Source: Pannonibacter indicus (lineage in GTDB: Bacteria > Pseudomonadota > Alphaproteobacteria > Rhizobiales > Stappiaceae). From it: DNA of 64,000 nucleotides. The number at the start of each line of letters is the position of its first letter. The first letter of the stretch is position 1. Shown here piece by piece: positions 1-64,000 of this stretch. The DNA lies in contig NZ_LIPT01000010.1 in NCBI RefSeq assembly GCF_001418225.1, positions 62,001-126,000 of the forward strand, in the 5' to 3' direction. A program made the position numbers and the translations under genes. The notes under the pieces were generated by a model, which saw nothing but the letters and a program-made list of their open reading frames with translations, had not been told where the DNA came from and made no database searches.

Positions 1-386
1 AAGAAGACGTGATCTCCATGAACCGCCGTCTGGCCGGTGACGCCTCGCTGAACGCGCCGATCCGGGCTGCGGAAGCCGATTCCGGCGAATGGCAGGACTG
101 GCTGGTGGACGAAAGCGAAAGCCAGGAGACAATCCTCGCCGACCAGGAAGAACTGGACATGCGCCGCAAGCTGCTGGGCAATGCCATGTCGGTTCTCAAT
201 GACCGCGAGCGCCGCATCTTCGAGGCCCGCCGCCTGTCGGAAGAACCGATCACGCTGGAAGACCTCTCCACCGAGTTCGGCGTGAGCCGCGAGCGCGTGC
301 GCCAGATCGAGGTGCGCGCCTTTGAGAAGGTGCAGAAGGCGGTGCAGAAGAGCGCCCGCGAAATGGAGACGGCAGCTCTGGCCTGA
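1..386 (+). CDS. rpoH: RNA polymerase sigma-32 (heat-shock sigma factor), 3' part only
   Basis: This is the C-terminal half of a sigma-70 family factor; the reading frame is open from the window edge, so the 5' part lies outside. The segment SMNRRLAGDASLNAPI is typical of RpoH at the end of region 2 and the start of region 3. The end is region 4, with the helix-turn-helix FGVSRERVRQIEVRAFEKVQ that reads the -35 element. RpoH directs core polymerase to heat-shock promoters. An internal ATG at 18 would give a shorter product, but nothing suggests it is used. A terminator hairpin follows the stop. The family call is firm; the RpoH1/RpoH2 class cannot be decided from this fragment. Confidence 0.93.
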   Translation, partial: EDVISMNRRLAGDASLNAPIRAAEADSGEWQDWLVDESESQETILADQEELDMRRKLLGNAMSVLNDRERRIFEARRLSEEPITLEDLSTEFGVSRERVRQIEVRAFEKVQKAVQKSAREMETAALA

Positions 387-415
387 TCCATTTCCAGCAT
401 CAATGGCATTTGATG

Positions 416-446
416 AAACGGGACTCGCACTTGCGTCCCGTTTTTT
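416..446 (+). terminator. rho-independent terminator of rpoH
   Basis: A seven-base stem, ACGGGAC/GTCCCGT (418-424 with 435-441), is followed by six T residues. It lies 30 bases after the rpoH stop. Confidence 0.85.
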
Positions 447-506
447 GCTTTTCTAACGTGGCAGACTGCGGCTGGACGCGCCGCAAAGGGTGGAGGCTGC
501 ATCAGC

Positions 507-2702
507 GTGGGGTTTGGGCACTTTATGGGCAAGCGGGCGCGGGTTGCGCTCGTCACGTTGGCGGCATTGGCCAGCCTTGCAGGTATTCGTGCCATCGACC
601 CGCCGTTTCTGCAGGCCGTGCGCGAACTGAGCTTCGATTATTATCAGCGGCTGGCCCCTCGCGGCTATCAGGACAGCCCGGTGCGGGTGGTGGATATCGA
701 CGATGCCTCTCTGGCACTCTACGGCCAATGGCCCTGGCCACGGGACCGGATGGCGGAAATCGTCAACACGCTCAACAGCATGGGTGCCGCCGCCATCGCC
801 TTCGACGTGATCTTTGCCGAAGCCGACCGTTCGTCGCCGCGTCAGCTTGCCCTCAGCCTGCCGGAAAGCTCCATTGCCGCCTCGCCGGATCTGAAGGCCG
901 CGCTCAAATCGCTGCCGGATACGGATGAGCTGTTTGCGCAGGCCCTCGCAGAAGCCCCCTCCATCCTGGGCTTCGCAATTTTGCCTTCCGCCACACCGCA
1001 GCAGCCGCAACTGAAGGCCGGCATGGCGCATGTAGGCCCCTCCCCCGCCGGCCTGCTCGCACCCTATGCCTCGGCTCTTGGCGCCATTCTTCCGTTGCAG
1101 GAGGCTGCGAGCGGCACCGGCAGCGTGTCGCTGAGCGCCGATGATACGGGCGGCATCGTCCGCCGCATTCCGCTGCTGGTGACTGACGGGACCGAAGTCT
1201 TCCCCAGCCTGGCGGTGGAGGCCCTTCGCGTGGCGCAAGGGGCAACCGGACTGATCACACGGGCGGATGAAACCGGCAAGGGCGGCGGGGCGATCAACGG
1301 GATCAGAGTGGGCAGCTTCTCGGTTCCGGTGACTGAAACCGGCGAGTTCTGGGTTTATTACGACTGGAACCGGCCCGAGCGCTATGTCTCCGTCGCCGAC
1401 CTTCTCGACCCGCAGAAGCGTCCAAAGGTGCAGCCGCTGATCGATGGCCAGATCATTTTCATCGGCACCTCTGCCGCCGGTCTGTTTGATATCCGCTCCA
1501 CGCCCCTTGGCGAGCAGGTGCCGGGCGTCTCGATCCACGCACAGGCTACAGAGCAGATCATCTCCGGCAACTTCCTCTCCCGGCCGGACTGGGCGGAGGG
1601 TGCGGAAATCATTGCCGTTCTGCTCGCCGGCCTCGTCCTTGTCGTGCTTCTGCCGCTGACCGGCGGGCTCATCACCGGCGCTGCTGCCGTTTGTCTCACC
1701 GTCCTGATGTTCGGCGGCTCCCTGCTGCTTTTCGTCCAGAACGGCCTTCTGATCGACGGGCTCTATCCCTCGATCACCGCCTTCGTCGTCTTCGCCATCG
1801 GCACCTCCATGCTCTATGTGATGACGGACCGGGAGAAACGCTTCGTGCGCCAGGCCTTCAGCCAGTATCTCTCGCCGGAGCTGGTCAGCCAGCTGGAACA
1901 GCAGCCGGACCAGCTGGTTCTGGGCGGGGAGCTGAGGCCCATGACCATCCTCTTCATGGATGTGCGCGGCTTTACCCCCATTTCCGAACAGCTGACGCCG
2001 ACAGAGCTGGTGCATTTCCTCAATACACTGCTGTCCCCGCTCAGCGATGCCATCCAGGCCCATGGCGGCACCATCGACAAGTATATCGGCGACAGCATCA
2101 TGGCCTTCTGGAACGCGCCCGTCCGGGTGGAGAACCACGCTGCCATGGCCTGCGCGGCCAGCCTGAAGATGCTGGACGTAGTGGACCGATTAAATGCGGA
2201 AGATGCCTTCGGCTTCAAGGCGCGCAATTTCAAGACCCAGAGCGTGCAGATCGGCATTGGCCTCAACACCGGCGAGGCCTGCGTCGGCAACATGGGCTCC
2301 TCACGCCGCTTCAACTACTCGGTGATTGGTGACGCGGTGAACGTGGCAAGCCGGATCGAATCCAGCTGCAAGAGCGTCGGCGCCGATCTCGTCGTCTCGG
2401 AAGACACCCGCACGCAGGCCCCTGACTTTGCCTATCTGGAGGCCGGCGCCATTCCGCTCAAGGGCAAGTCCCGGCCTGTGAAGCTCTTCGCGCTGATCGG
2501 CGATCAGGAGCTCCGCCGCAGCGAAGCCTTCCGGACACTCGAATTACATCACATGAAGCTGATGGATGCCCTCGACAACCGAAAACCGGAAGCCGCCGCA
2601 GCCGCCCTTGCCGACTGCCGCAATGCCGCCCCGCCGGAACTCACCGTCTTCTACGACCGGCTGGCCGAACGGCTGGAGAGGCTTGAAACAGAGATGGCGT
2701 GA
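507..2702 (+). CDS. CHASE2-domain class III adenylate cyclase
   Basis: This membrane enzyme probably makes cAMP from ATP. Residues about 10-28 are a first membrane segment. Residues 30-360 form an extracytoplasmic CHASE2 sensor (VVDIDDASLALYGQWPWPRD). Three more membrane segments follow (about 366-440), then a class III cyclase domain (475-650). The metal-binding aspartates are visible at D485 (FMDVRGFT) and D529 (IGDSIMAFW), with Lys525 in the position used for adenine recognition. The GTG start at 507 is chosen because GGAGG lies about 10 bases upstream; an ATG at 525 has no such site. The signal sensed by CHASE2 is unknown. The nearest gene upstream, rpoH, ends in its own terminator, so this gene is probably transcribed alone. 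Confidence 0.88.
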   Translation: MGFGHFMGKRARVALVTLAALASLAGIRAIDPPFLQAVRELSFDYYQRLAPRGYQDSPVRVVDIDDASLALYGQWPWPRDRMAEIVNTLNSMGAAAIAFDVIFAEADRSSPRQLALSLPESSIAASPDLKAALKSLPDTDELFAQALAEAPSILGFAILPSATPQQPQLKAGMAHVGPSPAGLLAPYASALGAILPLQEAASGTGSVSLSADDTGGIVRRIPLLVTDGTEVFPSLAVEALRVAQGATGLITRADETGKGGGAINGIRVGSFSVPVTETGEFWVYYDWNRPERYVSVADLLDPQKRPKVQPLIDGQIIFIGTSAAGLFDIRSTPLGEQVPGVSIHAQATEQIISGNFLSRPDWAEGAEIIAVLLAGLVLVVLLPLTGGLITGAAAVCLTVLMFGGSLLLFVQNGLLIDGLYPSITAFVVFAIGTSMLYVMTDREKRFVRQAFSQYLSPELVSQLEQQPDQLVLGGELRPMTILFMDVRGFTPISEQLTPTELVHFLNTLLSPLSDAIQAHGGTIDKYIGDSIMAFWNAPVRVENHAAMACAASLKMLDVVDRLNAEDAFGFKARNFKTQSVQIGIGLNTGEACVGNMGSSRRFNYSVIGDAVNVASRIESSCKSVGADLVVSEDTRTQAPDFAYLEAGAIPLKGKSRPVKLFALIGDQELRRSEAFRTLELHHMKLMDALDNRKPEAAAAALADCRNAAPPELTVFYDRLAERLERLETEMA

Positions 2703-2999
2703 GATGCGGGAAGGTTTGACGGGTGCAAACCGGTCAATGCCGCCAGACCCACACCCGGCGCCGCCCCGGCCTTGTGCCGGGGCCTGTCAGGAGGCCCCGG
2801 CGTAACCAGCACTCAATGAGATTAACTCCGGAAGGAGGGTAAGCTGGTGCGGCGCTTGAGCAATTCCAAGGCGTGATGCATCAGCACCGGAAGGCTTTGA
2901 TAAAAGCACAAGCTTCCTAACAGGTCCCGGCTCAAGGCCGGGACGGCGCAGCAAGGGTGGAAGGCCCGGCGAATATTCGCACAGGCCCCCTTTCACACC
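2703..2999. other. gene-free spacer rich in GC palindromes
   Basis: I see no credible gene between the cyclase and thiY. The stretch holds perfect GC hairpins: CCCCGGC/GCCGGGG at 2764-2782 and a GTCCCGGC-type one at 2924-2944. It also holds a copy of the interspersed repeat at 2846-2890 and the 12-base palindrome GCGAATATTCGC near 2968-2979. These could end transcription from both converging genes, but none has a good T tract. Confidence 0.55.
2846..2890 (-). repeat. interspersed intergenic repeat, copy A
   Basis: Read on the minus strand, this copy matches the best-defined copy at 31811-31881 almost base for base over the core GCATCACGCCTTGGAATTGC and into TCAAG. Other copies lie near 13675, 28753, 58104 and 59854. 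Confidence 0.7.
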
Positions 3000-3938
3000 T
3001 CACCGCAGCTCCGCCGTATAGTCCTCCACCGGCGGCACGCTGGTGATCAGCTTGTTTTCATACAGAAACTCGGCAAAGCGCTGATAGCGGCCGGCATCCA
3101 GAGCTGCCGGGCGCTTGGCAAAACGCGGCAGCGTGTCGCCCCAGGCGCGGCGGTTCAGCTCGTCATCAAGATTCGGATAAGCCGCAATGAAAGCCTCCCA
3201 CGAGTCCTCCGGATGGTTGGTGAGGTAGACCGTTGCCTTCTCCACCGCCGCCAGGAAACGGACATAGCGCGGATCCCCGGTCTTGTCCTTTGCCGCCACG
3301 TAGATCAGCTCGTCGAAGATGGGCACGCCGTTTTCTTCCGGGAAGAAGGCCTTGCCCTTCTTGCCCTCCAGCTCGATCTGGGTGAGCTCGAAATTGCGGT
3401 AGCCGCCGATCACCGCATCCACTTGACCCGTCATCAGGGACGGCGACAGAGCGAAATTGACGTTGATGAGCTCCACGTCCCCGATCGAAAGCCCCTGCGA
3501 GCGCAGCATCTGGCCGAGCATCGCATCCTCGAAGCCGGACACGGAGAAGCCAATCTTCTTGCCCTTGAGGTCTGCCAGCGTCTTGATGGGGCCATTCTCC
3601 AGCACGATCAGCGTGTTCAGCGGCGTCTCCACCAGCGTGCCGATCCACTTCAGCGGCATACCTTCGTTGATCTGGGCATGGAGCGTCGGCTGATAGGACA
3701 CGGCAATATCCCCCTGCCCTGCCGCGACCAGCTTCGGCGGCATCGCCGGATCGGCCGGCTCGATCAGGTCCACATCAAGCCCTTCGGCCTCGAAGAAACC
3801 CTTCTGCTTGGCCACCACCAGCGGCGCGTGGTCCGGATTGACGAACCAGTCGAGCAGAACGGTCAGCTTGTCCGCGGCCGAAGCGGGGGCAGCAGTGGCC
3901 AAAGCAGCGGCCAGCGACATCGCGAGAATGCGTTTCAT
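3000..3938 (-). CDS. thiY: thiamine-precursor ABC transporter, periplasmic binding protein
   Basis: The product is a 312-residue NMT1/THI5-like solute-binding protein with a clear signal peptide (residues 1-21, cleavage after ASA). The sequence DKLTVLLDWFVNPDHAPLVVAKQKGFF is the start of the family fold. Members of the ThiY group bind pyrimidine precursors of thiamine in the periplasm. The gene lies 82 bases after thiX, in the transcription unit behind a TPP riboswitch, which is the main reason for the specific assignment. GGGAGA precedes the ATG. No ATPase gene follows: the next gene downstream is the convergent cyclase. The exact ligand (formylaminopyrimidine, HMP or thiamine) cannot be read from the sequence. 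Confidence 0.85.
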   Translation of the reverse strand: MKRILAMSLAAALATAAPASAADKLTVLLDWFVNPDHAPLVVAKQKGFFEAEGLDVDLIEPADPAMPPKLVAAGQGDIAVSYQPTLHAQINEGMPLKWIGTLVETPLNTLIVLENGPIKTLADLKGKKIGFSVSGFEDAMLGQMLRSQGLSIGDVELINVNFALSPSLMTGQVDAVIGGYRNFELTQIELEGKKGKAFFPEENGVPIFDELIYVAAKDKTGDPRYVRFLAAVEKATVYLTNHPEDSWEAFIAAYPNLDDELNRRAWGDTLPRFAKRPAALDAGRYQRFAEFLYENKLITSVPPVEDYTAELR

Positions 3939-4020
3939 GCGGGGTCTCCCAATAGACAGGTGTTGGATGAAGTTCGAGCCGGCCCAGCCTCAGCCTGACC
4001 GGCAGATGCGGGCGCGGGGA

Positions 4021-4851
4021 TCAGTCCTCGCGCTGCCAGGGCACCATGCGGCGTGTCAGGCGCTCGACTACGAAGCGCAGGACCAGAACCATGGCGGCAA
4101 GCAGGGCGAGAGCGGCGAACATGGTGTCCGTCTGCATCCGGGCATTGCTCTGCAGCATGATGAAGGCGAGCCCGCCCTTGGCACCGACCCATTCGCCGAC
4201 AATGGCGCCGATGGGGGCGAAGACCGCTGCAATCCGGACACCGGAGGCAAGCGCGGGCATGGCTGACGGCAGGCGGAAATAGCGCAGTTCCTGCCAGCGG
4301 TTGACACGGTAGAGCAGCGCCAGATCGGCGAGCCCCTGATCCATCCGCCTGAGGCCGTCAAAGAAGGTGGAGGTGACGGCAAAAAAGATGACCAGCACCG
4401 CCATCACGATCTTAGAAGCAAGGCCGAAGCCGAGCCAGAGCACCAGAATGGGGGCAATGGCAAAGACCGGCAGCGCCTGCGTCACCAGAACCACCGGCAG
4501 CAGCCCGCGCCGCGCCAGCGGCGACAGCCACATGACGAAGGCCAGCATGACCCCGGCGGCAATGCCGAAGACAAAGCCCAGCAAGGTTTCACTCAAGGTG
4601 ATGCTGGCGTGATACAGCAGGAAGCCGCTCTGGCGCTGGAAAGCCTCCAGCACCTTCAGCGGACCGGGCAGCATGTAGGGCGGGATTTCGAGGAACCGCA
4701 CCGCCAGGTCCCAGATCAGCAACAGGGACAGGCTGACCGTCAGGCCCGGCGCAATGCTGCGCAGGAGAGCGGCTGCACGGGCCGGAAACGCATTCCGGAC
4801 AGGGCTCGCAGAGGGAAGGGGTTGCCTTCCCGAAAGAAGTTCTATCGACAC
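4021..4851 (-). CDS. thiX: thiamine-precursor ABC transporter, permease
   Basis: This is a BPD-type inner-membrane permease with about six membrane segments and the EAA-loop region near FDGLRRMDQGLADLALLYRVNRWQELRYF. It would move the ligand delivered by ThiY. The longest open frame starts at 4935, but that ATG lies inside the TPP aptamer. I therefore place the start at GTG 4851, where GGGAGA lies eight bases upstream and is the strand sequestered by the riboswitch platform, giving 276 residues. thiY follows downstream. The partner ATPase (ThiZ) is not encoded in this window. Confidence 0.85.
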   Translation of the reverse strand: MSIELLSGRQPLPSASPVRNAFPARAAALLRSIAPGLTVSLSLLLIWDLAVRFLEIPPYMLPGPLKVLEAFQRQSGFLLYHASITLSETLLGFVFGIAAGVMLAFVMWLSPLARRGLLPVVLVTQALPVFAIAPILVLWLGFGLASKIVMAVLVIFFAVTSTFFDGLRRMDQGLADLALLYRVNRWQELRYFRLPSAMPALASGVRIAAVFAPIGAIVGEWVGAKGGLAFIMLQSNARMQTDTMFAALALLAAMVLVLRFVVERLTRRMVPWQRED

Positions 4852-4855
4852 AAAA

Positions 4856-4898
4856 GGATCTCCCGTCACCGGCGAGCCGGTCAAGACATTGGAGATCC
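4856..4898 (-). promoter_or_regulatory. riboswitch expression platform hiding the thiX ribosome site
   Basis: In the transcript GGATCTCC (from 4898-4891) is perfectly complementary to GGAGATCC (4863-4856). The second strand contains the Shine-Dalgarno sequence of the GTG start at 4851. A nested helix ACCGGC/GCCGGT lies between the two arms. This is the layout expected for a riboswitch that blocks translation initiation when TPP is bound. It is inferred from complementarity only. Confidence 0.65.
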
Positions 4899-4909
4899 GG
4901 GATATGGCT

Positions 4910-5000
4910 AAAGGTTTCCGTCCCTTCGCCGGCATGACCCGGATCAGGTTCTAAGGGTTCGGCTTTGCGCCATCTCAGCTCACATCGGAGCACCCCTCGG
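4910..5000 (-). promoter_or_regulatory. TPP riboswitch (THI element)
   Basis: On the minus strand the conserved THI-box pieces appear in order: GAGGGGTGC at the 5' side, GCTGAGAT (complement of 4972-4979), ACCCTT, GAACCTGAT (complement of 4943-4951), then GGGTCATGCCGGCGAAGGGA. These form the pyrimidine and pyrophosphate sensor arms of the aptamer. It lies about 60 bases ahead of the thiX start. TPP binding is expected to lower expression of thiX-thiY. Confidence 0.95.
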
Positions 5001-5071
5001 ACCAGCCCGAAACATGCCGCCTGAATGCCGCCTTGGCAAGCAAAACTTGCGGCACCCTGTCACAAAAGCCG

Positions 5072-5109
5072 AAGGCCCCGGCCGTCACCCATTGACAGCC
5101 GGGGCCTTG
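5072..5109 (-). terminator. terminator hairpin after the 542-residue membrane protein gene
   Basis: A strong stem AAGGCCCCGGC/GCCGGGGCCTT lies just past the stop at 5142, followed on the minus strand by CGGCTTTTG. The T tract is weak. Confidence 0.6.
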
Positions 5110-5141
5110 AAGCTTAAGCGGAACCGGGCAGCCGCCCGGGA

Positions 5142-6770
5142 TCAGCCGCGCTGCCAGACGGCAAGCGCCTGTTCCAGAGCCCGGGCGCCCGGGGTGCCCT
5201 TCTCGATGGTGAAGATGGCCCGCTTGCCATTCTCGTAGAGCATCGGAATATCGATCCAGCCACGCTCACGCATGAGGGCAAGGTTACGGTCGCGCTCGCT
5301 GTCAACGCTCGACAGCGCAATCCAGAAGTAACCCGGAGCAACCTTCACCGAAGCGCCTAGCAGAGCATCTCCGCGCGCTTCCTCCGTCGGCTTCATCACG
5401 AGGCCCGGCACATTGGAGACGTCCCCGCCGGAGAAGCCGCCAGGAAGCTGGAACTGGATCTCGACCAGATGGCTGGCGGGCAGCGAGGAATCGGTGTTTG
5501 GCTTGATTCGCAGCGTCACATTGATGTTCCGGTCCGGAATCTGGGCCTGCGCCACGAGTACCGTTTCAGCCTGTCCGCCGGAGCCGTTTTCCTCGGAAAC
5601 CGACCAGGCCACGTTGCCCGCAGAAGCGGTGCCGGAGCCGCTGGCATCTTCGCCCTCCTCATAGAGGAAAGCCTTCTGCGCAACGATCGCACCGGGCGTT
5701 TCTGCCGTCTGAGCCGGCGCCGTGCTGGCGGCGGGCGGGGCAGCAGGCGCCTCCTGCGGCGGCGGGGCCGACGGTGTGATGAGTGTCGTCGTCACGGTCC
5801 GCGCATCGGGGGCAACCGCAGGCTCACCCGTATCGGTCAGCAGACGGTCGGTGTTCTTGCCGCCATTCTCGCCATTTGCAGCCGTCTCGCCCGCCGGTGC
5901 TCCTGCCTCGGGGGCCGGAGCGGTCGTTGCGGCCGTATCCCCGCTGGAGGAGAATATTCCCGCGATCAGCGAGCGCTGGGAATAGATGAAGGCGCCGATA
6001 CCGATCAGCACCAGCACAAATCCGCCCAGGAACACGTAGGACATGAAAGACGAATTGCCAGCCGTGCGGGCGCGGCGCGGCGCGCGTGTCCGGCCCTTGC
6101 GCGGTTCATCAGCCGCAAGCCGGTAAGCCGCAGCATTCACGCTTCCAGCACCGGCGGGCGCAGGTGCGGACGGATCCGGGCGCAGGCTGTCGCCAGCAGG
6201 CGCCGGCCGCGGGCTCGGCGTGGGAAGAGCGTAGGAGGACAGTGCAGGGGCTGCCGGTTCAACGGACGGCTTTGCAGGCGCCGCCCCGAAGGCAGGCTCC
6301 ATGCGCGGCTGGCTGCGCTCAACGGGCGGCTCTGCCGGAGTGCTTTCGTTGCGGAGGGCATCGCGGGCGGTCTGCACCGCGCTCGACGACGCATCCCCCA
6401 GCCTTCCGGCTTCCTGCACGGCAGAGCCCAGCGGCCCGCGCGGCGCGGGCGAAGAGGGCGGATAGGGCTCGGTGCGGGGGGCGGCCGGAGCGCTGGAGCC
6501 CGCAGCAGGGGCCATGGGCGCGGGCGCAGCGGGCGCCGGGCGCGTCGCCATCAGCGTTTCGCGCGCAGCCTCTGCCTCAACCTTGCGGATAGCCTCCTCA
6601 AGGCGCAACTGCTCGGCTGTGATCTCGGACGGGGAAAGCGGCGGCTCATAGGCCTTCAGCTGACTGACAATCGCGTTTCGGGCGCGGCTGTAGACGTTGC
6701 GCCGCGCGGAACCGTTGTTCTCCGGCAGTGACGCAATCGTTTTTTTCAAAATCGAATAGTAATCAGCCAT
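5142..6770 (-). CDS. unknown Pro/Ala-rich single-span membrane protein
   Basis: I do not recognise a functional family. The 542-residue product has four parts: a charged helical N-terminal domain of about 70 residues (MADYYSILKKTIASLPENNG), a long Ala/Pro-rich linker (about 75-240), one membrane segment (about 244-266, YVFLGGFVLVLIGIGAFIYS), and after another low-complexity stretch a folded C-terminal region (about 350-542) ending WIDIPMLYENGKRAIFTIEKG. With a cytoplasmic N-terminus, the C-terminal domain would be periplasmic. The N-terminal piece looks like one common to Hyphomicrobiales proteins sometimes labelled histidine kinase; no kinase motif is present here. The gene is flanked by its own terminator and by purA on the same strand. 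Confidence 0.75.
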   Translation of the reverse strand: MADYYSILKKTIASLPENNGSARRNVYSRARNAIVSQLKAYEPPLSPSEITAEQLRLEEAIRKVEAEAARETLMATRPAPAAPAPMAPAAGSSAPAAPRTEPYPPSSPAPRGPLGSAVQEAGRLGDASSSAVQTARDALRNESTPAEPPVERSQPRMEPAFGAAPAKPSVEPAAPALSSYALPTPSPRPAPAGDSLRPDPSAPAPAGAGSVNAAAYRLAADEPRKGRTRAPRRARTAGNSSFMSYVFLGGFVLVLIGIGAFIYSQRSLIAGIFSSSGDTAATTAPAPEAGAPAGETAANGENGGKNTDRLLTDTGEPAVAPDARTVTTTLITPSAPPPQEAPAAPPAASTAPAQTAETPGAIVAQKAFLYEEGEDASGSGTASAGNVAWSVSEENGSGGQAETVLVAQAQIPDRNINVTLRIKPNTDSSLPASHLVEIQFQLPGGFSGGDVSNVPGLVMKPTEEARGDALLGASVKVAPGYFWIALSSVDSERDRNLALMRERGWIDIPMLYENGKRAIFTIEKGTPGARALEQALAVWQRG

Positions 6771-6914
6771 TGGCTCGCTCGTGAGGGGTGCCAGCCTGAA
6801 CCCGGCGCACCGGAAGCTCCGTATTCATGCCATCCCATTTGTAGGCTCAACACCGGCGGGCGCAAGAGGTGTTCAGCAAAGATAGGATGTGCAATCAGGT
6901 TTTTACATGACTTT

Positions 6915-6941
6915 CGGGCGGAATGGGGAGCATTCCGCCCG
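6915..6941 (-). terminator. strong hairpin after purA, no T tract
   Basis: A perfect stem CGGGCGGAATG/CATTCCGCCCG begins 13 bases past the purA stop. Neither strand shows a run of T after it, so termination is plausible but not certain. Confidence 0.45.
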
Positions 6942-6953
6942 ATAAATTTCACG

Positions 6954-8246
6954 TCAGTCCTGGAACGGATTCTGCACCAGAATGGTGTCGTCGCGCTCCG
7001 GGCTGGTGGAGAGCAGCGCCACCGGTGCACCGATCAGCTCCTCCACATGGCGGACATATTTCACGGCCTGCGCCGGAAGATCAGCCCAGCTGCGGGCACC
7101 CTTGGTGGATTCCTGCCAGCCCGGCAGGGTTTCGTAAATCGGCACCACACGTGCCTGCGCTCCCTGGGAGGCCGGCAGATAGTCGATCCGCTTGCCGTCC
7201 AGTTCATAGCCGACGCAGATCTTCAGCTCTTCAAGGCCATCCAGAACATCCAGCTTGGTCAGTGCGATGCCGGTGATGCCGGAAGTGCAGACCGTCTGGC
7301 GCACGAGAACCGCATCGAACCAGCCGCAGCGGCGCTTGCGGCCCGTGACGGTGCCGAATTCATGGCCGCGGGTGCCGAGGAATTCGCCGACTTCGTTCTG
7401 CTGCTCGGTCGGGAACGGCCCTTCGCCCACGCGAGTGGTGTAGGCCTTGGTGATGCCCAGCACATACCCGACCGCGTTGGGGCCAAGGCCCGAGCCGGTG
7501 GCAGCCTGACCGGCAACCGTGTTGGACGAGGTCACGTAAGGATAGGTGCCGTGGTCGATGTCGAGCAATGCGCCCTGCGCGCCTTCAAACAGCAGGCGCT
7601 TGCCTTCGCGGCGCTGGCCGTCGAGCAGCTTCCACACCGAATCCATGTAGGGCAGCACGGTGCCAGCCACGGAGGACAGTTCCTCGAAGATGGCCTGCGC
7701 GGAAATTTCGCTCTCGCCGAGGCCCCGGCGCAGCGGATTGTGATGCGCCAGCAGCCGGTCGATCTTGGCCGGCAGCGTCTCCAGATTGGCAAGGTCCATC
7801 AGACGGATGGACCGGCGGCCCACCTTATCCTCATAGGCCGGGCCAATGCCGCGGCCCGTGGTGCCGATGCGCGTGCCGGTGCTGGAGTTCTCGCGCAGCG
7901 CATCCAGTTCGCGGTGCAGCGACAGGATCAGCGTCGCATTTTCGGCGATGCGCAGGGTTTCCGGGTTCACGGTGACGCCCTGATCGCGCAGGCGGCCGAT
8001 TTCCGACACCAGCGCATGCGGGTCCAGCACCACGCCATTGCCGATCACCGACAGCTTGCCCGGGCGCACGACGCCGGAGGGCAGCAGGGACAGCTTGTAG
8101 CTGACGCCGTCGATCACGAGCGTATGGCCGGCATTATGCCCGCCCTGGAAACGGACAATCACATCGGCCTGCTCCGAGAGCCAGTCGACGATCTTGCCCT
8201 TGCCTTCATCGCCCCATTGCGAACCGACGACAACAACATTGGCCAT
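6954..8246 (-). CDS. purA: adenylosuccinate synthetase
   Basis: PurA joins IMP and aspartate with GTP to give adenylosuccinate, the first committed step to AMP. The 430-residue product has the family start [17 protein letters not shown] with catalytic Asp13 and His41 (GGHNAGHT). It also has the IMP-loop sequence [21 protein letters not shown] and the GTP-binding end [12 protein letters not shown]. The open frame reaches back to 8336, but homology begins at the ATG at 8246; GAGAAGGG lies 11 bases upstream. It is a single gene transcribed away from the DMT exporter. A terminator-like hairpin stands 65 bases before the start. Confidence 0.97.
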
Positions 8247-8310
8247 GGGTGCCATACCCTTCTCAAAAGGAACCATCTGCCGGGGCCGCTTTTTCCGGGC
8301 ACCAGCACAC

Positions 8311-8333
8311 AAAACCCCGGTACATGGCCGGGG
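8311..8333 (-). promoter_or_regulatory. terminator-like hairpin in the purA leader region
   Basis: On the minus strand CCCCGG, a seven-base loop and CCGGGG are followed by TTTTG. It stands 65 bases upstream of purA with no gene ahead of it on that strand. It may end a short leader transcript or act as an attenuator. The same CCGGGG arm could also pair with CCCCGG at 8285-8280. Confidence 0.35.
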
Positions 8334-8498
8334 CAAACGCGCGGACTATAGCCACTTCCGCCAAGAGTTGCGAGCCCGAAACGGAAGAAATTGACGGATG
8401 GGAGCCTCGCATTCCGGGTGGCGCTAACTGCCGGGCAAATGATACTGCTTTCATTCTCCCGCAGGTGCAGACCCCGCCTCAAACATCCGGACACAATC

Positions 8499-9386
8499 AT
8501 GTCATTCGCCGCCTGGCTGCTGCTGTTTTTCCTCAGTGCCCTGTGGGGCGGCTCGTTTCTCTTTGCCAAGGTGGCGGTGGCCGAGATTCCGCCGCTGATG
8601 CTGGTGTTCCTCAGGGTGCTGATTGCCGCCGCCGTGCTGCATATGGTGCTGCGCTTTACCCCGCACCGGTTTCCCCGTGATCCGAAGATGCTGGCAAGCT
8701 TCCTTGTCATGGGCCTGCTCAACAATGCGGTTCCCTTCTCGCTGATCTTCTGGGGCCAGACGGGCATCGCGGCAGGCCTTGCCTCGATCCTCAATGCCAC
8801 GACGCCGATCTTCACCTTCCTGATCGCCGCCGTGGTGCTGCATCAGGAACCGGTGACGGCCAACCGCATCGCTGGCGTATTGCTGGGCTTGTCGGGCGTG
8901 GCGCTGATGCTGTCCTCCAGCCTTGCCGGGCTCAGCTCCGATCCGCTTTGGGCGCAAGCCGCCTGCCTGGGCGCCGCCCTCTCCTACGGCCTCGCCGGAG
9001 CCTTCGGCCGCCGCTTCAAGGGCATGCCACCGCTGGTCACGGCAACCGGCCAGATCACCGGCTCCACCGTGCTGATGCTGCCGGTTGCGCTTTTCTCGGC
9101 CGGAAGCTGGTCACCGGCAGATGTCAGTCTGCTGGTCTGGAGCAATGTGCTGGCGCTCGCCGTACTCGCCACGGCGCTCGGCTACATGATCTTCTTCCGG
9201 CTTCTGGGCGAGGCAGGGGCAACCAACACCTCGACAGTCACCCTGCTGGTCCCCGTCTGCGCCCTCGGTTTCGGATATCTGCTGCTGGGCGAGAGGCTCT
9301 ATCCGGTGCAATTCGCCGGGCTCGGCATTCTGCTTAGCGGCCTCGTGCTGCTTGACGGGCGCATCCTGAAGCTGTTGCGCCCGTAA
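8499..9386 (+). CDS. EamA/DMT family transporter
   Basis: This 295-residue protein has about ten hydrophobic segments in two EamA halves (AWLLLFFLSALWGGSFLFAK and AACLGAALSYGLAGAFGRRF mark the repeat starts). It belongs to the drug/metabolite transporter superfamily and sits in the inner membrane. Family members export amino acids or other small metabolites; the substrate here is unknown. The frame is open from 8391, but ATG 8499 is the natural start because the first membrane helix begins there. It is transcribed divergently from purA and ends before a perfect 11-bp hairpin. Confidence 0.88.
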   Translation: MSFAAWLLLFFLSALWGGSFLFAKVAVAEIPPLMLVFLRVLIAAAVLHMVLRFTPHRFPRDPKMLASFLVMGLLNNAVPFSLIFWGQTGIAAGLASILNATTPIFTFLIAAVVLHQEPVTANRIAGVLLGLSGVALMLSSSLAGLSSDPLWAQAACLGAALSYGLAGAFGRRFKGMPPLVTATGQITGSTVLMLPVALFSAGSWSPADVSLLVWSNVLALAVLATALGYMIFFRLLGEAGATNTSTVTLLVPVCALGFGYLLLGERLYPVQFAGLGILLSGLVLLDGRILKLLRP

Positions 9387-9393
9387 ACTCAAT

Positions 9394-9419
9394 GAGCGGC
9401 ATCCTTCCGGATGCCGCTC
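9394..9419. terminator. perfect hairpin between convergent genes
   Basis: An 11-bp stem GAGCGGCATCC/GGATGCCGCTC with a four-base loop lies eight bases past the DMT exporter stop. No T run follows on either strand. Confidence 0.5.
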
Positions 9420-9443
9420 AAATCTCCAAAAACTCAGATCAAC

Positions 9444-9484
9444 CATGGTCTTCCCGGACGCAGCGCAGCGGAGATCCGGGATGA
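9444..9484. repeat. alphaproteobacterial intergenic repeat (GTCTTCCCGGACGCAGCG type)
   Basis: The stretch GGTCTTCCCGGACGCAGCG followed by GGAGATCCGGGATGAC resembles a short repeat common between genes in alphaproteobacteria. Related pieces occur near 44890-44910 and 47265-47370 in this window. Confidence 0.5.
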
Positions 9485-9530
9485 CAATAGAGAGGCAGTG
9501 CAAGCCACAAAGCCAAGACCCGCTTCCTCA

Positions 9531-11117
9531 TCAGAACTTCAGCACTTTGGCCTGTTTCACCAGCGGCAGTGATTCGATGGCACGCAGCGTAGCGGCGGGC
9601 ACTTCGCCATCCACCTCCAGCAGCGCGATGGCATCTCCACCCGGCTCCGTGCGGCCAAGATTGAACGTGGCGATGTTGATGCCTGCCTCGCCGAGAAGGC
9701 TGCCGAACTTGCCGATGAAACCCGGCTTGTCCTCGTTGGTGATGTAAAGCATGTAGGGGCCGAAACCGGCTTCCATGTTGATGCCCTTCACCTGAATGAT
9801 GCGCGGCTTGCCGTCGGCAAACACCGTGCCTGCGACGGAACGCTCCTGCCGGTCGGTGACAATGGTCAGGCGCATGTAAGTCTCGTAGGCGCCCATCTGG
9901 CCGCGCCGCACCTCTTCCACCTGAATGTCCCGCTCGCGGGCGATGGCCGGGGCCGACACCATGTTGACGGTCTGCAGCACCGGCGTCAGCACGCCGGTCA
10001 GCGCCGCCGCCGTCAGGGCGCGGGTGTTCATGTCGGCAATCGTGCCTTCATATTCGATGCGGATCTTGCGAATGCCGGTTTCCGTCAGCTGGCCCGCGAA
10101 GGAGCCCAGCTGCTCGGCCAGCCGCACGAAGGGCGTCAGGCGCGGCGCCTCTTCCGCCGAGATCGAAGGCATGTTGAGCGCGTTGATGACGGCACCGCTC
10201 ATCAGATAGTCCGAGATCTGCTCGGCCACCTGCAAGGCAACATTCTCCTGCGCCTCTTCGGTCGATGCGCCCAGATGCGGGGTGCAGACCATGTTCGGCG
10301 CGCCGAAGAGCACGTTTTCCTTCGCTGGCTCCTCGACAAACACATCGAACCCGGCCCCTGCCACATGGCCCGTATCAAGTGCCGCCCGCAGGGCCACCTC
10401 ATCAACCAGCCCGCCACGGGCACAGTTGATGATATAGACGCCGCGCTTGGTCTTCATCAGCGCATCGGCGGAGATGATGTTGCGGGTCTTGTCCGTCAGC
10501 GGCGTGTGCAGGGTGATGAAATCGGCCCGCGCCAGCAGCGTGTCCAGCTCAACCTTCTCAACGCCGAGATCCCTTGCCCGCTCAACCGACAGGAACGGGT
10601 CAAAGGCGAGAACCTTCATCTTCAGGCCGATGGCCCGGTCGGCGACGATCGAGCCGATGTTGCCGCAGCCGATGAGGCCCAGTGTCTTGCCGGTGATTTC
10701 CACACCCATGAAGCGGGACTTCTCCCACTTGCCGGCCTGCGTCGAGGCATCGGCGGCCGGGATCTGCCGGGCGAGCGAGAACATCATCGCAATGGCATGT
10801 TCCGCCGTGGTAATGGCGTTGCCAAAGGGCGTGTTCATCACGATGATGCCCTTGGCGGTGGCGGCCGGGATATCGACATTGTCGACGCCGATGCCCGCAC
10901 GGCCGATCACCTTCAGCCGCGTGGCGGCGGCAACCACCTTTTCGGTGACCTTGGTGGCCGAGCGGATGGCAAGGCCGTCATAATCGCCGATCACGGCGAG
11001 CAGGGCGTCCTTGTCCTTGCCCAGCTCCGGGCGGAAATCCACGTCGATGCCACGGTTCTTGAAGATCTGGATCGCTGCTTCCGACAGCTGATCCGAAATG
11101 AGCACTCTGGGAGCCAT
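9531..11117 (-). CDS. serA: D-3-phosphoglycerate dehydrogenase
   Basis: SerA oxidises 3-phosphoglycerate with NAD, the first step of serine synthesis. The 528-residue product is the long form. Its substrate and Rossmann domains (GKTLGLIGCGNIGSIVADRA, HLGASTEEAQENVA) are followed by an intervening allosteric substrate-binding domain (about 320-450) and a C-terminal ACT domain (YMLYITNEDKPGFIGKFGS). The ACT domain suggests feedback by serine, as known for the family. The start is ATG 11117 with GGAGAG upstream; homology does not support the five extra residues of the longer frame. It follows serC on the same strand with a 140-base gap, so the two are probably one operon. Confidence 0.96.
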   Translation of the reverse strand: MAPRVLISDQLSEAAIQIFKNRGIDVDFRPELGKDKDALLAVIGDYDGLAIRSATKVTEKVVAAATRLKVIGRAGIGVDNVDIPAATAKGIIVMNTPFGNAITTAEHAIAMMFSLARQIPAADASTQAGKWEKSRFMGVEITGKTLGLIGCGNIGSIVADRAIGLKMKVLAFDPFLSVERARDLGVEKVELDTLLARADFITLHTPLTDKTRNIISADALMKTKRGVYIINCARGGLVDEVALRAALDTGHVAGAGFDVFVEEPAKENVLFGAPNMVCTPHLGASTEEAQENVALQVAEQISDYLMSGAVINALNMPSISAEEAPRLTPFVRLAEQLGSFAGQLTETGIRKIRIEYEGTIADMNTRALTAAALTGVLTPVLQTVNMVSAPAIARERDIQVEEVRRGQMGAYETYMRLTIVTDRQERSVAGTVFADGKPRIIQVKGINMEAGFGPYMLYITNEDKPGFIGKFGSLLGEAGINIATFNLGRTEPGGDAIALLEVDGEVPAATLRAIESLPLVKQAKVLKF

Positions 11118-11257
11118 GAAACTCTCCTTCATTCAGGGCGCTTCAGGCAAGGCAGCACCGTCTGCGGTTCAACGGGAGAACCGCAGCAGGCGCCTCACAC
11201 GGGCGCAGGATTTTGGTGAAGTGCAAGGCCCGGAGAAAAGCTCACCGGGCCCTCGCA

Positions 11258-12430
11258 TCAGGCGGCTGCCTGCAAGCGGGCCTTCTGGGCCGCAAAGGCC
11301 CAGTCGAGCCAGGGCAGAAGCGCCGCAACGCTGTCCGGATCCACCGTCGCACCGCACCAGATGCGGAAGCCCGTCGGGGCATCGCGGTAGGAGCCGATGT
11401 CATAGGCGACACCTTCAGCTTCCAGCGCAGAGGCCATGGCCTTGGCGAACGCCGCCTGCCCCGCATCGTCCAGCGCCGTCACCGCCGGATCAACGATCTT
11501 CAGGCAGACGGAGGTGTTGGAGCGCGTGGCCGGATCAACGGCGAGGAAGTCCACCCACGGCGTCTCTTCCACCCAGCGGGCGATATGCCCGGCGCTGGTG
11601 TCGGCGCGGCCGATCAGGGCCTTCAGGCCGCCGATGGAGGATGCCCATTCCAGCGCATCGATATAGTCCTCGACGCAGAGCATGGACGGGGTGTTGATGG
11701 TCTCGCCCTTGAAGATGCCTTCGATCAGCTTGCCCTTGGAGGTCAGGCGGAAAATCTTCGGCAGCGGCCAGGCGGGGGTGTAGCTCTCCAGCCGGGCAAC
11801 GGCGCGCGGGCTGAGGATCAGCATGCCATGCGCGCCTTCACCGCCGAGCGCCTTCTGCCAGGAGAAGGTGACCACATCGAGCTTGGCGAAGTCCAGCTCC
11901 TGCGCGAAAGCGGCGGAGGTGGCATCGCAGATGACGAGGCCTTCCCGGTCTGCCGGGATCCAGTTTGCATCCGGCACGCGCACGCCAGAAGTCGTGCCGT
12001 TCCAGGTGAAGACAACGTCGCGGCTGAAATCGACGCTGCCAAGGTCCGGCAGCTCGCCATAGGGCGCTTCGATGGTGCGGGCATCCAGCTTCAGCTGCTT
12101 GACCACATCGGTCACCCAAGTGGAGCCGAAGCTTTCCCAGGCGAGCATATCAACACCGCGCGCACCGAGCAGGGACCACAGGGCCATCTCGACCGCGCCC
12201 GTGTCCGAGGCCGGAACGATACCGATGCGGTAGTCCGCAGGCACCTCAAGGATCTCACGGGTCTTGTCGATGGCGAGTTCAAGACGGGTCTTGCCGATCT
12301 TGGCGCGGTGGGAGCGGCCAAGGGACTTCACGTCCAGCGCGGCGGCAGACCAGCCGGGGCGCTTGGCGCAAGGACCAGACGAAAAACGGGGATTGGCCGG
12401 GCGCTTTGCCGGCTTCGCAGTCGCTGTCAT
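11258..12430 (-). CDS. serC: phosphoserine aminotransferase
   Basis: SerC transfers an amino group from glutamate to 3-phosphohydroxypyruvate, the second step of serine synthesis, using PLP. The 390-residue product is of the alphaproteobacterial type ([16 protein letters not shown]). The PLP-binding lysine is K193 in [10 protein letters not shown]. The ATG at 12430 has GAGAGG about eight bases upstream, lying inside the second hairpin of the serC leader, so translation is probably controlled there. It is followed by serA. Confidence 0.96.
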
Positions 12431-12432
12431 AT

Positions 12433-12472
12433 GCTATCCTCTCAGATAGGCGCTCCTCGTTGGGGAGGAGTG
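12433..12472 (-). promoter_or_regulatory. serC leader RNA motif
   Basis: Two adjacent hairpins precede serC in the transcript: CTCCTCC/GGAGGAG-like (complement of 12453-12470) and CTATCTGAGAGGATAG (complement of 12434-12449). The second contains the serC ribosome-binding GAGAGG. This agrees with the known alphaproteobacterial serC motif, whose last stem overlaps the ribosome site. The ligand or effector is not established. Confidence 0.8.
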
Positions 12473-12546
12473 TCCCACTGACTTGGATATGCCCTTCCGG
12501 CAGGCCGGTCAAGCCGGATGGAGCCTTGCAGCGCTGCAAAGCGAAA

Positions 12547-12569
12547 GGCCGGTGCTTGTGGCACCGGCC
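12547..12569 (-). terminator. terminator of the outer-membrane protein gene
   Basis: The perfect stem GGCCGGTGC/GCACCGGCC is followed on the minus strand by TTTCG. It lies about 27 bases past the stop at 12596 and separates that gene from serC. Confidence 0.75.
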
Positions 12570-12595
12570 CCTGAAGTGATCCGCGGGGAAGAGGA

Positions 12596-13423
12596 TCAGT
12601 AACGGGCAGAGACAGCATTGCCCGAATAGAGCATCGGACGGTTGACCGGGCCAGCCGTATCGAAGTTGTATCGCACGCCAAGCCTGATCTCGTGGGCGGC
12701 CAGATCCTTGTACTTGATCCGGCTCTGACCGGTGCCGACATTGTTCAGCTGGACAGAACGGGCCTCGCCCAGGTTCTTGTAGCGGTAGCCAAGATCGATG
12801 TCCCAGTTCGGCGTCACCGCATAAGAAGTACCAGCCATCAGCGCCCAGGCAAAGTTCCACTTGCCGCTCGACCCGTCGTAGGACGTGTTCACGCCATTCG
12901 GGTTGAAGGACTTGGTGTCGTGGACATTCACATAGGCCGCACCCACACCAGCCCCCACATAGGGGGTAAAGCCGTTCCAGGTGCCCACATCCAGATAGCC
13001 GTTCAGCATCAGCGTCCAGACGTCGATATTGGCCGTTTCGCGGGAATAATCCGTGCCGGTGCAGAGGTTGCAAGGCGCATAACCACGGTACTTGGCTGAC
13101 GGCTCGTAGTCGAACGTCAGGTCGGAACGCAGATAGTCGTTGAACTTGTAACCAATACCTGCACCGATGACGACCGTATCGTTCATCTTGTTACGGTTAA
13201 AACGCAGATCACCGATCACGGGATCACTGAAGCTGCCTTTCGGCGCCTGATAAATCTTGTAGCCGATATCGCCGCGCAGATACCAGCCGCCGGTGGCCGG
13301 GACTTCGGGGATATGCTCAATCACAGGAGCCGGCAGATCCATCGCCAGATCCGCGGCCAGTGCTGCCTGCGAGATGAAGATCGCACAGCTCGCCAAAGAC
13401 AACTGCTTGAAAACGCTGCCCAT
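12596..13423 (-). CDS. outer-membrane beta-barrel protein (Omp25/OmpW-like porin family)
   Basis: The 275-residue precursor has a signal peptide ending SQAALA near residue 24. After it, alternating hydrophobic strands and aromatic residues are typical of a small eight-stranded barrel (GGWYLRGDIGYKIY, YVGAGVGAAYVNV, IRLGVRYNFD). Proteins of this group are abundant surface proteins in Hyphomicrobiales; a specific function cannot be given. The ATG at 13423 is preferred over 13453 because AAGGA and the signal peptide fit it. The protein does not end in Phe as many barrels do (it ends SARY). A CtrA-type box lies about 90 bases upstream. Confidence 0.82.
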   Translation of the reverse strand: MGSVFKQLSLASCAIFISQAALAADLAMDLPAPVIEHIPEVPATGGWYLRGDIGYKIYQAPKGSFSDPVIGDLRFNRNKMNDTVVIGAGIGYKFNDYLRSDLTFDYEPSAKYRGYAPCNLCTGTDYSRETANIDVWTLMLNGYLDVGTWNGFTPYVGAGVGAAYVNVHDTKSFNPNGVNTSYDGSSGKWNFAWALMAGTSYAVTPNWDIDLGYRYKNLGEARSVQLNNVGTGQSRIKYKDLAAHEIRLGVRYNFDTAGPVNRPMLYSGNAVSARY

Positions 13424-13507
13424 GTCCTCGTCCTTTGAAACAAGCGTCCGCACCAGCCAGGCTGCGGGGCGCGCTTTGGAACATGTCTTAAATCTAGGGC
13501 AAAAGGT

Positions 13508-13523
13508 TTAAAGGGTGCTTAAC
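13508..13523 (-). promoter_or_regulatory. CtrA-like binding site upstream of the outer-membrane protein gene
   Basis: TTAAAGGGTGCTTAAC matches the full CtrA consensus TTAA-N7-TTAAC. A weaker match, TTAA-N7-TAAAC, follows at 13551-13566. The site lies 85-100 bases before the ATG at 13423. Binding has not been shown. Confidence 0.55.
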
Positions 13524-13593
13524 CGTATTTCTTTACCAGGATTTTTTACCTTAACCCAAGGTAAACAAGAGAGATCACGTTAGGACTTCATTA

Positions 13594-13625
13594 ATAAAAA
13601 GGCACCCGCCTCTCCAGCGGATGCC
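13594..13625 (-). terminator. terminator downstream of glmM
   Basis: On the minus strand GGCATCCGC and GCGGGTGCC form a stem that is followed directly by TTTTTATT. It lies 125 bases past the glmM stop. Confidence 0.75.
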
Positions 13626-13674
13626 CTGTGCTTTTACCATTCCGGAAAAAGCTTGCCTCATCTCAGGATGGCCA

Positions 13675-13718
13675 GGCCCGTGCAGCGTTTGAGCGTTTCA
13701 AGATGTGATGAACAGCAT
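13675..13718 (-). repeat. interspersed intergenic repeat, diverged copy E
   Basis: Read on the minus strand, ATGCTGTTCATCACATCTTG and the following AAACGCTCAAACGCTGCACG line up with the repeat core at 31811, with several mismatches. Confidence 0.5.
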
Positions 13719-13750
13719 TAGACGCCTTGGAATGAGCTGGTCCCTCGACG

Positions 13751-15094
13751 TCAGGCAGCCGAACGCGCGACAACTCCGGCGATTTCGTCCACCACGTCAT
13801 TGACCAGCGAGGCGTCATCCCCTTCCGCCATGACACGGATCAGCGGCTCTGTCCCGGACGGACGGATGACCAGCCGGCCGCTGCTGCCAAGGCGCTCACG
13901 CCCGGCATCTATAGCCGACTTGACCATGTCACTCTCCAGCGGTTTACCGCTCTTGTAGCGCACGTTCTTCAGCACCTGCGGAACCGGCACGAACTTGGCA
14001 CAGACCTCGGACACCGGGCGGTCCTGCTCGCGCACGCAGGCGAGAATCTGCAGGGCCGCAATGAGGCCGTCGCCAGTGGTGGCGAAGTCCGACAGTACGA
14101 GATGGCCGGACTGCTCTCCGCCAACGTTGAAGCCATGGGCACGCATATGCTCCACCACGTAGCGGTCCCCCACCTTGGTGCGGGCCAGTTCCAGCCCGCG
14201 CGAGCCAAGGAAGCGCTCAAGCCCGAGATTGGACATGACCGTTGCCACGATGCCCGGTCCCGTGAGCTTGCCTGCCGCATGCCAGCTCTCGGCAACGGTT
14301 GCCATCAGCTGGTCGCCATCCACCACCTGACCGCGTTCGTCGACAATGATCACCCGGTCCGCGTCACCATCCAGCGCAATGCCGATATCGGCCCGCACCT
14401 CATGCACCTTGCGCGCCAGCGCGTCGGTGGAGGTGGAGCCGCAGTCCTTGTTGATGTTGTAGCCGTCCGGATTGACGCCGATGGAGATGACTTCCGCGCC
14501 CAGTTCCCACAGCACTGCCGGTGCCACCTTGTAGGCCGCGCCATTGGCGCAATCGGCCACGATGCGCAGGCCTTCCAGGCTCATGTCGCGCGGCAGGGTG
14601 CGCTTGGCGAATTCGATGTAACGGTCGTGCACGCCGTCAATGCGCTTGGCCCGGCCCAGCTGATCAACGCTGGCAAGGCGCGGCGTCAGATCGCTGTCCA
14701 TGAGACGCTCGATTTCGAGCTCGATCTCGTCGCTCAGCTTGAAGCCGTCCGGCCCGAAAAACTTGATGCCATTGTCGGCAAAGGGATTGTGCGACGCTGA
14801 GATCATGACGCCGAGATCTGCGCGCAGCGAGCGTGTCAGCATGGCGACGGCCGGCGTGGGCATCGGCCCGAGCAGGAACACTTCGAGGCCAACGGACGTA
14901 AAGCCCGCCACCATGGCATTCTCCAGCATGTAGCCGGACAGGCGCGTATCCTTGCCGATCACGACGCGGCTGCGGTGATGGCCATTGCGGAACATGAGGC
15001 CAGCCGCCATGGCGACCTTGAGTGCCACTTCCGCCGTCATCGGATGGGTGTTCGCCTTGCCGCGAATGCCGTCGGTTCCGAAATACTTGCGCAT
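13751..15094 (-). CDS. glmM: phosphoglucosamine mutase
   Basis: GlmM converts glucosamine-6-phosphate to glucosamine-1-phosphate for UDP-GlcNAc and hence peptidoglycan and lipid A. The 447-residue product begins [15 protein letters not shown]. It carries the phosphoserine loop [17 protein letters not shown] (Ser101), the metal loop DGDADR (about 242-247), the sugar-binding GGEQSGH and the phosphate-binding [12 protein letters not shown]. All catalytic parts are intact. It lies downstream of ftsH on the same strand, an arrangement often seen in this group, but the strong terminator after ftsH suggests it also has its own promoter. Confidence 0.96.
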
Positions 15095-15190
15095 GGGTGA
15101 ATCACTGCCTTTGCGATTGGTCTTGTACGTCCCTCATACAGCGTTCCGCCGCAGAAGGCCGGTCAAAATTTGTGATCGACTGTTACGATG

Positions 15191-15221
15191 AAAAACGCCC
15201 GGCCTGTAAAGACCGGGCGTC
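15191..15221 (-). terminator. terminator of ftsH
   Basis: On the minus strand GACGCCCGGTC and GGCCGGGCGTT form a stem followed by TTTTTC. It starts 25 bases after the ftsH stop. Confidence 0.85.
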
Positions 15222-15245
15222 AGGTTATCAAGAAGGAATGACAGC

Positions 15246-17171
15246 TCAGGCGAGCGGCTGCGGCTCCAGGCCTGAGGGCGCCCCCCCCTCCCCGCCGCGC
15301 TTGGCACCGGCGGAGGGAACTGCGGAGCTGCGGCCCACGGGCTGGTCGTCATCCTCGTCACGAACCGGCGGCTTGCCTGCGAGCAGGTTCTTGATCTCTT
15401 CGCCCGACAGGGTTTCGTACTCGATCAGGCCCTTGGCGAGCGTTTCAAGATCATCCGCACGTTCGGTCAGGATACGGCGGGCTTCGTTGAAGCCCTCCTC
15501 CACGAACCGTCGCACTTCGGCGTCAATGATACGCGCGGTCTCTTCTGACACGTTCTGCTGGCGGGCAACGGAATGGCCGAGGAACACTTCTTCCTGGTTC
15601 TCGCCATAGGCCACCTTGCCGAGCTTGTCGGAATAGCCCCACTGGGTGACCATGGCGCGCGCCAGACGGGTCGCCTGCTGAATGTCCGAGGAAGCGCCCG
15701 AAGTGACATTCTCAAGGCCGAAGATCAGCTCTTCCGCCACGCGCCCGCCCATGATGATCGCAAGGCGCGAGGTCATCTGGGTGTAGCTCATGGAGATTTC
15801 GTCACGCTCGGGCAGCTGCATCACCATGCCAAGCGCACGGCCGCGCGGGATGATGGTTGCCTTGTGGACCGGATGGGCCTTCGGCACGCTGAGCGCGACA
15901 AGGGCGTGGCCAGCCTCATGATAGGCGGTGCAGCGCTTTTCCTCTTCGGTCATCACCAGCGTGCGGCGCTCGGCGCCCATCATCACCTTGTCCTTGGCGT
16001 CTTCGAACTCTGCCATGGTCACGAGGCGCTTGGACCGGCGGGCCGCCAGAAGGGCTGCCTCGTTGACGAGGTTCATCAGATCCGCACCGGAGAAGCCGGG
16101 GGTGCCACGGGCAAGAACCTTCACGTCCACATCCGGCGCCAGCGGCACCTTGCGCATGTGCACCTTTAGGATCTTCTCGCGGCCGGTCACATCCGGGTTC
16201 GGCACAACGATCTGGCGGTCGAAGCGGCCCGGGCGCAGCAGCGCCGGGTCGAGAACGTCCGGACGGTTGGTCGCAGCGATGATGATGATGCCTTCGTTCG
16301 GCTCGAAACCATCCATCTCAACGAGGAGCTGGTTCAGCGTCTGCTCGCGCTCGTCATTGCCGCCGCCGAGCCCCGCACCGCGATGACGGCCGACCGCGTC
16401 GATTTCATCGATGAAGATGATGCAAGGCGCGTTCTTCTTCGCCTGTTCGAACATGTCGCGCACGCGGGACGCACCGACACCGACGAACATTTCAACGAAG
16501 TCCGAGCCGGAGATGGTGAAGAACGGCACATTGGCCTCACCCGCCACCGCTCGGGCGGTCAGGGTCTTGCCGGTGCCCGGAGGGCCGACGAGCAGCACAC
16601 CCCGCGGAATGCGGCCACCGAGACGCTGGAACTTCTGCGGATCACGCAGGAATTCCACGATTTCCTGAAGGTCTTCCTTGGCCTCGTCAATGCCGGCCAC
16701 GTCATCAAAGGTGACGCGGCCATGGGCTTCGGTCAGCAGTTTGGCCTTGGACTTGCCAAAGCCCATCGCCTTGCCGCCGGCACCGCCCTGCATCTGGCGC
16801 ATGAGGAAGATCCAGACGCCAAGGATGATGATCATCGGCAGCCAGGAAATCAGCGCGCCTGCAAGCGAGAAATTCTCTGAAGGCGGACGGGCCTTGATCA
16901 GCACGCCCTTGTTGCGCAGCTCGTCCACATATTGGGTGCCGCTGGGCGCATAGGTCTGGAACTGGCCGCCATTGGTGAAGTTGCCGGTGATCAGCTGATC
17001 CTGGATCGTTACATCACGAATCTCGCCCTGATCCGCCTGGTTCAGGAACTGCGAGAACGGAATGTCATTGGACGCCGTTCTCTGGGAAGAGCCCTGAAAC
17101 AGCTGGAACAACGCGATCAGCAGGAGCGCGATGATCACCCAGAGGGCAAGATTACGGAAATTTGCGTTCAT
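15246..17171 (-). CDS. ftsH: ATP-dependent zinc metalloprotease FtsH
   Basis: FtsH is a membrane-bound AAA+ protease that degrades membrane proteins and regulators such as RpoH and LpxC. The 641-residue product has two membrane segments (about 8-26 and 104-124) around a periplasmic domain. Walker A GPPGTGKT is at 196-203 and Walker B IIFIDE at 251-256. A second region of homology is at 299-320 ([20 protein letters not shown]), and the zinc site HEAGH is at 418-422. The C-terminal tail is Pro/Gly-rich. It follows tilS on the same strand after a 226-base spacer, which probably contains its promoter. Confidence 0.98.
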
Positions 17172-17397
17172 TTCGATCCCTTGTCCGCCATCAGGCGTCC
17201 ATCAACGTCGAGGGTTGCCGGCTACTGTCCCACAAGATAGGTCGGCATAGTGCCCCTGCCAAGGAGTAGCCGCAGTGTTGCGCGGATCAGCTCACTTTTT
17301 TGTTAAGCCCGCGCCGGTTTCAGCAACATCAGCCTCCCTTAGGGCATGTTGCCTGCAGGTGCAATGACGCACCGCCCCGCACTCTTTGCACAGAGCG

Positions 17398-18759
17398 TCA
17401 ATTATCCGGCATCATTGCGGACAGGACCTGATCTCCAGTGCGGCGCAGGACCAGTCCCGGCGCCCGCGGCAAGGCCCATGCAAGACAGGCTGCGCCGTTT
17501 TTGCCGCCCCCCTCAAGACGCATGACGGCCGGAAGACGGGCAAAAGCTGCAGTGGGGAAACCACTGGCCCTTGCAAGGGTGCGGACTTCCTCCCGCAGCC
17601 CTTCATCTTGCCGCAACTGCGCCACGGGCATGATCCTGAGGCTCCCCTTAACATCCGGTTTGAGGCAGACACGGTAACGCCCGTCCCAGTGGACGCATTG
17701 ACCCGGCAGGAGTTCCACCGCGGCCGGCAAGGAGCGGCCCGGTTCCGGCCAGAGCCGCATGCACCCGCCCGCCGAAACATCAAAAACCGCCCCCGCCAGC
17801 GTCACCCGCAAGGGGCCACCGGCTAGAAGGCGGCCATCCAGCGCCTCCAGGCGGTCCAGCCGGGGCGGCTGGAGACTGCCGCCCACATGCTGCGCCAGCC
17901 GGGCCAGCAGCCGCAGGCGCACCTCTTCAGGCAGCGGCGTCAGGCGCGCAAGGTCGAGACGGGCAAAGTCGGGCACATCACCGGCACTGGCATCCTTCAG
18001 AAGAACATCCACAGCCGCATCAATGGCCTGCGCAGCCCGCGCCATCCGGCGGATGGTGGAACTGATACGGGACGGATCAAACCCCTCAAGCAAAAGCCCG
18101 GCCTGAAGCTGGCGCAGGCGCACCCGCTTGTAGACGGGATTGCTGTTGGAAGGATCATCCATCCAGGAGAGGCCACGGGCAACAAGGGAGGCCTTGAGGC
18201 GGGAACCGGGAACCGTCAGAAAAGGCCGCAGAAGACGCAGACCGAAGGGGCCGCCGGACTGATCCGCTGCCATCGCCGCCAGTCCATAAACTCCGCTGCC
18301 GCGGGTCAGCCGGTCGAAGAATGTTTCGATCTGATCATCGAGATGATGGGCCAGCACCAGCGCCTCCACGCCGGACAGATCCATGGCATCAGCCATCAGC
18401 CGGTACCGCGCCATGCGGGCTTCGGCCTGAAGATTGGTGAGGCCCTCCGGCGCCTGCCAGGTGAGAATTTTCGCAGGAATCTGCAGGGCTTCCGCCTGCT
18501 TCACGACAAACCGGACCTCTTCCGCCGCCTCCGGGCGCAAGCCATGATCAACGGTCAGAACCAGAAGGCGTGGTGCCGGAAATCCGGCAGAGTGCCTTGC
18601 GCGGGCCCAGCCGGCAGTCAGATGCAGGAGAGCAAGCGAGTCGCCGCCTCCCGAGACGGCCAGCGCAAGCGAAGAAAACCGCTCCAGCGGCGCCAGAAGA
18701 CGTGCGGCCTCGTCCTCTGAGACCGGCAATGCGCTGGAAAAATCAGGAGCAGCGGGCAC
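17398..18759 (-). CDS. tilS: tRNA(Ile)-lysidine synthetase
   Basis: TilS attaches lysine to C34 of tRNA-Ile(CAU) so that it reads AUA. The PP-loop ATPase motif AVSGGGDSLALL is near the N-terminus, followed by VDHGLRPEAAEE and LAHHLDDQIETFFDRLTRGSG, all hallmarks of the family. The rest (about 230-450) is the less conserved C-terminal part. The frame is open to an ATG at 18804, which would overlap cpoB by 62 bases. I prefer GTG 18759, which overlaps the cpoB stop by 17 bases and gives 453 residues, but neither has a strong ribosome site. The cpoB-tilS-ftsH order is typical for Hyphomicrobiales. Confidence 0.9.
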   Translation of the reverse strand: MPAAPDFSSALPVSEDEAARLLAPLERFSSLALAVSGGGDSLALLHLTAGWARARHSAGFPAPRLLVLTVDHGLRPEAAEEVRFVVKQAEALQIPAKILTWQAPEGLTNLQAEARMARYRLMADAMDLSGVEALVLAHHLDDQIETFFDRLTRGSGVYGLAAMAADQSGGPFGLRLLRPFLTVPGSRLKASLVARGLSWMDDPSNSNPVYKRVRLRQLQAGLLLEGFDPSRISSTIRRMARAAQAIDAAVDVLLKDASAGDVPDFARLDLARLTPLPEEVRLRLLARLAQHVGGSLQPPRLDRLEALDGRLLAGGPLRVTLAGAVFDVSAGGCMRLWPEPGRSLPAAVELLPGQCVHWDGRYRVCLKPDVKGSLRIMPVAQLRQDEGLREEVRTLARASGFPTAAFARLPAVMRLEGGGKNGAACLAWALPRAPGLVLRRTGDQVLSAMMPDN

Positions 18760-19759
18760 GCTGCTGTTCGGCGCGGGCCTGATCGCGCACCGCCTTCGCC
18801 GCATTGGGATATTTCGTCAGAAGCTCGGCATAGGTCGCGCAGGCCGCGCCCGTCTCGCCAAGACCCTTGAGGGAAAGACCCAGTTTCAGCAGGCTGTCGG
18901 GTGCTTTCGTGTTCTGCGGATAATCGGTATAGGTCTTCAGGAAAGCGTCGGCAGCACCGCGGAAATCCCCTTGCCCATACAGGCTTTCGCCAAGCCAGTA
19001 CTGCGCATTGGGCACCTGATCGCTCTGCGGATAGGCCTCAAGGAAGGAGCGGAAGCCCTGTTCGGCGGAGACATAGTCACCCTGAAGCGCAAAATTATAG
19101 GCGTTGTCGTAATCGGTTCTGGGATCGCCGGTCATGCCGAGGCTCGCGATCTGGCCGGAGAATTCACCATTGCCGCTGTTGACGCCCGGCGGCGTGCCGC
19201 CCGGGGAGATTGGCTGCAGCTGCGGCTGGCCAAACTGGCCACGTGCCAGCGCCGACAGATCCAGCGGCCCGCTGCCGGAAGGCGCGCCCTCCTGATAGAC
19301 CCCGTCCTGATAACCGCCACCGGCCGCGAACTCGGCATCACCCGACCCCCCCGCCGCATTGCTGCCCGGAGCCATCTGCCCGAGAATGCCCTCTGCGGGT
19401 GCCAGACCGGCACCCGCAGTTGCTGCATTGCTGGCCGCGTGCTGCGGCTGATGAGCCGGCGCGGCAGGGCCCGCGTCAGAGCGCTTGCCCGGCTGCTTAT
19501 GCCCGCCTTCCAGCTGCTGGAAACGGTACTCGTTGTCTTCCTGCATCCGGCGCAGCTGATCCTGCAATTCGCGCAGCTGATAGCTCAGCTGCTCCACCTG
19601 ACCGTTCAGGCGGCGCATCTGGTCTTCCACGTCGTTGAGGCGCACCTGCGCATCGTTACCGCCACCGCTGCCGAAAAGCTGCGCATTTGCGGACGGCACC
19701 GCTGATGCCATCATGCAAACGGCCGCCAGGGCCGCAAGAAGCGTCTTCCATTTCACCAT
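18743..19759 (-). CDS. cpoB: Tol-Pal-associated coordinator CpoB (YbgF)
   Basis: CpoB is a periplasmic protein that links the Tol machine to peptidoglycan synthesis during constriction. The 338-residue precursor has a signal peptide (cleavage after SANA, about residue 26) and a coiled coil of about 50 residues (VRLNDVEDQMRRLNGQVEQL). A long Gly/Pro/Ala-rich linker (85-210) leads to TPR repeats to the end (DYDNAYNFALQGDYVSAEQG, YPQNTKAPDSLLKLGLSLKG). A terminator after pal separates it from the tol operon proper. tilS follows with an overlap. Confidence 0.93.
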   Translation of the reverse strand: MVKWKTLLAALAAVCMMASAVPSANAQLFGSGGGNDAQVRLNDVEDQMRRLNGQVEQLSYQLRELQDQLRRMQEDNEYRFQQLEGGHKQPGKRSDAGPAAPAHQPQHAASNAATAGAGLAPAEGILGQMAPGSNAAGGSGDAEFAAGGGYQDGVYQEGAPSGSGPLDLSALARGQFGQPQLQPISPGGTPPGVNSGNGEFSGQIASLGMTGDPRTDYDNAYNFALQGDYVSAEQGFRSFLEAYPQSDQVPNAQYWLGESLYGQGDFRGAADAFLKTYTDYPQNTKAPDSLLKLGLSLKGLGETGAACATYAELLTKYPNAAKAVRDQARAEQQRARCS

Positions 19760-19861
19760 GCTTTACCTCCGGTCTGCCTTGATGGCATCCGATGGATAGC
19801 ACAGGGCGCGCTGACTTCGGCCAAAATTTGACGGAAACACCGTTCAACCACCAGTTCATAT

Positions 19862-19894
19862 AAAAACAGGCGCGAAGGAAGCCTTCGCGCCTGT
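19862..19894 (-). terminator. terminator after pal
   Basis: On the minus strand ACAGGCGCGAAGG and CCTTCGCGCCTGT form a perfect 13-bp stem followed by TTTTATA. It closes the tol-pal unit. Confidence 0.88.
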
Positions 19895-19921
19895 CAAATT
19901 CTTCTTCACGGGCAGATCAGA

Positions 19922-20413
19922 TCAGCTGCCGGCGCTGTTCAGAACGGTCACAGCGCGGCGGTTCTGGGACCAGCAGCTCTCGTCGTCACACACAGCCACT
20001 GGACGCTCCTTGCCATAGGAGATGGTGCGGATACGCGAAGCCGAAACACCGCGCGAGACGAGGTAGTCGCGAGCAGCGTTTGCACGGCGGGCGCCCAGTG
20101 CAATGTTGTACTGACGGGTGCCACGCTCATCCGCGTGGCCTTCCATCGTGATGCTGTAGCGGCTGTAGCTGTTCAGCCACTGCGCCTGCTTGTCGAGGGT
20201 CGCCTGCGCCTGAGCGCTCAGGGTCGACTGATCGTTTGAGAAGAACACGCGATCGCCGACATTGACCACAAAGTCCTGGCTTGAGCCCGGGGTGGCGTTG
20301 GCGCTGCCATCAAGCCCGTCGGTATTGGTGTTGGAGCAGGCAGCCAAGGTCAGCGCAAAACCAATGACAGCCGCCATGCGCGCACCGCGCGCCATCATAG
20401 CCGTATTCAACAT
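19922..20413 (-). CDS. pal: peptidoglycan-associated lipoprotein Pal
   Basis: Pal is an outer-membrane lipoprotein that binds peptidoglycan and TolB. The 163-residue precursor has a lipobox ALTLAAC with the acylated Cys26 and a short linker. An OmpA-like domain follows, with the peptidoglycan-binding signature HADERGTRQYNIALGARRA. An extra cysteine pair near the end (VCDDESCW) probably forms a disulfide, as in other alphaproteobacterial Pal proteins. The ATG at 20413 has GAGGAG eight bases upstream; the longer frame to 20521 adds only non-homologous residues. It follows tolB. Confidence 0.97.
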   Translation of the reverse strand: MLNTAMMARGARMAAVIGFALTLAACSNTNTDGLDGSANATPGSSQDFVVNVGDRVFFSNDQSTLSAQAQATLDKQAQWLNSYSRYSITMEGHADERGTRQYNIALGARRANAARDYLVSRGVSASRIRTISYGKERPVAVCDDESCWSQNRRAVTVLNSAGS

Positions 20414-20594
20414 TCGATAACTCCTCGTCCCGCCGGATCCGGCAAGGTGAACGCATTCTCTACAACAGTGGTTAACAACCGGTTGGCGGCCAGCTCTATC
20501 ATATAAGAAAGAGCCGGGCACCTCACGTTTTTCTGCGATTCCGGCTCTTCCACACAGGCGTGCCGCCGCCAGAGGCGGCAGCAGATGGCTTCAA

Positions 20595-21950
20595 TCAGTC
20601 CAGCAGCGGCGACCAGGCCGGATCCGAGCCGAAGGCCGGAGTGTTGATGCGCTGCTCGTTGTAACCGGTCAGATCCACGGTCCACAACTGCGGACCGCCA
20701 TTGGGGCCCGGCGTGTCGCGGAAGAACGTCAGCACCCGGCCGTTCGGCGCCCAGGACGGACCTTCGTTATGGTAGCCTTCCGTCAGGATACGCTCACCGG
20801 TGCCGTCCGGACGCATCACGCCGATCATGAACCGTCCCTGGTTCTGCTTGGTGAAGGCAATCAGGTCCCCGCGCGGCGACCAGACCGGTGTCGAGTAGCG
20901 GCCCGGACCAAAGCTGATGCGCTGCGGATTGGAGCCGTCTGCACCCATCACGTAAAGCTGCTGGGTGCCGCCCCGGTCGGATTCGAACACCACCTGGCGG
21001 CCATCCGGCGAAAAGGACGGGCTCGTGTCAATGGCCGGCGTATTGGTCAGACGCGTCGTGGCGCGCGAGCGCAGGTCCATGGTAAAGATATTGGCATTGC
21101 CGCCCTGCTGCAGGCTCATGATCACCCGCTGTCCGTCCGGCGAGAAACGCGGCGCAAAGGTCATGCCGGGGAAGTTGCCGACAATCTCGCGCTGACCGGT
21201 CTCGATATTGAGCAGGAAAACGCTCGGATCGGCCCCGGTGTAGGCCATATAGGTGATTTCCTGCGTCGTCGGCGAGAAGCGCGGCGTCAGCACCAGTTCA
21301 TCGCCCCGGGTCAAGTACCGCAGGTTGGCGCCGTCCTGATCCATGATGGCCAGACGCTTGACGCGCTTCTGCTTCGGGCCGCTTTCATCGACGAAAACGA
21401 TACGGGTATCAAAATAGCCCTTTTCACCGGTCAGACGCTCATAGATGGCATCGGAAATGATATGGCCAAGGCGGCGCCAGTTCTCCGGCGTGGTGAAGAA
21501 CTGCTGGCCCAGCATCTGCTGGCCGGCGAACACATCCCACAGGCGGAACTCGGCGCGCAGCCGTCCATCCGCCTGGCGGGTGACGGAACCGGAAACGAGC
21601 GCCTGCGCCCCGATGGTGCGCCAGTCACCAAAACGCGGGGTCGTCTGGGCGCTCACGTTCTTTTCGATGAAGCTGGCCGGGTCGAGCGGACGGAACAGGC
21701 CGGAACGGCGCAGATTGTTGGAGATCACCTCCGTCAGCTGCCGTGCGAGCTGGGCGTCACCACCTTCAGGAGAGAAATCCGGCAGGGCGATCGGCATCGG
21801 TTCGATCGTGCCCTGCGTAATGTCGATTTCGATCAGGGCGCTGGCCGGTGCAATCATTGCCGCGCCGGACACCGAGATGGCGCAAACCGCCAGGGCCGCA
21901 CGCAGGGCCGTGGCAAGGCGCCGTTTAATCTGGAAGGCTCTCATCTTCAT
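20595..21950 (-). CDS. tolB: Tol-Pal translocation protein TolB
   Basis: TolB is the periplasmic partner of Pal and TolA. The 451-residue precursor begins with a twin-Met start, a charged stretch and a signal sequence ending near APASALIE. An N-terminal alpha/beta domain follows, then a six-bladed beta-propeller with the repeated motif FSPDG ([61 protein letters not shown]). GGAG lies five bases before ATG 21950; the frame is open to 21989, but the added residues do not resemble TolB. The start lies 35 bases after the stop of the small TolA-like gene. Confidence 0.97.
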
Positions 21951-21985
21951 CGAGGCTCCGGTTTTTCCTAAAGTCCACCAGTCCG

Positions 21986-22387
21986 TCATTGATGGACAAA
22001 ATTGATGACAATCTCACGCCAGGCCTCATATTTGGCCTGTGGCAACGAATAGGGCGCGCATCGCTGCACAGCCCGGATGGTGCTCTGGGCGAGCAACTGC
22101 CCATCCACACCGTCTGCCGCCTCTACAACCTGCGGCGTTCCATCCAGTTCCCCGGACGGCGTTAATCTGAACCGCACCTTCACCTCGGCGCTGGTGCCAG
22201 CTTGCAGTTGAGGCGGCATCCAGCAGCGCTGGACCGCTTCCCGCAAGCCAGAGATTTCCTGTCCGGTCAGCGTCTGCGTGTCAGACGCCTTGGCCATCGG
22301 CGGCACGGCAAGCGCACAAAGCGGCAATGCAGTCTGCATCAGGTGCCTGCCCAGCCCGGAATGCCTCACCCCGCCTGGCCGCCTCAT
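21986..22387 (-). CDS. free-standing TolA C-terminal-domain protein
   Basis: This 133-residue protein consists of a putative signal peptide ([19 protein letters not shown] follows a basic stretch) and a domain clearly homologous to the C-terminal domain III of the TolA encoded just upstream. Both share REA/RGQ..RCW.PP, a G.P.V core, RAV.RC.PY.LP..KY.AWRE..INF, and the two cysteines. It lacks the TolA membrane anchor and long linker. It starts four bases after the tolA stop, with the G run at the end of tolA serving as ribosome site, so it is coupled to tolA. An ATG at 22339 is an alternative start. It looks like a tandem domain duplication inside the tol operon; its role is unknown. Confidence 0.8.
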
Positions 22388-22390
22388 GTG

Positions 22391-23380
22391 TCAGCCCCCC
22401 AGCATCTGGCTTGGATCGAAGTTGATGATGACCTCACGCCAGGCATCATACTTCTCGGCCGGAAGCGTATAGGGCTGGCAGCGCATGACGGCGCGCACGG
22501 CACTGTCGGAAGCGGCCCGGAACGAGGGGTTGCCGCTCGAGTTGATCACCCGGGGAGACCCTTCCACTTCGCCAGCCATGCTCAGGTTGAACTGCAGGCG
22601 CACGGCAAGATCCGAAGCTCCCGCAGCACCGACCGGCGGGTTCCAGCACCTTGCGATCTGGCCGCGCAGCGCATCCAGCTCCGATACCGTCATCTTGACG
22701 TTGTTGTTGCCCGTTCGGCTGCCGAGGGAGGCGGCCTCCTTGGCACCGGCGGTGCCGCCGCCGGAGGGGTCAACCTTGTTCAGCAGCGCGCTGATCTCGT
22801 TCGGGTTGAACTTCTCGTCCTTCTTCGGCTGCTGCTGGGCGGTCTGCTGCTGCGGCTTCGGCGGCACAGGCTTGGAACGCGGGGTCACCTTCACCGGCTC
22901 GGACATCAGCGGCTTGGGCGCTTCCTCGGCAGGCGCAGCTTCTGCCACGGCCTGCTTGACAGGCTCCGGCTCGGCCTTCGGCGCAGGCTCCGCAACCGGT
23001 TTGACCGGTGCGGGCTTCACCGGGGCAGGCTCTGGTGTTGGCGTGGGTGGCGGCGTCGATGACTCCCGCGCGGCAACAGACTGATTAGTCGGCCGGGGTG
23101 TCGGCGGCGTTTGCAGTTCGGTCTTCGCCTCCCCGGCCGTCTTGTCCGGCTCAGGCGCCTTCTTGTTGGCTTCCTTGGTGGTGGATTCGTTTGGCTGTTC
23201 CTTCAGCTCCGCGGTCTTTTCACCCTTGTGCAGCTGGGTGAATTCACCAATCGGCACCAGATCAACCGGCAGGGACTCCATCGGCTTGGTGTCAAACGGT
23301 TCCGCCCCCGGAAGCGCAACAAGCCCCCAGAGCAAAAGAGCCATATGGCCCGAGACGGAAACGATCAAGCCTGTGCGCAT
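22391..23380 (-). CDS. tolA: Tol-Pal envelope protein TolA
   Basis: TolA is an inner-membrane protein that spans the periplasm and couples TolQR motion to TolB-Pal. The 329-residue product has an N-terminal membrane anchor (GLIVSVSGHMALLLWGLVAL) and a long Pro/Glu/Lys/Ala-rich region (about 50-215). The C-terminal domain (about 230-325) carries the RCWNPP and RCQPYTLPAEKYDAWREV motifs. The two cysteines of domain III are present. It is preceded by tolR (15-base gap) and followed by a second copy of its C-terminal domain. Confidence 0.94.
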   Translation of the reverse strand: MRTGLIVSVSGHMALLLWGLVALPGAEPFDTKPMESLPVDLVPIGEFTQLHKGEKTAELKEQPNESTTKEANKKAPEPDKTAGEAKTELQTPPTPRPTNQSVAARESSTPPPTPTPEPAPVKPAPVKPVAEPAPKAEPEPVKQAVAEAAPAEEAPKPLMSEPVKVTPRSKPVPPKPQQQTAQQQPKKDEKFNPNEISALLNKVDPSGGGTAGAKEAASLGSRTGNNNVKMTVSELDALRGQIARCWNPPVGAAGASDLAVRLQFNLSMAGEVEGSPRVINSSGNPSFRAASDSAVRAVMRCQPYTLPAEKYDAWREVIINFDPSQMLGG

Positions 23381-23395
23381 GATGCGTCAGGTTCC

Positions 23396-23839
23396 CTATT
23401 CAGCAAGTGTCACAAGCCCAAGTCGCTTGAAGCCGGCGGCGTTGATCCGGCCCATGATCTGCATCATCGTGCCATAGGCCGCCGTCTGATCGCCCTTCAC
23501 GAAGATCCGCTCCTCATAGCCATTTTCGGCAATGGCAGACAGTTTCGGCACCACCTCATCCAGCGCGATTTCGGTGTTCTGGATGAAGATCTTCCCATCC
23601 GCCGTCACGGAAATCGTGATCGGCTCATTGTCCCCCTGCAGGGGCTTGGCCGCCGTCTGCGGCAGATCCACCGGCACACCGGAGGTCATCAGCGGCGCGG
23701 CCACCATGAAAATGATCAGAAGCACCAGCATCACGTCCACGAAGGGGGTGATGTTGATTTCATTCACGGGCGCTGCGCGTCGGCCGCCGCGTCTGCGCCG
23801 TCCGCCACCACCGCCGCCCGCTCCAACACTCATACCCAT
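23396..23839 (-). CDS. tolR: Tol-Pal protein TolR (ExbD family)
   Basis: TolR works with TolQ as the ion-driven stator of the Tol system. The 147-residue product has a Gly/Arg-rich cytoplasmic start and a single membrane segment NITPFVDVMLVLLIIFMVAA, whose aspartate is the conserved proton-carrying residue. A periplasmic ExbD domain follows (VDLPQTAAKPL, FVKGDQTAAYGTMMQIMGRI). It starts three bases after the tolQ stop, so the two are coupled. A second ATG two codons in could also serve. Confidence 0.95.
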   Translation of the reverse strand: MGMSVGAGGGGGGRRRRGGRRAAPVNEINITPFVDVMLVLLIIFMVAAPLMTSGVPVDLPQTAAKPLQGDNEPITISVTADGKIFIQNTEIALDEVVPKLSAIAENGYEERIFVKGDQTAAYGTMMQIMGRINAAGFKRLGLVTLAE

Positions 23840-23842
23840 GGG

Positions 23843-24550
23843 TCAGATCCGTTCGTCAATCTGGCGGGACAGGATGGCCGAGAACTCGTCCGCAAAACCT
23901 TCCATGCGGGCGGAGAGCTTGGCCACATCCGTCTGCAGCTTGTTATAGGCAATAACCGCCGGAATTGCGGCAAGCAGGCCGAGAGCCGTTGCCAGCAGAG
24001 CTTCGGCGATACCCGGAGCCACGACGGCAAGCGAGGTGTTTTCGGACTGAGCGATAGACTGGAACGCCGTCATGATGCCCCAGACCGTCCCGAACAGGCC
24101 GATGAAGGGCGCAGCCGAACCAACCGTCGCCAGAACAAGCAGGCGTGATTCCAGGCGCTCCGTCTCGCGTGCAATGGTCACGTCCATCACCCGGTCGATA
24201 CGCTGCTGCAGGCTGGCAAGAGCCGGCCTTGCGCCTTCATGACTTCGTTTCCACTCGCGCATGGCCGCCACGAACAGGGCAGCCATGGAGTGATTGGCAC
24301 GGCTCGACAGGGTCTTGTACAGCTCCTCAAGCGACTGGCCCGACCAGAATACAGTTTCAAACCGTGTCATCTGGCGCTTGGTACGGGTAAAAAGCATCGC
24401 CTTGTCAACGATGATCGCCCAGCACCAGACCGATGCGATGATCAGACCAAACATCACAAGCTTAACGACGATGTGGGCCTGCCAGAACAGGCCAATGAAC
24501 GACATGTCGCCATGCGGGGCCGCCATGGTCGTCTGGGCGATTTCATTCAT
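23843..24550 (-). CDS. tolQ: Tol-Pal protein TolQ
   Basis: TolQ is the MotA/ExbB-type channel subunit of the Tol motor. The 235-residue protein has a first membrane segment near residues 20-45 and a cytoplasmic loop. A second and third membrane pair carries the conserved LATVGSAAPFIGLFGTVWGI and APGIAEALLATALGLLAAIP. It is the first gene of the tolQRA-(TolA-like)-tolB-pal unit. It lies 274 bases downstream of ybgC on the same strand, unusually separated from it, so a separate promoter is likely in the gap. Confidence 0.96.
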   Translation of the reverse strand: MNEIAQTTMAAPHGDMSFIGLFWQAHIVVKLVMFGLIIASVWCWAIIVDKAMLFTRTKRQMTRFETVFWSGQSLEELYKTLSSRANHSMAALFVAAMREWKRSHEGARPALASLQQRIDRVMDVTIARETERLESRLLVLATVGSAAPFIGLFGTVWGIMTAFQSIAQSENTSLAVVAPGIAEALLATALGLLAAIPAVIAYNKLQTDVAKLSARMEGFADEFSAILSRQIDERI

Positions 24551-24824
24551 CTAAAAGGGACCTCTTTGCCCGTGGAGTTGTCATCATGAGTTTAAAGCAC
24601 GCCAGGAGACCTGTTGTGTCCCGGCGGCTTCGGTTTCCTCCCGGACCTTTGGTCTTCCTGACCGCTGAATTTGGCAAAACTGGGACTGCGCAACGCGCGC
24701 AATCTCCCCTAAACAAAAGGATTAAGGTTACTGCCCTGTTAATGACGTTGCGTCGCACAAATTGATTTAATCCCAAAGCCTCAAAAAGCTTCCAGAAAAG
24801 CCGTGCAAAGCCGTGTGGCGTTTC

Positions 24825-25277
24825 TCAATCCGGTTGCACCGGCAGCCTGGCTGCCAGCTCCGGCGGCAGACGCACCGGACGGCCGGAAGCCAGGATCACC
24901 GCAACGACGACCTGAGCCGAAACCAGCAGCAAACCGTCGCGCCAGATTTCCTGTTCCAGCACCAGGCGGGCGCCCCGCGCTTGGCTGAGGCGGGTGCGAA
25001 CCTCAAGGAGATCATCGATACGGGCCGGTTTCACGAAGCGGATCACCATGTCGCGTACGGCGAAGACAATCGGCTGCCCGTGGCTGCCTCCGGCGAGCGC
25101 CGCATGATGCACTCCGCAGGCCCGCAGCAGTTCCGTCCGGCCGCGCTCGAAGAACCGGACATAGGAACCGTGATAAACGAGCCCGCTGAAATCCGTGTCC
25201 TCGTAATAGATGCGGACAGGAAGGACGTGCACACCTTCCACGATCCGGCCATCGGTGGTGCTGTCTTGCTGCGTCAT
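24825..25277 (-). CDS. ybgC: YbgC-type acyl-CoA thioesterase
   Basis: This is a small hot-dog-fold thioesterase of the tol-pal-associated type. The 150-residue product has the active-site stretch VRIYYEDTDFSGLVYHGSYV, with the catalytic Asp, and the family pattern RGRTELLRACGV. It hydrolyses short or medium acyl-CoA or acyl-ACP in the family members studied and is usually found ahead of tolQ, as here. The ATG at 25277 is the homologous start; the frame is open to 25334. The upstream ribosome site is weak. Confidence 0.93.
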   Translation of the reverse strand: MTQQDSTTDGRIVEGVHVLPVRIYYEDTDFSGLVYHGSYVRFFERGRTELLRACGVHHAALAGGSHGQPIVFAVRDMVIRFVKPARIDDLLEVRTRLSQARGARLVLEQEIWRDGLLLVSAQVVVAVILASGRPVRLPPELAARLPVQPD

Positions 25278-25392
25278 GATGCCATCCGAACTCCCTGCCC
25301 GGCCGCATATGCGCCAAACGCCCGGTGCCTGCAAGCCCGCAATGGGCCAGCCAGCACCGGGCGTTCCGGATCCCTCTTCAGATGCTCTGAGG

Positions 25393-27504
25393 TCAGGCGG
25401 CCGCCACCTCGCGCAGGAAGCGTTCCACCGACCGGCGCAGCGTGTCGGCCTGCAGCTTCATGGTGAGCGTGGCTTCCCGCATGGCCGAGGCCGATCCCGA
25501 GTTCTCGGAAATATCCGCATTGAGTGCAGCCACTGCATTGGCCACCGCCATGGTGCCATGAGCCGCTTCGGAAACATTGCGGGAAATCTCGCCCGTCGCC
25601 GAACCTTGCTCGCGCACGGCGCCGGCAATGGAGGCGGTGTAGGAGTTCACCTCTTCCATCGAGTTGGTGACATCGGCGATCTGGTCCACGGCTTCTGCAG
25701 TGGAGTTCTGGATGGCAGAGATCTGGGCGGAAATTTCTTCCGTCGCCTTTGAGGTCTGGGTTGCCAGTTCCTTCACTTCCGCGGCCACGACCGCAAAGCC
25801 CCGTCCGGCCTCACCTGCACGCGCCGCCTCGATGGTGGCGTTGAGGGCGAGGAGGTTCGTCTGTTCGGCAATGGCGCGGATCAGGTCCACGACTTCACCG
25901 ATCTTGTTTGCGGCATTGGCAAGCCCTGCAATCTTCTGGTTCGACGACTGGGCATTGGCCGTGGTGCGGCCGACGACATCCGCGGTCGTGGCAACCTGCC
26001 GGGCGATTTCAGCAATGGAGGCATTCAGTTCTTCCGTCGCACTGGCAACCGCCTGCACGTTGGAGGACGCACTCTCCGCATCACCGGCGGCCTGCGCCCC
26101 GCGATGGGAGGCTATGTCGGAACGGCTGCTCAGAATGACCGATGTTTCCTCCACGCGGACGAGATTGCTCTCCACCTCCGCCAGCAGCGCCTGCGCCTCT
26201 TCCCGGAAGCCCGCAATCAGGCCATCAATGTGCTTCTCACGCTGCTCACGGGCCACATGTCCGGCACGGCGCTCCTCGGCCAGCCGTTCGCGCTCGAGCG
26301 AGTTCTCCTTGAAGACCTCGATGCAACGGGCCATCTGGCCGATTTCATCGCCCCGTTCCAGGGCATTGATGGCCACCGAAAGATCGCCATCCGCAATCTG
26401 GCGGGCCGTGACGGACAGGGACTGAAGCGGTGCAAACATGCGGCTGGTCAGCCACCACATGACGGCAACGATCGGCAGCAGGCAGGCAATGCCCGCGGTG
26501 ACCGCACCCCAGGTGATCTGACGCGCTGCCGCGTTCAGTTCTGCGCTTTCGACAGCGGCACCGACACCAAACGGCTTGTCGACGCTCTGGCCATCCGTCA
26601 CGGTGTAGCGGTAGGCATTGCCGCCCAGTGTCACCAGGCCATCGCCGGAGCGGATGGCATCAAAGCGGAAAGCCTGCGGCGCCTTATCGCCATCGAACAC
26701 CGCGACATTTCCGGCCGCATCCACAAGCAGGGCAAGTTCCGTCTCGCCAATGCCGCCCTTTGCGGAGATCAGACCCGCCAGCTTGGTCATGTCGACCGTG
26801 TAGCCGATGACGCCGAAGAACCGGTCATGCGAGAAGACGGGGGTTGCCAGCGTCAGGCGCACACTGCCGTCCGGCGCTACGAAGAAGCCCGAGGACGTGA
26901 CCCGTGGCAACGCCGTCTCTGTCCTGTCCGGGATATCGAGAATGGCTTTCGCCGCCACCGTCAGCGGGCCACCCTGCAGTTCGGGTGAACTGAGGTTGCG
27001 GGCGAACTCCTCCCCCTTCATGTAGCTGTAGATGACATTGCCATCGAGATCGATGAGTTGAATGTCCTTGAACAGCCCCTGATCCACGAACGAGCCAATA
27101 GCCATGTGGATGGGCTTGTGGTTGTTTGCGTAGAAATTGCCTGCGCTCGATTCCACCAGCAGATGCCGCTCGTCCGGTCCATGCGGGTTGTCATCGATAA
27201 AGGTCTTGCGGAGCTGTTCGGTCTGATTTTCCTTCAGCACCTTCCAGCCGGCGGTCATTTTCATGACCGCATCCTTGGCATCAGACACCGATGCAAAGAA
27301 GCGGGCGGCATCGACACGCTGCTCAAGGGCAAGTTCCAGCGTGCGGTATTTACCGAGTGTTGCGCTCGAAAGTGCCTTGCTCGCCTGACTGTCGGCTACG
27401 TCCCCCGCGAGCCGTGCCGTGACAATGACAATGGCAAGGCACATGATGGCTGCACCGGCGAAAAACATCGCGGCAACCTTGTTGGACAAGCGGTTACGGA
27501 TCAT
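25393..27504 (-). CDS. methyl-accepting chemotaxis protein with periplasmic sensor
   Basis: This 703-residue chemoreceptor has a first membrane segment (about 8-30) and a periplasmic Cache-like ligand domain (about 35-325). A second membrane segment (about 330-350) leads to a HAMP domain ([20 protein letters not shown]) and a cytoplasmic signalling rod. The hairpin tip is [34 protein letters not shown]. It passes ligand occupancy to CheA/CheW. No CheR-tethering pentapeptide is seen at the end (EVAAA). The ligand is unknown. It lies between ruvB and ybgC on the same strand, an insertion into what is otherwise a ruvCAB-tol arrangement, and has its own upstream terminator. Confidence 0.94.
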
Positions 27505-27549
27505 ATGGGGTCCCTCCCTGAACTGGGAGGATCGTGAGCATACTTCCCC

Positions 27550-27593
27550 AAAAAAACCTTAATCAGCGCCGGAAATAAGATACAAGGCGCTGA
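27550..27593 (-). terminator. terminator after ruvB
   Basis: On the minus strand TCAGCGCC, a 15-base loop and GGCGCTGA are followed after TTAAGG by seven T residues. It separates ruvB from the chemoreceptor gene. Confidence 0.55.
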
Positions 27594-27665
27594 AACACTG
27601 ACGTGATGAACACTTTTGATTGCAGTTTCCGGCGACGCACAACGTGACAGGTGTTTTTCCTTAGG

Positions 27666-28712
27666 TCACACTTCAGCATCATCCGCGAACAGTCCAAGTT
27701 GCGGTGCAGCCGAACTTTGCGGTACCGCAAGACCCAGATGCCGGAACGCCTGCGCCGTCAGAACCCGCCCGCGCGGGGTGCGCTGCAGGAAACCGTTCTG
27801 GATGAGATAGGGCTCAACAATTTCTTCAATGGCATCGCGCGGTTCGGACAGGGCTGCGGCAATCGTCTCGATGCCCACCGGTCCTCCGCCGAAGTTGAGG
27901 GCAATCTGGTTGAGATAACGCCGGTCTAGACTGTCCAGCCCCGCTTCGTCCACTTCAAGCTGGGAAAGAGCCCGGTCGGCTGTCTCCCGGTCCACCGCGT
28001 CATTGCCGGCAAAGACGGCAAAATCCCGCACCCGGCGCAGCAGCCGCCCCGCAATGCGCGGCGTGCCCCGCGCACGCTTGGCGATTTCTCGCGCGCCATC
28101 CGGCGTCATTCCGACACCAAGAATGCGGGCGCCCCGGTTGACGATCAGTTCCAGTTCCTCAACCGTGTAGAATTCCAGCCGGACCGGAATCCCGAAGCGG
28201 TCACGCAGCGGTGTGGTCAGCAGGCCGAGGCGTGTGGTGGCTGCCACCAGCGTGAACTTTGCCAGGTCGATCTTGACCGAGCGGGCGGCGGGGCCCTCAC
28301 CGATGATCAGATCGAGCTGGAAATCCTCCATCGCCGGATAAAGCACTTCCTCCACCGCAGGACTGAGCCGGTGAATTTCGTCAATAAAGAGGACGTCCCG
28401 CTCTTCCAGATTGGTCAGAAGCGCCGCCAGATCGCCTGCCTTGGCGATGACCGGGCCGGACGTAGCGCGGAAATTCACGCCGAGCTCGCGCGCCATGATC
28501 TGTGCCAGTGTCGTCTTGCCAAGACCCGGAGGGCCAACGAACAGCACGTGATCCAGCGCCTCACCGCGGGCTTTTGCCGCACCGATGAAGACCTTGAGAT
28601 TGGCTCGCGCCTGCGCCTGGCCGACAAAATCATCCAGCGCCTGCGGGCGCATAGTGGTGTCGATTTCGTCACCGCGAATTTCCGGCGTGACGAGGCGTTC
28701 GGTCTTCTCCAT
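27666..28712 (-). CDS. ruvB: Holliday junction helicase RuvB
   Basis: RuvB is the AAA+ motor that drives branch migration with RuvA. The 348-residue protein has the N-terminal motif [11 protein letters not shown], Walker [13 protein letters not shown], Walker [12 protein letters not shown], the sensor sequence [20 protein letters not shown] and the C-terminal winged-helix domain. All ATPase elements are intact. The ATG at 28712 begins [11 protein letters not shown], as usual. It follows ruvA after 122 bases that contain a fragment of the interspersed repeat. Confidence 0.97.
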
Positions 28713-28752
28713 ACGCTTTCAACTCCAGACCCCGCCCGTGGCGGAGTGATTG

Positions 28753-28775
28753 GCACAAGCCCGTGCGGCGCTTGA
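28753..28775 (-). repeat. interspersed intergenic repeat, partial copy B
   Basis: On the minus strand CTCAAGCGCCGCACGGGCTT matches the right half of the repeat at 31811-31881. It sits between ruvA and ruvB, inside the likely operon. Confidence 0.5.
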
Positions 28776-28834
28776 GCAGATCGGGGGCGCGGTACGTCAG
28801 CGCCTCAAAGTCCCGGCATTCTCCTGCCGCTGTC

Positions 28835-29452
28835 TTACTGGGCCAGTTCCTTCAGGCCAAGGCGGATCAGCGTTTCGGTCGCCGCATCCTCGCCGGCAGA
28901 CTTCACGGCACGGGCCACGGCCGCACTGGCCTGCGCCTGGGCATAACCCAGATTGGTGAGCGCCGAAACTGCCTCGGCAACGGGACGGGCGGCGGCATTC
29001 CCGCTCACCGTCTGTGCCACCGCCAGTGTGTCCGCATCAAGGCTGGAATAGCCCGGCGCCTTGTCCTTCAACTCGATCACCAGCCGTTCGGCCACGCGCT
29101 TGCCGACGCCCGGTGCGCGTGCCAGCGCCGCCTTGTCCCCCAGCGCAATAGCGGTTGCCACTTCGCTGGCCTTCAGCACGCTGAGCACCGCAAGCGCCAC
29201 CTTGGCACCAACACCCTGCACGGTCATCAGCAGGCGGAACCACTCGCGCTCGGCCTCGGAGGAGAAGCCATAGAGCCGGATCATGTCCTCGCGCACGATG
29301 GTTTCGATGAAAAGTACCGCCGCCTCACCGGCACGCGGCAATCCCTGCAGCACCCGCGAGGGGCAGAACACCTGATAGCCCACGCCGTGGACATCGAGAA
29401 TGAGGTGATCGTCACCGTAACTGTCGACCGTACCCTTGAGCTTGCCGATCAT
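28835..29452 (-). CDS. ruvA: Holliday junction protein RuvA
   Basis: RuvA binds Holliday junctions as a tetramer and loads RuvB. The 205-residue product begins [20 protein letters not shown] (OB-fold domain I). It has the helix-hairpin-helix motifs [14 protein letters not shown] and [16 protein letters not shown] in domain II, and ends with the small domain III ([16 protein letters not shown]). Its ATG at 29452 overlaps the ruvC stop by four bases (ATGA), so the two genes are translationally coupled. The in-frame Met four codons upstream is not the homologous start. Confidence 0.97.
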
Positions 29453-29976
29453 GCTGCACCCCATGCCAATGCCTCAGCCTTTGCCCGCACCGCCGAGGTC
29501 TTGCGATGGTGCGCGTGACAGATGGCGATTGCCAGGGCATCCGCCGCATCATCCGTATCAAACTGCGCCTTGGGCAGCAGGATCTTCACCATGTGGCGGA
29601 TCTGGTCCTTTTCGGCATGCCCCGTGCCCACCACGGTCTTCTTCACGAGATTGGGTGCATATTCGGCCACTTCCAGCCCGTGCAGCGAAGGAACCAGCAG
29701 CGCAATGCCGCGCGCCTGGCCAAGCTTCAGCGTCGCGCCGGCGTCCTTGTTGACGAAGGTCAGCTCAACGGCGGCCTCCTGCGGCGCATTCTCGTCGATG
29801 ACCTTCTGCAGCCCGTCATGCAGCTGCACCAGCCGGGCGGCCAGTTCCCGCTTGTCATCCGACGTGACGGTTCCGGCGGCAACAAAGGTCAGCCGGTTGC
29901 CCAGCGCCTCAATGAGGCCCCAGCCGGTGCGGCGCAGGCCGGGATCAATCCCGAGAATTCGAATCGGATGTATCAT
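29449..29976 (-). CDS. ruvC: Holliday junction resolvase RuvC
   Basis: RuvC cuts Holliday junctions symmetrically. The 175-residue product has the RNase H-like start [15 protein letters not shown] with the first catalytic Asp. The Glu of [11 protein letters not shown] and the terminal acidic pair of [15 protein letters not shown] follow. It is the first gene of ruvCAB. The ATG at 29976 is chosen by homology over 29994. yebC usually lies just upstream in related genomes; here a TauE/SafE gene on the opposite strand stands between them. Confidence 0.96.
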
Positions 29977-30076
29977 AGAACAAACCGGTAACAAAACTCT
30001 GGCCTTGACGCTAGTGCGAGGGGCTTCTAACGCAGGCTAGCTGCGAAGTTATCCCGCCCTGCGGAAAGGAAGCCCC

Positions 30077-30841
30077 TTGCAGGACCTCATCACCGCCTAT
30101 GGCTGGCCCACCCTGATCACCGGCCTTCTGGTCCTCTTCACCGGGGGTGTTGTGCGTGGCTTTGCCGGTTTCGGTGCAGGCATGATCTTCATGCCCGTGG
30201 CCTCCGCCCTGTTCTCGCCGCCAGTGGCGGCGGGGGCGTTTCTGCTGCTGGACTACTTCGTCACCCTGCCGCTGCTGCCGCGCGCTATGCGCCTGTGCGA
30301 CTGGCCCACGGTACTGCCTGCGGTTCTGGCGGCGATTGTCTCGGTGCATCTGGGGGCGTGGCTGCTGGTGAGCGCCGATCCGCTGGTCCTGCGCTGGATC
30401 ATCTGCCTTGTGGTGCTGGCGGTGCTGGGGCTGCTGATCTCTGGCTGGCGCTATGCTGGCGCGCCCTCGCCCGCCACCTCCGCCGGCGTCGGCGCTGCGG
30501 CAGGCATTATGGGCGGCGTGTCGCAGGTTTCCGGCCCGCCGGTGGTTGCCTTCTGGCTGTCGAGCCCGCATCCCCCGCATATGATCCGGGCAAATCTCAT
30601 CGTCTTCTTCGCGCTGGCGGGAACGGGAAGCCTGCTGGCCTATCTGATTGCTGGGGTTTTCAACGGCCGGGTGCTGGCACTGGCGGGCGGCGGCATCGCC
30701 GTTTATGGCCTCGGGCTTTATCTCGGCGCGCGCGGTTTCAGACAGGCCAATCCGCAGCTTTACCGCCGCATCGCCTACAGCCTCATTGCCCTTGCCGCCC
30801 TGACGAGCCTGCCTGCGCTGGATGGCTGGCTCGGGCGTTAA
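30077..30841 (+). CDS. TauE/SafE family permease
   Basis: This 254-residue inner-membrane protein has about eight hydrophobic segments and the repeated glycine-rich motif of the TauE/SafE family (GFAGFGAGMIFMPVASALF and AAAGIMGGVSQVSGPPVVAFW). Family members are proposed to export sulfite, sulfoacetate or related anions, but the substrate here is unknown. The start is TTG 30077, with AAAGGAAG just upstream. It is the only plus-strand gene in this region and lies between ruvC and yebC, as if inserted into a conserved neighbourhood. A second family member lies at 50882-51658. Confidence 0.86.
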   Translation: MQDLITAYGWPTLITGLLVLFTGGVVRGFAGFGAGMIFMPVASALFSPPVAAGAFLLLDYFVTLPLLPRAMRLCDWPTVLPAVLAAIVSVHLGAWLLVSADPLVLRWIICLVVLAVLGLLISGWRYAGAPSPATSAGVGAAAGIMGGVSQVSGPPVVAFWLSSPHPPHMIRANLIVFFALAGTGSLLAYLIAGVFNGRVLALAGGGIAVYGLGLYLGARGFRQANPQLYRRIAYSLIALAALTSLPALDGWLGR

Positions 30842-30847
30842 GGCAAA

Positions 30848-30873
30848 AGAAAACCCGGCCAGAAGCCGGGTTC
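30848..30873. terminator. hairpin terminator shared by convergent genes
   Basis: The stem AACCCGGC/GCCGGGTT is followed on the minus strand by TTCTTTTG and lies between the stops of the permease and yebC. It fits best as the yebC terminator. Confidence 0.7.
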
Positions 30874-30899
30874 CCATGAATTCGCACGACAGAAACGGC

Positions 30900-31646
30900 T
30901 CAGCCTGCGAGGCTCGCCATGGTTTCCTCGTCGATGTCGAAGTTGGCGTAGACGTTCTGCACGTCATCGTCATCTTCCAGCATGTTGATGAGCTTCATCA
31001 GCGTCTGGGCCTTGTCCGCGTCCACTGGTGTCAGGTTCTGCGGCTTCCAGACGATCTTGACCGATTCCGGCTCACCCAGCGTTGCTTCCAGGGCCTTGGA
31101 CACATCGCCCAGATCCTCGAAGGCGCAGATGATGACGTGGTTGTCCTCATCCGACTGAACGTCTTCGGCGCCCGCCTCGATGGCAGCCTCCAGAACCGCC
31201 TCGGCACCCCCGGCCTTGGCCGGGTAGATGATCTCGCCGACCTTGTCGAACATGAAGGACACCGAACCGGTTTCGCCCATGGCGCCGCCGCACTTGGTGA
31301 AATAGGAACGCACGTTGGAAGCGGTACGGTTACGATTGTCGGTCAGCGCCTCGACGATGACGGCAACGCCGCCGGGGCCGTAGCCCTCATAGCGGATTTC
31401 GTCGTAGGACTCAGCGTCACCGCTGTGCGACTTGTTGATGGCCCGCTGAATGTTTTCCTTGGGCATCGACTGGGCCTTGGCGTTCTGAATGGCAAGGCGC
31501 AAGCGCGGGTTAGAGGCGGGGTCCGGATCGCCGTGCTTGGCCGCAACGGTGATTTCCTTCGACAATTTGGAGAAAAGCTTCGACCGGGCAGCGTCCTGGC
31601 GGCCCTTGCGATGCATGATGTTCTTGAACTGTGAATGTCCGGCCAT
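30900..31646 (-). CDS. yebC: YebC/PmpR family translation/transcription regulator
   Basis: This 248-residue protein is of the YebC/TACO1 type ([54 protein letters not shown]). Family members act as DNA-binding regulators or, as shown more recently, as factors that help ribosomes through difficult peptides such as proline runs. The acidic end [20 protein letters not shown] is typical. The start is ATG 31646; the frame runs on to 31679 without homology. efp, a functionally related gene, is encoded at 43173. Confidence 0.95.
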
Positions 31647-31810
31647 GGTCTTCCCGGCAGTTGAGACGGCCAGAGCCAAGGCCCGTCAGGACCAGACAAT
31701 GCTCCGGCGCATGAAGAATGGGCAGCCTTATAGGCAATGACGCGGGTAAAATCCAGACACCCCGCCGCTTCTCTTGCGCACGGAGGGCCGGATCTGCACT
31801 TTTGTCATGC

Positions 31811-31881
31811 CAAAGCGCGGGGATGCTGACGCATCACGCCTTGGAATTGCTCAAGTGCCGCACGGGCTTGAGCAACTCCCG
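31811..31881 (+). repeat. interspersed intergenic repeat, reference copy C
   Basis: The element reads GATGCTGACGCATCACGCC, then TTGGAATTGCTCAAG, a short spacer, and CGGGCTTGAGCAA. It contains two small palindromes (GATGC/GCATC and TTGCTCAAG/CTTGAGCAA). At least five related copies are spread through the window, all between genes. Confidence 0.75.
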
Positions 31882-31905
31882 GTGAGGCATTCCCACCGGG
31901 AGTTG
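31873..31905 (-). terminator. 12-bp hairpin after the YmdB-like gene
   Basis: CAACTCCCGGTG and CACCGGGAGTTG form a perfect stem starting three bases past the stop at 31909. No T run follows, so it may be part of the neighbouring repeat instead. Confidence 0.4.
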
Positions 31906-31908
31906 CTG

Positions 31909-32730
31909 TCAGCGCCAGAAGTGCGGGATCACCTGCTCCAGCCGCCCGCCCATGCGCAGCGGCGAGACATGAATAGCAAGGCCCGTGCGGTCATCGGTTT
32001 CCACCGCCACGCCGCAAATGGTCGCATCGCCCAGCGCCGGGGTGAAGCGGCTGGAAGGCACCTTGCGCAGGAAGCGCTGCACCGGCTCTTCCTTTTCCAT
32101 GCCGAGCACGCTGTCATAATCGCCGCACATGCCCGCGTCGGACATATAGGCCGTGCCGCCCGGCAGAATCTGGTGATCCGCCGTCGGCACATGTGTGTGC
32201 GTACCCACCACAAGGCTGACGCGGCCATCGAGGAAATGCCCCATCGCCTGCTTTTCGCTGGTGGCTTCCGCATGCATGTCGATGATGATCGCATCCACCA
32301 CATGGCCGAGCGGACAATCGGCAATGGCCCGCTCCACGGCGGCGAAGGGATCATCCAGCGGGTCCATGTAGACCCGGCCCATGACGTTGACGACGGCCAC
32401 CTGCGCGCCGTTGCGGGCAGAGTAGATGTTGACGCCGCGTCCCGGCGTTCCGGCCGGGAAATTCACCGGACGCAGCAGGCGCGGCTGCCGGTCGATATAG
32501 ACGAGGGTTTCGCGCTGGTCCCAGACGTGGTTGCCGGTGGTGACCACATCGGCGCCCGCATCCACCACTTCCTGAAGGATCTGCTCGGTGATGCCGAAGC
32601 CGGAAGCGGAATTCTCGCCATTCACCACGACGAAATCGAGGCCGTTTTCCTCGATCAGGCCCGGCAGAGCCTCAATGGCAGCGGTGCGGCCGGCCCGGCC
32701 GACCAGATCACCCAGAAACAGAAGCTTCAT
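31909..32730 (-). CDS. YmdB-like metallophosphoesterase
   Basis: This 273-residue protein belongs to the TIGR00282/YmdB group of metallophosphoesterases. The dimetal ligands are seen in MKLLFLGDLVGRAG, VVVNGENSASG, TTGNHVWD, DMHAEATSEK and GTHTHVPTADH. In Bacillus and Deinococcus such enzymes hydrolyse 2',3'-cyclic nucleotides; the role in alphaproteobacteria is not settled. It overlaps the end of fau by four bases (ATGA) and is therefore co-translated with it. It is the last gene of the zapA / 6S / fau unit. Confidence 0.92.
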   Translation of the reverse strand: MKLLFLGDLVGRAGRTAAIEALPGLIEENGLDFVVVNGENSASGFGITEQILQEVVDAGADVVTTGNHVWDQRETLVYIDRQPRLLRPVNFPAGTPGRGVNIYSARNGAQVAVVNVMGRVYMDPLDDPFAAVERAIADCPLGHVVDAIIIDMHAEATSEKQAMGHFLDGRVSLVVGTHTHVPTADHQILPGGTAYMSDAGMCGDYDSVLGMEKEEPVQRFLRKVPSSRFTPALGDATICGVAVETDDRTGLAIHVSPLRMGGRLEQVIPHFWR

Positions 32731-33338
32731 CGGTCCTCTCGTGTGTGAAACCAGCGCAGCCCGGTTTCAGTCAGGATGCCGTGGAGAAACTGGTCATGCG
32801 GTTCTGTGGGCACCTGATCCACTTCCTGGACTGAAAAGGCAAGCCCGATGCGAAGGACCGGGCCGTCTTTCTCCAGCGCGGCAATCGCCGTGTCGTAGTG
32901 CCCCTTGCCGTAGCCCAGCCGCCCGCCGCGCGCATCAAAGGCCGCCAGCGGCACCAGCATCACATCCGGGCGCATGTTTGGAGACGCTTCTTCAGGCACG
33001 CTCGTGCCAAAACCTGCCGGCACCAGTTTCGTTTCCCGGTCCAGCTTGCGGAACAGCAGATGCGGCTTTGCGACGACGGGCAGGCAGAGAGGATGGCCGC
33101 GGGATGCCAATTCATGCATCAACGGACGCGGATCGATCTCGTCGCGAATCGGCCAGAAACCGGAGACGGTTTCGCCGGGCTTCAGGTTCAGCCCGTCCAC
33201 GTGAGCGGTCAGGGCAAGGGAACACTCGATCCGCTGCACAGCCGTCATCGCCGCACGGCGCGCCAGCGCCGCTGCGCGGATCTGCTGTTTGGCCTGAACA
33301 AGATCGGTGAGAGCGTTGCGGGTGTCAGTGGCGGGCAT
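32727..33338 (-). CDS. fau: 5-formyltetrahydrofolate cyclo-ligase
   Basis: The enzyme (also YgfA/MTHFS) converts 5-formyl-THF to 5,10-methenyl-THF using ATP. The 203-residue protein has the N-terminal KQQIRAAALARRAAM helix with substrate-phosphate residues, and the C-terminal signature LVPLAAFDARGGRLGYGKGHYD. It lies directly downstream of the 6S RNA, the classic position of this gene in proteobacteria, and overlaps the next gene by four bases. Confidence 0.95.
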   Translation of the reverse strand: MPATDTRNALTDLVQAKQQIRAAALARRAAMTAVQRIECSLALTAHVDGLNLKPGETVSGFWPIRDEIDPRPLMHELASRGHPLCLPVVAKPHLLFRKLDRETKLVPAGFGTSVPEEASPNMRPDVMLVPLAAFDARGGRLGYGKGHYDTAIAALEKDGPVLRIGLAFSVQEVDQVPTEPHDQFLHGILTETGLRWFHTREDR

Positions 33339-33399
33339 CGAACCTCGCAGGGAACCGGTCCGGCAATCGGTGGGACTGCCATCCAGCGCACCTTTTCAG

Positions 33400-33560
33400 G
33401 CACCGGCGGGCCGCAGATCCGGCCCTCGGAAGAATTGTTAAAGTGCAGCCACGGCGACCGTTGGAATTGCAATCCCGGGAAACCTACAGTGTAGGTGGGC
33501 GCCGTGTGTTCCAGCCCAGGGGCCGGATCAGGGACAGCTCCCTAGGGAATGCGTAAGGCC
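33400..33560 (-). ncRNA. ssrS: 6S RNA (SsrS), boundaries approximate
   Basis: Between zapA and fau the minus strand folds into the 6S shape. A perfect 10-bp closing stem GATCCGGCCC/GGGCCGGATC (complement of 33520-33529 and 33416-33425) is followed by a large internal bubble (CTGGGCTGGAACA opposite about 24 bases). An inner stem CACGGCG/CGCCGTG (33500-33506 with 33450-33456) is topped by a further loop. 6S RNA binds the housekeeping polymerase as a promoter mimic. Position and fold agree; the exact ends were not determined, and a possible promoter lies near 33600-33630. Confidence 0.7.
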
Positions 33561-33678
33561 CCGGGGATAATGTTTCCTGACGGGAAGCGCAGCTGCTGAA
33601 CCAGATATAGAGCCAGAGCGCTGCATTTGAAAGCCCTTCGCGCAACCGCAGGCGTCATCGTCCCCCGCAGGGCTGCAT

Positions 33679-34050
33679 TCAATCGGTCTTGAGGCTGCGG
33701 GTCAGGCCTTCGGCCAGCGCCTCGATCTTGCGGGCAGCCTCGTCGATGCGCAGCACGGCAGTGGCCTCATAGCGGTTGATATGCTCCAGCGCTGCCTGAC
33801 GCGCGTCGCGCACCATGGAAAGCTCCTGCTCCAGTTGCTGCACGCGCTTTTCCAGCTCGACCAGTTCGTCAATCACCATGATTCCCGCCATGACGGTCAG
33901 CCGCTGGTCACCGATCTCACCGAAACTGCCCCGCAACTGGTTGATGCAGCCATCAAACCGCTCGGCAAGACCGATCAGCCGCTCCTCCTCGCCGTCGTCG
34001 CAGGCCATGCGGAAGGCCCTGCCGTTGATGGTGACGGAAATCTGCGCCAT
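33679..34050 (-). CDS. zapA: cell division protein ZapA
   Basis: ZapA bundles FtsZ filaments. The 123-residue product has the N-terminal ZapA head (MAQISVTINGRAFRMACDDGEE, LIGLAERFDGCINQLRG, LTVMAGIMVIDELVEL) and a C-terminal coiled coil (KRVQQLEQELSMVRDARQAA). It follows the small coiled-coil gene with a six-base gap and precedes the 6S RNA and fau, the usual order in alphaproteobacteria. Confidence 0.92.
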   Translation of the reverse strand: MAQISVTINGRAFRMACDDGEEERLIGLAERFDGCINQLRGSFGEIGDQRLTVMAGIMVIDELVELEKRVQQLEQELSMVRDARQAALEHINRYEATAVLRIDEAARKIEALAEGLTRSLKTD

Positions 34051-34056
34051 CCGCCC

Positions 34057-34353
34057 TCAGCCTCCGTGTGCTTCGAGAACGGAGCGGATCGTCTCCATGG
34101 CGGACACGAGGCGGCGGGACACTTCGCGGTTGGCGTCTTCCAGGCTCTGCGCCCGGGCCTCGGCCTTGTCCAGGTTCATCGCCAGCTGCGAGCGGTCCTC
34201 GCCGAGGCGCTGAATGTCGTCATGCAGGGCGTTGAGGGAATGGTCGCCATCCAGCCGCCGGCCAACCGACGTTTCCAGATGGGAAATGGCAGCCGCAAGG
34301 CGCGTCAAGGCAGCATCCAGAGACTGGCTATGACCTGAGCCCAATTCTGCCAT
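34057..34353 (-). CDS. small coiled-coil protein (DUF4164-like)
   Basis: The 98-residue product is almost entirely helical coiled coil (LDAALTRLAAAISHLETSVG, LNALHDDIQRLGEDRSQLAM, VSRRLVSAMETIRSVL). It resembles the DUF4164 proteins found beside zapA in Hyphomicrobiales. Being in one operon with zapA suggests a role near the divisome, perhaps as a ZapA partner in place of the missing ZapB, but this is inference. The ATG at 34353 is chosen because the upstream part of the longer frame is not helical or conserved-looking. Confidence 0.75.
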   Translation of the reverse strand: MAELGSGHSQSLDAALTRLAAAISHLETSVGRRLDGDHSLNALHDDIQRLGEDRSQLAMNLDKAEARAQSLEDANREVSRRLVSAMETIRSVLEAHGG

Positions 34354-34788
34354 CAAACCGCATCCACTTTCAAAATCCGCCTTCAGGACCCTGCGTAGGG
34401 GTATTTCCTGAGCGTAGACCACCAGCGCCCGCTGGCGTGACACATATGGCCCGCCGCAAAAACTAAAGCAAATTGCGAGCAGGCGGCAATAACCGGATGA
34501 CCACACTTAACGGAATTCGCCCGGACCGCCTTCGCGGCATAAAGATTAAGCAATCGTTAAAAGCGCCGTCAATGGCGGCATTCGGCTCTGCGGCGTTTCT
34601 CCCCCGCCATCCCGTCATTTCATGCAAGTGCGGCCTTTATTGACACCACTAGGGTTCCTGTTATTTGTCGGGCTCCCTGCAGGGCTGGCGAGGGCATGGG
34701 AGATGGCAAAAGGCCGATCCTCATCATCTCCGGCACCAGGAAAACAGATTCTCAGGTAGCCCTGCGGCCTGCCGCATGTAGCAACGGG
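34354..34788. other. divergent promoter region between the zapA unit and tkt
   Basis: This 435-base spacer contains no convincing gene. At 34546-34560 is TTAAGCAATCGTTAA, an exact TTAA-N7-TTAA box of the CtrA type, placed so that it could act on either side. The frame of tkt is open to 34696, but homology starts only at 34789. Confidence 0.55.
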
Positions 34789-36783
34789 ATGAACATGACT
34801 GATCTTGAAAAGCATCACCGCATGGCGAATGCGATCCGCTTCCTCTCCATGGACGCGGTCGAAAAGGCCAAATCGGGCCATCCCGGCCTTCCAATGGGCA
34901 CCGCCGACATCGCCACGGTCCTGTTTACGCAGTTCCTGAAGTTCAACCCCACCGCCCCGCACTGGGCCGACCGCGACCGCTTCGTGCTGTCCGCCGGTCA
35001 CGGCTCCATGCTGCTCTATTCCGTGCTCTACCTGCTCGGATATGAGGATTTCTCACTCGACCAGCTGAAGAATTTCCGTCAGATCGGCGCCCGCACGGCC
35101 GGCCATCCGGAATTCGGCCATGGCGCCGGCATCGAGACGACCACCGGCCCGCTGGGCCAGGGCCTTGCCAACGCTGTCGGCATGGCCATTGCCGAGAAGC
35201 TGCAGGCGGCCCGTTTCGGCGAGGATATCGTCGACCACTACACCTATGTGCTGGCCGGTGACGGCTGCCTCATGGAAGGCATCAGCCAGGAAGCCCTGAC
35301 GCTCGCTGGCCACCTGAAGCTGAACAAGCTGATCGTCATCTGGGATGACAACAACATCTCCATCGACGGCAAGATCGATGTGACCGATTCCACCGACCAG
35401 ATCGCCCGTTTCGAGGCCTCCGGCTGGGCCACCAGCCGTATCGACGGCCATGATCCGGAAGCCATCGCCAATGCACTGCGCAAGGCGCAGGAGAGCGACA
35501 AGCCGACGCTGATTGCCGCCAAGACCGTGATCGGCTTCGGCGCTCCGACCAAGGCCGGCACCAACAAGGTGCATGGCTCGCCGCTGGGCGCGGATGAAAT
35601 CGCCGCCACCCGCAAGGCGCTGAACTGGAGCCACGAGCCCTTCGTCGTGCCGAGCGACGTGCTGGACGCCTGGCGCATTGCCGGCCTGCGCTCCGCCCAT
35701 GCGCACAAGAGCTGGGAAAAGCGCTTCGCCGCCAAGGATGCGGAAACCCGCGCCGAGTTCGAGCGCCGCAACCGCGGTGACCTGCCGGCCGGCTTCGATG
35801 AAGCGATGCTGACCTACAAGCGCAAGCTGTTCGAGGAGCAGTCCGCGCTGGCCACCCGTCAAGCCTCCGAGCATGTGCTGAACGTGGTCAACGAGGTTAT
35901 CCCGGAGACGATCGGCGGCTCGGCCGACCTGACCGGCTCCAACAACACCAAGACCCCGCAGACCAAGGCCGTAACACCGGGTGACTTTTCCGGCCGTTAC
36001 ATACACTGGGGCATCCGCGAGCACGGCATGGCCGCCGCCATGAATGGCATGGCCCTGCATGGCGGTGTCATCCCCTATTCCGGCACCTTCCTGGTGTTCT
36101 CCGACTACTGCCGCCCGGCCCTGCGCCTTGCCGCCCTGATGGAACAGCGCGTCATTCACGTGATGACCCACGATTCCATCGGCCTTGGCGAAGACGGACC
36201 CACCCATCAGCCGGTGGAGCATTACGCTGCCCTGCGCGCCATCCCGAACCTCTACTTCCTGCGCCCGGCCGATGTGACCGAGACGCTGGAGTGCTGGCAG
36301 ATTGCGCTGACCGCCGCCAAGACCCCGTCGGTGCTCGCCCTCACCCGTCAGACCCTGCCCTCGCAGCGCAAGACCTTCGAGGAAGAGAACCTCTGCGCAC
36401 GCGGCGCCTATGAACTGGCGGGCAGCGAAGAAGCTGCGGATGTGACGATCTTCGCCTCCGGCTCGGAAGTCGAAATCGCCATGAACGCCCGCGAAAAGCT
36501 GATGGCTGACGGCATCCCGGCCCGCGTCGTCTCCGTGCCGTGCTTCGAGCTGTTCGAAGCCCAGTCGGACGACTACAAGGCCTCCGTCATCGGCAGCTCG
36601 AAGGTAAAGATCGCGGTCGAGAGCGGCATCCGCCTCGGCTGGGACCGCTTCATCGGCAACGACGGCATCTTCGTCGGCATGCATGGCTTCGGCGCCTCGG
36701 GCCCCTACAAGGAGCTCTATGCCCACTTCGGCATCACCGATACGGCGGTTGTGGACGCTGCCAAGGCGCGCCTCGGCGCCTGA
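34789..36783 (+). CDS. tkt: transketolase
   Basis: Transketolase moves two-carbon units in the pentose phosphate pathway with TPP as cofactor. The 664-residue product has [20 protein letters not shown], the TPP-binding [32 protein letters not shown] region, the pyrimidine-domain [19 protein letters not shown] and the substrate-binding [17 protein letters not shown]. The start is uncertain between 34789 and 34795 (two Met codons). It heads the plus-strand cluster tkt-gap-pgk-fba typical of this order. Its need for TPP ties it loosely to the thiamine genes elsewhere in the window. Confidence 0.96.
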
Positions 36784-36876
36784 TCCGGCCCCGGAGCAGC
36801 GGGCCATCGGGCCTGGCTGCCGCCGGAAGACACCAGAACTCTCGCCTCCGCCGCTCAGGCGGGGGCTCCTGAGCCC

Positions 36877-36900
36877 GGGCAGGCCCTCTCCTGCCCTTTC
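36877..36900 (+). terminator. hairpin after tkt
   Basis: GGGCAGG and CCTGCCC with a six-base loop are followed by TTT. This is a modest terminator candidate between tkt and gap. Confidence 0.5.
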
Positions 36901-36974
36901 GCAAGGCCGGCCCGGTCTGGGCTGGCGAAAGGCGTCCTCCATAACGGCGCCACGCATGTATGGGAGTTACTCAC

Positions 36975-37985
36975 ATGGTGACCAAGGTTTCGATCAATGG
37001 ATTTGGCCGCATCGGCCGCAACGTTCTGCGCGCGATCGTCGAGTCCGGCCGCACCGACATCGAAGTCGTCTCCATCAACGACCTCGGCCCGGTGGAGACC
37101 AACGCGCATCTGCTGCGTCATGATTCGGTGCATGGCAAGTTCCCGGCGGCCGTCACTGTCGAAGGCGACAGCATCCGCATCAACGGCGGCAAGCCGATCA
37201 AGGTGACCGCGATCCGCGACCCGAAGGAGCTGCCGCACGGCGAGCTGGGCGTCGACATCGCCATGGAATGCACCGGCATCTTCACCGACAAGCCGAAGGC
37301 CGAAGCGCACCTCGCCGCTGGTGCCAAGCGCGTTCTCGTCTCCGCTCCGTCCAACGGCGCTGACAAGACCATCGTTTACGGCGTGAACCATGATGCGCTG
37401 ACGGCTGCCGACCTCGTCGTCTCCAACGCTTCGTGCACCACCAACTGCCTGGCTCCGGTTGCCTATGTCCTCAATGCCGCCATCGGCATCGAGAAGGGCT
37501 TCATGACCACGATCCACTCCTACACCGGCGACCAGCCGACACTGGACACCATGCACAAGGACCTGTACCGCGCCCGCGCCGCAGCCATGTCCATGATCCC
37601 GACTTCGACCGGTGCCGCCAAGGCCGTGGGCCTCGTGCTGCCGGAGTTGAACGGCAAGCTGGACGGCGTGTCCGTGCGCGTGCCCACCCCCAACGTCTCC
37701 GTGGTGGACTTCAAGTTCATCGCCAAGCGTTCCACCACCGTGGAAGAGATCAACAGCGCCATCCGCGACGCTGCCAACGGCAAGCTGAAGGGCATCCTCG
37801 GCTTCACCGACGAGCCGCTGGTGTCCATGGACTTCAACCATGACAGCCACTCCTCGATCTTCCACATGGACCAGACCAAGGTCATGGACGGCACGCTGGT
37901 GCGCATCATGAGCTGGTACGACAACGAGTGGGGCTTCTCCAACCGCATGTCGGACACCGCTGTGGCACTCGCCAAGCACATCTGA
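36975..37985 (+). CDS. gap: glyceraldehyde-3-phosphate dehydrogenase
   Basis: The enzyme oxidises glyceraldehyde-3-phosphate with NAD(P) and phosphate. The 336-residue protein has the Rossmann start [17 protein letters not shown] and the catalytic Cys154 in [12 protein letters not shown]. The His of [10 protein letters not shown] and the C-terminal [13 protein letters not shown] are also present. The residue after the second beta strand is Asn (INDLG), the usual context of NAD-preferring forms, but cofactor choice is not certain. ATG 36975 has GGGAG eight bases upstream. A strong terminator follows. Confidence 0.97.
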
Positions 37986-38000
37986 TGCACCACTGACTGA

Positions 38001-38028
38001 AGGGCGGGCCCGGTGCCCGCCCTTTTTC
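38001..38028 (+). terminator. rho-independent terminator of gap
   Basis: The stem GGGCGGGC/GCCCGCCC is followed by TTTTT, 16 bases after the gap stop. Confidence 0.9.
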
Positions 38029-38161
38029 CTTCTGCCGGGGCAAGTCCCCGATGGCACGCCGTGATCCGGCCTCTCCCGTGATCCGCAGGCCAGCGCTTCA
38101 CGTTCAGGCGCCCCGCATTACGGCGGCGCAGCTTTCAAGCCAGCTCTCAAGGATGAGATCC

Positions 38162-39355
38162 ATGTCCTTCAAAACCATCGACGATATTCAGGAACCTGCA
38201 GGCAAGCGCACCCTCGTGCGTGTGGACCTCAACGTCCCCATGAAGGACGGCAAGATCACCGACGACACCCGCATCCGCGCTGTTGCCCCCACCATCCGCG
38301 AACTGTCGGACAAGGGCGCGAAGGTCATCCTGCTCGCCCACTTCGGCCGCCCAAAGGGTGAAGCCGTGGCGGACATGAGCCTTGCGCCGGTGGCCCCGGC
38401 TGTTGCTGCTGTCATCGGCCGCCCGGTTGCCTTCTGCGCCGATTGCATTGGCGAAGCTGCGGCCGGTGCCGTTGCTGCCATGCAGGACGGCGATGTGCTG
38501 CTGCTGGAGAACACCCGTTTCCACAAGGACGAGGAAAAGAACGGCGCCGAATTCACTGCTGCTCTGGCCGCCAATGGCGACCTCTATGTGAATGACGCCT
38601 TCTCCGCCGCGCACCGCGCCCACGCCTCCACCGAGGGCCTTGCCCGGCTGCTGCCCGCTTATGCCGGCCGCTCCATGCAGGCCGAGCTGGAAGCTCTGGG
38701 CGCGGCTCTTGGCTCGCCCAAACGCCCGGTTCTGGCCGTTGTTGGCGGTGCAAAGGTGTCTTCCAAGATCGACCTGCTGGAAAACCTCGTCAGCCGCGTG
38801 GACATGCTCGTCATCGGCGGCGGCATGGCCAACACCTTCCTCGCCGCCAAGGGCGTCAACGTCGGCAAGTCCCTGTGCGAGCATGACCTTGCCCCGACCG
38901 CGCTGAAGATCATGGCAGCCGCCGAAAAGGCCGGCTGCGAGATCGTGCTGCCGGTGGATGCAGTCGTCGCCCGCGAGTTCAAGGCAGGCGCGGCCAATGA
39001 GACCGTCAGCCTCGACGCGATTCCCGCCGATGCCATGATGCTGGATGTGGGCGCTGCCTCCATCGAGACGGTGAAGGCCAGGATCGACGGGGCTTCCACC
39101 CTGGTGTGGAACGGCCCGCTCGGCGCCTTCGAGATCGAGCCCTTCGACAAGGCAACCGTCGCCGCTGCGCAGCATGCGGCCCGCCGCACCAAGGACGGCA
39201 AGCTGCTCTCCGTCGCAGGTGGCGGTGACACGGTGGCTGCCCTCAACCACGCAGGTGCTGCCGGTGACTTCTCCTATGTCTCCACCGCTGGCGGGGCGTT
39301 CCTCGAGTGGCTGGAAGGCAAGGACCTGCCGGGCGTAACGGCCCTGCAGGCCTGA
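38162..39355 (+). CDS. pgk: phosphoglycerate kinase
   Basis: Pgk interconverts 1,3-bisphosphoglycerate and 3-phosphoglycerate with ADP/ATP. The 397-residue protein has [20 protein letters not shown], the substrate arginines of LAHFGRPKG, the hinge-domain [16 protein letters not shown] and the nucleotide-binding [15 protein letters not shown] and [15 protein letters not shown] 38162 is preceded by AAGGA; the frame is open to 38051 without homology. It lies between gap and fba on the same strand. Confidence 0.97.
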
Positions 39356-39735
39356 AGCCGGCATCTCCTCAAGTCTTGCAGTGCGCCAGTCCAGTATTGG
39401 CGCACCGCAATGCCCCCGAACACCCGCCACGGCGGGCAATTAATTCGGGCACCAAATTAAAAATGTCCGAATTTTCCTGCGTTTACCGGCATTTAAATTG
39501 ATTTATGGGCTGCGGCCCCATCTTCCCAAACTGCTGGATTTTGTTAGAACGGCCACGGTTTTGTCGCAGTGCGAAACTTATCTGCGGCCCACGCTGCCGT
39601 TGCACGGCAAGCGCGGGAAAACGCTTCGTTCAACTGGCAAGACCGTTGGAACGGACGATCCACGCGCAGTGTTTGAGCAGGCAGGTCCGGAGCCGGGTCA
39701 AGGTTCCGCAAGGATCTGGAACAGGAGAGATTTCG
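39356..39735 (+). other. spacer upstream of fba with a possible operator
   Basis: No gene is seen in these 380 bases. A hairpin GTGCGCCA/TTGGCGCAC at 39381-39405 may end pgk transcription. An AT-rich part follows with a perfect inverted repeat AATTCGG/CCGAATT (39442-39448 and 39467-39473). Its 18-base spacer is too long for a simple operator but fits a looped or dimeric site. The promoter of fba is probably here. Confidence 0.45.
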
Positions 39736-40803
39736 ATGGCACGCATTACACTTCGTCAATTGCTCGATCATGCCGCGGAACACGACTATGGCGTTCCGGC
39801 CTTCAACATCAACAACATGGAACAGGCGCTCGCCATCATGGAAGCGGCCGATGCGACCGATTCCCCGGTCATCATCCAGGCCTCGCGCGGCGCCCGTTCC
39901 TATGCCCATGACGTCATGCTGAAGCACATGATGGACGCGGTGACGGAAATCTATCCGCACATCCCCGTCTGCGTGCATCTCGACCATGGCAACGAACCGG
40001 CCACCTGCATGACTGCCATCCAGGCCGGCTTCACCTCGGTGATGATGGACGGCTCGCTGAAAGCCGACGGCAAGACCCCGGCTGACTGGGCCTATAACGT
40101 CGGCGTCACCAAGGCCGTGACGGACATGTCCCATCTGGGCGGCATCTCCGTCGAGGGCGAGCTGGGCGTGCTCGGCAGCCTCGAAAGCGGTATGGGCGAA
40201 GCGGAAGACGGCCATGGCGCCGAAGGCCGGCTGAGCCACGACCAGCTGCTGACCGACCCGGAAGAAGCGGTGAAATTCGTGCGCGAGACCAAGGTTGACG
40301 CGCTGGCCATTGCCATGGGCACCAGCCACGGCGCCTACAAGTTCACCCGCAAGCCGGACGGCGCGATCCTTGCCATGCACGTGATCGAGGAAATCCACCG
40401 CCGCCTGCCGGAAACCCATCTGGTGATGCACGGCTCCTCCTCGGTGCCGCAGGACCTGCAGGACATCATCAACCAGTACGGCGGCAAGATGCCCCAGACC
40501 TGGGGCGTGCCGGTGGAAGAAATCCAGCGCGGCATCAAGAACGGCGTGCGCAAGATCAACATCGACACCGACAACCGCATGGCGATGACCGGCCAGATCC
40601 GCAAGATCCTCGCCGAGAACCCGGGCGAGTTCGATCCGCGCAAGTATCTCAAGCCCGCCCGCGATGCCATGACCAAGCTCTGCAAGGAGCGTCTGGAAGC
40701 CTTCAACACCGCCGGTCAGGCCTCCAAGATCAAGCGCGTCCTCACCCTCCCGGAAATGGCCGCCCGCTACAAGTCCGGCGCGCTGGACCCGAAGATCTCG
40801 TAA
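39736..40803 (+). CDS. fba: class II fructose-bisphosphate aldolase
   Basis: The enzyme is a zinc-dependent aldolase that interconverts fructose-1,6-bisphosphate and the triose phosphates. The 355-residue protein is of the long type found with Calvin-cycle or gluconeogenic genes ([20 protein letters not shown]). Zinc ligands are in [22 protein letters not shown] and [11 protein letters not shown], and the active-site end is [20 protein letters not shown] precedes ATG 39736; the frame extends to 39505 but the added residues are not aldolase-like. It is followed by a terminator and a ThiE-like gene. Confidence 0.96.
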
Positions 40804-40833
40804 GGCTTTCGGACCTTACTCAAGGATCAAACC

Positions 40834-40861
40834 AAGGCCGGGGCATCGCTCCGGCCTTTTT
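40834..40861 (+). terminator. rho-independent terminator of fba
   Basis: AAGGCCGG and CCGGCCTT form a stem around GGCATCGCT, ending in TTTTT. Confidence 0.88.
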
Positions 40862-41041
40862 GCTGCGCTCTGGTGCATGCAGTCAGGCGGGCGCGGCATC
40901 CTGCACCGCACCGTCCCAGCCTCCTTGCCGGGACCTGTGAGGCGAGCACTGCCCCCCTCACCCGTAACATTCCGCCGCGCAAAGCTTCTGCACCCATCTC
41001 TGCGCTTGCGTCGTGCTTTTGCCGTCTTTAGGGACATAGGT

Positions 41042-41731
41042 ATGTACCATGTGCCCGCATGCCGGGCCGAACAGACGGATACCGCCTTGAACCGCCCGCG
41101 CCTTTATCTGGTTACGCCGCCCGTTTTCGATCTCGAAGCCTTTGCCCCGCGCCTTGAAGCGGCGCTGTCGGGCGGGGATGTGGCCTGCGTCCTCATCTAT
41201 CAGCCCGAGGCAACCGCCAAGGCGCTGCAGGACACGGCTGCAAAGCTGGTGCCCATGATCCAGAAGGCGGAAGCCGCCGCGCTGATCTACCGCGACACGC
41301 AGGTGACCGGCCGCACGGGCGCAGACGGCGCCCATATCGACAGCTCTTTCGAGGACATCAAGCTGGCCATGGAGAGCCTGCAGCCGGCGCGCATTGTCGG
41401 CGCGGGCGGCACCAAGCTGAAGCACGAGGAGATGGAAATTGCCGAAAGCGGCGTGGACTATCTGTTTTTCGGCCGGCTGGACCTTGAGGAGCAGCCCGGT
41501 GCCCATGCCAAGACACTGGAGCGCGCCGAATGGTGGGCGGAGCTGTTCACCACCCCTTGCGTTGCCCTGGGCGGCAATGATCTGGCCACCCTCGGCGAAA
41601 CGGCGAACACCAAGGCCGACTTCGTTGCCCTGAAGGATGCCATCTGGCAGCATCCGGAAGGCCCGGCGCAAGCCGTGCGTCTTGCCAATGCGATTCTCGA
41701 TCAGCACCCGTTTGAAGAGGACGAGGAATGA
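41042..41731 (+). CDS. divergent ThiE-like (thiamine-phosphate synthase family) protein
   Basis: The 229-residue product has the TIM-barrel pattern of thiamine-phosphate synthase: RLYLVTPPVFDLEAF at the start, GADGAHIDSS in the middle and CVALGGNDLATLGE near the end. Canonical ThiE motifs are altered: the ND of the substrate loop is YRD, the HLGQ.D motif is HIDSS, and the phosphate-binding GPIFPT-like loop is GRLDLEEQPG. It may therefore not make thiamine phosphate. ATG 41042 is chosen by the position of the first strand; the frame is open further upstream. It overlaps the next gene by four bases (ATGA). Such a gene often follows fba in related genomes. Confidence 0.72.
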   Translation: MYHVPACRAEQTDTALNRPRLYLVTPPVFDLEAFAPRLEAALSGGDVACVLIYQPEATAKALQDTAAKLVPMIQKAEAAALIYRDTQVTGRTGADGAHIDSSFEDIKLAMESLQPARIVGAGGTKLKHEEMEIAESGVDYLFFGRLDLEEQPGAHAKTLERAEWWAELFTTPCVALGGNDLATLGETANTKADFVALKDAIWQHPEGPAQAVRLANAILDQHPFEEDEE

Positions 41732-43029
41732 CCCTGCCGCGCCGGACCCTGACCGGAAGCCAGTTTCCCGAAACGGCGGAGGCATCTGCCCGCCCGCCCC
41801 TGCGCCCTGGCCTGAGGCCCGGCGCACCGGGTCTGGCTTTGGCAGGTCTGGCGCTGGCTGCGCTTTGCACAGCCACGGGGAGCAGCCTTGCCCAGACGGC
41901 GGCTCCAGCGGCGCCCGCAGCCCCGGCGCAGGCAGAGGAGCAGGCCGCGCCGCCTGCTGCCGAAACCCCGGCAGCAGCAACCCCGGCAGGCGAGGCAGCA
42001 TCGGCCCAGCCTTCTGCGGCACAGGATACCGCTGAAGGCGCGGCTGCAGAGACGGCCACCGAAGCCGATGCAGCCGCACGTGCCCTTGCCCGCTACGAGC
42101 CGGAGCCGCTTGTCAGCCTGCTTGAAGCGGGTCCGCCGCTGATGGAACCGGGCGAGCCGATTGATGCCGATTTCGCCTATGGCGTCTTCCAGCGCGGCTG
42201 GTACCTGACGGCGCTTGCCGTTGCCACCCCGCTGGCTGAGGAAGGTAACCGTGCCGCGCAGACCCTGCTGGGCGTGATGCATGAAACCGGCCTTGGCGTG
42301 GCGCGGGACTGGAAGAAGGCTGCGGACTGGTATCAGGTCGCGAGCACATCCGGCGACCCCAATGCGGCCTACCGGCTGGGGCAGATGTATCTGCTGGGCG
42401 AAGGGGTTGAGGCCGACAAGAAAAGGGCGGCCGATCTCTTCCAGAAAGCCGCTGATGCAGGCATCCCGGGCGCCATCTACAATCTGGCAATCCTCTATCA
42501 GGAAGGTGAAGGCCGTCCCTATGACGAGGAGCGCGCCTCCCAGCTGCTGCTGCAGGCCGCCGAAAAGGATGACGTGGAAGCGCAATATGCCCTCGGCCTC
42601 CAGTTCCTGGAAGGCGGCGAGAAAGTGCGCGACCCGATCAAGGGTGCCAACTGGCTGGGCCGGGCGGCCCGGCGCGGCCACACCTCGGCGCAGGTCTATT
42701 ATGGCATCCTGCGCTTTCAGGGGCGCGGCGTGGAACCGGACGAGGCAGATGCCGCAGACTGGTTCGAGCGCGCAGCGCGGGCCGGAAACCCTGTCGGCAT
42801 GAACCGCCTCGCCCGCATCTATGCCTTCGGCCGCGGCCGCCCGGTTGATCAGGTGGAGGCTGCCGCCTGGCATTATGTGGCACGCGCGCTTGGCCTTTCC
42901 GATCTGGAACTGGATGGCTATGTGGGGTCGCTGGACCAGGAAACAGTGACCAGGGCCATGGAACGCGCAGGCGCCCTGACCGCCACACTGATCCCCAAAC
43001 CGCTGGATCCGGCCGGGACCACCCCCTGA
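41728..43029 (+). CDS. exported Sel1-repeat protein
   Basis: The 433-residue product begins with a basic stretch and a hydrophobic segment (about 34-55, signal or anchor), then an Ala/Pro/Glu-rich region to about residue 115. At least six Sel1-type repeats follow (AAQTLLGVMHETGLGVARDW, AAYRLGQMYLLGEGVEADKK, AIYNLAILYQEGEGRPYDEE, AQYALGLQFLEGGEKVRDPI). Such repeats are protein-binding scaffolds in the periplasm. The gene is translationally coupled to the ThiE-like gene. No specific role can be read from the sequence. Confidence 0.85.
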   Translation: MTLPRRTLTGSQFPETAEASARPPLRPGLRPGAPGLALAGLALAALCTATGSSLAQTAAPAAPAAPAQAEEQAAPPAAETPAAATPAGEAASAQPSAAQDTAEGAAAETATEADAAARALARYEPEPLVSLLEAGPPLMEPGEPIDADFAYGVFQRGWYLTALAVATPLAEEGNRAAQTLLGVMHETGLGVARDWKKAADWYQVASTSGDPNAAYRLGQMYLLGEGVEADKKRAADLFQKAADAGIPGAIYNLAILYQEGEGRPYDEERASQLLLQAAEKDDVEAQYALGLQFLEGGEKVRDPIKGANWLGRAARRGHTSAQVYYGILRFQGRGVEPDEADAADWFERAARAGNPVGMNRLARIYAFGRGRPVDQVEAAAWHYVARALGLSDLELDGYVGSLDQETVTRAMERAGALTATLIPKPLDPAGTTP

Positions 43030-43172
43030 CAAGTAACCGCTTTGCAGGTTTTTCCTTGAATTTGCGCCCGTTTTGTGTTGGACAGGCGCGTCATTGGTGC
43101 CCGCTCGCCGTCCTTATCCGGCAGAGCGTGGATGCACCGTCAGGTTTCACGCCCTAATCAATCGGTCGTTTC

Positions 43173-43736
43173 ATGAAGATCAACGGTAACGAGATCAAAC
43201 CCGGCAATGTTCTCCAGCATCAGGAGACGCTCTGGGCGGTCGTCAAGGTGGACCACGTCAAGCCCGGCAAGGGTGGCGCGTTCGCCCAGGTGGAAATGAA
43301 GAACCTCATCGACGGCCGCAAGCTGAACGAGCGCTTCCGTTCGGAAGACAAGGTCGAGCGCGTCCGCCTGGAGCAGAAGGACTTCCAGTTCCTCTACATC
43401 CAGGAAGACGTCCTGATCTTCATGGACACCGAAACCTACGAGCAGCTTGAGCTGCAGAAGGACTTCGTCGGCGACCGCGCCGCCTTCCTGCAGGACGGCA
43501 TGATGGTGACCGTGGAACTGCACGAAGAGAAGCCGATCGGCATCACCCTGCCGCAGTTCGTCACCCTGCAGATCACCGAGGCCGATGCTGTGGTGAAGGG
43601 TCAGACCCAGTCCTCGTCCTACAAGCCGGCCATTCTGGAAAACGGCGTGCGCGTGCTCGTGCCGCCGTTCATCACCGCTGGCGAGAAGATCGTCGTCGAC
43701 ACCGGCACGGTCGAATACGTCCGCCGCGCGGACTGA
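43173..43736 (+). CDS. efp: elongation factor P
   Basis: EF-P rescues ribosomes stalled at proline runs. The 187-residue protein has the three beta-barrel domains; the first has the loop [12 protein letters not shown], with Lys33 at the tip that is modified in many bacteria. The end [18 protein letters not shown] is typical. No epmA or epmB gene lies beside it. The neighbours are the Sel1-repeat protein upstream and suhB 82 bases downstream on the same strand. Confidence 0.97.
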
Positions 43737-43817
43737 TCCTGTTTCTGAAAACCCTTCCGCCCGGCGCTTCCCCTGAGGTGCCGGGTTCCCCATTCCAAAG
43801 ACCCGGCAAGACAGATC

Positions 43818-44612
43818 ATGGCACGTACAGCAATCCTAAACGTAATGGTCCAGGCAGCAATGAAGGCCGGACGTTCGCTCGTGCGTGACTTCGGCGAAGT
43901 TGAAAACCTTCAGGTCTCGCGCAAGGGCCCCGGCGACTTCGTCTCCGCCGCCGACCGCCGCGCCGAAGAGATCATCCGCGCCGAACTGACCAAGGCACGG
44001 CCGACCTATGGCCTGCTGATGGAAGAATCCGGCGAGACGCCCGGCGAAGACGGCCAGCACCGCTGGATCGTCGATCCGCTCGACGGCACCACCAATTTCC
44101 TGCACGGCATTCCGGTCTTCGCCATTTCCATCGCGCTGGAGCGCCAGGGACAGATCGTTGCCGGTGTCATCTTCAATCCGGTGATGGACGAGCTTTACAC
44201 GGCCGAGCGCGGCCGTGGCGCCTTCGTCAATGACCGCCGCCTGCGCGTTGCCGCCCGTACCGCCCTGCCGGACAGCCTGATCGGCACCGGCCTGCCGTTC
44301 CTCGGCCGCGGTGACCATGGCCGTGCCCTCAAGGAACTGCGCTACGTGATGCCGGAAGTCGCCGGTGTCCGCCGCATAGGCGCTGCCGCGCTCGACCTTG
44401 CCTATGTCGCCTCGGGCCGCCTCGACGGCTTCTGGGAGCACGGCCTGAACCCCTGGGACATTGCAGCCGGCATCCTGATGATCCGCGAAGCCGGCGGCTA
44501 TGTCAGCGACATCGACGGCAAGGACACGATGCTGGAGACCGGCTCGGTCGTCGCGGGCAACGAGTTCATCAAGGCCCAGCTGCAGAAGCTGCTGAAGAGC
44601 GCAGCCGAGTAA
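43818..44612 (+). CDS. suhB: inositol-1-monophosphatase SuhB
   Basis: The enzyme is a magnesium-dependent phosphatase of the inositol monophosphatase family; in E. coli SuhB also takes part in rRNA antitermination. The 264-residue protein has the metal site motifs EESGETPG, WIVDPLDGTTNFLHGIPVFA and NPWDIAAGILMIREAGG. It lies downstream of efp and ends before a good terminator. Confidence 0.94.
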   Translation: MARTAILNVMVQAAMKAGRSLVRDFGEVENLQVSRKGPGDFVSAADRRAEEIIRAELTKARPTYGLLMEESGETPGEDGQHRWIVDPLDGTTNFLHGIPVFAISIALERQGQIVAGVIFNPVMDELYTAERGRGAFVNDRRLRVAARTALPDSLIGTGLPFLGRGDHGRALKELRYVMPEVAGVRRIGAAALDLAYVASGRLDGFWEHGLNPWDIAAGILMIREAGGYVSDIDGKDTMLETGSVVAGNEFIKAQLQKLLKSAAE

Positions 44613-44659
44613 GACAGCAGGCGTTTGCGGCAACCCGCACGCCCGCCCGGCATGAACAT

Positions 44660-44696
44660 GCAGCGCAGAAGCCCCAAGCTTCTGCGCTGTTTTTCT
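44660..44696 (+). terminator. rho-independent terminator of suhB
   Basis: CAGCGCAGAAG and CTTCTGCGCTG form a stem followed by TTTTTCTT. Confidence 0.9.
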
Positions 44697-44721
44697 TACC
44701 GCCCCTGCAATCTTCCTCCGT

Positions 44722-44852
44722 CTTGCCATGGCTTGACCATGGCATCCATGCCATTGCATCTCCCGGCCTTTCGGCGGAAATTGGCAGGCATATTGTCAGG
44801 CCTATAGAGCGGGAAGGTCACGGGGTGGATGCCATGATCAAGCCATGGCAGG
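44722..44852. repeat. inverted-repeat element with CCATGGCTTGA arms
   Basis: Two 27-base arms lie in opposite orientation at 44722-44748 and 44826-44852 (core GCCATGGCTTGACCATGGCA and its complement with one C/T difference). They agree at about 25 of 27 positions and enclose 77 bases. The whole would form a long hairpin. It lies in the 442-base gap between suhB and the MotA-like gene, which otherwise holds only a partial repeat near 44890 and an AT-rich promoter-like stretch at 44955-45010. Confidence 0.65.
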
Positions 44853-45054
44853 ACGAAGATATCGGGGCCGGAGTCTACCTCCCAGGAACGCGCGGGAATC
44901 CGGGATTTATCCGTCGAAGGCCGGAGAGCAAAACCGCTGCCCGGCCTTCTGCTTTTCAATTAAGCTTTTGCTAACGCGCGATTAACGGTTTTCAACAAAC
45001 GGTAAATCGCGCTATCACTGGTGCCAACAGCAACAGGCGGAAGCTCGACGGTTC

Positions 45055-46047
45055 ATGGCACGCGATTTCGATCCCTACAGCCTGTCCAGTCCCAAGGCGT
45101 ATCTCTCGTTCATGATCATCTTCCTGGTGATCGTTGCCTTCGTCGCTTTCATCCTGAACCAGCAGATCGCCACGGCCTTCATGAGCAATCCCGGCCTCAA
45201 CGGGATGATTGTGCTCACCGGCCTGTTCGGCATCATGCTGACGTTTGCCCGCGTCGTGCGGCTGTTCCCTGAGATCGCCTGGGTGAACAGCTTCCGCATC
45301 GGTGATCCGGGCATCGAAGTGCGCCGCCCGCCGGTGCTGCTGGCGCCGATGGCGACGCTGCTCGGCAACAAGGTGGGCGAAATGGCGCTGACGCCGACCA
45401 CCTCACGCTCGATTCTCGATTCCATCGGCATGCGTCTTGATGAGTCGCGCGAGATTGCCCGCTACATGACCGGCCTGCTCGTGTTCCTCGGCCTGCTCGG
45501 CACCTTCTGGGGCCTGCTGCAGACGGTGAGCGCAGTCGGCTCCACCATCCAGTCGCTGGATGTGGTGTCCGGCGATACAGGCGTTATCTTCGAGGATCTG
45601 AAGGCAGGTCTGCAGGCACCCCTCTCCGGCATGGGCACGGCCTTCTCGTCCTCGCTCTTCGGCCTCACCGGCTCGCTGGTTCTCGGCTTCCTCGATCTTC
45701 AGGCCGGACAGGCGCAGAACCGTTTCTACACGGAGCTGGAAGACTGGCTGTCCACCGTCACCGAGATCGAGCAGGAAGAGGCGCGTGCACCCGTTGCCGC
45801 CGCCCCCGATACGGACAAGCTGCAACTGGCCATCGAGCGGCTGCAGCGCGCGGTGGAGGAAGGCGGCAGCAAGGCCGCCAATCAGGCCATGGCGAACCTT
45901 GCCGAAGGCATCCAGGGCCTCGTCAAGCACGTGCGCTCCGAGCAGCAGATGATGCGCGAATGGGCTGACACCCAGAGTGCCCAGCAGAAGCGGGTGGAAA
46001 ATCTCCTCTCCTCCATCGCAGCGGCCTTCGACCGCGCCAAGGAGTGA
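45055..46047 (+). CDS. MotA/TolQ-like inner-membrane protein with C-terminal coiled coil
   Basis: The 330-residue protein has four membrane segments (about 17-40, 50-66, 140-160 and 185-215). The last two carry the channel pattern of the MotA/ExbB/TolQ family: GLLVFLGLLGTFWGLLQTVSA and LSGMGTAFSSSLFGLTGSLV. After residue 220 it is a cytoplasmic helical coiled-coil tail (KLQLAIERLQRAVEEGG). It is three bases upstream of a MotB-like gene, so the two form a stator-like pair. It is not flagellar MotA (no flagellar genes nearby) and not TolQ (encoded at 23843). The function is unknown. Confidence 0.85.
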   Translation: MARDFDPYSLSSPKAYLSFMIIFLVIVAFVAFILNQQIATAFMSNPGLNGMIVLTGLFGIMLTFARVVRLFPEIAWVNSFRIGDPGIEVRRPPVLLAPMATLLGNKVGEMALTPTTSRSILDSIGMRLDESREIARYMTGLLVFLGLLGTFWGLLQTVSAVGSTIQSLDVVSGDTGVIFEDLKAGLQAPLSGMGTAFSSSLFGLTGSLVLGFLDLQAGQAQNRFYTELEDWLSTVTEIEQEEARAPVAAAPDTDKLQLAIERLQRAVEEGGSKAANQAMANLAEGIQGLVKHVRSEQQMMREWADTQSAQQKRVENLLSSIAAAFDRAKE

Positions 46048-46050
46048 TCC

Positions 46051-47082
46051 ATGGCGGGGTTTCGCGGCCGCAGGCGCAATCAGGACATCGACTACTGGCC
46101 GAGCTTCGTGGATGCGCTGACCACGCTGCTGCTGGTGCTCATCTTCCTGCTGTCGATCTTCGTCATCGCCCAGTTCGTGCTCAGCCAGCAGCTGTCGGGC
46201 CGCGATTCGGTGCTGAACCGCCTCAATGCCCAGATCAGCGAGCTGACTGAGCTTCTGTCGCTGGAACGGGCTTCCAAGCGCGATCTGGAAACAACCGTCG
46301 CCACACTGCAGGCCAGCCTCGGCGCCGCCACCAGTGAGCGCGACAGGCTCTCCGGCCTGCTATCTGACCGCGAGGGCGCCGCCGCCAGCGCCAGCGGAGA
46401 GCTCGCAGCCCTTGAGGGTACCCTCAACGAGGAGCGGCAGGTCAGCCAGCGGGCACTGGCGCAGGTGGAACTGCTGAACCAGCAGATCGCCGCCCTGCGC
46501 CGCCAGCTGGCCGCCGCCAATGCGGCGCTGGAGGCTTCCGAGGCCAAGGAAAGCGAAAGCCAGGCCCGCATCGCCAGCCTTGGCCAGCGGCTCAATGCAG
46601 CGCTGGTGCAGCGCGTGCAGGAGCTGAACCGCTACCGCTCCGACTTCTTCGGCCGCCTGCGCGAGCTTCTGTCCCAGCGCTCCGATATCCGCGTGGTGGG
46701 CGACCGCTTTGTTTTCCAGTCGGAAGTGCTGTTCCCTTCCGGCTCCGACGAAATCAATCCCAATGGCCGGGTGGAACTGGACAAGCTGGCCGAGGCTCTA
46801 CTGGAGCTTGAGGGGCAGATCCCGAGCGAGATCCAGTGGGTGCTGCGCGTTGACGGCCACACCGATGCAGTGCCGCTGTCTGGCACGGGGCGCCTGCGCG
46901 ATAACTGGGAGCTGTCCTCCGCCCGCGCCACCTCCGTAGTGCGCTACCTGATCAGCAAGGGCGTGGACCCGAAACATCTGGTTGCAGCGGGGTTTGGCGA
47001 GTTCCAGCCACTGGAACCGGGCAACACCCCCGAAATCAACGCCCGCAACCGCCGCATCGAGCTGAAGCTGACGGAACGGTGA
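46051..47082 (+). CDS. MotB/OmpA-like peptidoglycan-binding partner protein
   Basis: The 343-residue product has a short basic start and one membrane segment, WPSFVDALTTLLLVLIFLLS, with an aspartate at the place of the ion-carrying Asp of MotB. A long periplasmic coiled coil follows (about 45-195, LERASKRDLETTVATLQASL and LNQQIAALRRQLAAANAALE). The C-terminal OmpA domain carries VDGHTDAVPLSGTGRLRDNW and FGEFQPLEPGNTPEINARNR for peptidoglycan binding. With the MotA-like protein it probably forms an ion-driven complex anchored to the wall; its task is not known. The coiled coil is much longer than in flagellar MotB. Confidence 0.87.
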   Translation: MAGFRGRRRNQDIDYWPSFVDALTTLLLVLIFLLSIFVIAQFVLSQQLSGRDSVLNRLNAQISELTELLSLERASKRDLETTVATLQASLGAATSERDRLSGLLSDREGAAASASGELAALEGTLNEERQVSQRALAQVELLNQQIAALRRQLAAANAALEASEAKESESQARIASLGQRLNAALVQRVQELNRYRSDFFGRLRELLSQRSDIRVVGDRFVFQSEVLFPSGSDEINPNGRVELDKLAEALLELEGQIPSEIQWVLRVDGHTDAVPLSGTGRLRDNWELSSARATSVVRYLISKGVDPKHLVAAGFGEFQPLEPGNTPEINARNRRIELKLTER

Positions 47083-47374
47083 GAGGGCGCCCCTGCCGCT
47101 CCGGCACCGCGCATGCAATCAGGCAGCGGGCCGCCGCGGCCAAGCGCAGCGCGAGCCGGTGACCACTCGCTCGCAGAGAAAAGCCATTGTCTGAAGACGT
47201 GCGGCAACCGTGGCTTTCTGGTGCGAATCTCAGCCTCTCGCCTCACCCTCACCACTCTGCGAACGAGCAGGCCCCGGATCTCCGCTCCGCAGCGTCCGCG
47301 GCGCGCCGGAGATGTGGAACCATCCGGCACCGCGTTGGTGCAGACCCGTTGCGTGGGTCTTCCCCGATCCCCCA
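47083..47374. other. repeat-rich spacer
   Basis: No gene is seen. The part 47265-47370 contains pieces of the common intergenic repeat (CCCCGGATCTCCGCTCCGCA, GTGGGTCTTCCCCGATCCCC), broken and rearranged compared with the copy at 9444. Confidence 0.5.
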
Positions 47375-47407
47375 AACAACAAAGGCCGTCCCAATGGGAC
47401 GGCCTTG
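47375..47407 (-). terminator. rho-independent terminator of trcR
   Basis: On the minus strand AAGGCCGTCCC and GGGACGGCCTT form a nearly loop-free stem followed by TGTTGTTT, 25 bases past the stop. Confidence 0.8.
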
Positions 47408-47430
47408 AATGATCGCGAAACGCTGACGGC

Positions 47431-48165
47431 TCAGAAGCGGTAGTCGTCTTCGTCCTCGCCGTCGTTCTTCTTCGAGCCCTTGAGCGCGTTGAGCTTGGCG
47501 AAGACCGCATCGGCGTCGATCTCTTCTTCCACTTCGCGCTGCGGGAGGTCGCGGGTGAAGGCGGCGGCGATGGCCTCCTCGCTCGTGGTGTCTTCCACCG
47601 GCGCCAGCAGTTCGGTGTAGTCGGTCTCCGGACGCGGCGGGGCGTTCTTGGCGGCCTTTTCAACCTCCATGTCCAGCTCAAGCTGGCTGCACAGGCCCAG
47701 CGTCACCGGGTCGGATGCCGTCAGGTTGGACGAGTTCCAGTGGGTGCGCTCACGGATGGCAGCGATGGTCGGCTTGGTGGTGCCGACAAGGCGCATGATC
47801 TGCGCATCCTTCAGCTCGGGATGGTTGCGCACCAGCCAGAGAATCGCATTCGGGCGGTCCTGACGGCGCGACACCGGGGTGTAGCGCGGGCCACGGCGCT
47901 TGCTTTCCGGCACGACGACCTTGGAGCTCTGCAGCTTCAGCTGATAGTTCGGATCACGCTGCGCACGCTCGATTTCCTCGCGGCTGAGCTGACCGGTCAT
48001 CACCGGATCCAGACCCTTGATGCCCTGTGCGGCTTCACCGTCAGCGATTGCCTTCACTTCCAGCGGATGCAGTTTGCAGAAGGCGGCGATCTGGGTGAAG
48101 CTCAGCGCCGTGTTGTCCACCAGCCAGACGGCAGTAGCCTTCGGCATTAGAGGCGTGTTCGACAT
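47431..48165 (-). CDS. trcR: cell cycle transcriptional regulator TrcR (DUF1013)
   Basis: The 244-residue protein matches the alphaproteobacterial DUF1013 family, called TrcR in Caulobacter. It begins MSNTPLMPKATAVWLVDNTA, then LSFTQIAAFCKLHPLEVKAI and NAILWLVRNHPELKDAQIMR, two predicted helix-turn-helix-like units. It ends in an acidic tail (EDEDDYRF). The known member is a polymerase-associated regulator of cell-cycle genes. The start at ATG 48165 has GAGGA 11 bases upstream; the longer frame to 48411 is not conserved-looking. Its neighbours in the cell-cycle context are rcdA (50257) and the CtrA-like boxes noted elsewhere. Confidence 0.88.
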   Translation of the reverse strand: MSNTPLMPKATAVWLVDNTALSFTQIAAFCKLHPLEVKAIADGEAAQGIKGLDPVMTGQLSREEIERAQRDPNYQLKLQSSKVVVPESKRRGPRYTPVSRRQDRPNAILWLVRNHPELKDAQIMRLVGTTKPTIAAIRERTHWNSSNLTASDPVTLGLCSQLELDMEVEKAAKNAPPRPETDYTELLAPVEDTTSEEAIAAAFTRDLPQREVEEEIDADAVFAKLNALKGSKKNDGEDEDDYRF

Positions 48166-48352
48166 CGGTGTAAAATCCTCCTGTCGGCTCCCTCGCCCGG
48201 CAAGGCGAAAAAGCGGTATTCCAAGTTTGAATGAATGGGAGATTGACAACAATATAGGCTGAGACGGCTTAAAAGGCAAACGCGCAAGCGCGCCTGCCTC
48301 AAAGAATCTCGACCCTTTCTGCCGAAGCGTCAGACGGCACCACCACCGCTGC

Positions 48353-49375
48353 CTAGACGGTGAGGACAATCTTGCCGATATGGCCCGAGCCTTCCATCCG
48401 CCGGTGCGCATCGGCGGCCCGATCCAGCGGGAAAGTCGAATCCATCACCGGCCGGATGGTGCCATTTGCGATCAGCGGCCAGACATGCGCCTCAAGAGCC
48501 GCCGCAATCGCCGCCTTGAAGTCATTATCGCGCGGGCGCAGGGTCGATCCGGTGTGAATGAGACGCTTCATCATCAGGCGGTTGAAGTTCACCTCCGTGG
48601 CCACCCCGTTGAGATTGGCAATCTGGCAGATGCGCCCCTCGACAGCCGCAACCTGCCAGTTCTTCTCGACATAATCGCCGCCCACCATGTCGAGGATGAC
48701 GTGGATGCCCGCCCCGCCCGTGATGCGGCCGATCTCCTCGACGAAATCCTGGGTGTTGTAGTTGATGGCGTGATCCGCCCCGAGCTTCAGCACCGCCTGG
48801 CGCTTGTCCTCCGAGCCCACGGTGGTGAAGACTTCGGCACCAAAGGCCTTGGCCAGCTGGATTGCCGTGGTGCCAATGCCGGAGGTGCCGCCATGCACCA
48901 GAAAGCGTTCCCCGGCCTTCAGCCCCACCCGGTCGAACACATTGCTCCAGACGGTGAAGAAGGTTTCCGGCAGAGCCGCAGCTTCCACGATCGAAAGACC
49001 GGAAGGCACTGGCAGCGCGTGGCGCTCGTCCACCTTGCAGTATTCGGCATAGCCGCCGCCCGCCACAAGCGCGGTCACCTGATCACCGATGTTGAACCGC
49101 CCGGCCCCCGGGCCACGGTCCACCACCGTACCGGCCACTTCAAGGCCCGGCAGGTCGGACGCGCCCTTTGGGGCCGGATAAAGCCCCATGCGCTGCATCA
49201 CATCCGGCCGGTTGACGCCCGCCGCCTCGACCTTGATGAGGATTTCGCCTTTTTGTGCCACCGGCAGATGCCGCTTCTCCGGCGCCAGCACATCCGGTCC
49301 GCCGGGAACCGGAATCGCCATCACGGTCATCTCCTGCGGCAAGCCGGGCGGAATACTGGACGGAATGGCGGACAT
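48353..49375 (-). CDS. NAD(P)H-quinone oxidoreductase (zeta-crystallin type)
   Basis: The 340-residue protein belongs to the zinc-independent medium-chain dehydrogenases that reduce quinones one electron at a time. It has GEILIKVEAAGVNRPDVMQR, the cofactor loop FLVHGGTSGIGTTAIQLAKA and ILDMVGGDYVEKN. The catalytic-zinc cysteines and structural-zinc cysteines of alcohol dehydrogenases are absent. It resembles the PIG3/QOR group. GGGAGA precedes the ATG. It lies alone on the minus strand, divergent from a DUF1192 gene. Confidence 0.9.
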   Translation of the reverse strand: MSAIPSSIPPGLPQEMTVMAIPVPGGPDVLAPEKRHLPVAQKGEILIKVEAAGVNRPDVMQRMGLYPAPKGASDLPGLEVAGTVVDRGPGAGRFNIGDQVTALVAGGGYAEYCKVDERHALPVPSGLSIVEAAALPETFFTVWSNVFDRVGLKAGERFLVHGGTSGIGTTAIQLAKAFGAEVFTTVGSEDKRQAVLKLGADHAINYNTQDFVEEIGRITGGAGIHVILDMVGGDYVEKNWQVAAVEGRICQIANLNGVATEVNFNRLMMKRLIHTGSTLRPRDNDFKAAIAAALEAHVWPLIANGTIRPVMDSTFPLDRAADAHRRMEGSGHIGKIVLTV

Positions 49376-49673
49376 GGCAATCTCCCTGTATCTGTCTGAA
49401 CCGGTTCACACTCTCGCCCGGCACTGTAGAGTCTGTCCGGCGAAAGTGGAAACCGGTTTTCCCGGAAATCGCACACAAGGCAGCCCTCCCCTCACATGCA
49501 AGGTCTCTCCTGAAAGACTGACAGACGCCGCGCCCTGTCCTATTCTTGTCCGCTGGCACAAGCGCGGCGGAGAGGGTTTCAGATCGGGACCTGTTCCGGA
49601 ATGAGCCACACCAGCCGTGCCAGCCTGCGCCACTGCGCCTGCAAGGCACGGCAGAAAGAGGAGGAGAAGGCAG

Positions 49674-49880
49674 ATGAGTGAAGACAACATCTGGGCTGCG
49701 CCAAAGGCAGCTTCGGCGGTCTTTGTTCCGGGCAGTGATCTCTCGCGCCTGTCTGTGACCGAGCTGCAGACAGAGATCTCCAACCTGCAAGCAGAGATCG
49801 TCCGTCTTCAGCGGGAAATTGACGCCAGAAGCGGTGTTCGCGCAGCAGCCGATGCACTGTTCAAGCCATCATCCTCGTGA
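49674..49880 (+). CDS. small DUF1192 protein
   Basis: The 68-residue product has the DUF1192 pattern: a short N-terminal stretch, LSRLSVTELQTEISNLQAEIVRLQREIDAR as a coiled coil, and a serine-rich end. DUF1192 proteins are short cytoplasmic helical proteins of unknown function in alphaproteobacteria, often beside a quinone oxidoreductase as here. The start at ATG 49674 is supported by GAGGAGGAGAAGG just upstream; the longer frame to 49617 is not needed. Confidence 0.85.
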   Translation: MSEDNIWAAPKAASAVFVPGSDLSRLSVTELQTEISNLQAEIVRLQREIDARSGVRAAADALFKPSSS

Positions 49881-49974
49881 GGAGAGAAAAATCCCAGCAT
49901 CCCTAGACCGTTAAAGGTGGCTAACGGAACGGCATCATTAAAATTTTATTCATTTACGTCATATTAAGCCTTCT

Positions 49975-50085
49975 GGGAGATAACTGTGAATGTCCAGTTA
50001 TCTGGATTCCTGAGTGGCTCCTGTCCACTCTGTTTGACGCCTCCCTGTTAATGACTTCGAGCCGCGCGCGCGCGGCTCTTTTTTT
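49975..50085 (+). ncRNA. candidate trans-acting small RNA with three hairpins
   Basis: A TATTAA -10 element (49962-49967) stands eight bases before a G-start at 49975. The transcript would form hairpin 1 (AGATAACTG/CAGTTATCT, 49978-50003), hairpin 2 (GAGTGG/CCACTC, 50012-50030, loop CTCCTGT), a single-stranded GCCTCCCTG, and a terminator hairpin (GAGCCGCGCG/CGCGCGGCTC, 50059-50078) with seven T. The CUCCU and CCUCCC stretches could pair with ribosome sites of target mRNAs. Size (about 111 bases) and layout resemble Hfq-binding alphaproteobacterial small RNAs of the AbcR/alpha-r type, but I cannot assign a family. It lies in a 376-base gap with no other gene. Confidence 0.72.
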
Positions 50086-50256
50086 CGCCATCGTGACATT
50101 GTAAGCAGGGATTCGGTTTACCGCAGCGCCATGGGCGCAGCGGCTGGCACGGCAGTTGCTCTTCATCCTGTCAAGAAATCCGCGCGTTTCAAATCGGAAC
50201 AGGAGCGGATGGCTGGTCCGGACAAGGACCGGGGTCAAATGAGAAGGCGTTAACCC

Positions 50257-50796
50257 ATGACGGACGAAACCAGGAAGCTCAGCATCGTGCCGGAAACGGT
50301 CAGCTTCGCAGACCGCCTTGCCGCATCCCAGCAGTTCCAGGCGCTGTTTCATGAGGGCATGGCCCTCGTGGAAGAGACGGCCGCCTATCTGGACGGCAAC
50401 GGCCGCAGTGAATCGAAGCGGCTGGAGCGCCCTGCCTCGCTTGCCTATGCCACCGAATCCATGCGCCTGACGACGCGCCTCATGCAGCTCGCCTCCTGGC
50501 TGCTGCTGCAGCGCGCGGTCAACGAAGGCGAGATATCGCCTGATCAGGCCAGCACCGACAAGAATCGCGTGCGCCTCGACCGCCTGAGCAGCGCCAATTC
50601 GGGCAATTCCTTTGATGCCCTGCCGCTGCGCCTGCAGGACCTGATTCTGCGCTCCGTGCGCCTGCAGGAGCGGGTGCAGCATCTGGATGCCATGCTCTAT
50701 CCGGTGGAAGAAAAGCCGGAAGAGCTGGTTCCGGCCGAAAACCCGGTGGCCCAGCAGATCGACCGCATCTTTGCGGCCTTCGGCAAGGCTGGCTGA
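50257..50796 (+). CDS. rcdA: RcdA family protein (DUF1465), regulator of CtrA degradation
   Basis: The 179-residue protein matches the DUF1465/RcdA family (VSFADRLAASQQFQALFHEG, YATESMRLTTRLMQLASWLL, LQDLILRSVRLQERVQHLDAML), predicted as a three-helix bundle with a disordered tail. In Caulobacter RcdA is an adaptor that with CpdR and PopA delivers CtrA and other substrates to ClpXP. Its presence fits a CtrA-controlled cell cycle in this organism. The ATG at 50257 comes right after the GCGTTAACCC spacer; the upstream small RNA ends 171 bases before it. Confidence 0.86.
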   Translation: MTDETRKLSIVPETVSFADRLAASQQFQALFHEGMALVEETAAYLDGNGRSESKRLERPASLAYATESMRLTTRLMQLASWLLLQRAVNEGEISPDQASTDKNRVRLDRLSSANSGNSFDALPLRLQDLILRSVRLQERVQHLDAMLYPVEEKPEELVPAENPVAQQIDRIFAAFGKAG

Positions 50797-50881
50797 GAGC
50801 CGGCTTTTCCCTTTCCCTTCTCAGGCCCGTTCCGGGACAGGCACCGTGCCGTTCCGGAATAGTGGCTGCATCAAGCCCGGA

Positions 50882-51658
50882 TCAGCCTGCACCGGCAAGA
50901 GCAGACAGGCCATCCCAGACCAGCTTGGTGCCGACAACGGCCATCACGGCATAGACCACACCGTAGAAGAGCTGCGGGCGGACAATCCGCGTCAGCCGCC
51001 AGCCGGCCAGCGTTGCCAGAGGCGCCAGCGGCAGCAGCACCGCTGCGGTCGCCAGATTGGCCGCATCGAACTGGCCCAGCAAGAAATAGGGAACAAGCTT
51101 CACCATATTGACAGTGGTGAAGAAGATGACGGCCGTGCCTGCGAAGAGTGCCGGAGCAAGGCCGCGCGGCACCATGTAGATCTGATAGGGCGGCCCGCCC
51201 GTGTGGCTGACGAAACTGGTGAAGCCGGAGACCGTGCCCCAGAAGACTCCTGATGGCAGATTATGCGGCAGCGCCCCGCCTCCCCTGCGTCCCGGGCGGA
51301 ACCTGTCGGCCACAAAAGCCAGCGAGATGACGCCGACCAGCAGCGTCACATGCGCGTTCTCGACGAAGGCCGCCGTCAGCCAGCCCAGCCCCACGCCTAG
51401 GACACCCGCAGGCAGCAGGATTGCGATGGCCTTTCGGTCAAACGTGCCCCGGTAGGCGGCAAGGCTCACGCCATCCATCACAATCAGCACCGGCAGCATG
51501 ATGCCAGCCGCCTGGATGGGCGGGATGACCAATGCCATTAAAGGCACGGCGAGCATGCCGATGGGCCCGCCAAAGCCGCCCTTGCCCAGCCCGGCAAGGA
51601 TGACGGCCGGAATTGCCACGGCATAGAACAGCGGATCGGATATCGGGGACAGGAACAT
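50882..51658 (-). CDS. TauE/SafE family permease (second copy)
   Basis: The 258-residue membrane protein has about eight hydrophobic segments and the family motifs ILAGLGKGGFGGPIGMLAVP and GTVSGFTSFVSHTGGPPYQI. It is related only distantly to the one at 30077. The proposed role of the family is export of sulfite or organosulfonates. It lies convergent to rcdA and divergent from prpE, so it is transcribed alone. Confidence 0.88.
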   Translation of the reverse strand: MFLSPISDPLFYAVAIPAVILAGLGKGGFGGPIGMLAVPLMALVIPPIQAAGIMLPVLIVMDGVSLAAYRGTFDRKAIAILLPAGVLGVGLGWLTAAFVENAHVTLLVGVISLAFVADRFRPGRRGGGALPHNLPSGVFWGTVSGFTSFVSHTGGPPYQIYMVPRGLAPALFAGTAVIFFTTVNMVKLVPYFLLGQFDAANLATAAVLLPLAPLATLAGWRLTRIVRPQLFYGVVYAVMAVVGTKLVWDGLSALAGAG

Positions 51659-51877
51659 GATGAGGCTTCCGGCGGGACTGTGCCCCCAAGACAGGGGCCA
51701 CTCTTTGGAGCATAGCCAAAGAGGTTAAGTAAACCCACGCCCCTGCGAATGTCTAAGCAGCCGCCCTCTTGCTTGTGCAGCGCAAGCTGCGGCACTCTCC
51801 GCCACGCGGCCCGGCAAGGCACAAGCCTGCCCTGGCCGCAAGGGATGGAACCGCCGAACTGTCTGGGAGGACAAGCT

Positions 51878-53794
51878 ATGGCCGCCAGCCGCTATCATGA
51901 AACCTATGATGCCTGGAAACGTGATCCGGAGGCCTTCTGGGCGCAGGCTGCGGCTGAGATCGACTGGTTCCGGCCCTGGGACAAGGTCTTCGATGCGCAG
52001 GAAGGCGTCTATGGCCGCTGGTTCGCCGGGGCCGAGACGAACACCTGCTACAACTGCCTCGACCGGCATGTGGCCCGCGGCCGTGCCGGACAGACCGCCC
52101 TGATTTACGACAGCCCCATCACCCGGACGCAAGCCGCCTATACATATCAGGAAATGCTCGACCAGGTTCAAGCCATGGCAGCCGTGCTTCAGGACCATGG
52201 GATCGGCAAGGGCGACCGCGTCATTCTCTACATGCCGATGATTCCCCAGGCAGCCATGGCCATGCTGGCCTGCGCGCGCCTGGGGGTCATTCATTCCGTG
52301 GTCTTCGGCGGCTTTGCCGCCCATGAACTGGCCACCCGCATTGATGACGCCGCGCCCAAGGCCATCATCTGTGCCTCCTGCGACATCGAGCCCGGCCGCG
52401 TGATTGCCTACAAGCCGCTGGTGGATGCGGCCATCGCCCAATCGGCGCACAAGCCGGAGTTCTGCCTCGTCATCCAGCGCCCGCAGCTTGCCGCAGAGAT
52501 TTCGCAGGAGCGCGACCGCGACTTCGGCGCCCTGACGGAAGCCGCGTTTCTGGCTGCCCGTCAGGTGCCTTGCGTGCCGGTGAAGGCCACTGATCCGCTT
52601 TATGTGCTTTACACGTCCGGCACCACCGGCCAGCCTAAGGGTGTGGTGCGCGACACCGGCGGCCACATGGTGGCGCTGAAATGGTCCATGTCCAACCTCT
52701 ATGGCATCGCGCCCGGCGAAGTGTTCTGGGCCACCTCCGATGTGGGCTGGGTCGTCGGCCATTCCTACATCGTCTACGGTCCGCTGCTGCACGGCTGCAC
52801 CACGCTGGTCTATGAGGGCAAGCCGGTTGGCACGCCCGATGCGGGAGCCTTCTGGCGTGTCATTTCGGATCACTCCGTCGCCGCGCTCTTCACCGCGCCC
52901 ACCGCCTTCCGCGCCATCAAGAAGGAAGACCCCTACGGCAAGCTGATGAAGGATTATGACCTCAGCGGCTTCCGCACCCTGTTCCTCGCCGGTGAACGCG
53001 CCGATCCTGACACGGTGCAATGGGCGGAGGAAAAGCTCGGCGTGCCGGTGATCGACCACTGGTGGCAGACGGAGACCGGCTGGGCCATTGCAGGCAATCC
53101 GGTTGGCCTTGGCATTCTCCCCGTCAAGCGCGGCTCGCCCACGGTGGCCATGCCCGGCTATGACCTGCAGGTGCTGGATGACGCAGGCCACCCGGTGCCA
53201 AACGGCACGCTGGGGAACATCGTCATCAAGCTGCCGCTGCCGCCCGGATGCCTGCCGGCCCTGTGGAACGCGGATGACCGCTTCCGCAGCGCCTATCTCG
53301 ACGAATTCCCCGGCTACTACAAGACGGCGGACGCCGGCATCATCGACGAGGACGGCTATCTGTCGATCATGTCGCGCACCGACGACATCATCAACGTGGC
53401 CGGGCACCGGCTGTCCACGGGCGCCATGGAAGAAGTGCTGTCCGGACACCCGGACGTGGCCGAGTGCGCGGTCATCGGCATCAATGATCAGCTCAAGGGC
53501 CAGCTGCCCTGCGGCTTCGTCGTGCTGAAGGCGGGCGTCAACAGGCCGCATCACGAGGTGGAGACGGAGCTTGTCCGGCGCGTGCGCGATGTCATCGGCC
53601 CGGTCGCTGCCTTCAAGATCGCCGTCACCGTCGACCGCCTGCCCAAAACCCGCTCCGGCAAGATCCTGCGCGGCACCATGCGGCAGATCGCTGACGGGCA
53701 GGAGTTCCGCATTCCCGCGACGATCGATGATCCGGCCATCCTTGACGAGATCGAGACGGCCCTCAGGGAATATGGTGTACTGACAAGGACCTGA
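51878..53794 (+). CDS. prpE: propionyl-CoA synthetase
   Basis: The enzyme activates propionate to propionyl-CoA through an acyl-adenylate. The 638-residue product is of the acetyl-CoA synthetase class; it has YVLYTSGTTGQPKGVVRDTGG (ATP loop), FWATSDVGWVVGHSYIVYGP, DHWWQTETGWAIAGNPVG and the C-terminal lysine motif PKTRSGKILRGTMRQI. The VVRDTGGH and WWQTETGW variants are those of PrpE rather than Acs. ATG 51878 has GGGAGG upstream. No methylcitrate-cycle gene is next to it. The SDR gene follows 111 bases downstream. Confidence 0.9.
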   Translation: MAASRYHETYDAWKRDPEAFWAQAAAEIDWFRPWDKVFDAQEGVYGRWFAGAETNTCYNCLDRHVARGRAGQTALIYDSPITRTQAAYTYQEMLDQVQAMAAVLQDHGIGKGDRVILYMPMIPQAAMAMLACARLGVIHSVVFGGFAAHELATRIDDAAPKAIICASCDIEPGRVIAYKPLVDAAIAQSAHKPEFCLVIQRPQLAAEISQERDRDFGALTEAAFLAARQVPCVPVKATDPLYVLYTSGTTGQPKGVVRDTGGHMVALKWSMSNLYGIAPGEVFWATSDVGWVVGHSYIVYGPLLHGCTTLVYEGKPVGTPDAGAFWRVISDHSVAALFTAPTAFRAIKKEDPYGKLMKDYDLSGFRTLFLAGERADPDTVQWAEEKLGVPVIDHWWQTETGWAIAGNPVGLGILPVKRGSPTVAMPGYDLQVLDDAGHPVPNGTLGNIVIKLPLPPGCLPALWNADDRFRSAYLDEFPGYYKTADAGIIDEDGYLSIMSRTDDIINVAGHRLSTGAMEEVLSGHPDVAECAVIGINDQLKGQLPCGFVVLKAGVNRPHHEVETELVRRVRDVIGPVAAFKIAVTVDRLPKTRSGKILRGTMRQIADGQEFRIPATIDDPAILDEIETALREYGVLTRT

Positions 53795-53905
53795 GACACA
53801 GGGCCGCTGTCAGCCATCGACAGGCTGGCCGCAAGGCCCTATTGTTGCGCGCGGAACGGCCCTCTCCCGGGCAGTTCGCCCTTGCACAACAACGAGGATT
53901 TTCCC

Positions 53906-54697
53906 TTGTCCCTCACCAACAAGGTTGCCATCGTCACCGGCGCCTCGCGCGGTATCGGTTTTGCCATTGCCCGGCGCTTTCTGAGCGACGGCGCCAGGGT
54001 CGTCATCGCGGATATCGACGACGAAGCCGGCGAAGCCGCTGCCGAAGAGTTGAAGCCGCTGGGCGATGTGCTCTATGTCAACTGCAACGTCGCCGAAGCG
54101 CTGGACGTGCGGAATCTGGTTGCCGAAACGCTCAACGCCTTCGGCGACATCGACATTCTGGTCAATAACGCGGGCATCGTCGCCGGCACCGATTTCCTCA
54201 ATCTGGAGGAAGCCGATTTTGACCGGGTCATTCAGGTCAATCTGAAGGGCTCTTTCCTGGTGTCGCAGGCCGTTGCCCGCCACATGGTGGAGCGCGTCGA
54301 GGCGGGCGGCACGCCGGGCTGCATCATCAACATGTCCTCGATCAACGCGGTGCTGGCGATCCCCTCGCAGATCCCCTACTGCGTGTCGAAGGGCGGCCTT
54401 GCCCAGCTGACCCGCGCCACGGCGCTTTCGCTGGCGCCCTACGGCATCCGCGTCAATGCCATCGGCCCCGGCTCGATCATGACCGACATGCTGGCGGCGG
54501 TGAATTCCGACAAGGCCGCAAAGAACCGCATCCTGTCGCGCACCCCGCTCGGCCGGATCGGCGAAGCTTCGGAAATTGCCTCCGTCGCCGCCTTCCTGGC
54601 CTCGGACGACGCCTCCTACATGACCGGCCAGACGCTCTACGTGGACGGCGGCCGCATGCCGCTCAACTACACGGTTGCCGTTCCGGACGGCGACTGA
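53906..54697 (+). CDS. short-chain dehydrogenase/reductase
   Basis: The 263-residue product is a classical SDR. It has the cofactor motif VTGASRGIGFAIARRF, NNAGIVAG, the catalytic Ser of INMSSINAVLAIPSQ and the YCVSKGG motif with Tyr and Lys. The Asp after the second strand (VVIADIDDE) points to NAD rather than NADP. The substrate is unknown; it resembles glucose/ribitol-type and 3-oxoacyl reductases. I place the start at TTG 53906 because GAGGA lies seven bases upstream; TTG 53882 is the alternative. A bidirectional terminator follows. Confidence 0.88.
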   Translation: MSLTNKVAIVTGASRGIGFAIARRFLSDGARVVIADIDDEAGEAAAEELKPLGDVLYVNCNVAEALDVRNLVAETLNAFGDIDILVNNAGIVAGTDFLNLEEADFDRVIQVNLKGSFLVSQAVARHMVERVEAGGTPGCIINMSSINAVLAIPSQIPYCVSKGGLAQLTRATALSLAPYGIRVNAIGPGSIMTDMLAAVNSDKAAKNRILSRTPLGRIGEASEIASVAAFLASDDASYMTGQTLYVDGGRMPLNYTVAVPDGD

Positions 54698-54706
54698 GGT
54701 TTCCGC

Positions 54707-54748
54707 AAAAAAAGCGGCGGCCGTTCCCTGAACGCGCCGCCGCAGCTT
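54707..54748. terminator. bidirectional terminator between convergent genes
   Basis: The stem GCGGCGGC/GCCGCCGC is flanked by seven A on the left and TTTTT on the right, so it can end both the SDR and the ABC exporter transcripts. Confidence 0.85.
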
Positions 54749-54750
54749 TT

Positions 54751-56592
54751 TCAGGCACCGGCCAGCGCATTCTCGCGGCTGGCGCCGAACTGAAGGCGGG
54801 CGAGGCGGGCATAGAGGCCGCCTTCGGCGACGAGATCCGCATGCCGGCCCATCTCGACGATGCGCCCCTCTTCCATGACGATGATCCGGTCCGCTTTCAA
54901 CACGGTGGCAAGGCGGTGGGCGATGACCAGCGTGGTGCGGCCCTGCATCAGTTGCTCCAGCGCCTTCTGCACCTGCACCTCGCTTTCCGCATCCAGCGCG
55001 CTTGTCGCCTCGTCCAGCAGCAGCACAGGCGCGTCCTTGAGGATGGCACGGGCGATGGCAATGCGCTGGCGCTGACCGCCGGAGAGCGTCACGCCGCGCT
55101 CGCCGATCACCGTGTCATAGCCCTGCGGCATGGCGGAGATGAAGTCATGGGCACGGGCGGCGCGGGCGGCCGCATGGATTTCCTCCAGCGAGGCACCCGG
55201 GCGGCCATAGGCGATGTTTTCCGCCGCCGTCGTGCCAAACACCACTGTGTCCTGCGGCACCAGCGCGATGCGGGAGCGCAGGGCCTGCGGGCTGACATCG
55301 CGCAGGTCAACGCCATCCAGACACACGCGGCCGGCCACCGGGTCATAGAAGCGCATCAACAGGTGGAAGAGCGTGGACTTGCCAGCGCCCGATGGCCCGA
55401 CGATGGCGACCGTTTCGCCCGCCTTCACGTCAAGGCTCACCTCCCGCAGCACAGGCCCGCCGCCGGTGTGGCCATAGGCGAAGCTGACGCCCTCGAAGCT
55501 CACTTCGCCGCGCGCCGGGCTTGGCAGGGGCTTGGGATGGGCGGGCGCCTTGATCACCGGCTCGATGCGCAGGATCTCGCCAAGCCGCTCCGCAGCACCT
55601 GCGGCCTGCGAAATCTCGCCCCAGACCTGGGAGAGCTCACCCAGCGCTCCAGCTGCCAGGATCGAATAAAGCAGGAACTGGCCAAGTTCTCCGCCGGTCA
55701 TCCGGCCCTCGAACACGTCCCCTGCACCAATCCACAAGACCGCCACCACGCTGGAAGCGATGATGAAGATGGCAAAGCCGGTGAGAACCGCCCTTGCGCC
55801 CATGGCGCTGCGCGCTGCGCCAAACGCCTCTTCCACCGCCTTGCGGAACTTGCCTGCCGCAACGCTCTCGCTGGTGAAGGCCTGCAGCGCCCGGATGGCG
55901 CCAAGCATCTCCGAGGCATAGGCGGACGCGCCGGCCAGCGTGTCCTGCGCCCGGCGGGAGCGCTTGCGCACAGAGCGCCCGAAACCGATCAGAGGCAGCA
56001 CGATCACCGGAATGGCAGCCAGAACGATGACGGACAGGCGCGGGCTGGTGAAGACCATCAGCGACACGGCGCCGATGAACATCACCAGATTGCGCATGGC
56101 GATGGAGGCACTGGCACCGAAGGCGGACTTGATCTGGGTGGTGTCCGCCGTCAGCCGCGACAGGATCTCGCCGGAGCGTGCGCTGTCATAGAAGACCGGG
56201 CTGAGCGCCGTCAGATGGGCGAAGACATCCGCCCGCACATCGGCAACGATGCGCTCGCCGATCCACATGACGAGGAAATACCGGCAGGAACTGGCAAGCG
56301 CGAGGGCCGCCGCAACGCCGATCAGCATCAGGAAGTAGGAATTGACCAGCGCCGGATCGCCTGCGGTGAAGCCGTTGTCGATCATCCGCCGCACGGCCAC
56401 GGGCAGAACCAGCGTGACGGAGGCCGCCGCAAACAGCGCTGCCATCGCCCCGGCAACCATCCAGCGGTAACGCAGCACATAGGGGAGAAGCTGCGCCAGC
56501 GGCCGCAGGGAGCGGCGGCGCGTTTCAACCTCGTATTCAGCGCTCTGCATTGCCGTATTTGCGTCTCTTGCGCCGTCAAACCGCCCGCTCAT
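54751..56592 (-). CDS. MsbA-type ABC exporter (fused permease and ATPase)
   Basis: The product of about 613 residues has a six-helix ABC-exporter membrane domain (about 40-340, with FYDSARSGEILSRLTADTTQ) and a C-terminal ATPase with Walker A IVGPSGAGKSTLFHLLMRF, signature VTLSGGQRQRIAIARAI and Walker B VLLLDEATSALD. It works as a dimer in the inner membrane. The substrate may be a lipid or drug; it cannot be decided. The start is uncertain: TTG 56616 and ATG 56592 are both possible. It is divergent from rpmE, an arrangement common in Hyphomicrobiales. Confidence 0.92.
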   Translation of the reverse strand: MSGRFDGARDANTAMQSAEYEVETRRRSLRPLAQLLPYVLRYRWMVAGAMAALFAAASVTLVLPVAVRRMIDNGFTAGDPALVNSYFLMLIGVAAALALASSCRYFLVMWIGERIVADVRADVFAHLTALSPVFYDSARSGEILSRLTADTTQIKSAFGASASIAMRNLVMFIGAVSLMVFTSPRLSVIVLAAIPVIVLPLIGFGRSVRKRSRRAQDTLAGASAYASEMLGAIRALQAFTSESVAAGKFRKAVEEAFGAARSAMGARAVLTGFAIFIIASSVVAVLWIGAGDVFEGRMTGGELGQFLLYSILAAGALGELSQVWGEISQAAGAAERLGEILRIEPVIKAPAHPKPLPSPARGEVSFEGVSFAYGHTGGGPVLREVSLDVKAGETVAIVGPSGAGKSTLFHLLMRFYDPVAGRVCLDGVDLRDVSPQALRSRIALVPQDTVVFGTTAAENIAYGRPGASLEEIHAAARAARAHDFISAMPQGYDTVIGERGVTLSGGQRQRIAIARAILKDAPVLLLDEATSALDAESEVQVQKALEQLMQGRTTLVIAHRLATVLKADRIIVMEEGRIVEMGRHADLVAEGGLYARLARLQFGASRENALAGA

Positions 56593-56840
56593 TTGCCTGC
56601 CCGTCAGCTCTGTCAACCTGTCCTGCCATCACTTGGCCCATGGCAGCGGCAATTCCAAGCGGAAAAAGGCGCCTGCAAGCGTTTGCCTGCCCTTGTCTTG
56701 CCAGCCGTCTTGAGATATAGCAGCGCCTCATGTTTCAAGGGTCATGCGTGCGAAAGACGTTCGCTGGCTCAAATTTCAGGACTTGCATCTCGCCGGAACG
56801 CCCTCACGGGTGTGTGGGCAGGTGCTGGAAAGGACCGGCG

Positions 56841-57065
56841 ATGAAAGCGAACATCCATCCCGATTACCACGCCATCAAGGTCGTGATGACCGATGGCACG
56901 GAATACATGACCCGTTCGACCTACGGCAAGGAAGGCGACACCCTGTCGCTGGACATCGATCCGAGCTCCCACCCGGCCTGGACCGGTGGCGACCGTCAGA
57001 TCATGGACCGTGGCGGCCGCGTCTCGCGCTTCAAGAACAAGTTCGCAGGCTTCCTGGGCTCCTGA
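56841..57065 (+). CDS. rpmE: 50S ribosomal protein L31, zinc-free type
   Basis: The 74-residue protein begins [20 protein letters not shown] and ends [16 protein letters not shown], the standard L31 frame. The four cysteines that bind zinc in the C+ form are absent, so it is the C-minus type, normal for alphaproteobacteria. AAGGA stands six bases before ATG 56841; the longer frame to 56730 is not homologous. A strong terminator follows. Confidence 0.95.
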
Positions 57066-57094
57066 GCCCCGGCACCGCAGATCTTGCAAGCATC

Positions 57095-57130
57095 AAAAAA
57101 CCCCCGGACCTGAATGGCCGGGGGTTTTTC
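57095..57130. terminator. bidirectional terminator after rpmE
   Basis: AAAACCCCCGG and CCGGGGGTTTTT enclose ACCTGAATGG. Runs of A and T on both sides let it serve rpmE and the convergent DUF465 gene. Confidence 0.88.
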
Positions 57131-57265
57131 GTGTTTTCTGATTTTCGTGTAGTCTGCGGGCTCCGCTTCAGCCGGTTGGCGCTTCGGCCCCGCTTGGCAG
57201 CTGGCGGAAGCCCCGCCAGCTTATGCTTCCTGTCATGTCACAGTTGCTTCAGGTCAGGCCAGACC

Positions 57266-57445
57266 TCAGTGCATCGTGGCTTTCGACTGGATTTTAAAGA
57301 TCTCTTCCTTGAGCTTGAGCTTCTTGCGCTTCATCTCGGCCAGTTCGAGCGTGTCGACGCTCGGGTGCCGCAGGGCCGTTTCGATCTCTTCGTCGAGGGC
57401 TGCGTGGCGGCGCTCCAGTTCTGCAAGATGCGACTGCATTGACAT
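57266..57445 (-). CDS. small DUF465 (YdcH-like) protein
   Basis: The 59-residue product is a helical hairpin of the DUF465 family (MSMQSHLAELERRHAALDEE, LAEMKRKKLKLKEEIFKIQ). The pattern of a basic KRKKLKLK centre is typical. The function of these proteins is unknown. ATG 57445 has AAGGAG nine bases upstream. A second family member lies on the opposite strand 377 bases away, ahead of purE. Confidence 0.87.
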   Translation of the reverse strand: MSMQSHLAELERRHAALDEEIETALRHPSVDTLELAEMKRKKLKLKEEIFKIQSKATMH

Positions 57446-57822
57446 GGATAGTGCTCCTTGTCCTGTTGGCTCAGACAGACAGATGTTGCCACACATTTTG
57501 CCGGCTTGTCGAATGCATTTCATGGGACCCGCCCTGCATCTGGCGCATAGTGCGGCGCAAAATAAAAACTACACTTACGTAAGAATTAAAACTGCACGAA
57601 CAATAGAGGCATTCTATTCTGCCGCAACGCACCATGAAACCGGAATTTATCCACGTCCACAATGTGTTGGGGGAAGCCCTCGCAAATTTGGCTCGCAGAA
57701 ACGCTGGCAGCGGTGTACGGTTTCTCCGCCGCGATTGGAGTTGCAAGGCGCGACGGGCCGGGGAGCACTTGTGCCAGGATCAGAGCACTTGAGCCCGGCG
57801 TGTATTGTGTCTGGGGAGAGCG
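57446..57822. other. AT-rich divergent promoter region between two DUF465 genes
   Basis: I see no gene in these 377 bases. The middle (57560-57610) is notably AT-rich and includes the palindrome CTTACGTAAG (57574-57583). Promoters for both DUF465 genes are likely here. Confidence 0.45.
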
Positions 57823-58029
57823 ATGCCGGAAGCTAATGAACAGGCCGTGCGAGTTGAGCTGGCGCAGCTGCGCCAGGAGCACCGTGACCTTGATACCGCC
57901 ATTCAGGCCCTTGCCGGCACCGGCAGCGCAGATGCCCTGCAGCTGCAGCGCCTGAAAAAGAAGAAACTGATGATCCGTGACCGGATCGCCATTCTGGAAG
58001 ACCAGCTTTTCCCGGATATCATTGCCTGA
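57823..58029 (+). CDS. small DUF465 (YdcH-like) protein, second copy
   Basis: The 68-residue product has the same helical-hairpin plan as its neighbour (VRVELAQLRQEHRDLDTAIQ, LQLQRLKKKKLMIRDRIAIL). ATG 57823 follows GGGGAGAG. It stands just upstream of purE on the same strand, separated by 129 bases that contain a fragment of the interspersed repeat. The function is unknown; the basic LKKKKL centre suggests contact with nucleic acid or a partner protein, which is only inference. Confidence 0.87.
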   Translation: MPEANEQAVRVELAQLRQEHRDLDTAIQALAGTGSADALQLQRLKKKKLMIRDRIAILEDQLFPDIIA

Positions 58030-58103
58030 TCCTCAGCCGCTGAAAATGCCGGATTGCAGGCCCTTGCGGCCTTGCGCCACGCCTTGCCGTGCCTATAATC
58101 CGC

Positions 58104-58133
58104 GCCTTCTCAAGGCTTGATGCGCCAGCATCT
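58104..58133 (-). repeat. interspersed intergenic repeat, partial copy F
   Basis: On the minus strand GATGCTGGCGCATCAAGCCT followed by TGAGAAGG matches the left half of the reference copy at 31811. It lies 25 bases before the purE start, so it is in the leader of that gene. Confidence 0.5.
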
Positions 58134-58158
58134 CACAGACTTGGCATAAGGAGACAGC

Positions 58159-58656
58159 ATGGCAAAAGGGGCCGCACCGGTCGCAATCATCATGGGCAGC
58201 CAGTCCGACTGGCCGACCATGAAACACGCCGCAGATACGCTTGACCGTCTGGGGGTCGCCTATGAGGCCCGCATCGTCTCCGCCCACCGCACACCCGAGC
58301 GCATGTTCGACTTCGCCAAGGCCGCACGCGGAAACGGGGTCAAGGTGATCATCGCAGGCGCCGGCGGGGCTGCCCATCTGCCCGGCATGACCGCCGCACT
58401 TACGCCGCTGCCGGTGTTCGGCGTGCCGATCGAATCGCGCACCCTGAAAGGCGAGGACAGCCTCCTGTCCATCGTGCAGATGCCGGCCGGCATTCCCGTC
58501 GGCACGCTGGCCATCGGCCGCGCCGGTGCCGTCAACGCCGCCCTGCTCGCCGCTTCCGTCCTTGCCCTCACCGATGACGGGCTCGCCGGCCGGCTCGACG
58601 GCTACCGCGCCGAGCAGACGGCTTCCGTTGCCGATTTCCCGAGAGACGAGGCCTGA
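58159..58656 (+). CDS. purE: N5-carboxyaminoimidazole ribonucleotide mutase
   Basis: PurE (class I) converts N5-CAIR to CAIR in purine synthesis. The 165-residue product has the substrate loop [20 protein letters not shown] and [15 protein letters not shown] with the catalytic His. It also has [20 protein letters not shown] and [31 protein letters not shown] precedes ATG 58159. purK follows after six bases, so both enzymes of the bacterial route are co-expressed. Confidence 0.97.
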
Positions 58657-58662
58657 CCCCGG

Positions 58663-59772
58663 ATGAGCCAGTTTCCTGATGATGGCCGTATCCTCAAGCC
58701 CGGCAGCACCATCGGCATTCTCGGTGGCGGCCAGCTGGGCCGCATGCTGGCGCTTGCCGGTGCCAGCCTTGGCCTGAAGAGCCATATCTATTGCCCGGAA
58801 GCCGGAAGCCCCGCCTTCGAGGTCGCGGCCACGCACACACAGGCGGCCTATGAGGACCTTGCCGCGCTGGAGGCCTTTGCCCGCAGTGTCGATGTGGTGA
58901 CCTACGAGTTCGAGAATGTGCCCGGCCCGGCGGCGGCGCATCTTGCTTCCTTCGTGCCCGTCCGCCCCGGCCCGCGAGCCCTTGCCGTGTCGCAGGACCG
59001 GCTGAGCGAGAAGGACTTTCTCTCCGGCGCAGGTATTGCCCTCGCCGGCTATGCCGCCATTGACAGCCTTGCGGATCTGAACGCTGCGCTCGACCGCTTC
59101 GGCGGCCAGGGCGTCCTGAAGACCCGCCGCTTCGGCTATGACGGCAAGGGCCAGGCGATGATCCGCGACCGCGCCACCGCAGCCGATGCGCTGGCGAAAC
59201 TTGGCGGCAAGGATCTGGTGCTGGAACAGCTCATCCCCTTCACACGTGAAGTCTCTGTCGTGGCCGCACGCGGCATCAATGGCGACATCGCCTGCTACGA
59301 CATCACCGAGAACCACCACGAGCACCACATCCTCAAGACCTCCACCGTTCCGGCCGGCGTCACACCGGTCACGGCGGACAAGGCGCGGGAGATCGCCCGG
59401 CGCGTGGTCGGCAGTCTCGGCTACGTAGGTGTAACGGGTGTGGAGATGTTCGTCACCGGCTCCGGTGCGGACGAGGACCTGCTGGTCAATGAGATTGCCC
59501 CGCGCGTGCACAACTCCGGACACTGGACGCAGGACGCCTGCCTCGTTTCCCAGTTCGAGCAGCACATGCGCGCCGTTGCAGGCTGGCCGCTGGGCAATCC
59601 GGCGCGGCACAGCGATGTGGTGATGGAAAACCTGATCGGCGCCGATGCCGAAGGCTGGGCCGCTGTGCTCGCCGAGCCAGGCGCAAGGCTGCATCTCTAT
59701 GGCAAGGCCGAAATCCGGCAGGGGCGCAAGATGGGCCACGTCAACCGCATCCGCCCGAAGGCAGGTGGCTGA
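58663..59772 (+). CDS. purK: N5-carboxyaminoimidazole ribonucleotide synthase
   Basis: PurK uses ATP and bicarbonate to make N5-CAIR from AIR. The 369-residue product is an ATP-grasp enzyme: GSTIGILGGGQLGRMLALAGA at the start, YEFENVP, LKTRRFGYDGKGQAMI, LEQLIPFTREVSVVAARG and NEIAPRVHNSGHWTQDAC. It is in one operon with purE and ends before a strong terminator. Confidence 0.97.
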   Translation: MSQFPDDGRILKPGSTIGILGGGQLGRMLALAGASLGLKSHIYCPEAGSPAFEVAATHTQAAYEDLAALEAFARSVDVVTYEFENVPGPAAAHLASFVPVRPGPRALAVSQDRLSEKDFLSGAGIALAGYAAIDSLADLNAALDRFGGQGVLKTRRFGYDGKGQAMIRDRATAADALAKLGGKDLVLEQLIPFTREVSVVAARGINGDIACYDITENHHEHHILKTSTVPAGVTPVTADKAREIARRVVGSLGYVGVTGVEMFVTGSGADEDLLVNEIAPRVHNSGHWTQDACLVSQFEQHMRAVAGWPLGNPARHSDVVMENLIGADAEGWAAVLAEPGARLHLYGKAEIRQGRKMGHVNRIRPKAGG

Positions 59773-59794
59773 CATCCTGCTGGAGGCATGAATC

Positions 59795-59829
59795 AAAAGG
59801 CCCGGTGGAAGCGCCGCCGGGCCTTTTTT
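59795..59829 (+). terminator. rho-independent terminator of purEK
   Basis: AAAGGCCCGGTGG/CCGCCGGGCCTTTT form the stem, followed by TTTT. It starts 23 bases after the purK stop. Confidence 0.9.
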
Positions 59830-59853
59830 CCAATTCGTAGCACCAAGGCCTGC

Positions 59854-59904
59854 GCTGCTGACGCATCACGCCTTGAAAAGGCTCACACGCCAAGCGGGCT
59901 TGAA
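59854..59904 (+). repeat. interspersed intergenic repeat, copy D
   Basis: GCTGCTGACGCATCACGCCT, then TGAAAAGGCTCACACGCC and AAGCGGGCTTGAA, match the reference copy at 31811 with about ten differences. It ends at the stop codon of the MATE gene. Confidence 0.6.
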
Positions 59905-61305
59905 TCAGCTTCTGGACACCAGCCCCAGCCGCTCGCGCTGGGAGAAGCGCCAGATGGCGAGAACAGCGGTGAAGGCAAGGCCAACGGCAAGGCCCCACCA
60001 GATGCCCACACCGCCCAGCCCGATAACAAAGGCAAGCACGTAAGCCGTGGTCATGCCGACGGCGATGTAACCGGCAAGCGCCAGCAAGAAGGGCACCATC
60101 GTGTCCCCCAGTCCGCGCAGGATGCTGCCTGCCGCCACCTGCGCCCCATCGGCCAGCTGGAAGATGGCAGCCACACCGAGGAACACCGCAGCCAGCACCA
60201 GAACCGGCGGCGTATCCGGATGGCCGCTGTCGAGGAACAGGCCGACCAGAAACTCCGGAATGGTCCAGAAGGTGATGGCAGCGCAGCCCATGGAGACGAG
60301 CGCAAGGCCGAGCGTGACCCAGCCGGCCCGGGCAACCGCGGACCGGTCCCGCTGACCGGCGGCGATGCCGATGCGGCTCATACCCGCCTGACTGATGCCC
60401 AGCGGGATCATGAATGTGATGGCTGCCAGTTGCAGGGCGATGCCATGGGCTGCAAGGGAAACCGTTCCCAGCCATCCCATCATCAGTGTCGATCCGGAGA
60501 ACAGGAGGCCTTCGGCCACGATGGTCGCGCCAATGGGTGTGCCGACCTTGATGATCGTGAAGAAATCCGGCCAGTCCGGCCGCCAGATCCGGCCGAAAAT
60601 GGCAAAGCGGCGCAGACGGCGGTGCCGCGCGACATAAACCGCCAGCAGCAGGAAGCCGAAGCTGGACGTCAGGACCGAGGCAATGGCCGCCCCCGCCAGC
60701 TCCAGCCTTGGGAAGCCGAAATTGCCGAAAATCAGCAGATAGTTGAGACCACCGTTGAGGAAGGCGGAAAGCACCGTCACCCAGAGCACCATCTGCGTCA
60801 GGCCGGTGACCGTCAGGAAGGAGCGCAGCGCCATGACCGCAAGCGCCGGGAACAGCGACCACTGCATCACCCGGACATAAGCCCCGGCGGCCGCAGAAAT
60901 CTGCGGTTCCTGCCCCAGGATCAGGAGGATATCCTCGCTGAACCACAGGAGCAGCCACACCGGCCCGCAGTAGCAGGCCACAATCCACAGCCCCATGCGC
61001 ACGGAGCGGCGCATGGCGCGGGCATCCTTGCGCCCGCGCGCGGCCGCTGCCAGCGGCACGATGGCCTGGCAGACGCCCATGCCGAACATCCAGAACAGGA
61101 TGTAGACATTCTGCGCCAGAACCACGGCGCCCAGCTCCACAGCACCCAGCCAGCCCACCATGATCACGTCGGTGGTGTTGATAGCCATCTGCGCCAGCTG
61201 GGCACCGGCCAGTGGCAGGCCCAGCACCAGCGTCGGGCGGATATCACTGAGCCAGAGGCTCTTCGCCGGAAGAGCGGGAGGGGCATTCGGGGGTGAGGTC
61301 TGCAT
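59905..61305 (-). CDS. MATE family multidrug/toxin exporter
   Basis: The 466-residue inner-membrane protein has about twelve hydrophobic segments in two halves. It shows the NorM-type pattern (GLPLAGAQLAQMAINTTDVI, MVGWLGAVELGAVVLAQNVY, GTPIGATIVAEGLLFSGSTL, GDTMVPFLLALAGYIAVG). MATE exporters use sodium or proton gradients to expel cationic compounds. The substrate is unknown. It lies alone on the minus strand, convergent to purEK and divergent from rpsU. Confidence 0.92.
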   Translation of the reverse strand: MQTSPPNAPPALPAKSLWLSDIRPTLVLGLPLAGAQLAQMAINTTDVIMVGWLGAVELGAVVLAQNVYILFWMFGMGVCQAIVPLAAAARGRKDARAMRRSVRMGLWIVACYCGPVWLLLWFSEDILLILGQEPQISAAAGAYVRVMQWSLFPALAVMALRSFLTVTGLTQMVLWVTVLSAFLNGGLNYLLIFGNFGFPRLELAGAAIASVLTSSFGFLLLAVYVARHRRLRRFAIFGRIWRPDWPDFFTIIKVGTPIGATIVAEGLLFSGSTLMMGWLGTVSLAAHGIALQLAAITFMIPLGISQAGMSRIGIAAGQRDRSAVARAGWVTLGLALVSMGCAAITFWTIPEFLVGLFLDSGHPDTPPVLVLAAVFLGVAAIFQLADGAQVAAGSILRGLGDTMVPFLLALAGYIAVGMTTAYVLAFVIGLGGVGIWWGLAVGLAFTAVLAIWRFSQRERLGLVSRS

Positions 61306-61700
61306 GACAGGCTCCGGAAAGCGCGGCAGGCACGTCTCCCGTCAGATCAATGGCATGCGGGGGCGGTGCAATGAAGGAACTTCCCACCGGCATGGAGGGC
61401 ATGCCTGTTTGATGGGCAGAAAGAGGTAGACCCTTTGGCAGCCCCTGTCCACCCGCAATACTGGCACACCCGCCGCACAACCAGTTCTGCTGCCTCGGGA
61501 CCAGGCTGGCGCTTTCGCAGGCGCAGAGCGCAAGCAGAGTGGACATTGCGGCCAAATTCTGATAACACGCGCGCCAGTGAGCGGTGGTGGCTGCGAGGGC
61601 GGGCCTTTCAGGTCCGGGCGCGCCACAGGCCTTGCTTTCTAAACATCATGTCTACAGCACTCCTGCCTCTGGCGGGATGTGGAACGATAGGGTCAGACGC
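61306..61700. other. divergent spacer between the MATE gene and rpsU
   Basis: These 395 bases show open frames on both strands, as usual at this GC content, but none with a ribosome site or a recognisable family. I see no clear repeat or hairpin. The rpsU promoter is probably in the AT-richer stretch around 61630-61665. Confidence 0.4.
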
Positions 61701-61925
61701 GTGCAGGTTCTGGTTCGCGACAATAATGTTGATCAGGCGCTTCGTGCGCTGAAGAAAAAGTTGCAGCGTGAAGGCGTATTCCGCGAAATGAAGCTTCGCG
61801 GCCATTACGAGAAGCCTTCCGTAAAGAAGGCGCGCGAGAAGGCCGAGGCCGTGCGCCGCGCCCGTAAGCTTGCGCGCAAGCGTGCCCAGCGCGAGGGCCT
61901 TGTGCCCGGCCGCGCCACGCACTGA
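61701..61925 (+). CDS. rpsU: 30S ribosomal protein S21
   Basis: The 74-residue product has the S21 sequence of alphaproteobacteria: [40 protein letters not shown] and a basic arginine/lysine tail. I place the start at GTG 61701 because S21 proteins begin at this residue (MQVLVRDNN); the frame is open to 61584. The ribosome site is weak (AGGGT about 10 bases upstream). A good terminator follows. Confidence 0.94.
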
Positions 61926-61987
61926 GAGCTGGCGCAACACCAGCCAGGCGTGCTGCGCCTTTCCAGGGCACAGCTCCAACATTTTGG

Positions 61988-62020
61988 AAAAGACCGGCTG
62001 GATTTCCGGCCGGTCTTTTT
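61988..62020 (+). terminator. rho-independent terminator of rpsU
   Basis: AAAGACCGGC and GCCGGTCTTT enclose TGGATTTCCG, with five T at the end. It lies 62 bases past the stop. Confidence 0.85.
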
Positions 62021-62134
62021 ATGTTGCCTGCAAGCCTTGAGACCGCTACGGCAAACGGGCGGCACGGCTGGCATTGTCAAAGCGTGTTTAAGACGGCAGG
62101 GTGAAGCCTCCATGAGGCCTCTGTATCAGGACGG

Positions 62135-63013
62135 ATGATTTGGATGGGCGTTTTTGCAGGCATTCTTCCCCGGACCAGTATCAAGCTGGCAGCGCGGCTG
62201 ACAGGTGCTGCGGCACTCTGCCTCGTGCTGGCGGCCTGCCAGACCTCGGACATCTACAGCAATGTGCCCATTGACCGGGCGGCAGGGTCCAGCGCCAACA
62301 TCGATTCACTGACCGCCGTGATCCAGTCCAACCCGCGGGACGCCAGCGCCTATAACATGCGCGGCATCGCCTATGGCCAGGCTGGCCGCCTCGACAAGGC
62401 GATGGAAGATTTCAACACCGCGCTGAAGCTGGACCCCAACTCCTATCAGGCCTTCGCCAACCGTGCGCTTGTCGAGCGCCGCCGGGGCAACATGCCCAAT
62501 GCCATCGCCGATTATGACCGGGCGCTGCGCATCAACCCGGCCTATGACACCGCACTTATCGGCCGCGGCAACACCTACCGTCTGATGGGCCGCTACAATG
62601 AGGCCCTGCGCGACTTTGACGAGGCGATCCGCCGCAACTCCTATGACGCCCGGGCCTTCCACAACCGTGGCCTGATCTATCAGGCACAGGGCCAGCACAC
62701 CTTCGCCATCGAGGACTTCTCGACCGCCATTGTGCTGAACCCCAAGGCGGAAGAGCCCTATACCGCGCGCGGCATTTCCTATCTGAAGATCAACGATCCG
62801 GCGGCGGCCCTGTCGGATCTCTCCGATGCGGTCAACCTCGACAAGAACTCCGCCATGGCCTGGGCCGGGCGCGGGGTGGCGCTGGAAATGCAGGGCAAAT
62901 ATACCGACGCGGTGCGCAGCTACAACCGTGCCCTCAGCCTCGACAGCACCAACGATCTTGCCCGTGAAGGCCTGGGCCGCGCCCAGCGCGCCCAGCAGCA
63001 GGCTTCCCGCTAA
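62135..63013 (+). CDS. TPR-repeat lipoprotein
   Basis: The 292-residue precursor has a hydrophobic signal ending in a lipobox LCLVLAAC, so it is probably anchored in a membrane by the acylated Cys near residue 35. The rest is six or more TPR units (SAYNMRGIAYGQAGRLDKAM, YDTALIGRGNTYRLMGRYNE, ARAFHNRGLIYQAQGQHTFA, MAWAGRGVALEMQGKYTDAV). It resembles NlpI-like envelope scaffolds, but no specific partner can be named. ATG 62135 is used, with AGGACGG directly ahead; ATG 62144 is an alternative. Confidence 0.87.
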   Translation: MIWMGVFAGILPRTSIKLAARLTGAAALCLVLAACQTSDIYSNVPIDRAAGSSANIDSLTAVIQSNPRDASAYNMRGIAYGQAGRLDKAMEDFNTALKLDPNSYQAFANRALVERRRGNMPNAIADYDRALRINPAYDTALIGRGNTYRLMGRYNEALRDFDEAIRRNSYDARAFHNRGLIYQAQGQHTFAIEDFSTAIVLNPKAEEPYTARGISYLKINDPAAALSDLSDAVNLDKNSAMAWAGRGVALEMQGKYTDAVRSYNRALSLDSTNDLAREGLGRAQRAQQQASR

Positions 63014-63022
63014 CCCTGGCTC

Positions 63023-63691
63023 TCAGAACGGCGCAGGCGCCTCGAACCGCATGCGTTCGCCCGTCACCGGATGGGTGAACTCCAGCATCTGCGCATGCAG
63101 CGCCAGACGCGGGGACGCCTTGCGGGCTTCCTCGTGCGCATAAAGGCTGTCGCCGATGATGGGATGACCGAGGCTGAGCATATGCACCCGCAGCTGATGC
63201 GAGCGGCCTGTGATGGGCGTCAGCAGCATGCGGGTAAAATCACCCTCTATGCCGCCATTACGCCACTGGGTCACCGAAGGACGGCCCTCCTCGAAACAGA
63301 TCTTCTGCTTCGGCCGGTTCGGCCAGTCGACGATGAGCGGCAGGTTCACTTCCCCCGCCTCCCCTTCGACATGGCCATAGACCAGCGCCACATAGGCCTT
63401 GTCCGTCTCGCGCCGCTCGAACTGCATGGAAAGCTGCCGGTGCGATTCCGCGTTCAGGCCCATGACCATGATGCCGGAGGTGTCGAGATCGAGCCGGTGG
63501 ACGATCCGCGCCCCGCGCACCATTCGCGACACGCGGGTGGCGAGGCTGTCATCGCGCCCCTCGCCCTTGCCAGTCACGCTGAGAAGCCCGTGCGGTTTGA
63601 CCACGACAAGCACGTCCCGGTCCTGAAACAGGATCTGCAGGGGGCCTTGCGGCGGCGTGTAATCAAAGGGAAGCGGCTGGCTCTGGTCCAT
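63023..63691 (-). CDS. rluA: RluA-type pseudouridine synthase
   Basis: The enzyme isomerises uridine to pseudouridine in RNA; E. coli RluA acts on 23S rRNA U746 and tRNA U32. The 222-residue product has the catalytic Asp in IVHRLDLDTSGIMVMGL, the substrate stretch LPLIVDWPNRPKQKICFEEG and GRSHQLRVHMLSLGHPIIGD. It has no S4 domain, like RluA and unlike RluB-F. Length and sequence are close to E. coli RluA. The start is ATG 63691; upstream Met codons at 63715 and 63721 are possible but would add residues not seen in RluA. Confidence 0.9.
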   Translation of the reverse strand: MDQSQPLPFDYTPPQGPLQILFQDRDVLVVVKPHGLLSVTGKGEGRDDSLATRVSRMVRGARIVHRLDLDTSGIMVMGLNAESHRQLSMQFERRETDKAYVALVYGHVEGEAGEVNLPLIVDWPNRPKQKICFEEGRPSVTQWRNGGIEGDFTRMLLTPITGRSHQLRVHMLSLGHPIIGDSLYAHEEARKASPRLALHAQMLEFTHPVTGERMRFEAPAPF

Positions 63692-63811
63692 GCCAGAGCG
63701 TATGGCGCGGCGCATGCGCATTTGCAAGAAAAAGCCGCGGATAGCACCACCCGGACATGACAAAGCTCGCAGCACCGGCTGCGGGCCCCGCCATATCCCC
63801 AAAGAGCTGGT

Positions 63812-64000
63812 TCAGACGGTCAGAATCGCCAGAATGCACGTCAGGACGAAGACGGCGGCGGGCGGGATCCAGCCCTTTTCGCCAAGGGCGAAGCCGATGC
63901 CGACGGTCACCAGATTGGCGATCAGCATGATCCAGCCAAGAACCAGCGCAGCCGTGCCGCCAAAGGCGAACATGAGCAGCGTCACCACTATGGACAGGAC
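63812..64000 (-). CDS. unknown membrane protein, C-terminal part only
   Basis: The frame is open from the window edge and ends at 63812. The 62 visible residues form two or three hydrophobic helices (VVTLLMFAFGGTAALVLGWI, LIANLVTVGIGFALGEKGWI, AAVFVLTCILAILTV). I do not recognise a family. The gene lies just upstream of rluA on the same strand and may be co-transcribed with it. Confidence 0.65.
   Translation of the reverse strand, partial: VLSIVVTLLMFAFGGTAALVLGWIMLIANLVTVGIGFALGEKGWIPPAAVFVLTCILAILTV

Follow-up and report, generated by a model that had tools for sequence, protein, structure and literature searches.

The interval 49946-50085 on the forward strand is a genuine small RNA gene and a member of the BjrC1505 family (Rfam RF02356), located between a DUF1192 gene and rcdA in the 64,000-nucleotide stretch of Pannonibacter indicus DNA that we analysed (the window). 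Our computations establish its family membership, three covarying hairpins, a strongly conserved CU-rich single-stranded tail, a strong terminator, and a promoter-like stretch of its own that carries a conserved CtrA-consensus box over the -35 position. The most likely explanation, which we hold with moderate confidence, is that this gene encodes a CtrA-activated BjrC1505 sRNA that would pair with the ribosome-binding sites of several mRNAs. The kind of gene is already known, as a listed sRNA family; the parts that we consider worth pursuit are the CtrA-type promoter and the extension of the family to the Rhizobiaceae, together with the RNA Sm84 of Sinorhizobium meliloti.

Family membership and transcript anatomy

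The RF02356 model matches 49946-50085 (+) with a score of 106.3 bits, where the threshold is 50 and E = 1.4e-19 for the whole 64-kb window; the match is full length, covering model positions 1-140 of 140. A first-pass annotation had called this RNA unassigned and had recommended a search with Rfam covariance models; that search returned BjrC1505, a family that Rfam already lists, well over threshold and far above chance. Membership is apparent both from the over-threshold score across the whole model and from hairpins with compensatory changes in an alignment that takes in the window's copy. BjrC1505 and the window RNA have in common the three hairpins, the GUUUGACGCCUCCCUGUU tail and the terminator, and no feature excludes membership. 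The P. indicus genome contains one BjrC1505 copy. Folding of the 111 bases first proposed as the transcript yields -40.6 kcal/mol against a shuffle mean of -28.2 (z = -3.94), more stable than 200/200 dinucleotide shuffles, and a model derived from our alignment (R1, of which the window copy, L001, is a part) matches 49981-50085 with 101.2 bits. The family was reportedly originally described in Madhugiri 2012. That description aside, we found no function for BjrC1505 in the literature, where we met the name in a table on another genus and did not meet RF02356; we likewise found no literature on CtrA, sRNA, Bradyrhizobium and TTAA in combination.

The predicted transcript, supported by the RF02356 and R1 matches, spans 49991-50085 (+). 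Because GATAAC (49979-49984) fits the -10 element of the homologue profile, transcription probably starts near 49991, give or take a few bases, and a length of ~95 nt is more likely than the 111 bases of the first-pass annotation. The RF02356 model starts ~45 nt upstream of this predicted start and therefore seemingly includes promoter sequence.

To define the conserved structure we drew on homologues from Rfam searches of genomes and one pattern scan (matches listed), which gave 164 loci and, at <78% identity, 90 representatives. Of these, 84 entered alignment A1; L107, L109 and L163 were left out for a cut or odd terminator, and L025, L030 and L134 as divergent. Hairpin 1 (49992-50007, +) pairs GTCCAG (49992-49997) with CTGGAT (50002-50007), with 6/6 pairs changed on both sides and 86.5% of cells paired. 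Hairpin 2 (50012-50030, +) pairs GAGTGG (50012-50017) with CCACTC (50025-50030) around the loop CTCCTGT, again with 6/6 pairs changed on both sides and 92.3% of cells paired. The single-stranded tail TTTGACGCCTCCCTGTT (50033-50049, +), a likely pairing region whose widest-kept part is CTCCCTGTT, is followed by an intrinsic terminator (50059-50085, +) with a 7-bp stem, GAGCCGC (50059-50065) with GCGGCTC (50072-50078), and seven T (50079-50085); here 98.6% of cells are paired and 4/7 pairs have changed on both sides. The second hairpin with its 6-bp stem and CTCCTGT loop, the unpaired stretch with GCCTCCCTG and the terminator with seven T had all been described in the first-pass annotation and are all present in the sequence. 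Its first hairpin, a 9-bp stem of AGATAACTG (49978-49986) and CAGTTATCT (49995-50003), has to be replaced by GTCCAG/CTGGAT, as its 5' arm is the -10 region; we rejected it as a conserved element after finding a perfect 9-bp stem there in 3/90 dereplicated loci, the window's own included.

Covariation of the stems in related genomes, on which the first-pass annotation had staked its reading, is evident. Across the 84 aligned homologues, 16/19 base pairs of the given, author-named three-hairpin structure have changed on both sides, against a mean of 7.2 in shuffled alignments, and 0/500 shuffles reach 16. In total 92.9% of cells pair, and none of the 500 shuffles matches any of five observed measures. 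The covariation score is 0.189; shuffles score 0.108, and sliding the partners gives no more than 0.075 and lowers pairing to 34-52%. Run with no preset structure, RNAalifold recovered the terminator along with a second, doubtful helix.

The two CU-rich motifs to which the first-pass annotation drew attention fare differently within the family. The single-stranded CUCCCUGUU is the widest-kept part of the RNA, unlike the hairpin-2 loop, which varies among homologues (e.g. TTGGAG, ATCTCAT, TTTCG), so that CTCCTGT is not maintained family-wide. Loci from the pattern scan had been chosen by a pattern containing the tail and were therefore left out of tail-conservation counts; among the 59 loci from the P. 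indicus genome, the class sample and the relatives sample, all found by a model that itself scores the tail, CTCCCTGTT is present in 53. The loci lacking the tail include L016, L027 and L029, the last being a false match over a tRNA-Lys gene.

A CtrA-type promoter

Upstream of the predicted start lies the site TTTACGTCATATTAA (49953-49967, +), which agrees with TTAA-N7-TTAA, the CtrA consensus, at 7 of 8 positions. The -10 element GATAAC (49979-49984, +) follows 11 nt after it, the spacing of the homologue profile, so that the arrangement of a CtrA-regulon promoter, TTAA-N7-TTAA over the -35, is present in the window with one mismatch. A second, abutting 7-of-8 match, TTAAAATTTTATTCA (49938-49952, +), lies in an AT-rich stretch and may be due to chance.

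The box is kept across the family. Among 88 of the 90 representatives (two had too little upstream sequence), 83 carry TTAA-N7-TTAA with at most one mismatch before the -10, and 46 carry a perfect box; as the homologues are related, these are not 83 independent events. Fifty dinucleotide shuffles of the same promoters gave means of 6.9 (at most one mismatch) and 0.6 (perfect), with maxima of 13 and 3. A far-upstream control stretch gave 1/88 and 0, and other spacers (3-6 and 8-11) in the same 88 promoters gave at most 29 and 2. In 15 further diverged loci the box is present in 14 (9 perfect), as opposed to 0/15 in a control stretch. A profile of 99 promoters, in which the box positions are set by selection and the other positions are free, reads roughly G-TTAAC-N6-TTAAGC-N-TT, with a -10-like TAT (T 64%, A 78%, T 63%) beginning 11 nt past the second TTAA.

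Together, these comparisons suggest that the sRNA promoter is activated by the cell-cycle master regulator CtrA. The first-pass annotation had proposed a tie to the cell cycle from the position beside rcdA, and the CtrA-type promoter, a feature that it missed, strengthens that proposal. According to PMC2877005, prediction and experiment concur on CtrA consensus sites in several alphaproteobacteria, and its cluster A has kept the predicted control of RcdA by CtrA. Elsewhere in the window, three TTAA-N7-TTAA matches, one of them perfect, fall within 90 bases at 13508-13594, a possible CtrA-type promoter cluster.

It is possible, if on the whole unlikely, that the sRNA and its pairing are as we describe but that the box serves a different regulator or simply belongs to a sigma-70 promoter, with no role in the cell cycle and a function in stress or nutrient responses, as for SorX, SorY and MmgR. 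On the same 3' module the models of these three RNAs give sub-threshold scores; SorX is a repressor of a polyamine transporter (PMC9438474), and the table row for Sm84 names an s70 promoter and six letters for microarray conditions. Against this reading, the box has the spacer of exactly 7 bases and the position over the -35 that characterise CtrA sites, and rcdA and the nearby TrcR gene are cell-cycle genes. We give very little credence to a further reading, that the RNA is derived from the 3' UTR of the DUF1192 gene: the gene, which has the same orientation, ends at 49880, and SorX is a precedent, but the conserved box and -10 separate the RNA from the DUF1192 stop.

Genomic neighbourhood and distribution

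The CtrA-activated sRNA that we favour sits in a conserved neighbourhood. Upstream is the DUF1192 gene (49674-49880, +; Pfam PF06698, E = 1.9e-16) and downstream, on the same strand as the sRNA, is rcdA (50257-50796, +; Pfam PF07323, E = 1.5e-58), DUF1465 being RcdA. The order DUF1192, sRNA, rcdA is widely maintained among homologue loci; of 175 loci whose core was located (from 181 loci, some sharing a genome), 150 have same-strand rcdA within 1.5 kb downstream. Family, covariation and synteny thus back the first-pass description of a trans-acting type of sRNA with exposed CU-rich (anti-Shine-Dalgarno) sequence beside rcdA.

This linkage bears on whether the element acts in cis, as a terminated leader or attenuator of rcdA and not as a free sRNA, a reading to which we give little credence. 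The two lie on the same strand, with 171 nt from the T run to the rcdA start, and rcdA comes next in the 150 loci just mentioned. By contrast, 11 dereplicated loci showed no rcdA within 1.5 kb (in L022 it lies just past this limit), and 9 of them keep the box, which therefore seems to be the sRNA's rather than that of rcdA. In addition, 29/73 loci carry a further TTAA-N7-TTAA between the terminator and rcdA (16 perfect; none in the window), and Sm84 ran as a band of ~80 nt, both of which argue against a cis element.

Distribution was assessed in two samples. In the relatives sample, which includes P. indicus, the Rfam model matches 56/61 genomes, 54 of them over threshold; in the even class sample it matches 30/289 (14 over threshold) and the alignment-built model 53/289. 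DUF1465 is present in 107/289 class-sample genomes, 106 of which were examined for the RNA (the weakest, G100, was left out); 41 of the 106 also have the RNA, with DUF1465 at most 5 kb downstream on the same strand in 27 of the 41. RF02356 was found in none of 14 control genomes, among them Caulobacter vibrioides, although this species has DUF1465. One locus (L019, G210:C10:20-128 and 217-327) has a tandem pair of sRNA copies before DUF1465, with a third match elsewhere, on another contig; the SorX model scores both tandem copies below its threshold.

Several other features of the window were recorded. TrcR (PF06242, named transcriptional cell cycle regulator) is encoded at 47431-48411 (-), beside a zinc-dehydrogenase-type gene that adjoins DUF1192, and a 242-codon open frame at 49954-50682 (-), antisense to the sRNA and rcdA, is probably spurious. 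A TPP riboswitch (4904-5007, -) and a serC leader (12429-12480, -) both score over their Rfam thresholds, and 6S RNA lies at 33442-33598 (-). As 6S is also upstream on the opposite strand in S. meliloti Ak57, ~13 kb from the sRNA, the neighbourhood seems old.

Diverged orthologues and Sm84 of S. meliloti

Diverged orthologues below the Rfam threshold precede rcdA in the Rhizobiaceae, a strain of S. meliloti included. In the family of a Mesorhizobium, Rhizobiaceae in GTDB, 138/151 genomes match the alignment-built model, and 9 of the 13 non-matching genomes are at most 2.6 Mb. Fifteen loci hand-picked among the weaker of the 138 matches, the diverged set used above for the box, have same-strand RcdA downstream in 15/15, with TTTCTCCCTGTTTTACC replacing the usual tail in 13/15. 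S. meliloti Ak57 (CP090106.1, labelled pSymB, 3.7 Mb) has the order DUF1192, RNA, DUF1465, an R1 match of 40.4 bits and a perfect TTAA-N7-TTAA before the RNA; a second perfect box lies between the sRNA terminator and rcdA (L327, 2676-2690). At threshold, Rfam finds 6S and no RF02356 in 19 kb around this locus.

A transcript at what appears to be the same place has been observed in S. meliloti 1021. According to PMC2573895 and PMC2873474, Sm84/SmelC671 (2986421-2986520, +) lies between SMc03988 and SMc03989, both on the plus strand, and downstream of 6S, which is on the other strand; it gave a Northern band of ~80 nt and measured 100 nt by sequencing. The position between two same-strand genes, downstream of an opposite-strand 6S, is shared with Ak57, and on this gene order Sm84/SmelC671 is probably the S. 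meliloti orthologue of the BjrC1505 RNA; 6S lies 14.3 kb away in strain 1021 and ~13 kb away in Ak57. The Sm84/Ak57 RNA differs from the window RNA in its tail, UUUUUCUCCCUGUUUU without GACGC, and in a score under the Rfam threshold.

Predicted pairing with rcdA and other mRNAs

In S. meliloti the proteolysis of CtrA depends on rcdA. We compared the pairing of the tail with rcdA start regions and with other starts. The rcdA regions pair better (medians -14.75 versus -11.8 kcal/mol, n = 134 and 613), an edge that persists after Shine-Dalgarno strength is subtracted (p = 5e-4, relatedness uncorrected), and GGCGU occurs in 29% of rcdA start regions versus 5.7% of other starts. Matching each sRNA with its cognate rcdA gave no better pairing than permuted combinations, as 23.5% of permutations did as well. 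Within single genomes, where control genes came from a crude gene finder and the rcdA start region was added by hand, the pairing of rcdA is equalled or surpassed by 14/174 control genes in one genome and by 37/290 in another; when Shine-Dalgarno strength is allowed for, the numbers are 7/174 and 14/290. These data point weakly to rcdA as a candidate target of the sRNA.

The target search with both CU-rich motifs that the first-pass annotation had suggested was also run, and it yielded no convincing target on inspection of 60 of the 157 + 127 complement matches (loop, tail) in the P. indicus genome. Complements of the loop CTCCTGT are not in excess there (84+73 versus 78+88 for the control) and the loop varies, and we rejected it as a general pairing motif; complements of the tail show little excess (50+77 versus 53+49).

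Discussion

Under the explanation that we favour, phosphorylated CtrA would activate the promoter, and the RNA would be made while CtrA is active. CUCCCUGUU, with the flanking GACGC in the P. indicus lineage, would pair with the Shine-Dalgarno regions of several mRNAs and lower their translation, probably with the assistance of Hfq at the U-rich 3' end; rcdA is an unproven candidate among such targets. With a CtrA-type promoter kept over so many homologues, a widespread sRNA would become part of the cell-cycle network of Alphaproteobacteria. A more specific proposal, tentative and in our judgement unlikely, is that a CtrA-activated sRNA, kept in front of rcdA across Hyphomicrobiales and some other Alphaproteobacteria, dampens RcdA translation, through which CtrA would delay its own proteolysis via RNA. 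If this were true, part of what the literature describes as a CtrA site upstream of rcdA would be the promoter of the BjrC1505 sRNA.

Published data from S. meliloti are compatible with a CtrA-driven RNA in this gap. In PMC4433202, CtrA is bound before rcdA in ChIP-seq, rcdA mRNA is unchanged on CtrA depletion, and rcdA is essential; the terms 'sRNA' and 'small RNA' do not appear in its main text. A CtrA-driven sRNA would fit binding before rcdA that has no effect on rcdA mRNA, and so would a second box. As the second box is nearer to rcdA in the S. meliloti strain examined, the ChIP peak alone cannot decide between them. S. meliloti would allow a direct test of CtrA control: CtrA-depletion strains of it have been made (PMC4433202), and the expressed RNA Sm84 is probably the orthologue.

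The first-pass annotation had likened the exposed motifs of the window RNA to those of AbcR-type repressors, a link that is unsupported: no AbcR-named family is among the Rfam matches listed up to E 10 (Rfam 15 may lack an AbcR model), and AbcR1/2 of S. meliloti are in tandem (PMC7143759), unlike the single copy here. We set AbcR identity aside for want of a listed match. EcpR1 is another sRNA of Rhizobiales with a link to the cell cycle; its GC-rich loop UCCGCCGCAUCU and its position downstream of divK-pleD (PMC4414408) distinguish it, as it lies in a different place and the loop is absent from 49946-50085, and identity with EcpR1 was rejected. MmgR (RF00519) has CCUCCCU before its terminator, as does the window RNA, which scores 24.0 bits with that model, under the threshold of 41; a separate MmgR locus in the P. 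indicus genome (G000:C7) scores 62.7 bits. In SorX and SorY of Rhodobacter (RF02784, RF02651), CUCCCUGUUG is followed by a GC-rich terminator, as in the window RNA, which scores far under threshold with both models (16.5 bits versus 46.6 for SorX, 20.5 versus 111 for SorY); one BjrC1505-type locus scores 38.5 bits with the SorX model, still below 46.6. SorX is a 3'-UTR-derived RNA that inhibits potA translation in an Hfq-dependent manner (PMC9438474), and with its similar 3' module it provides a precedent for the mode of pairing that we propose.
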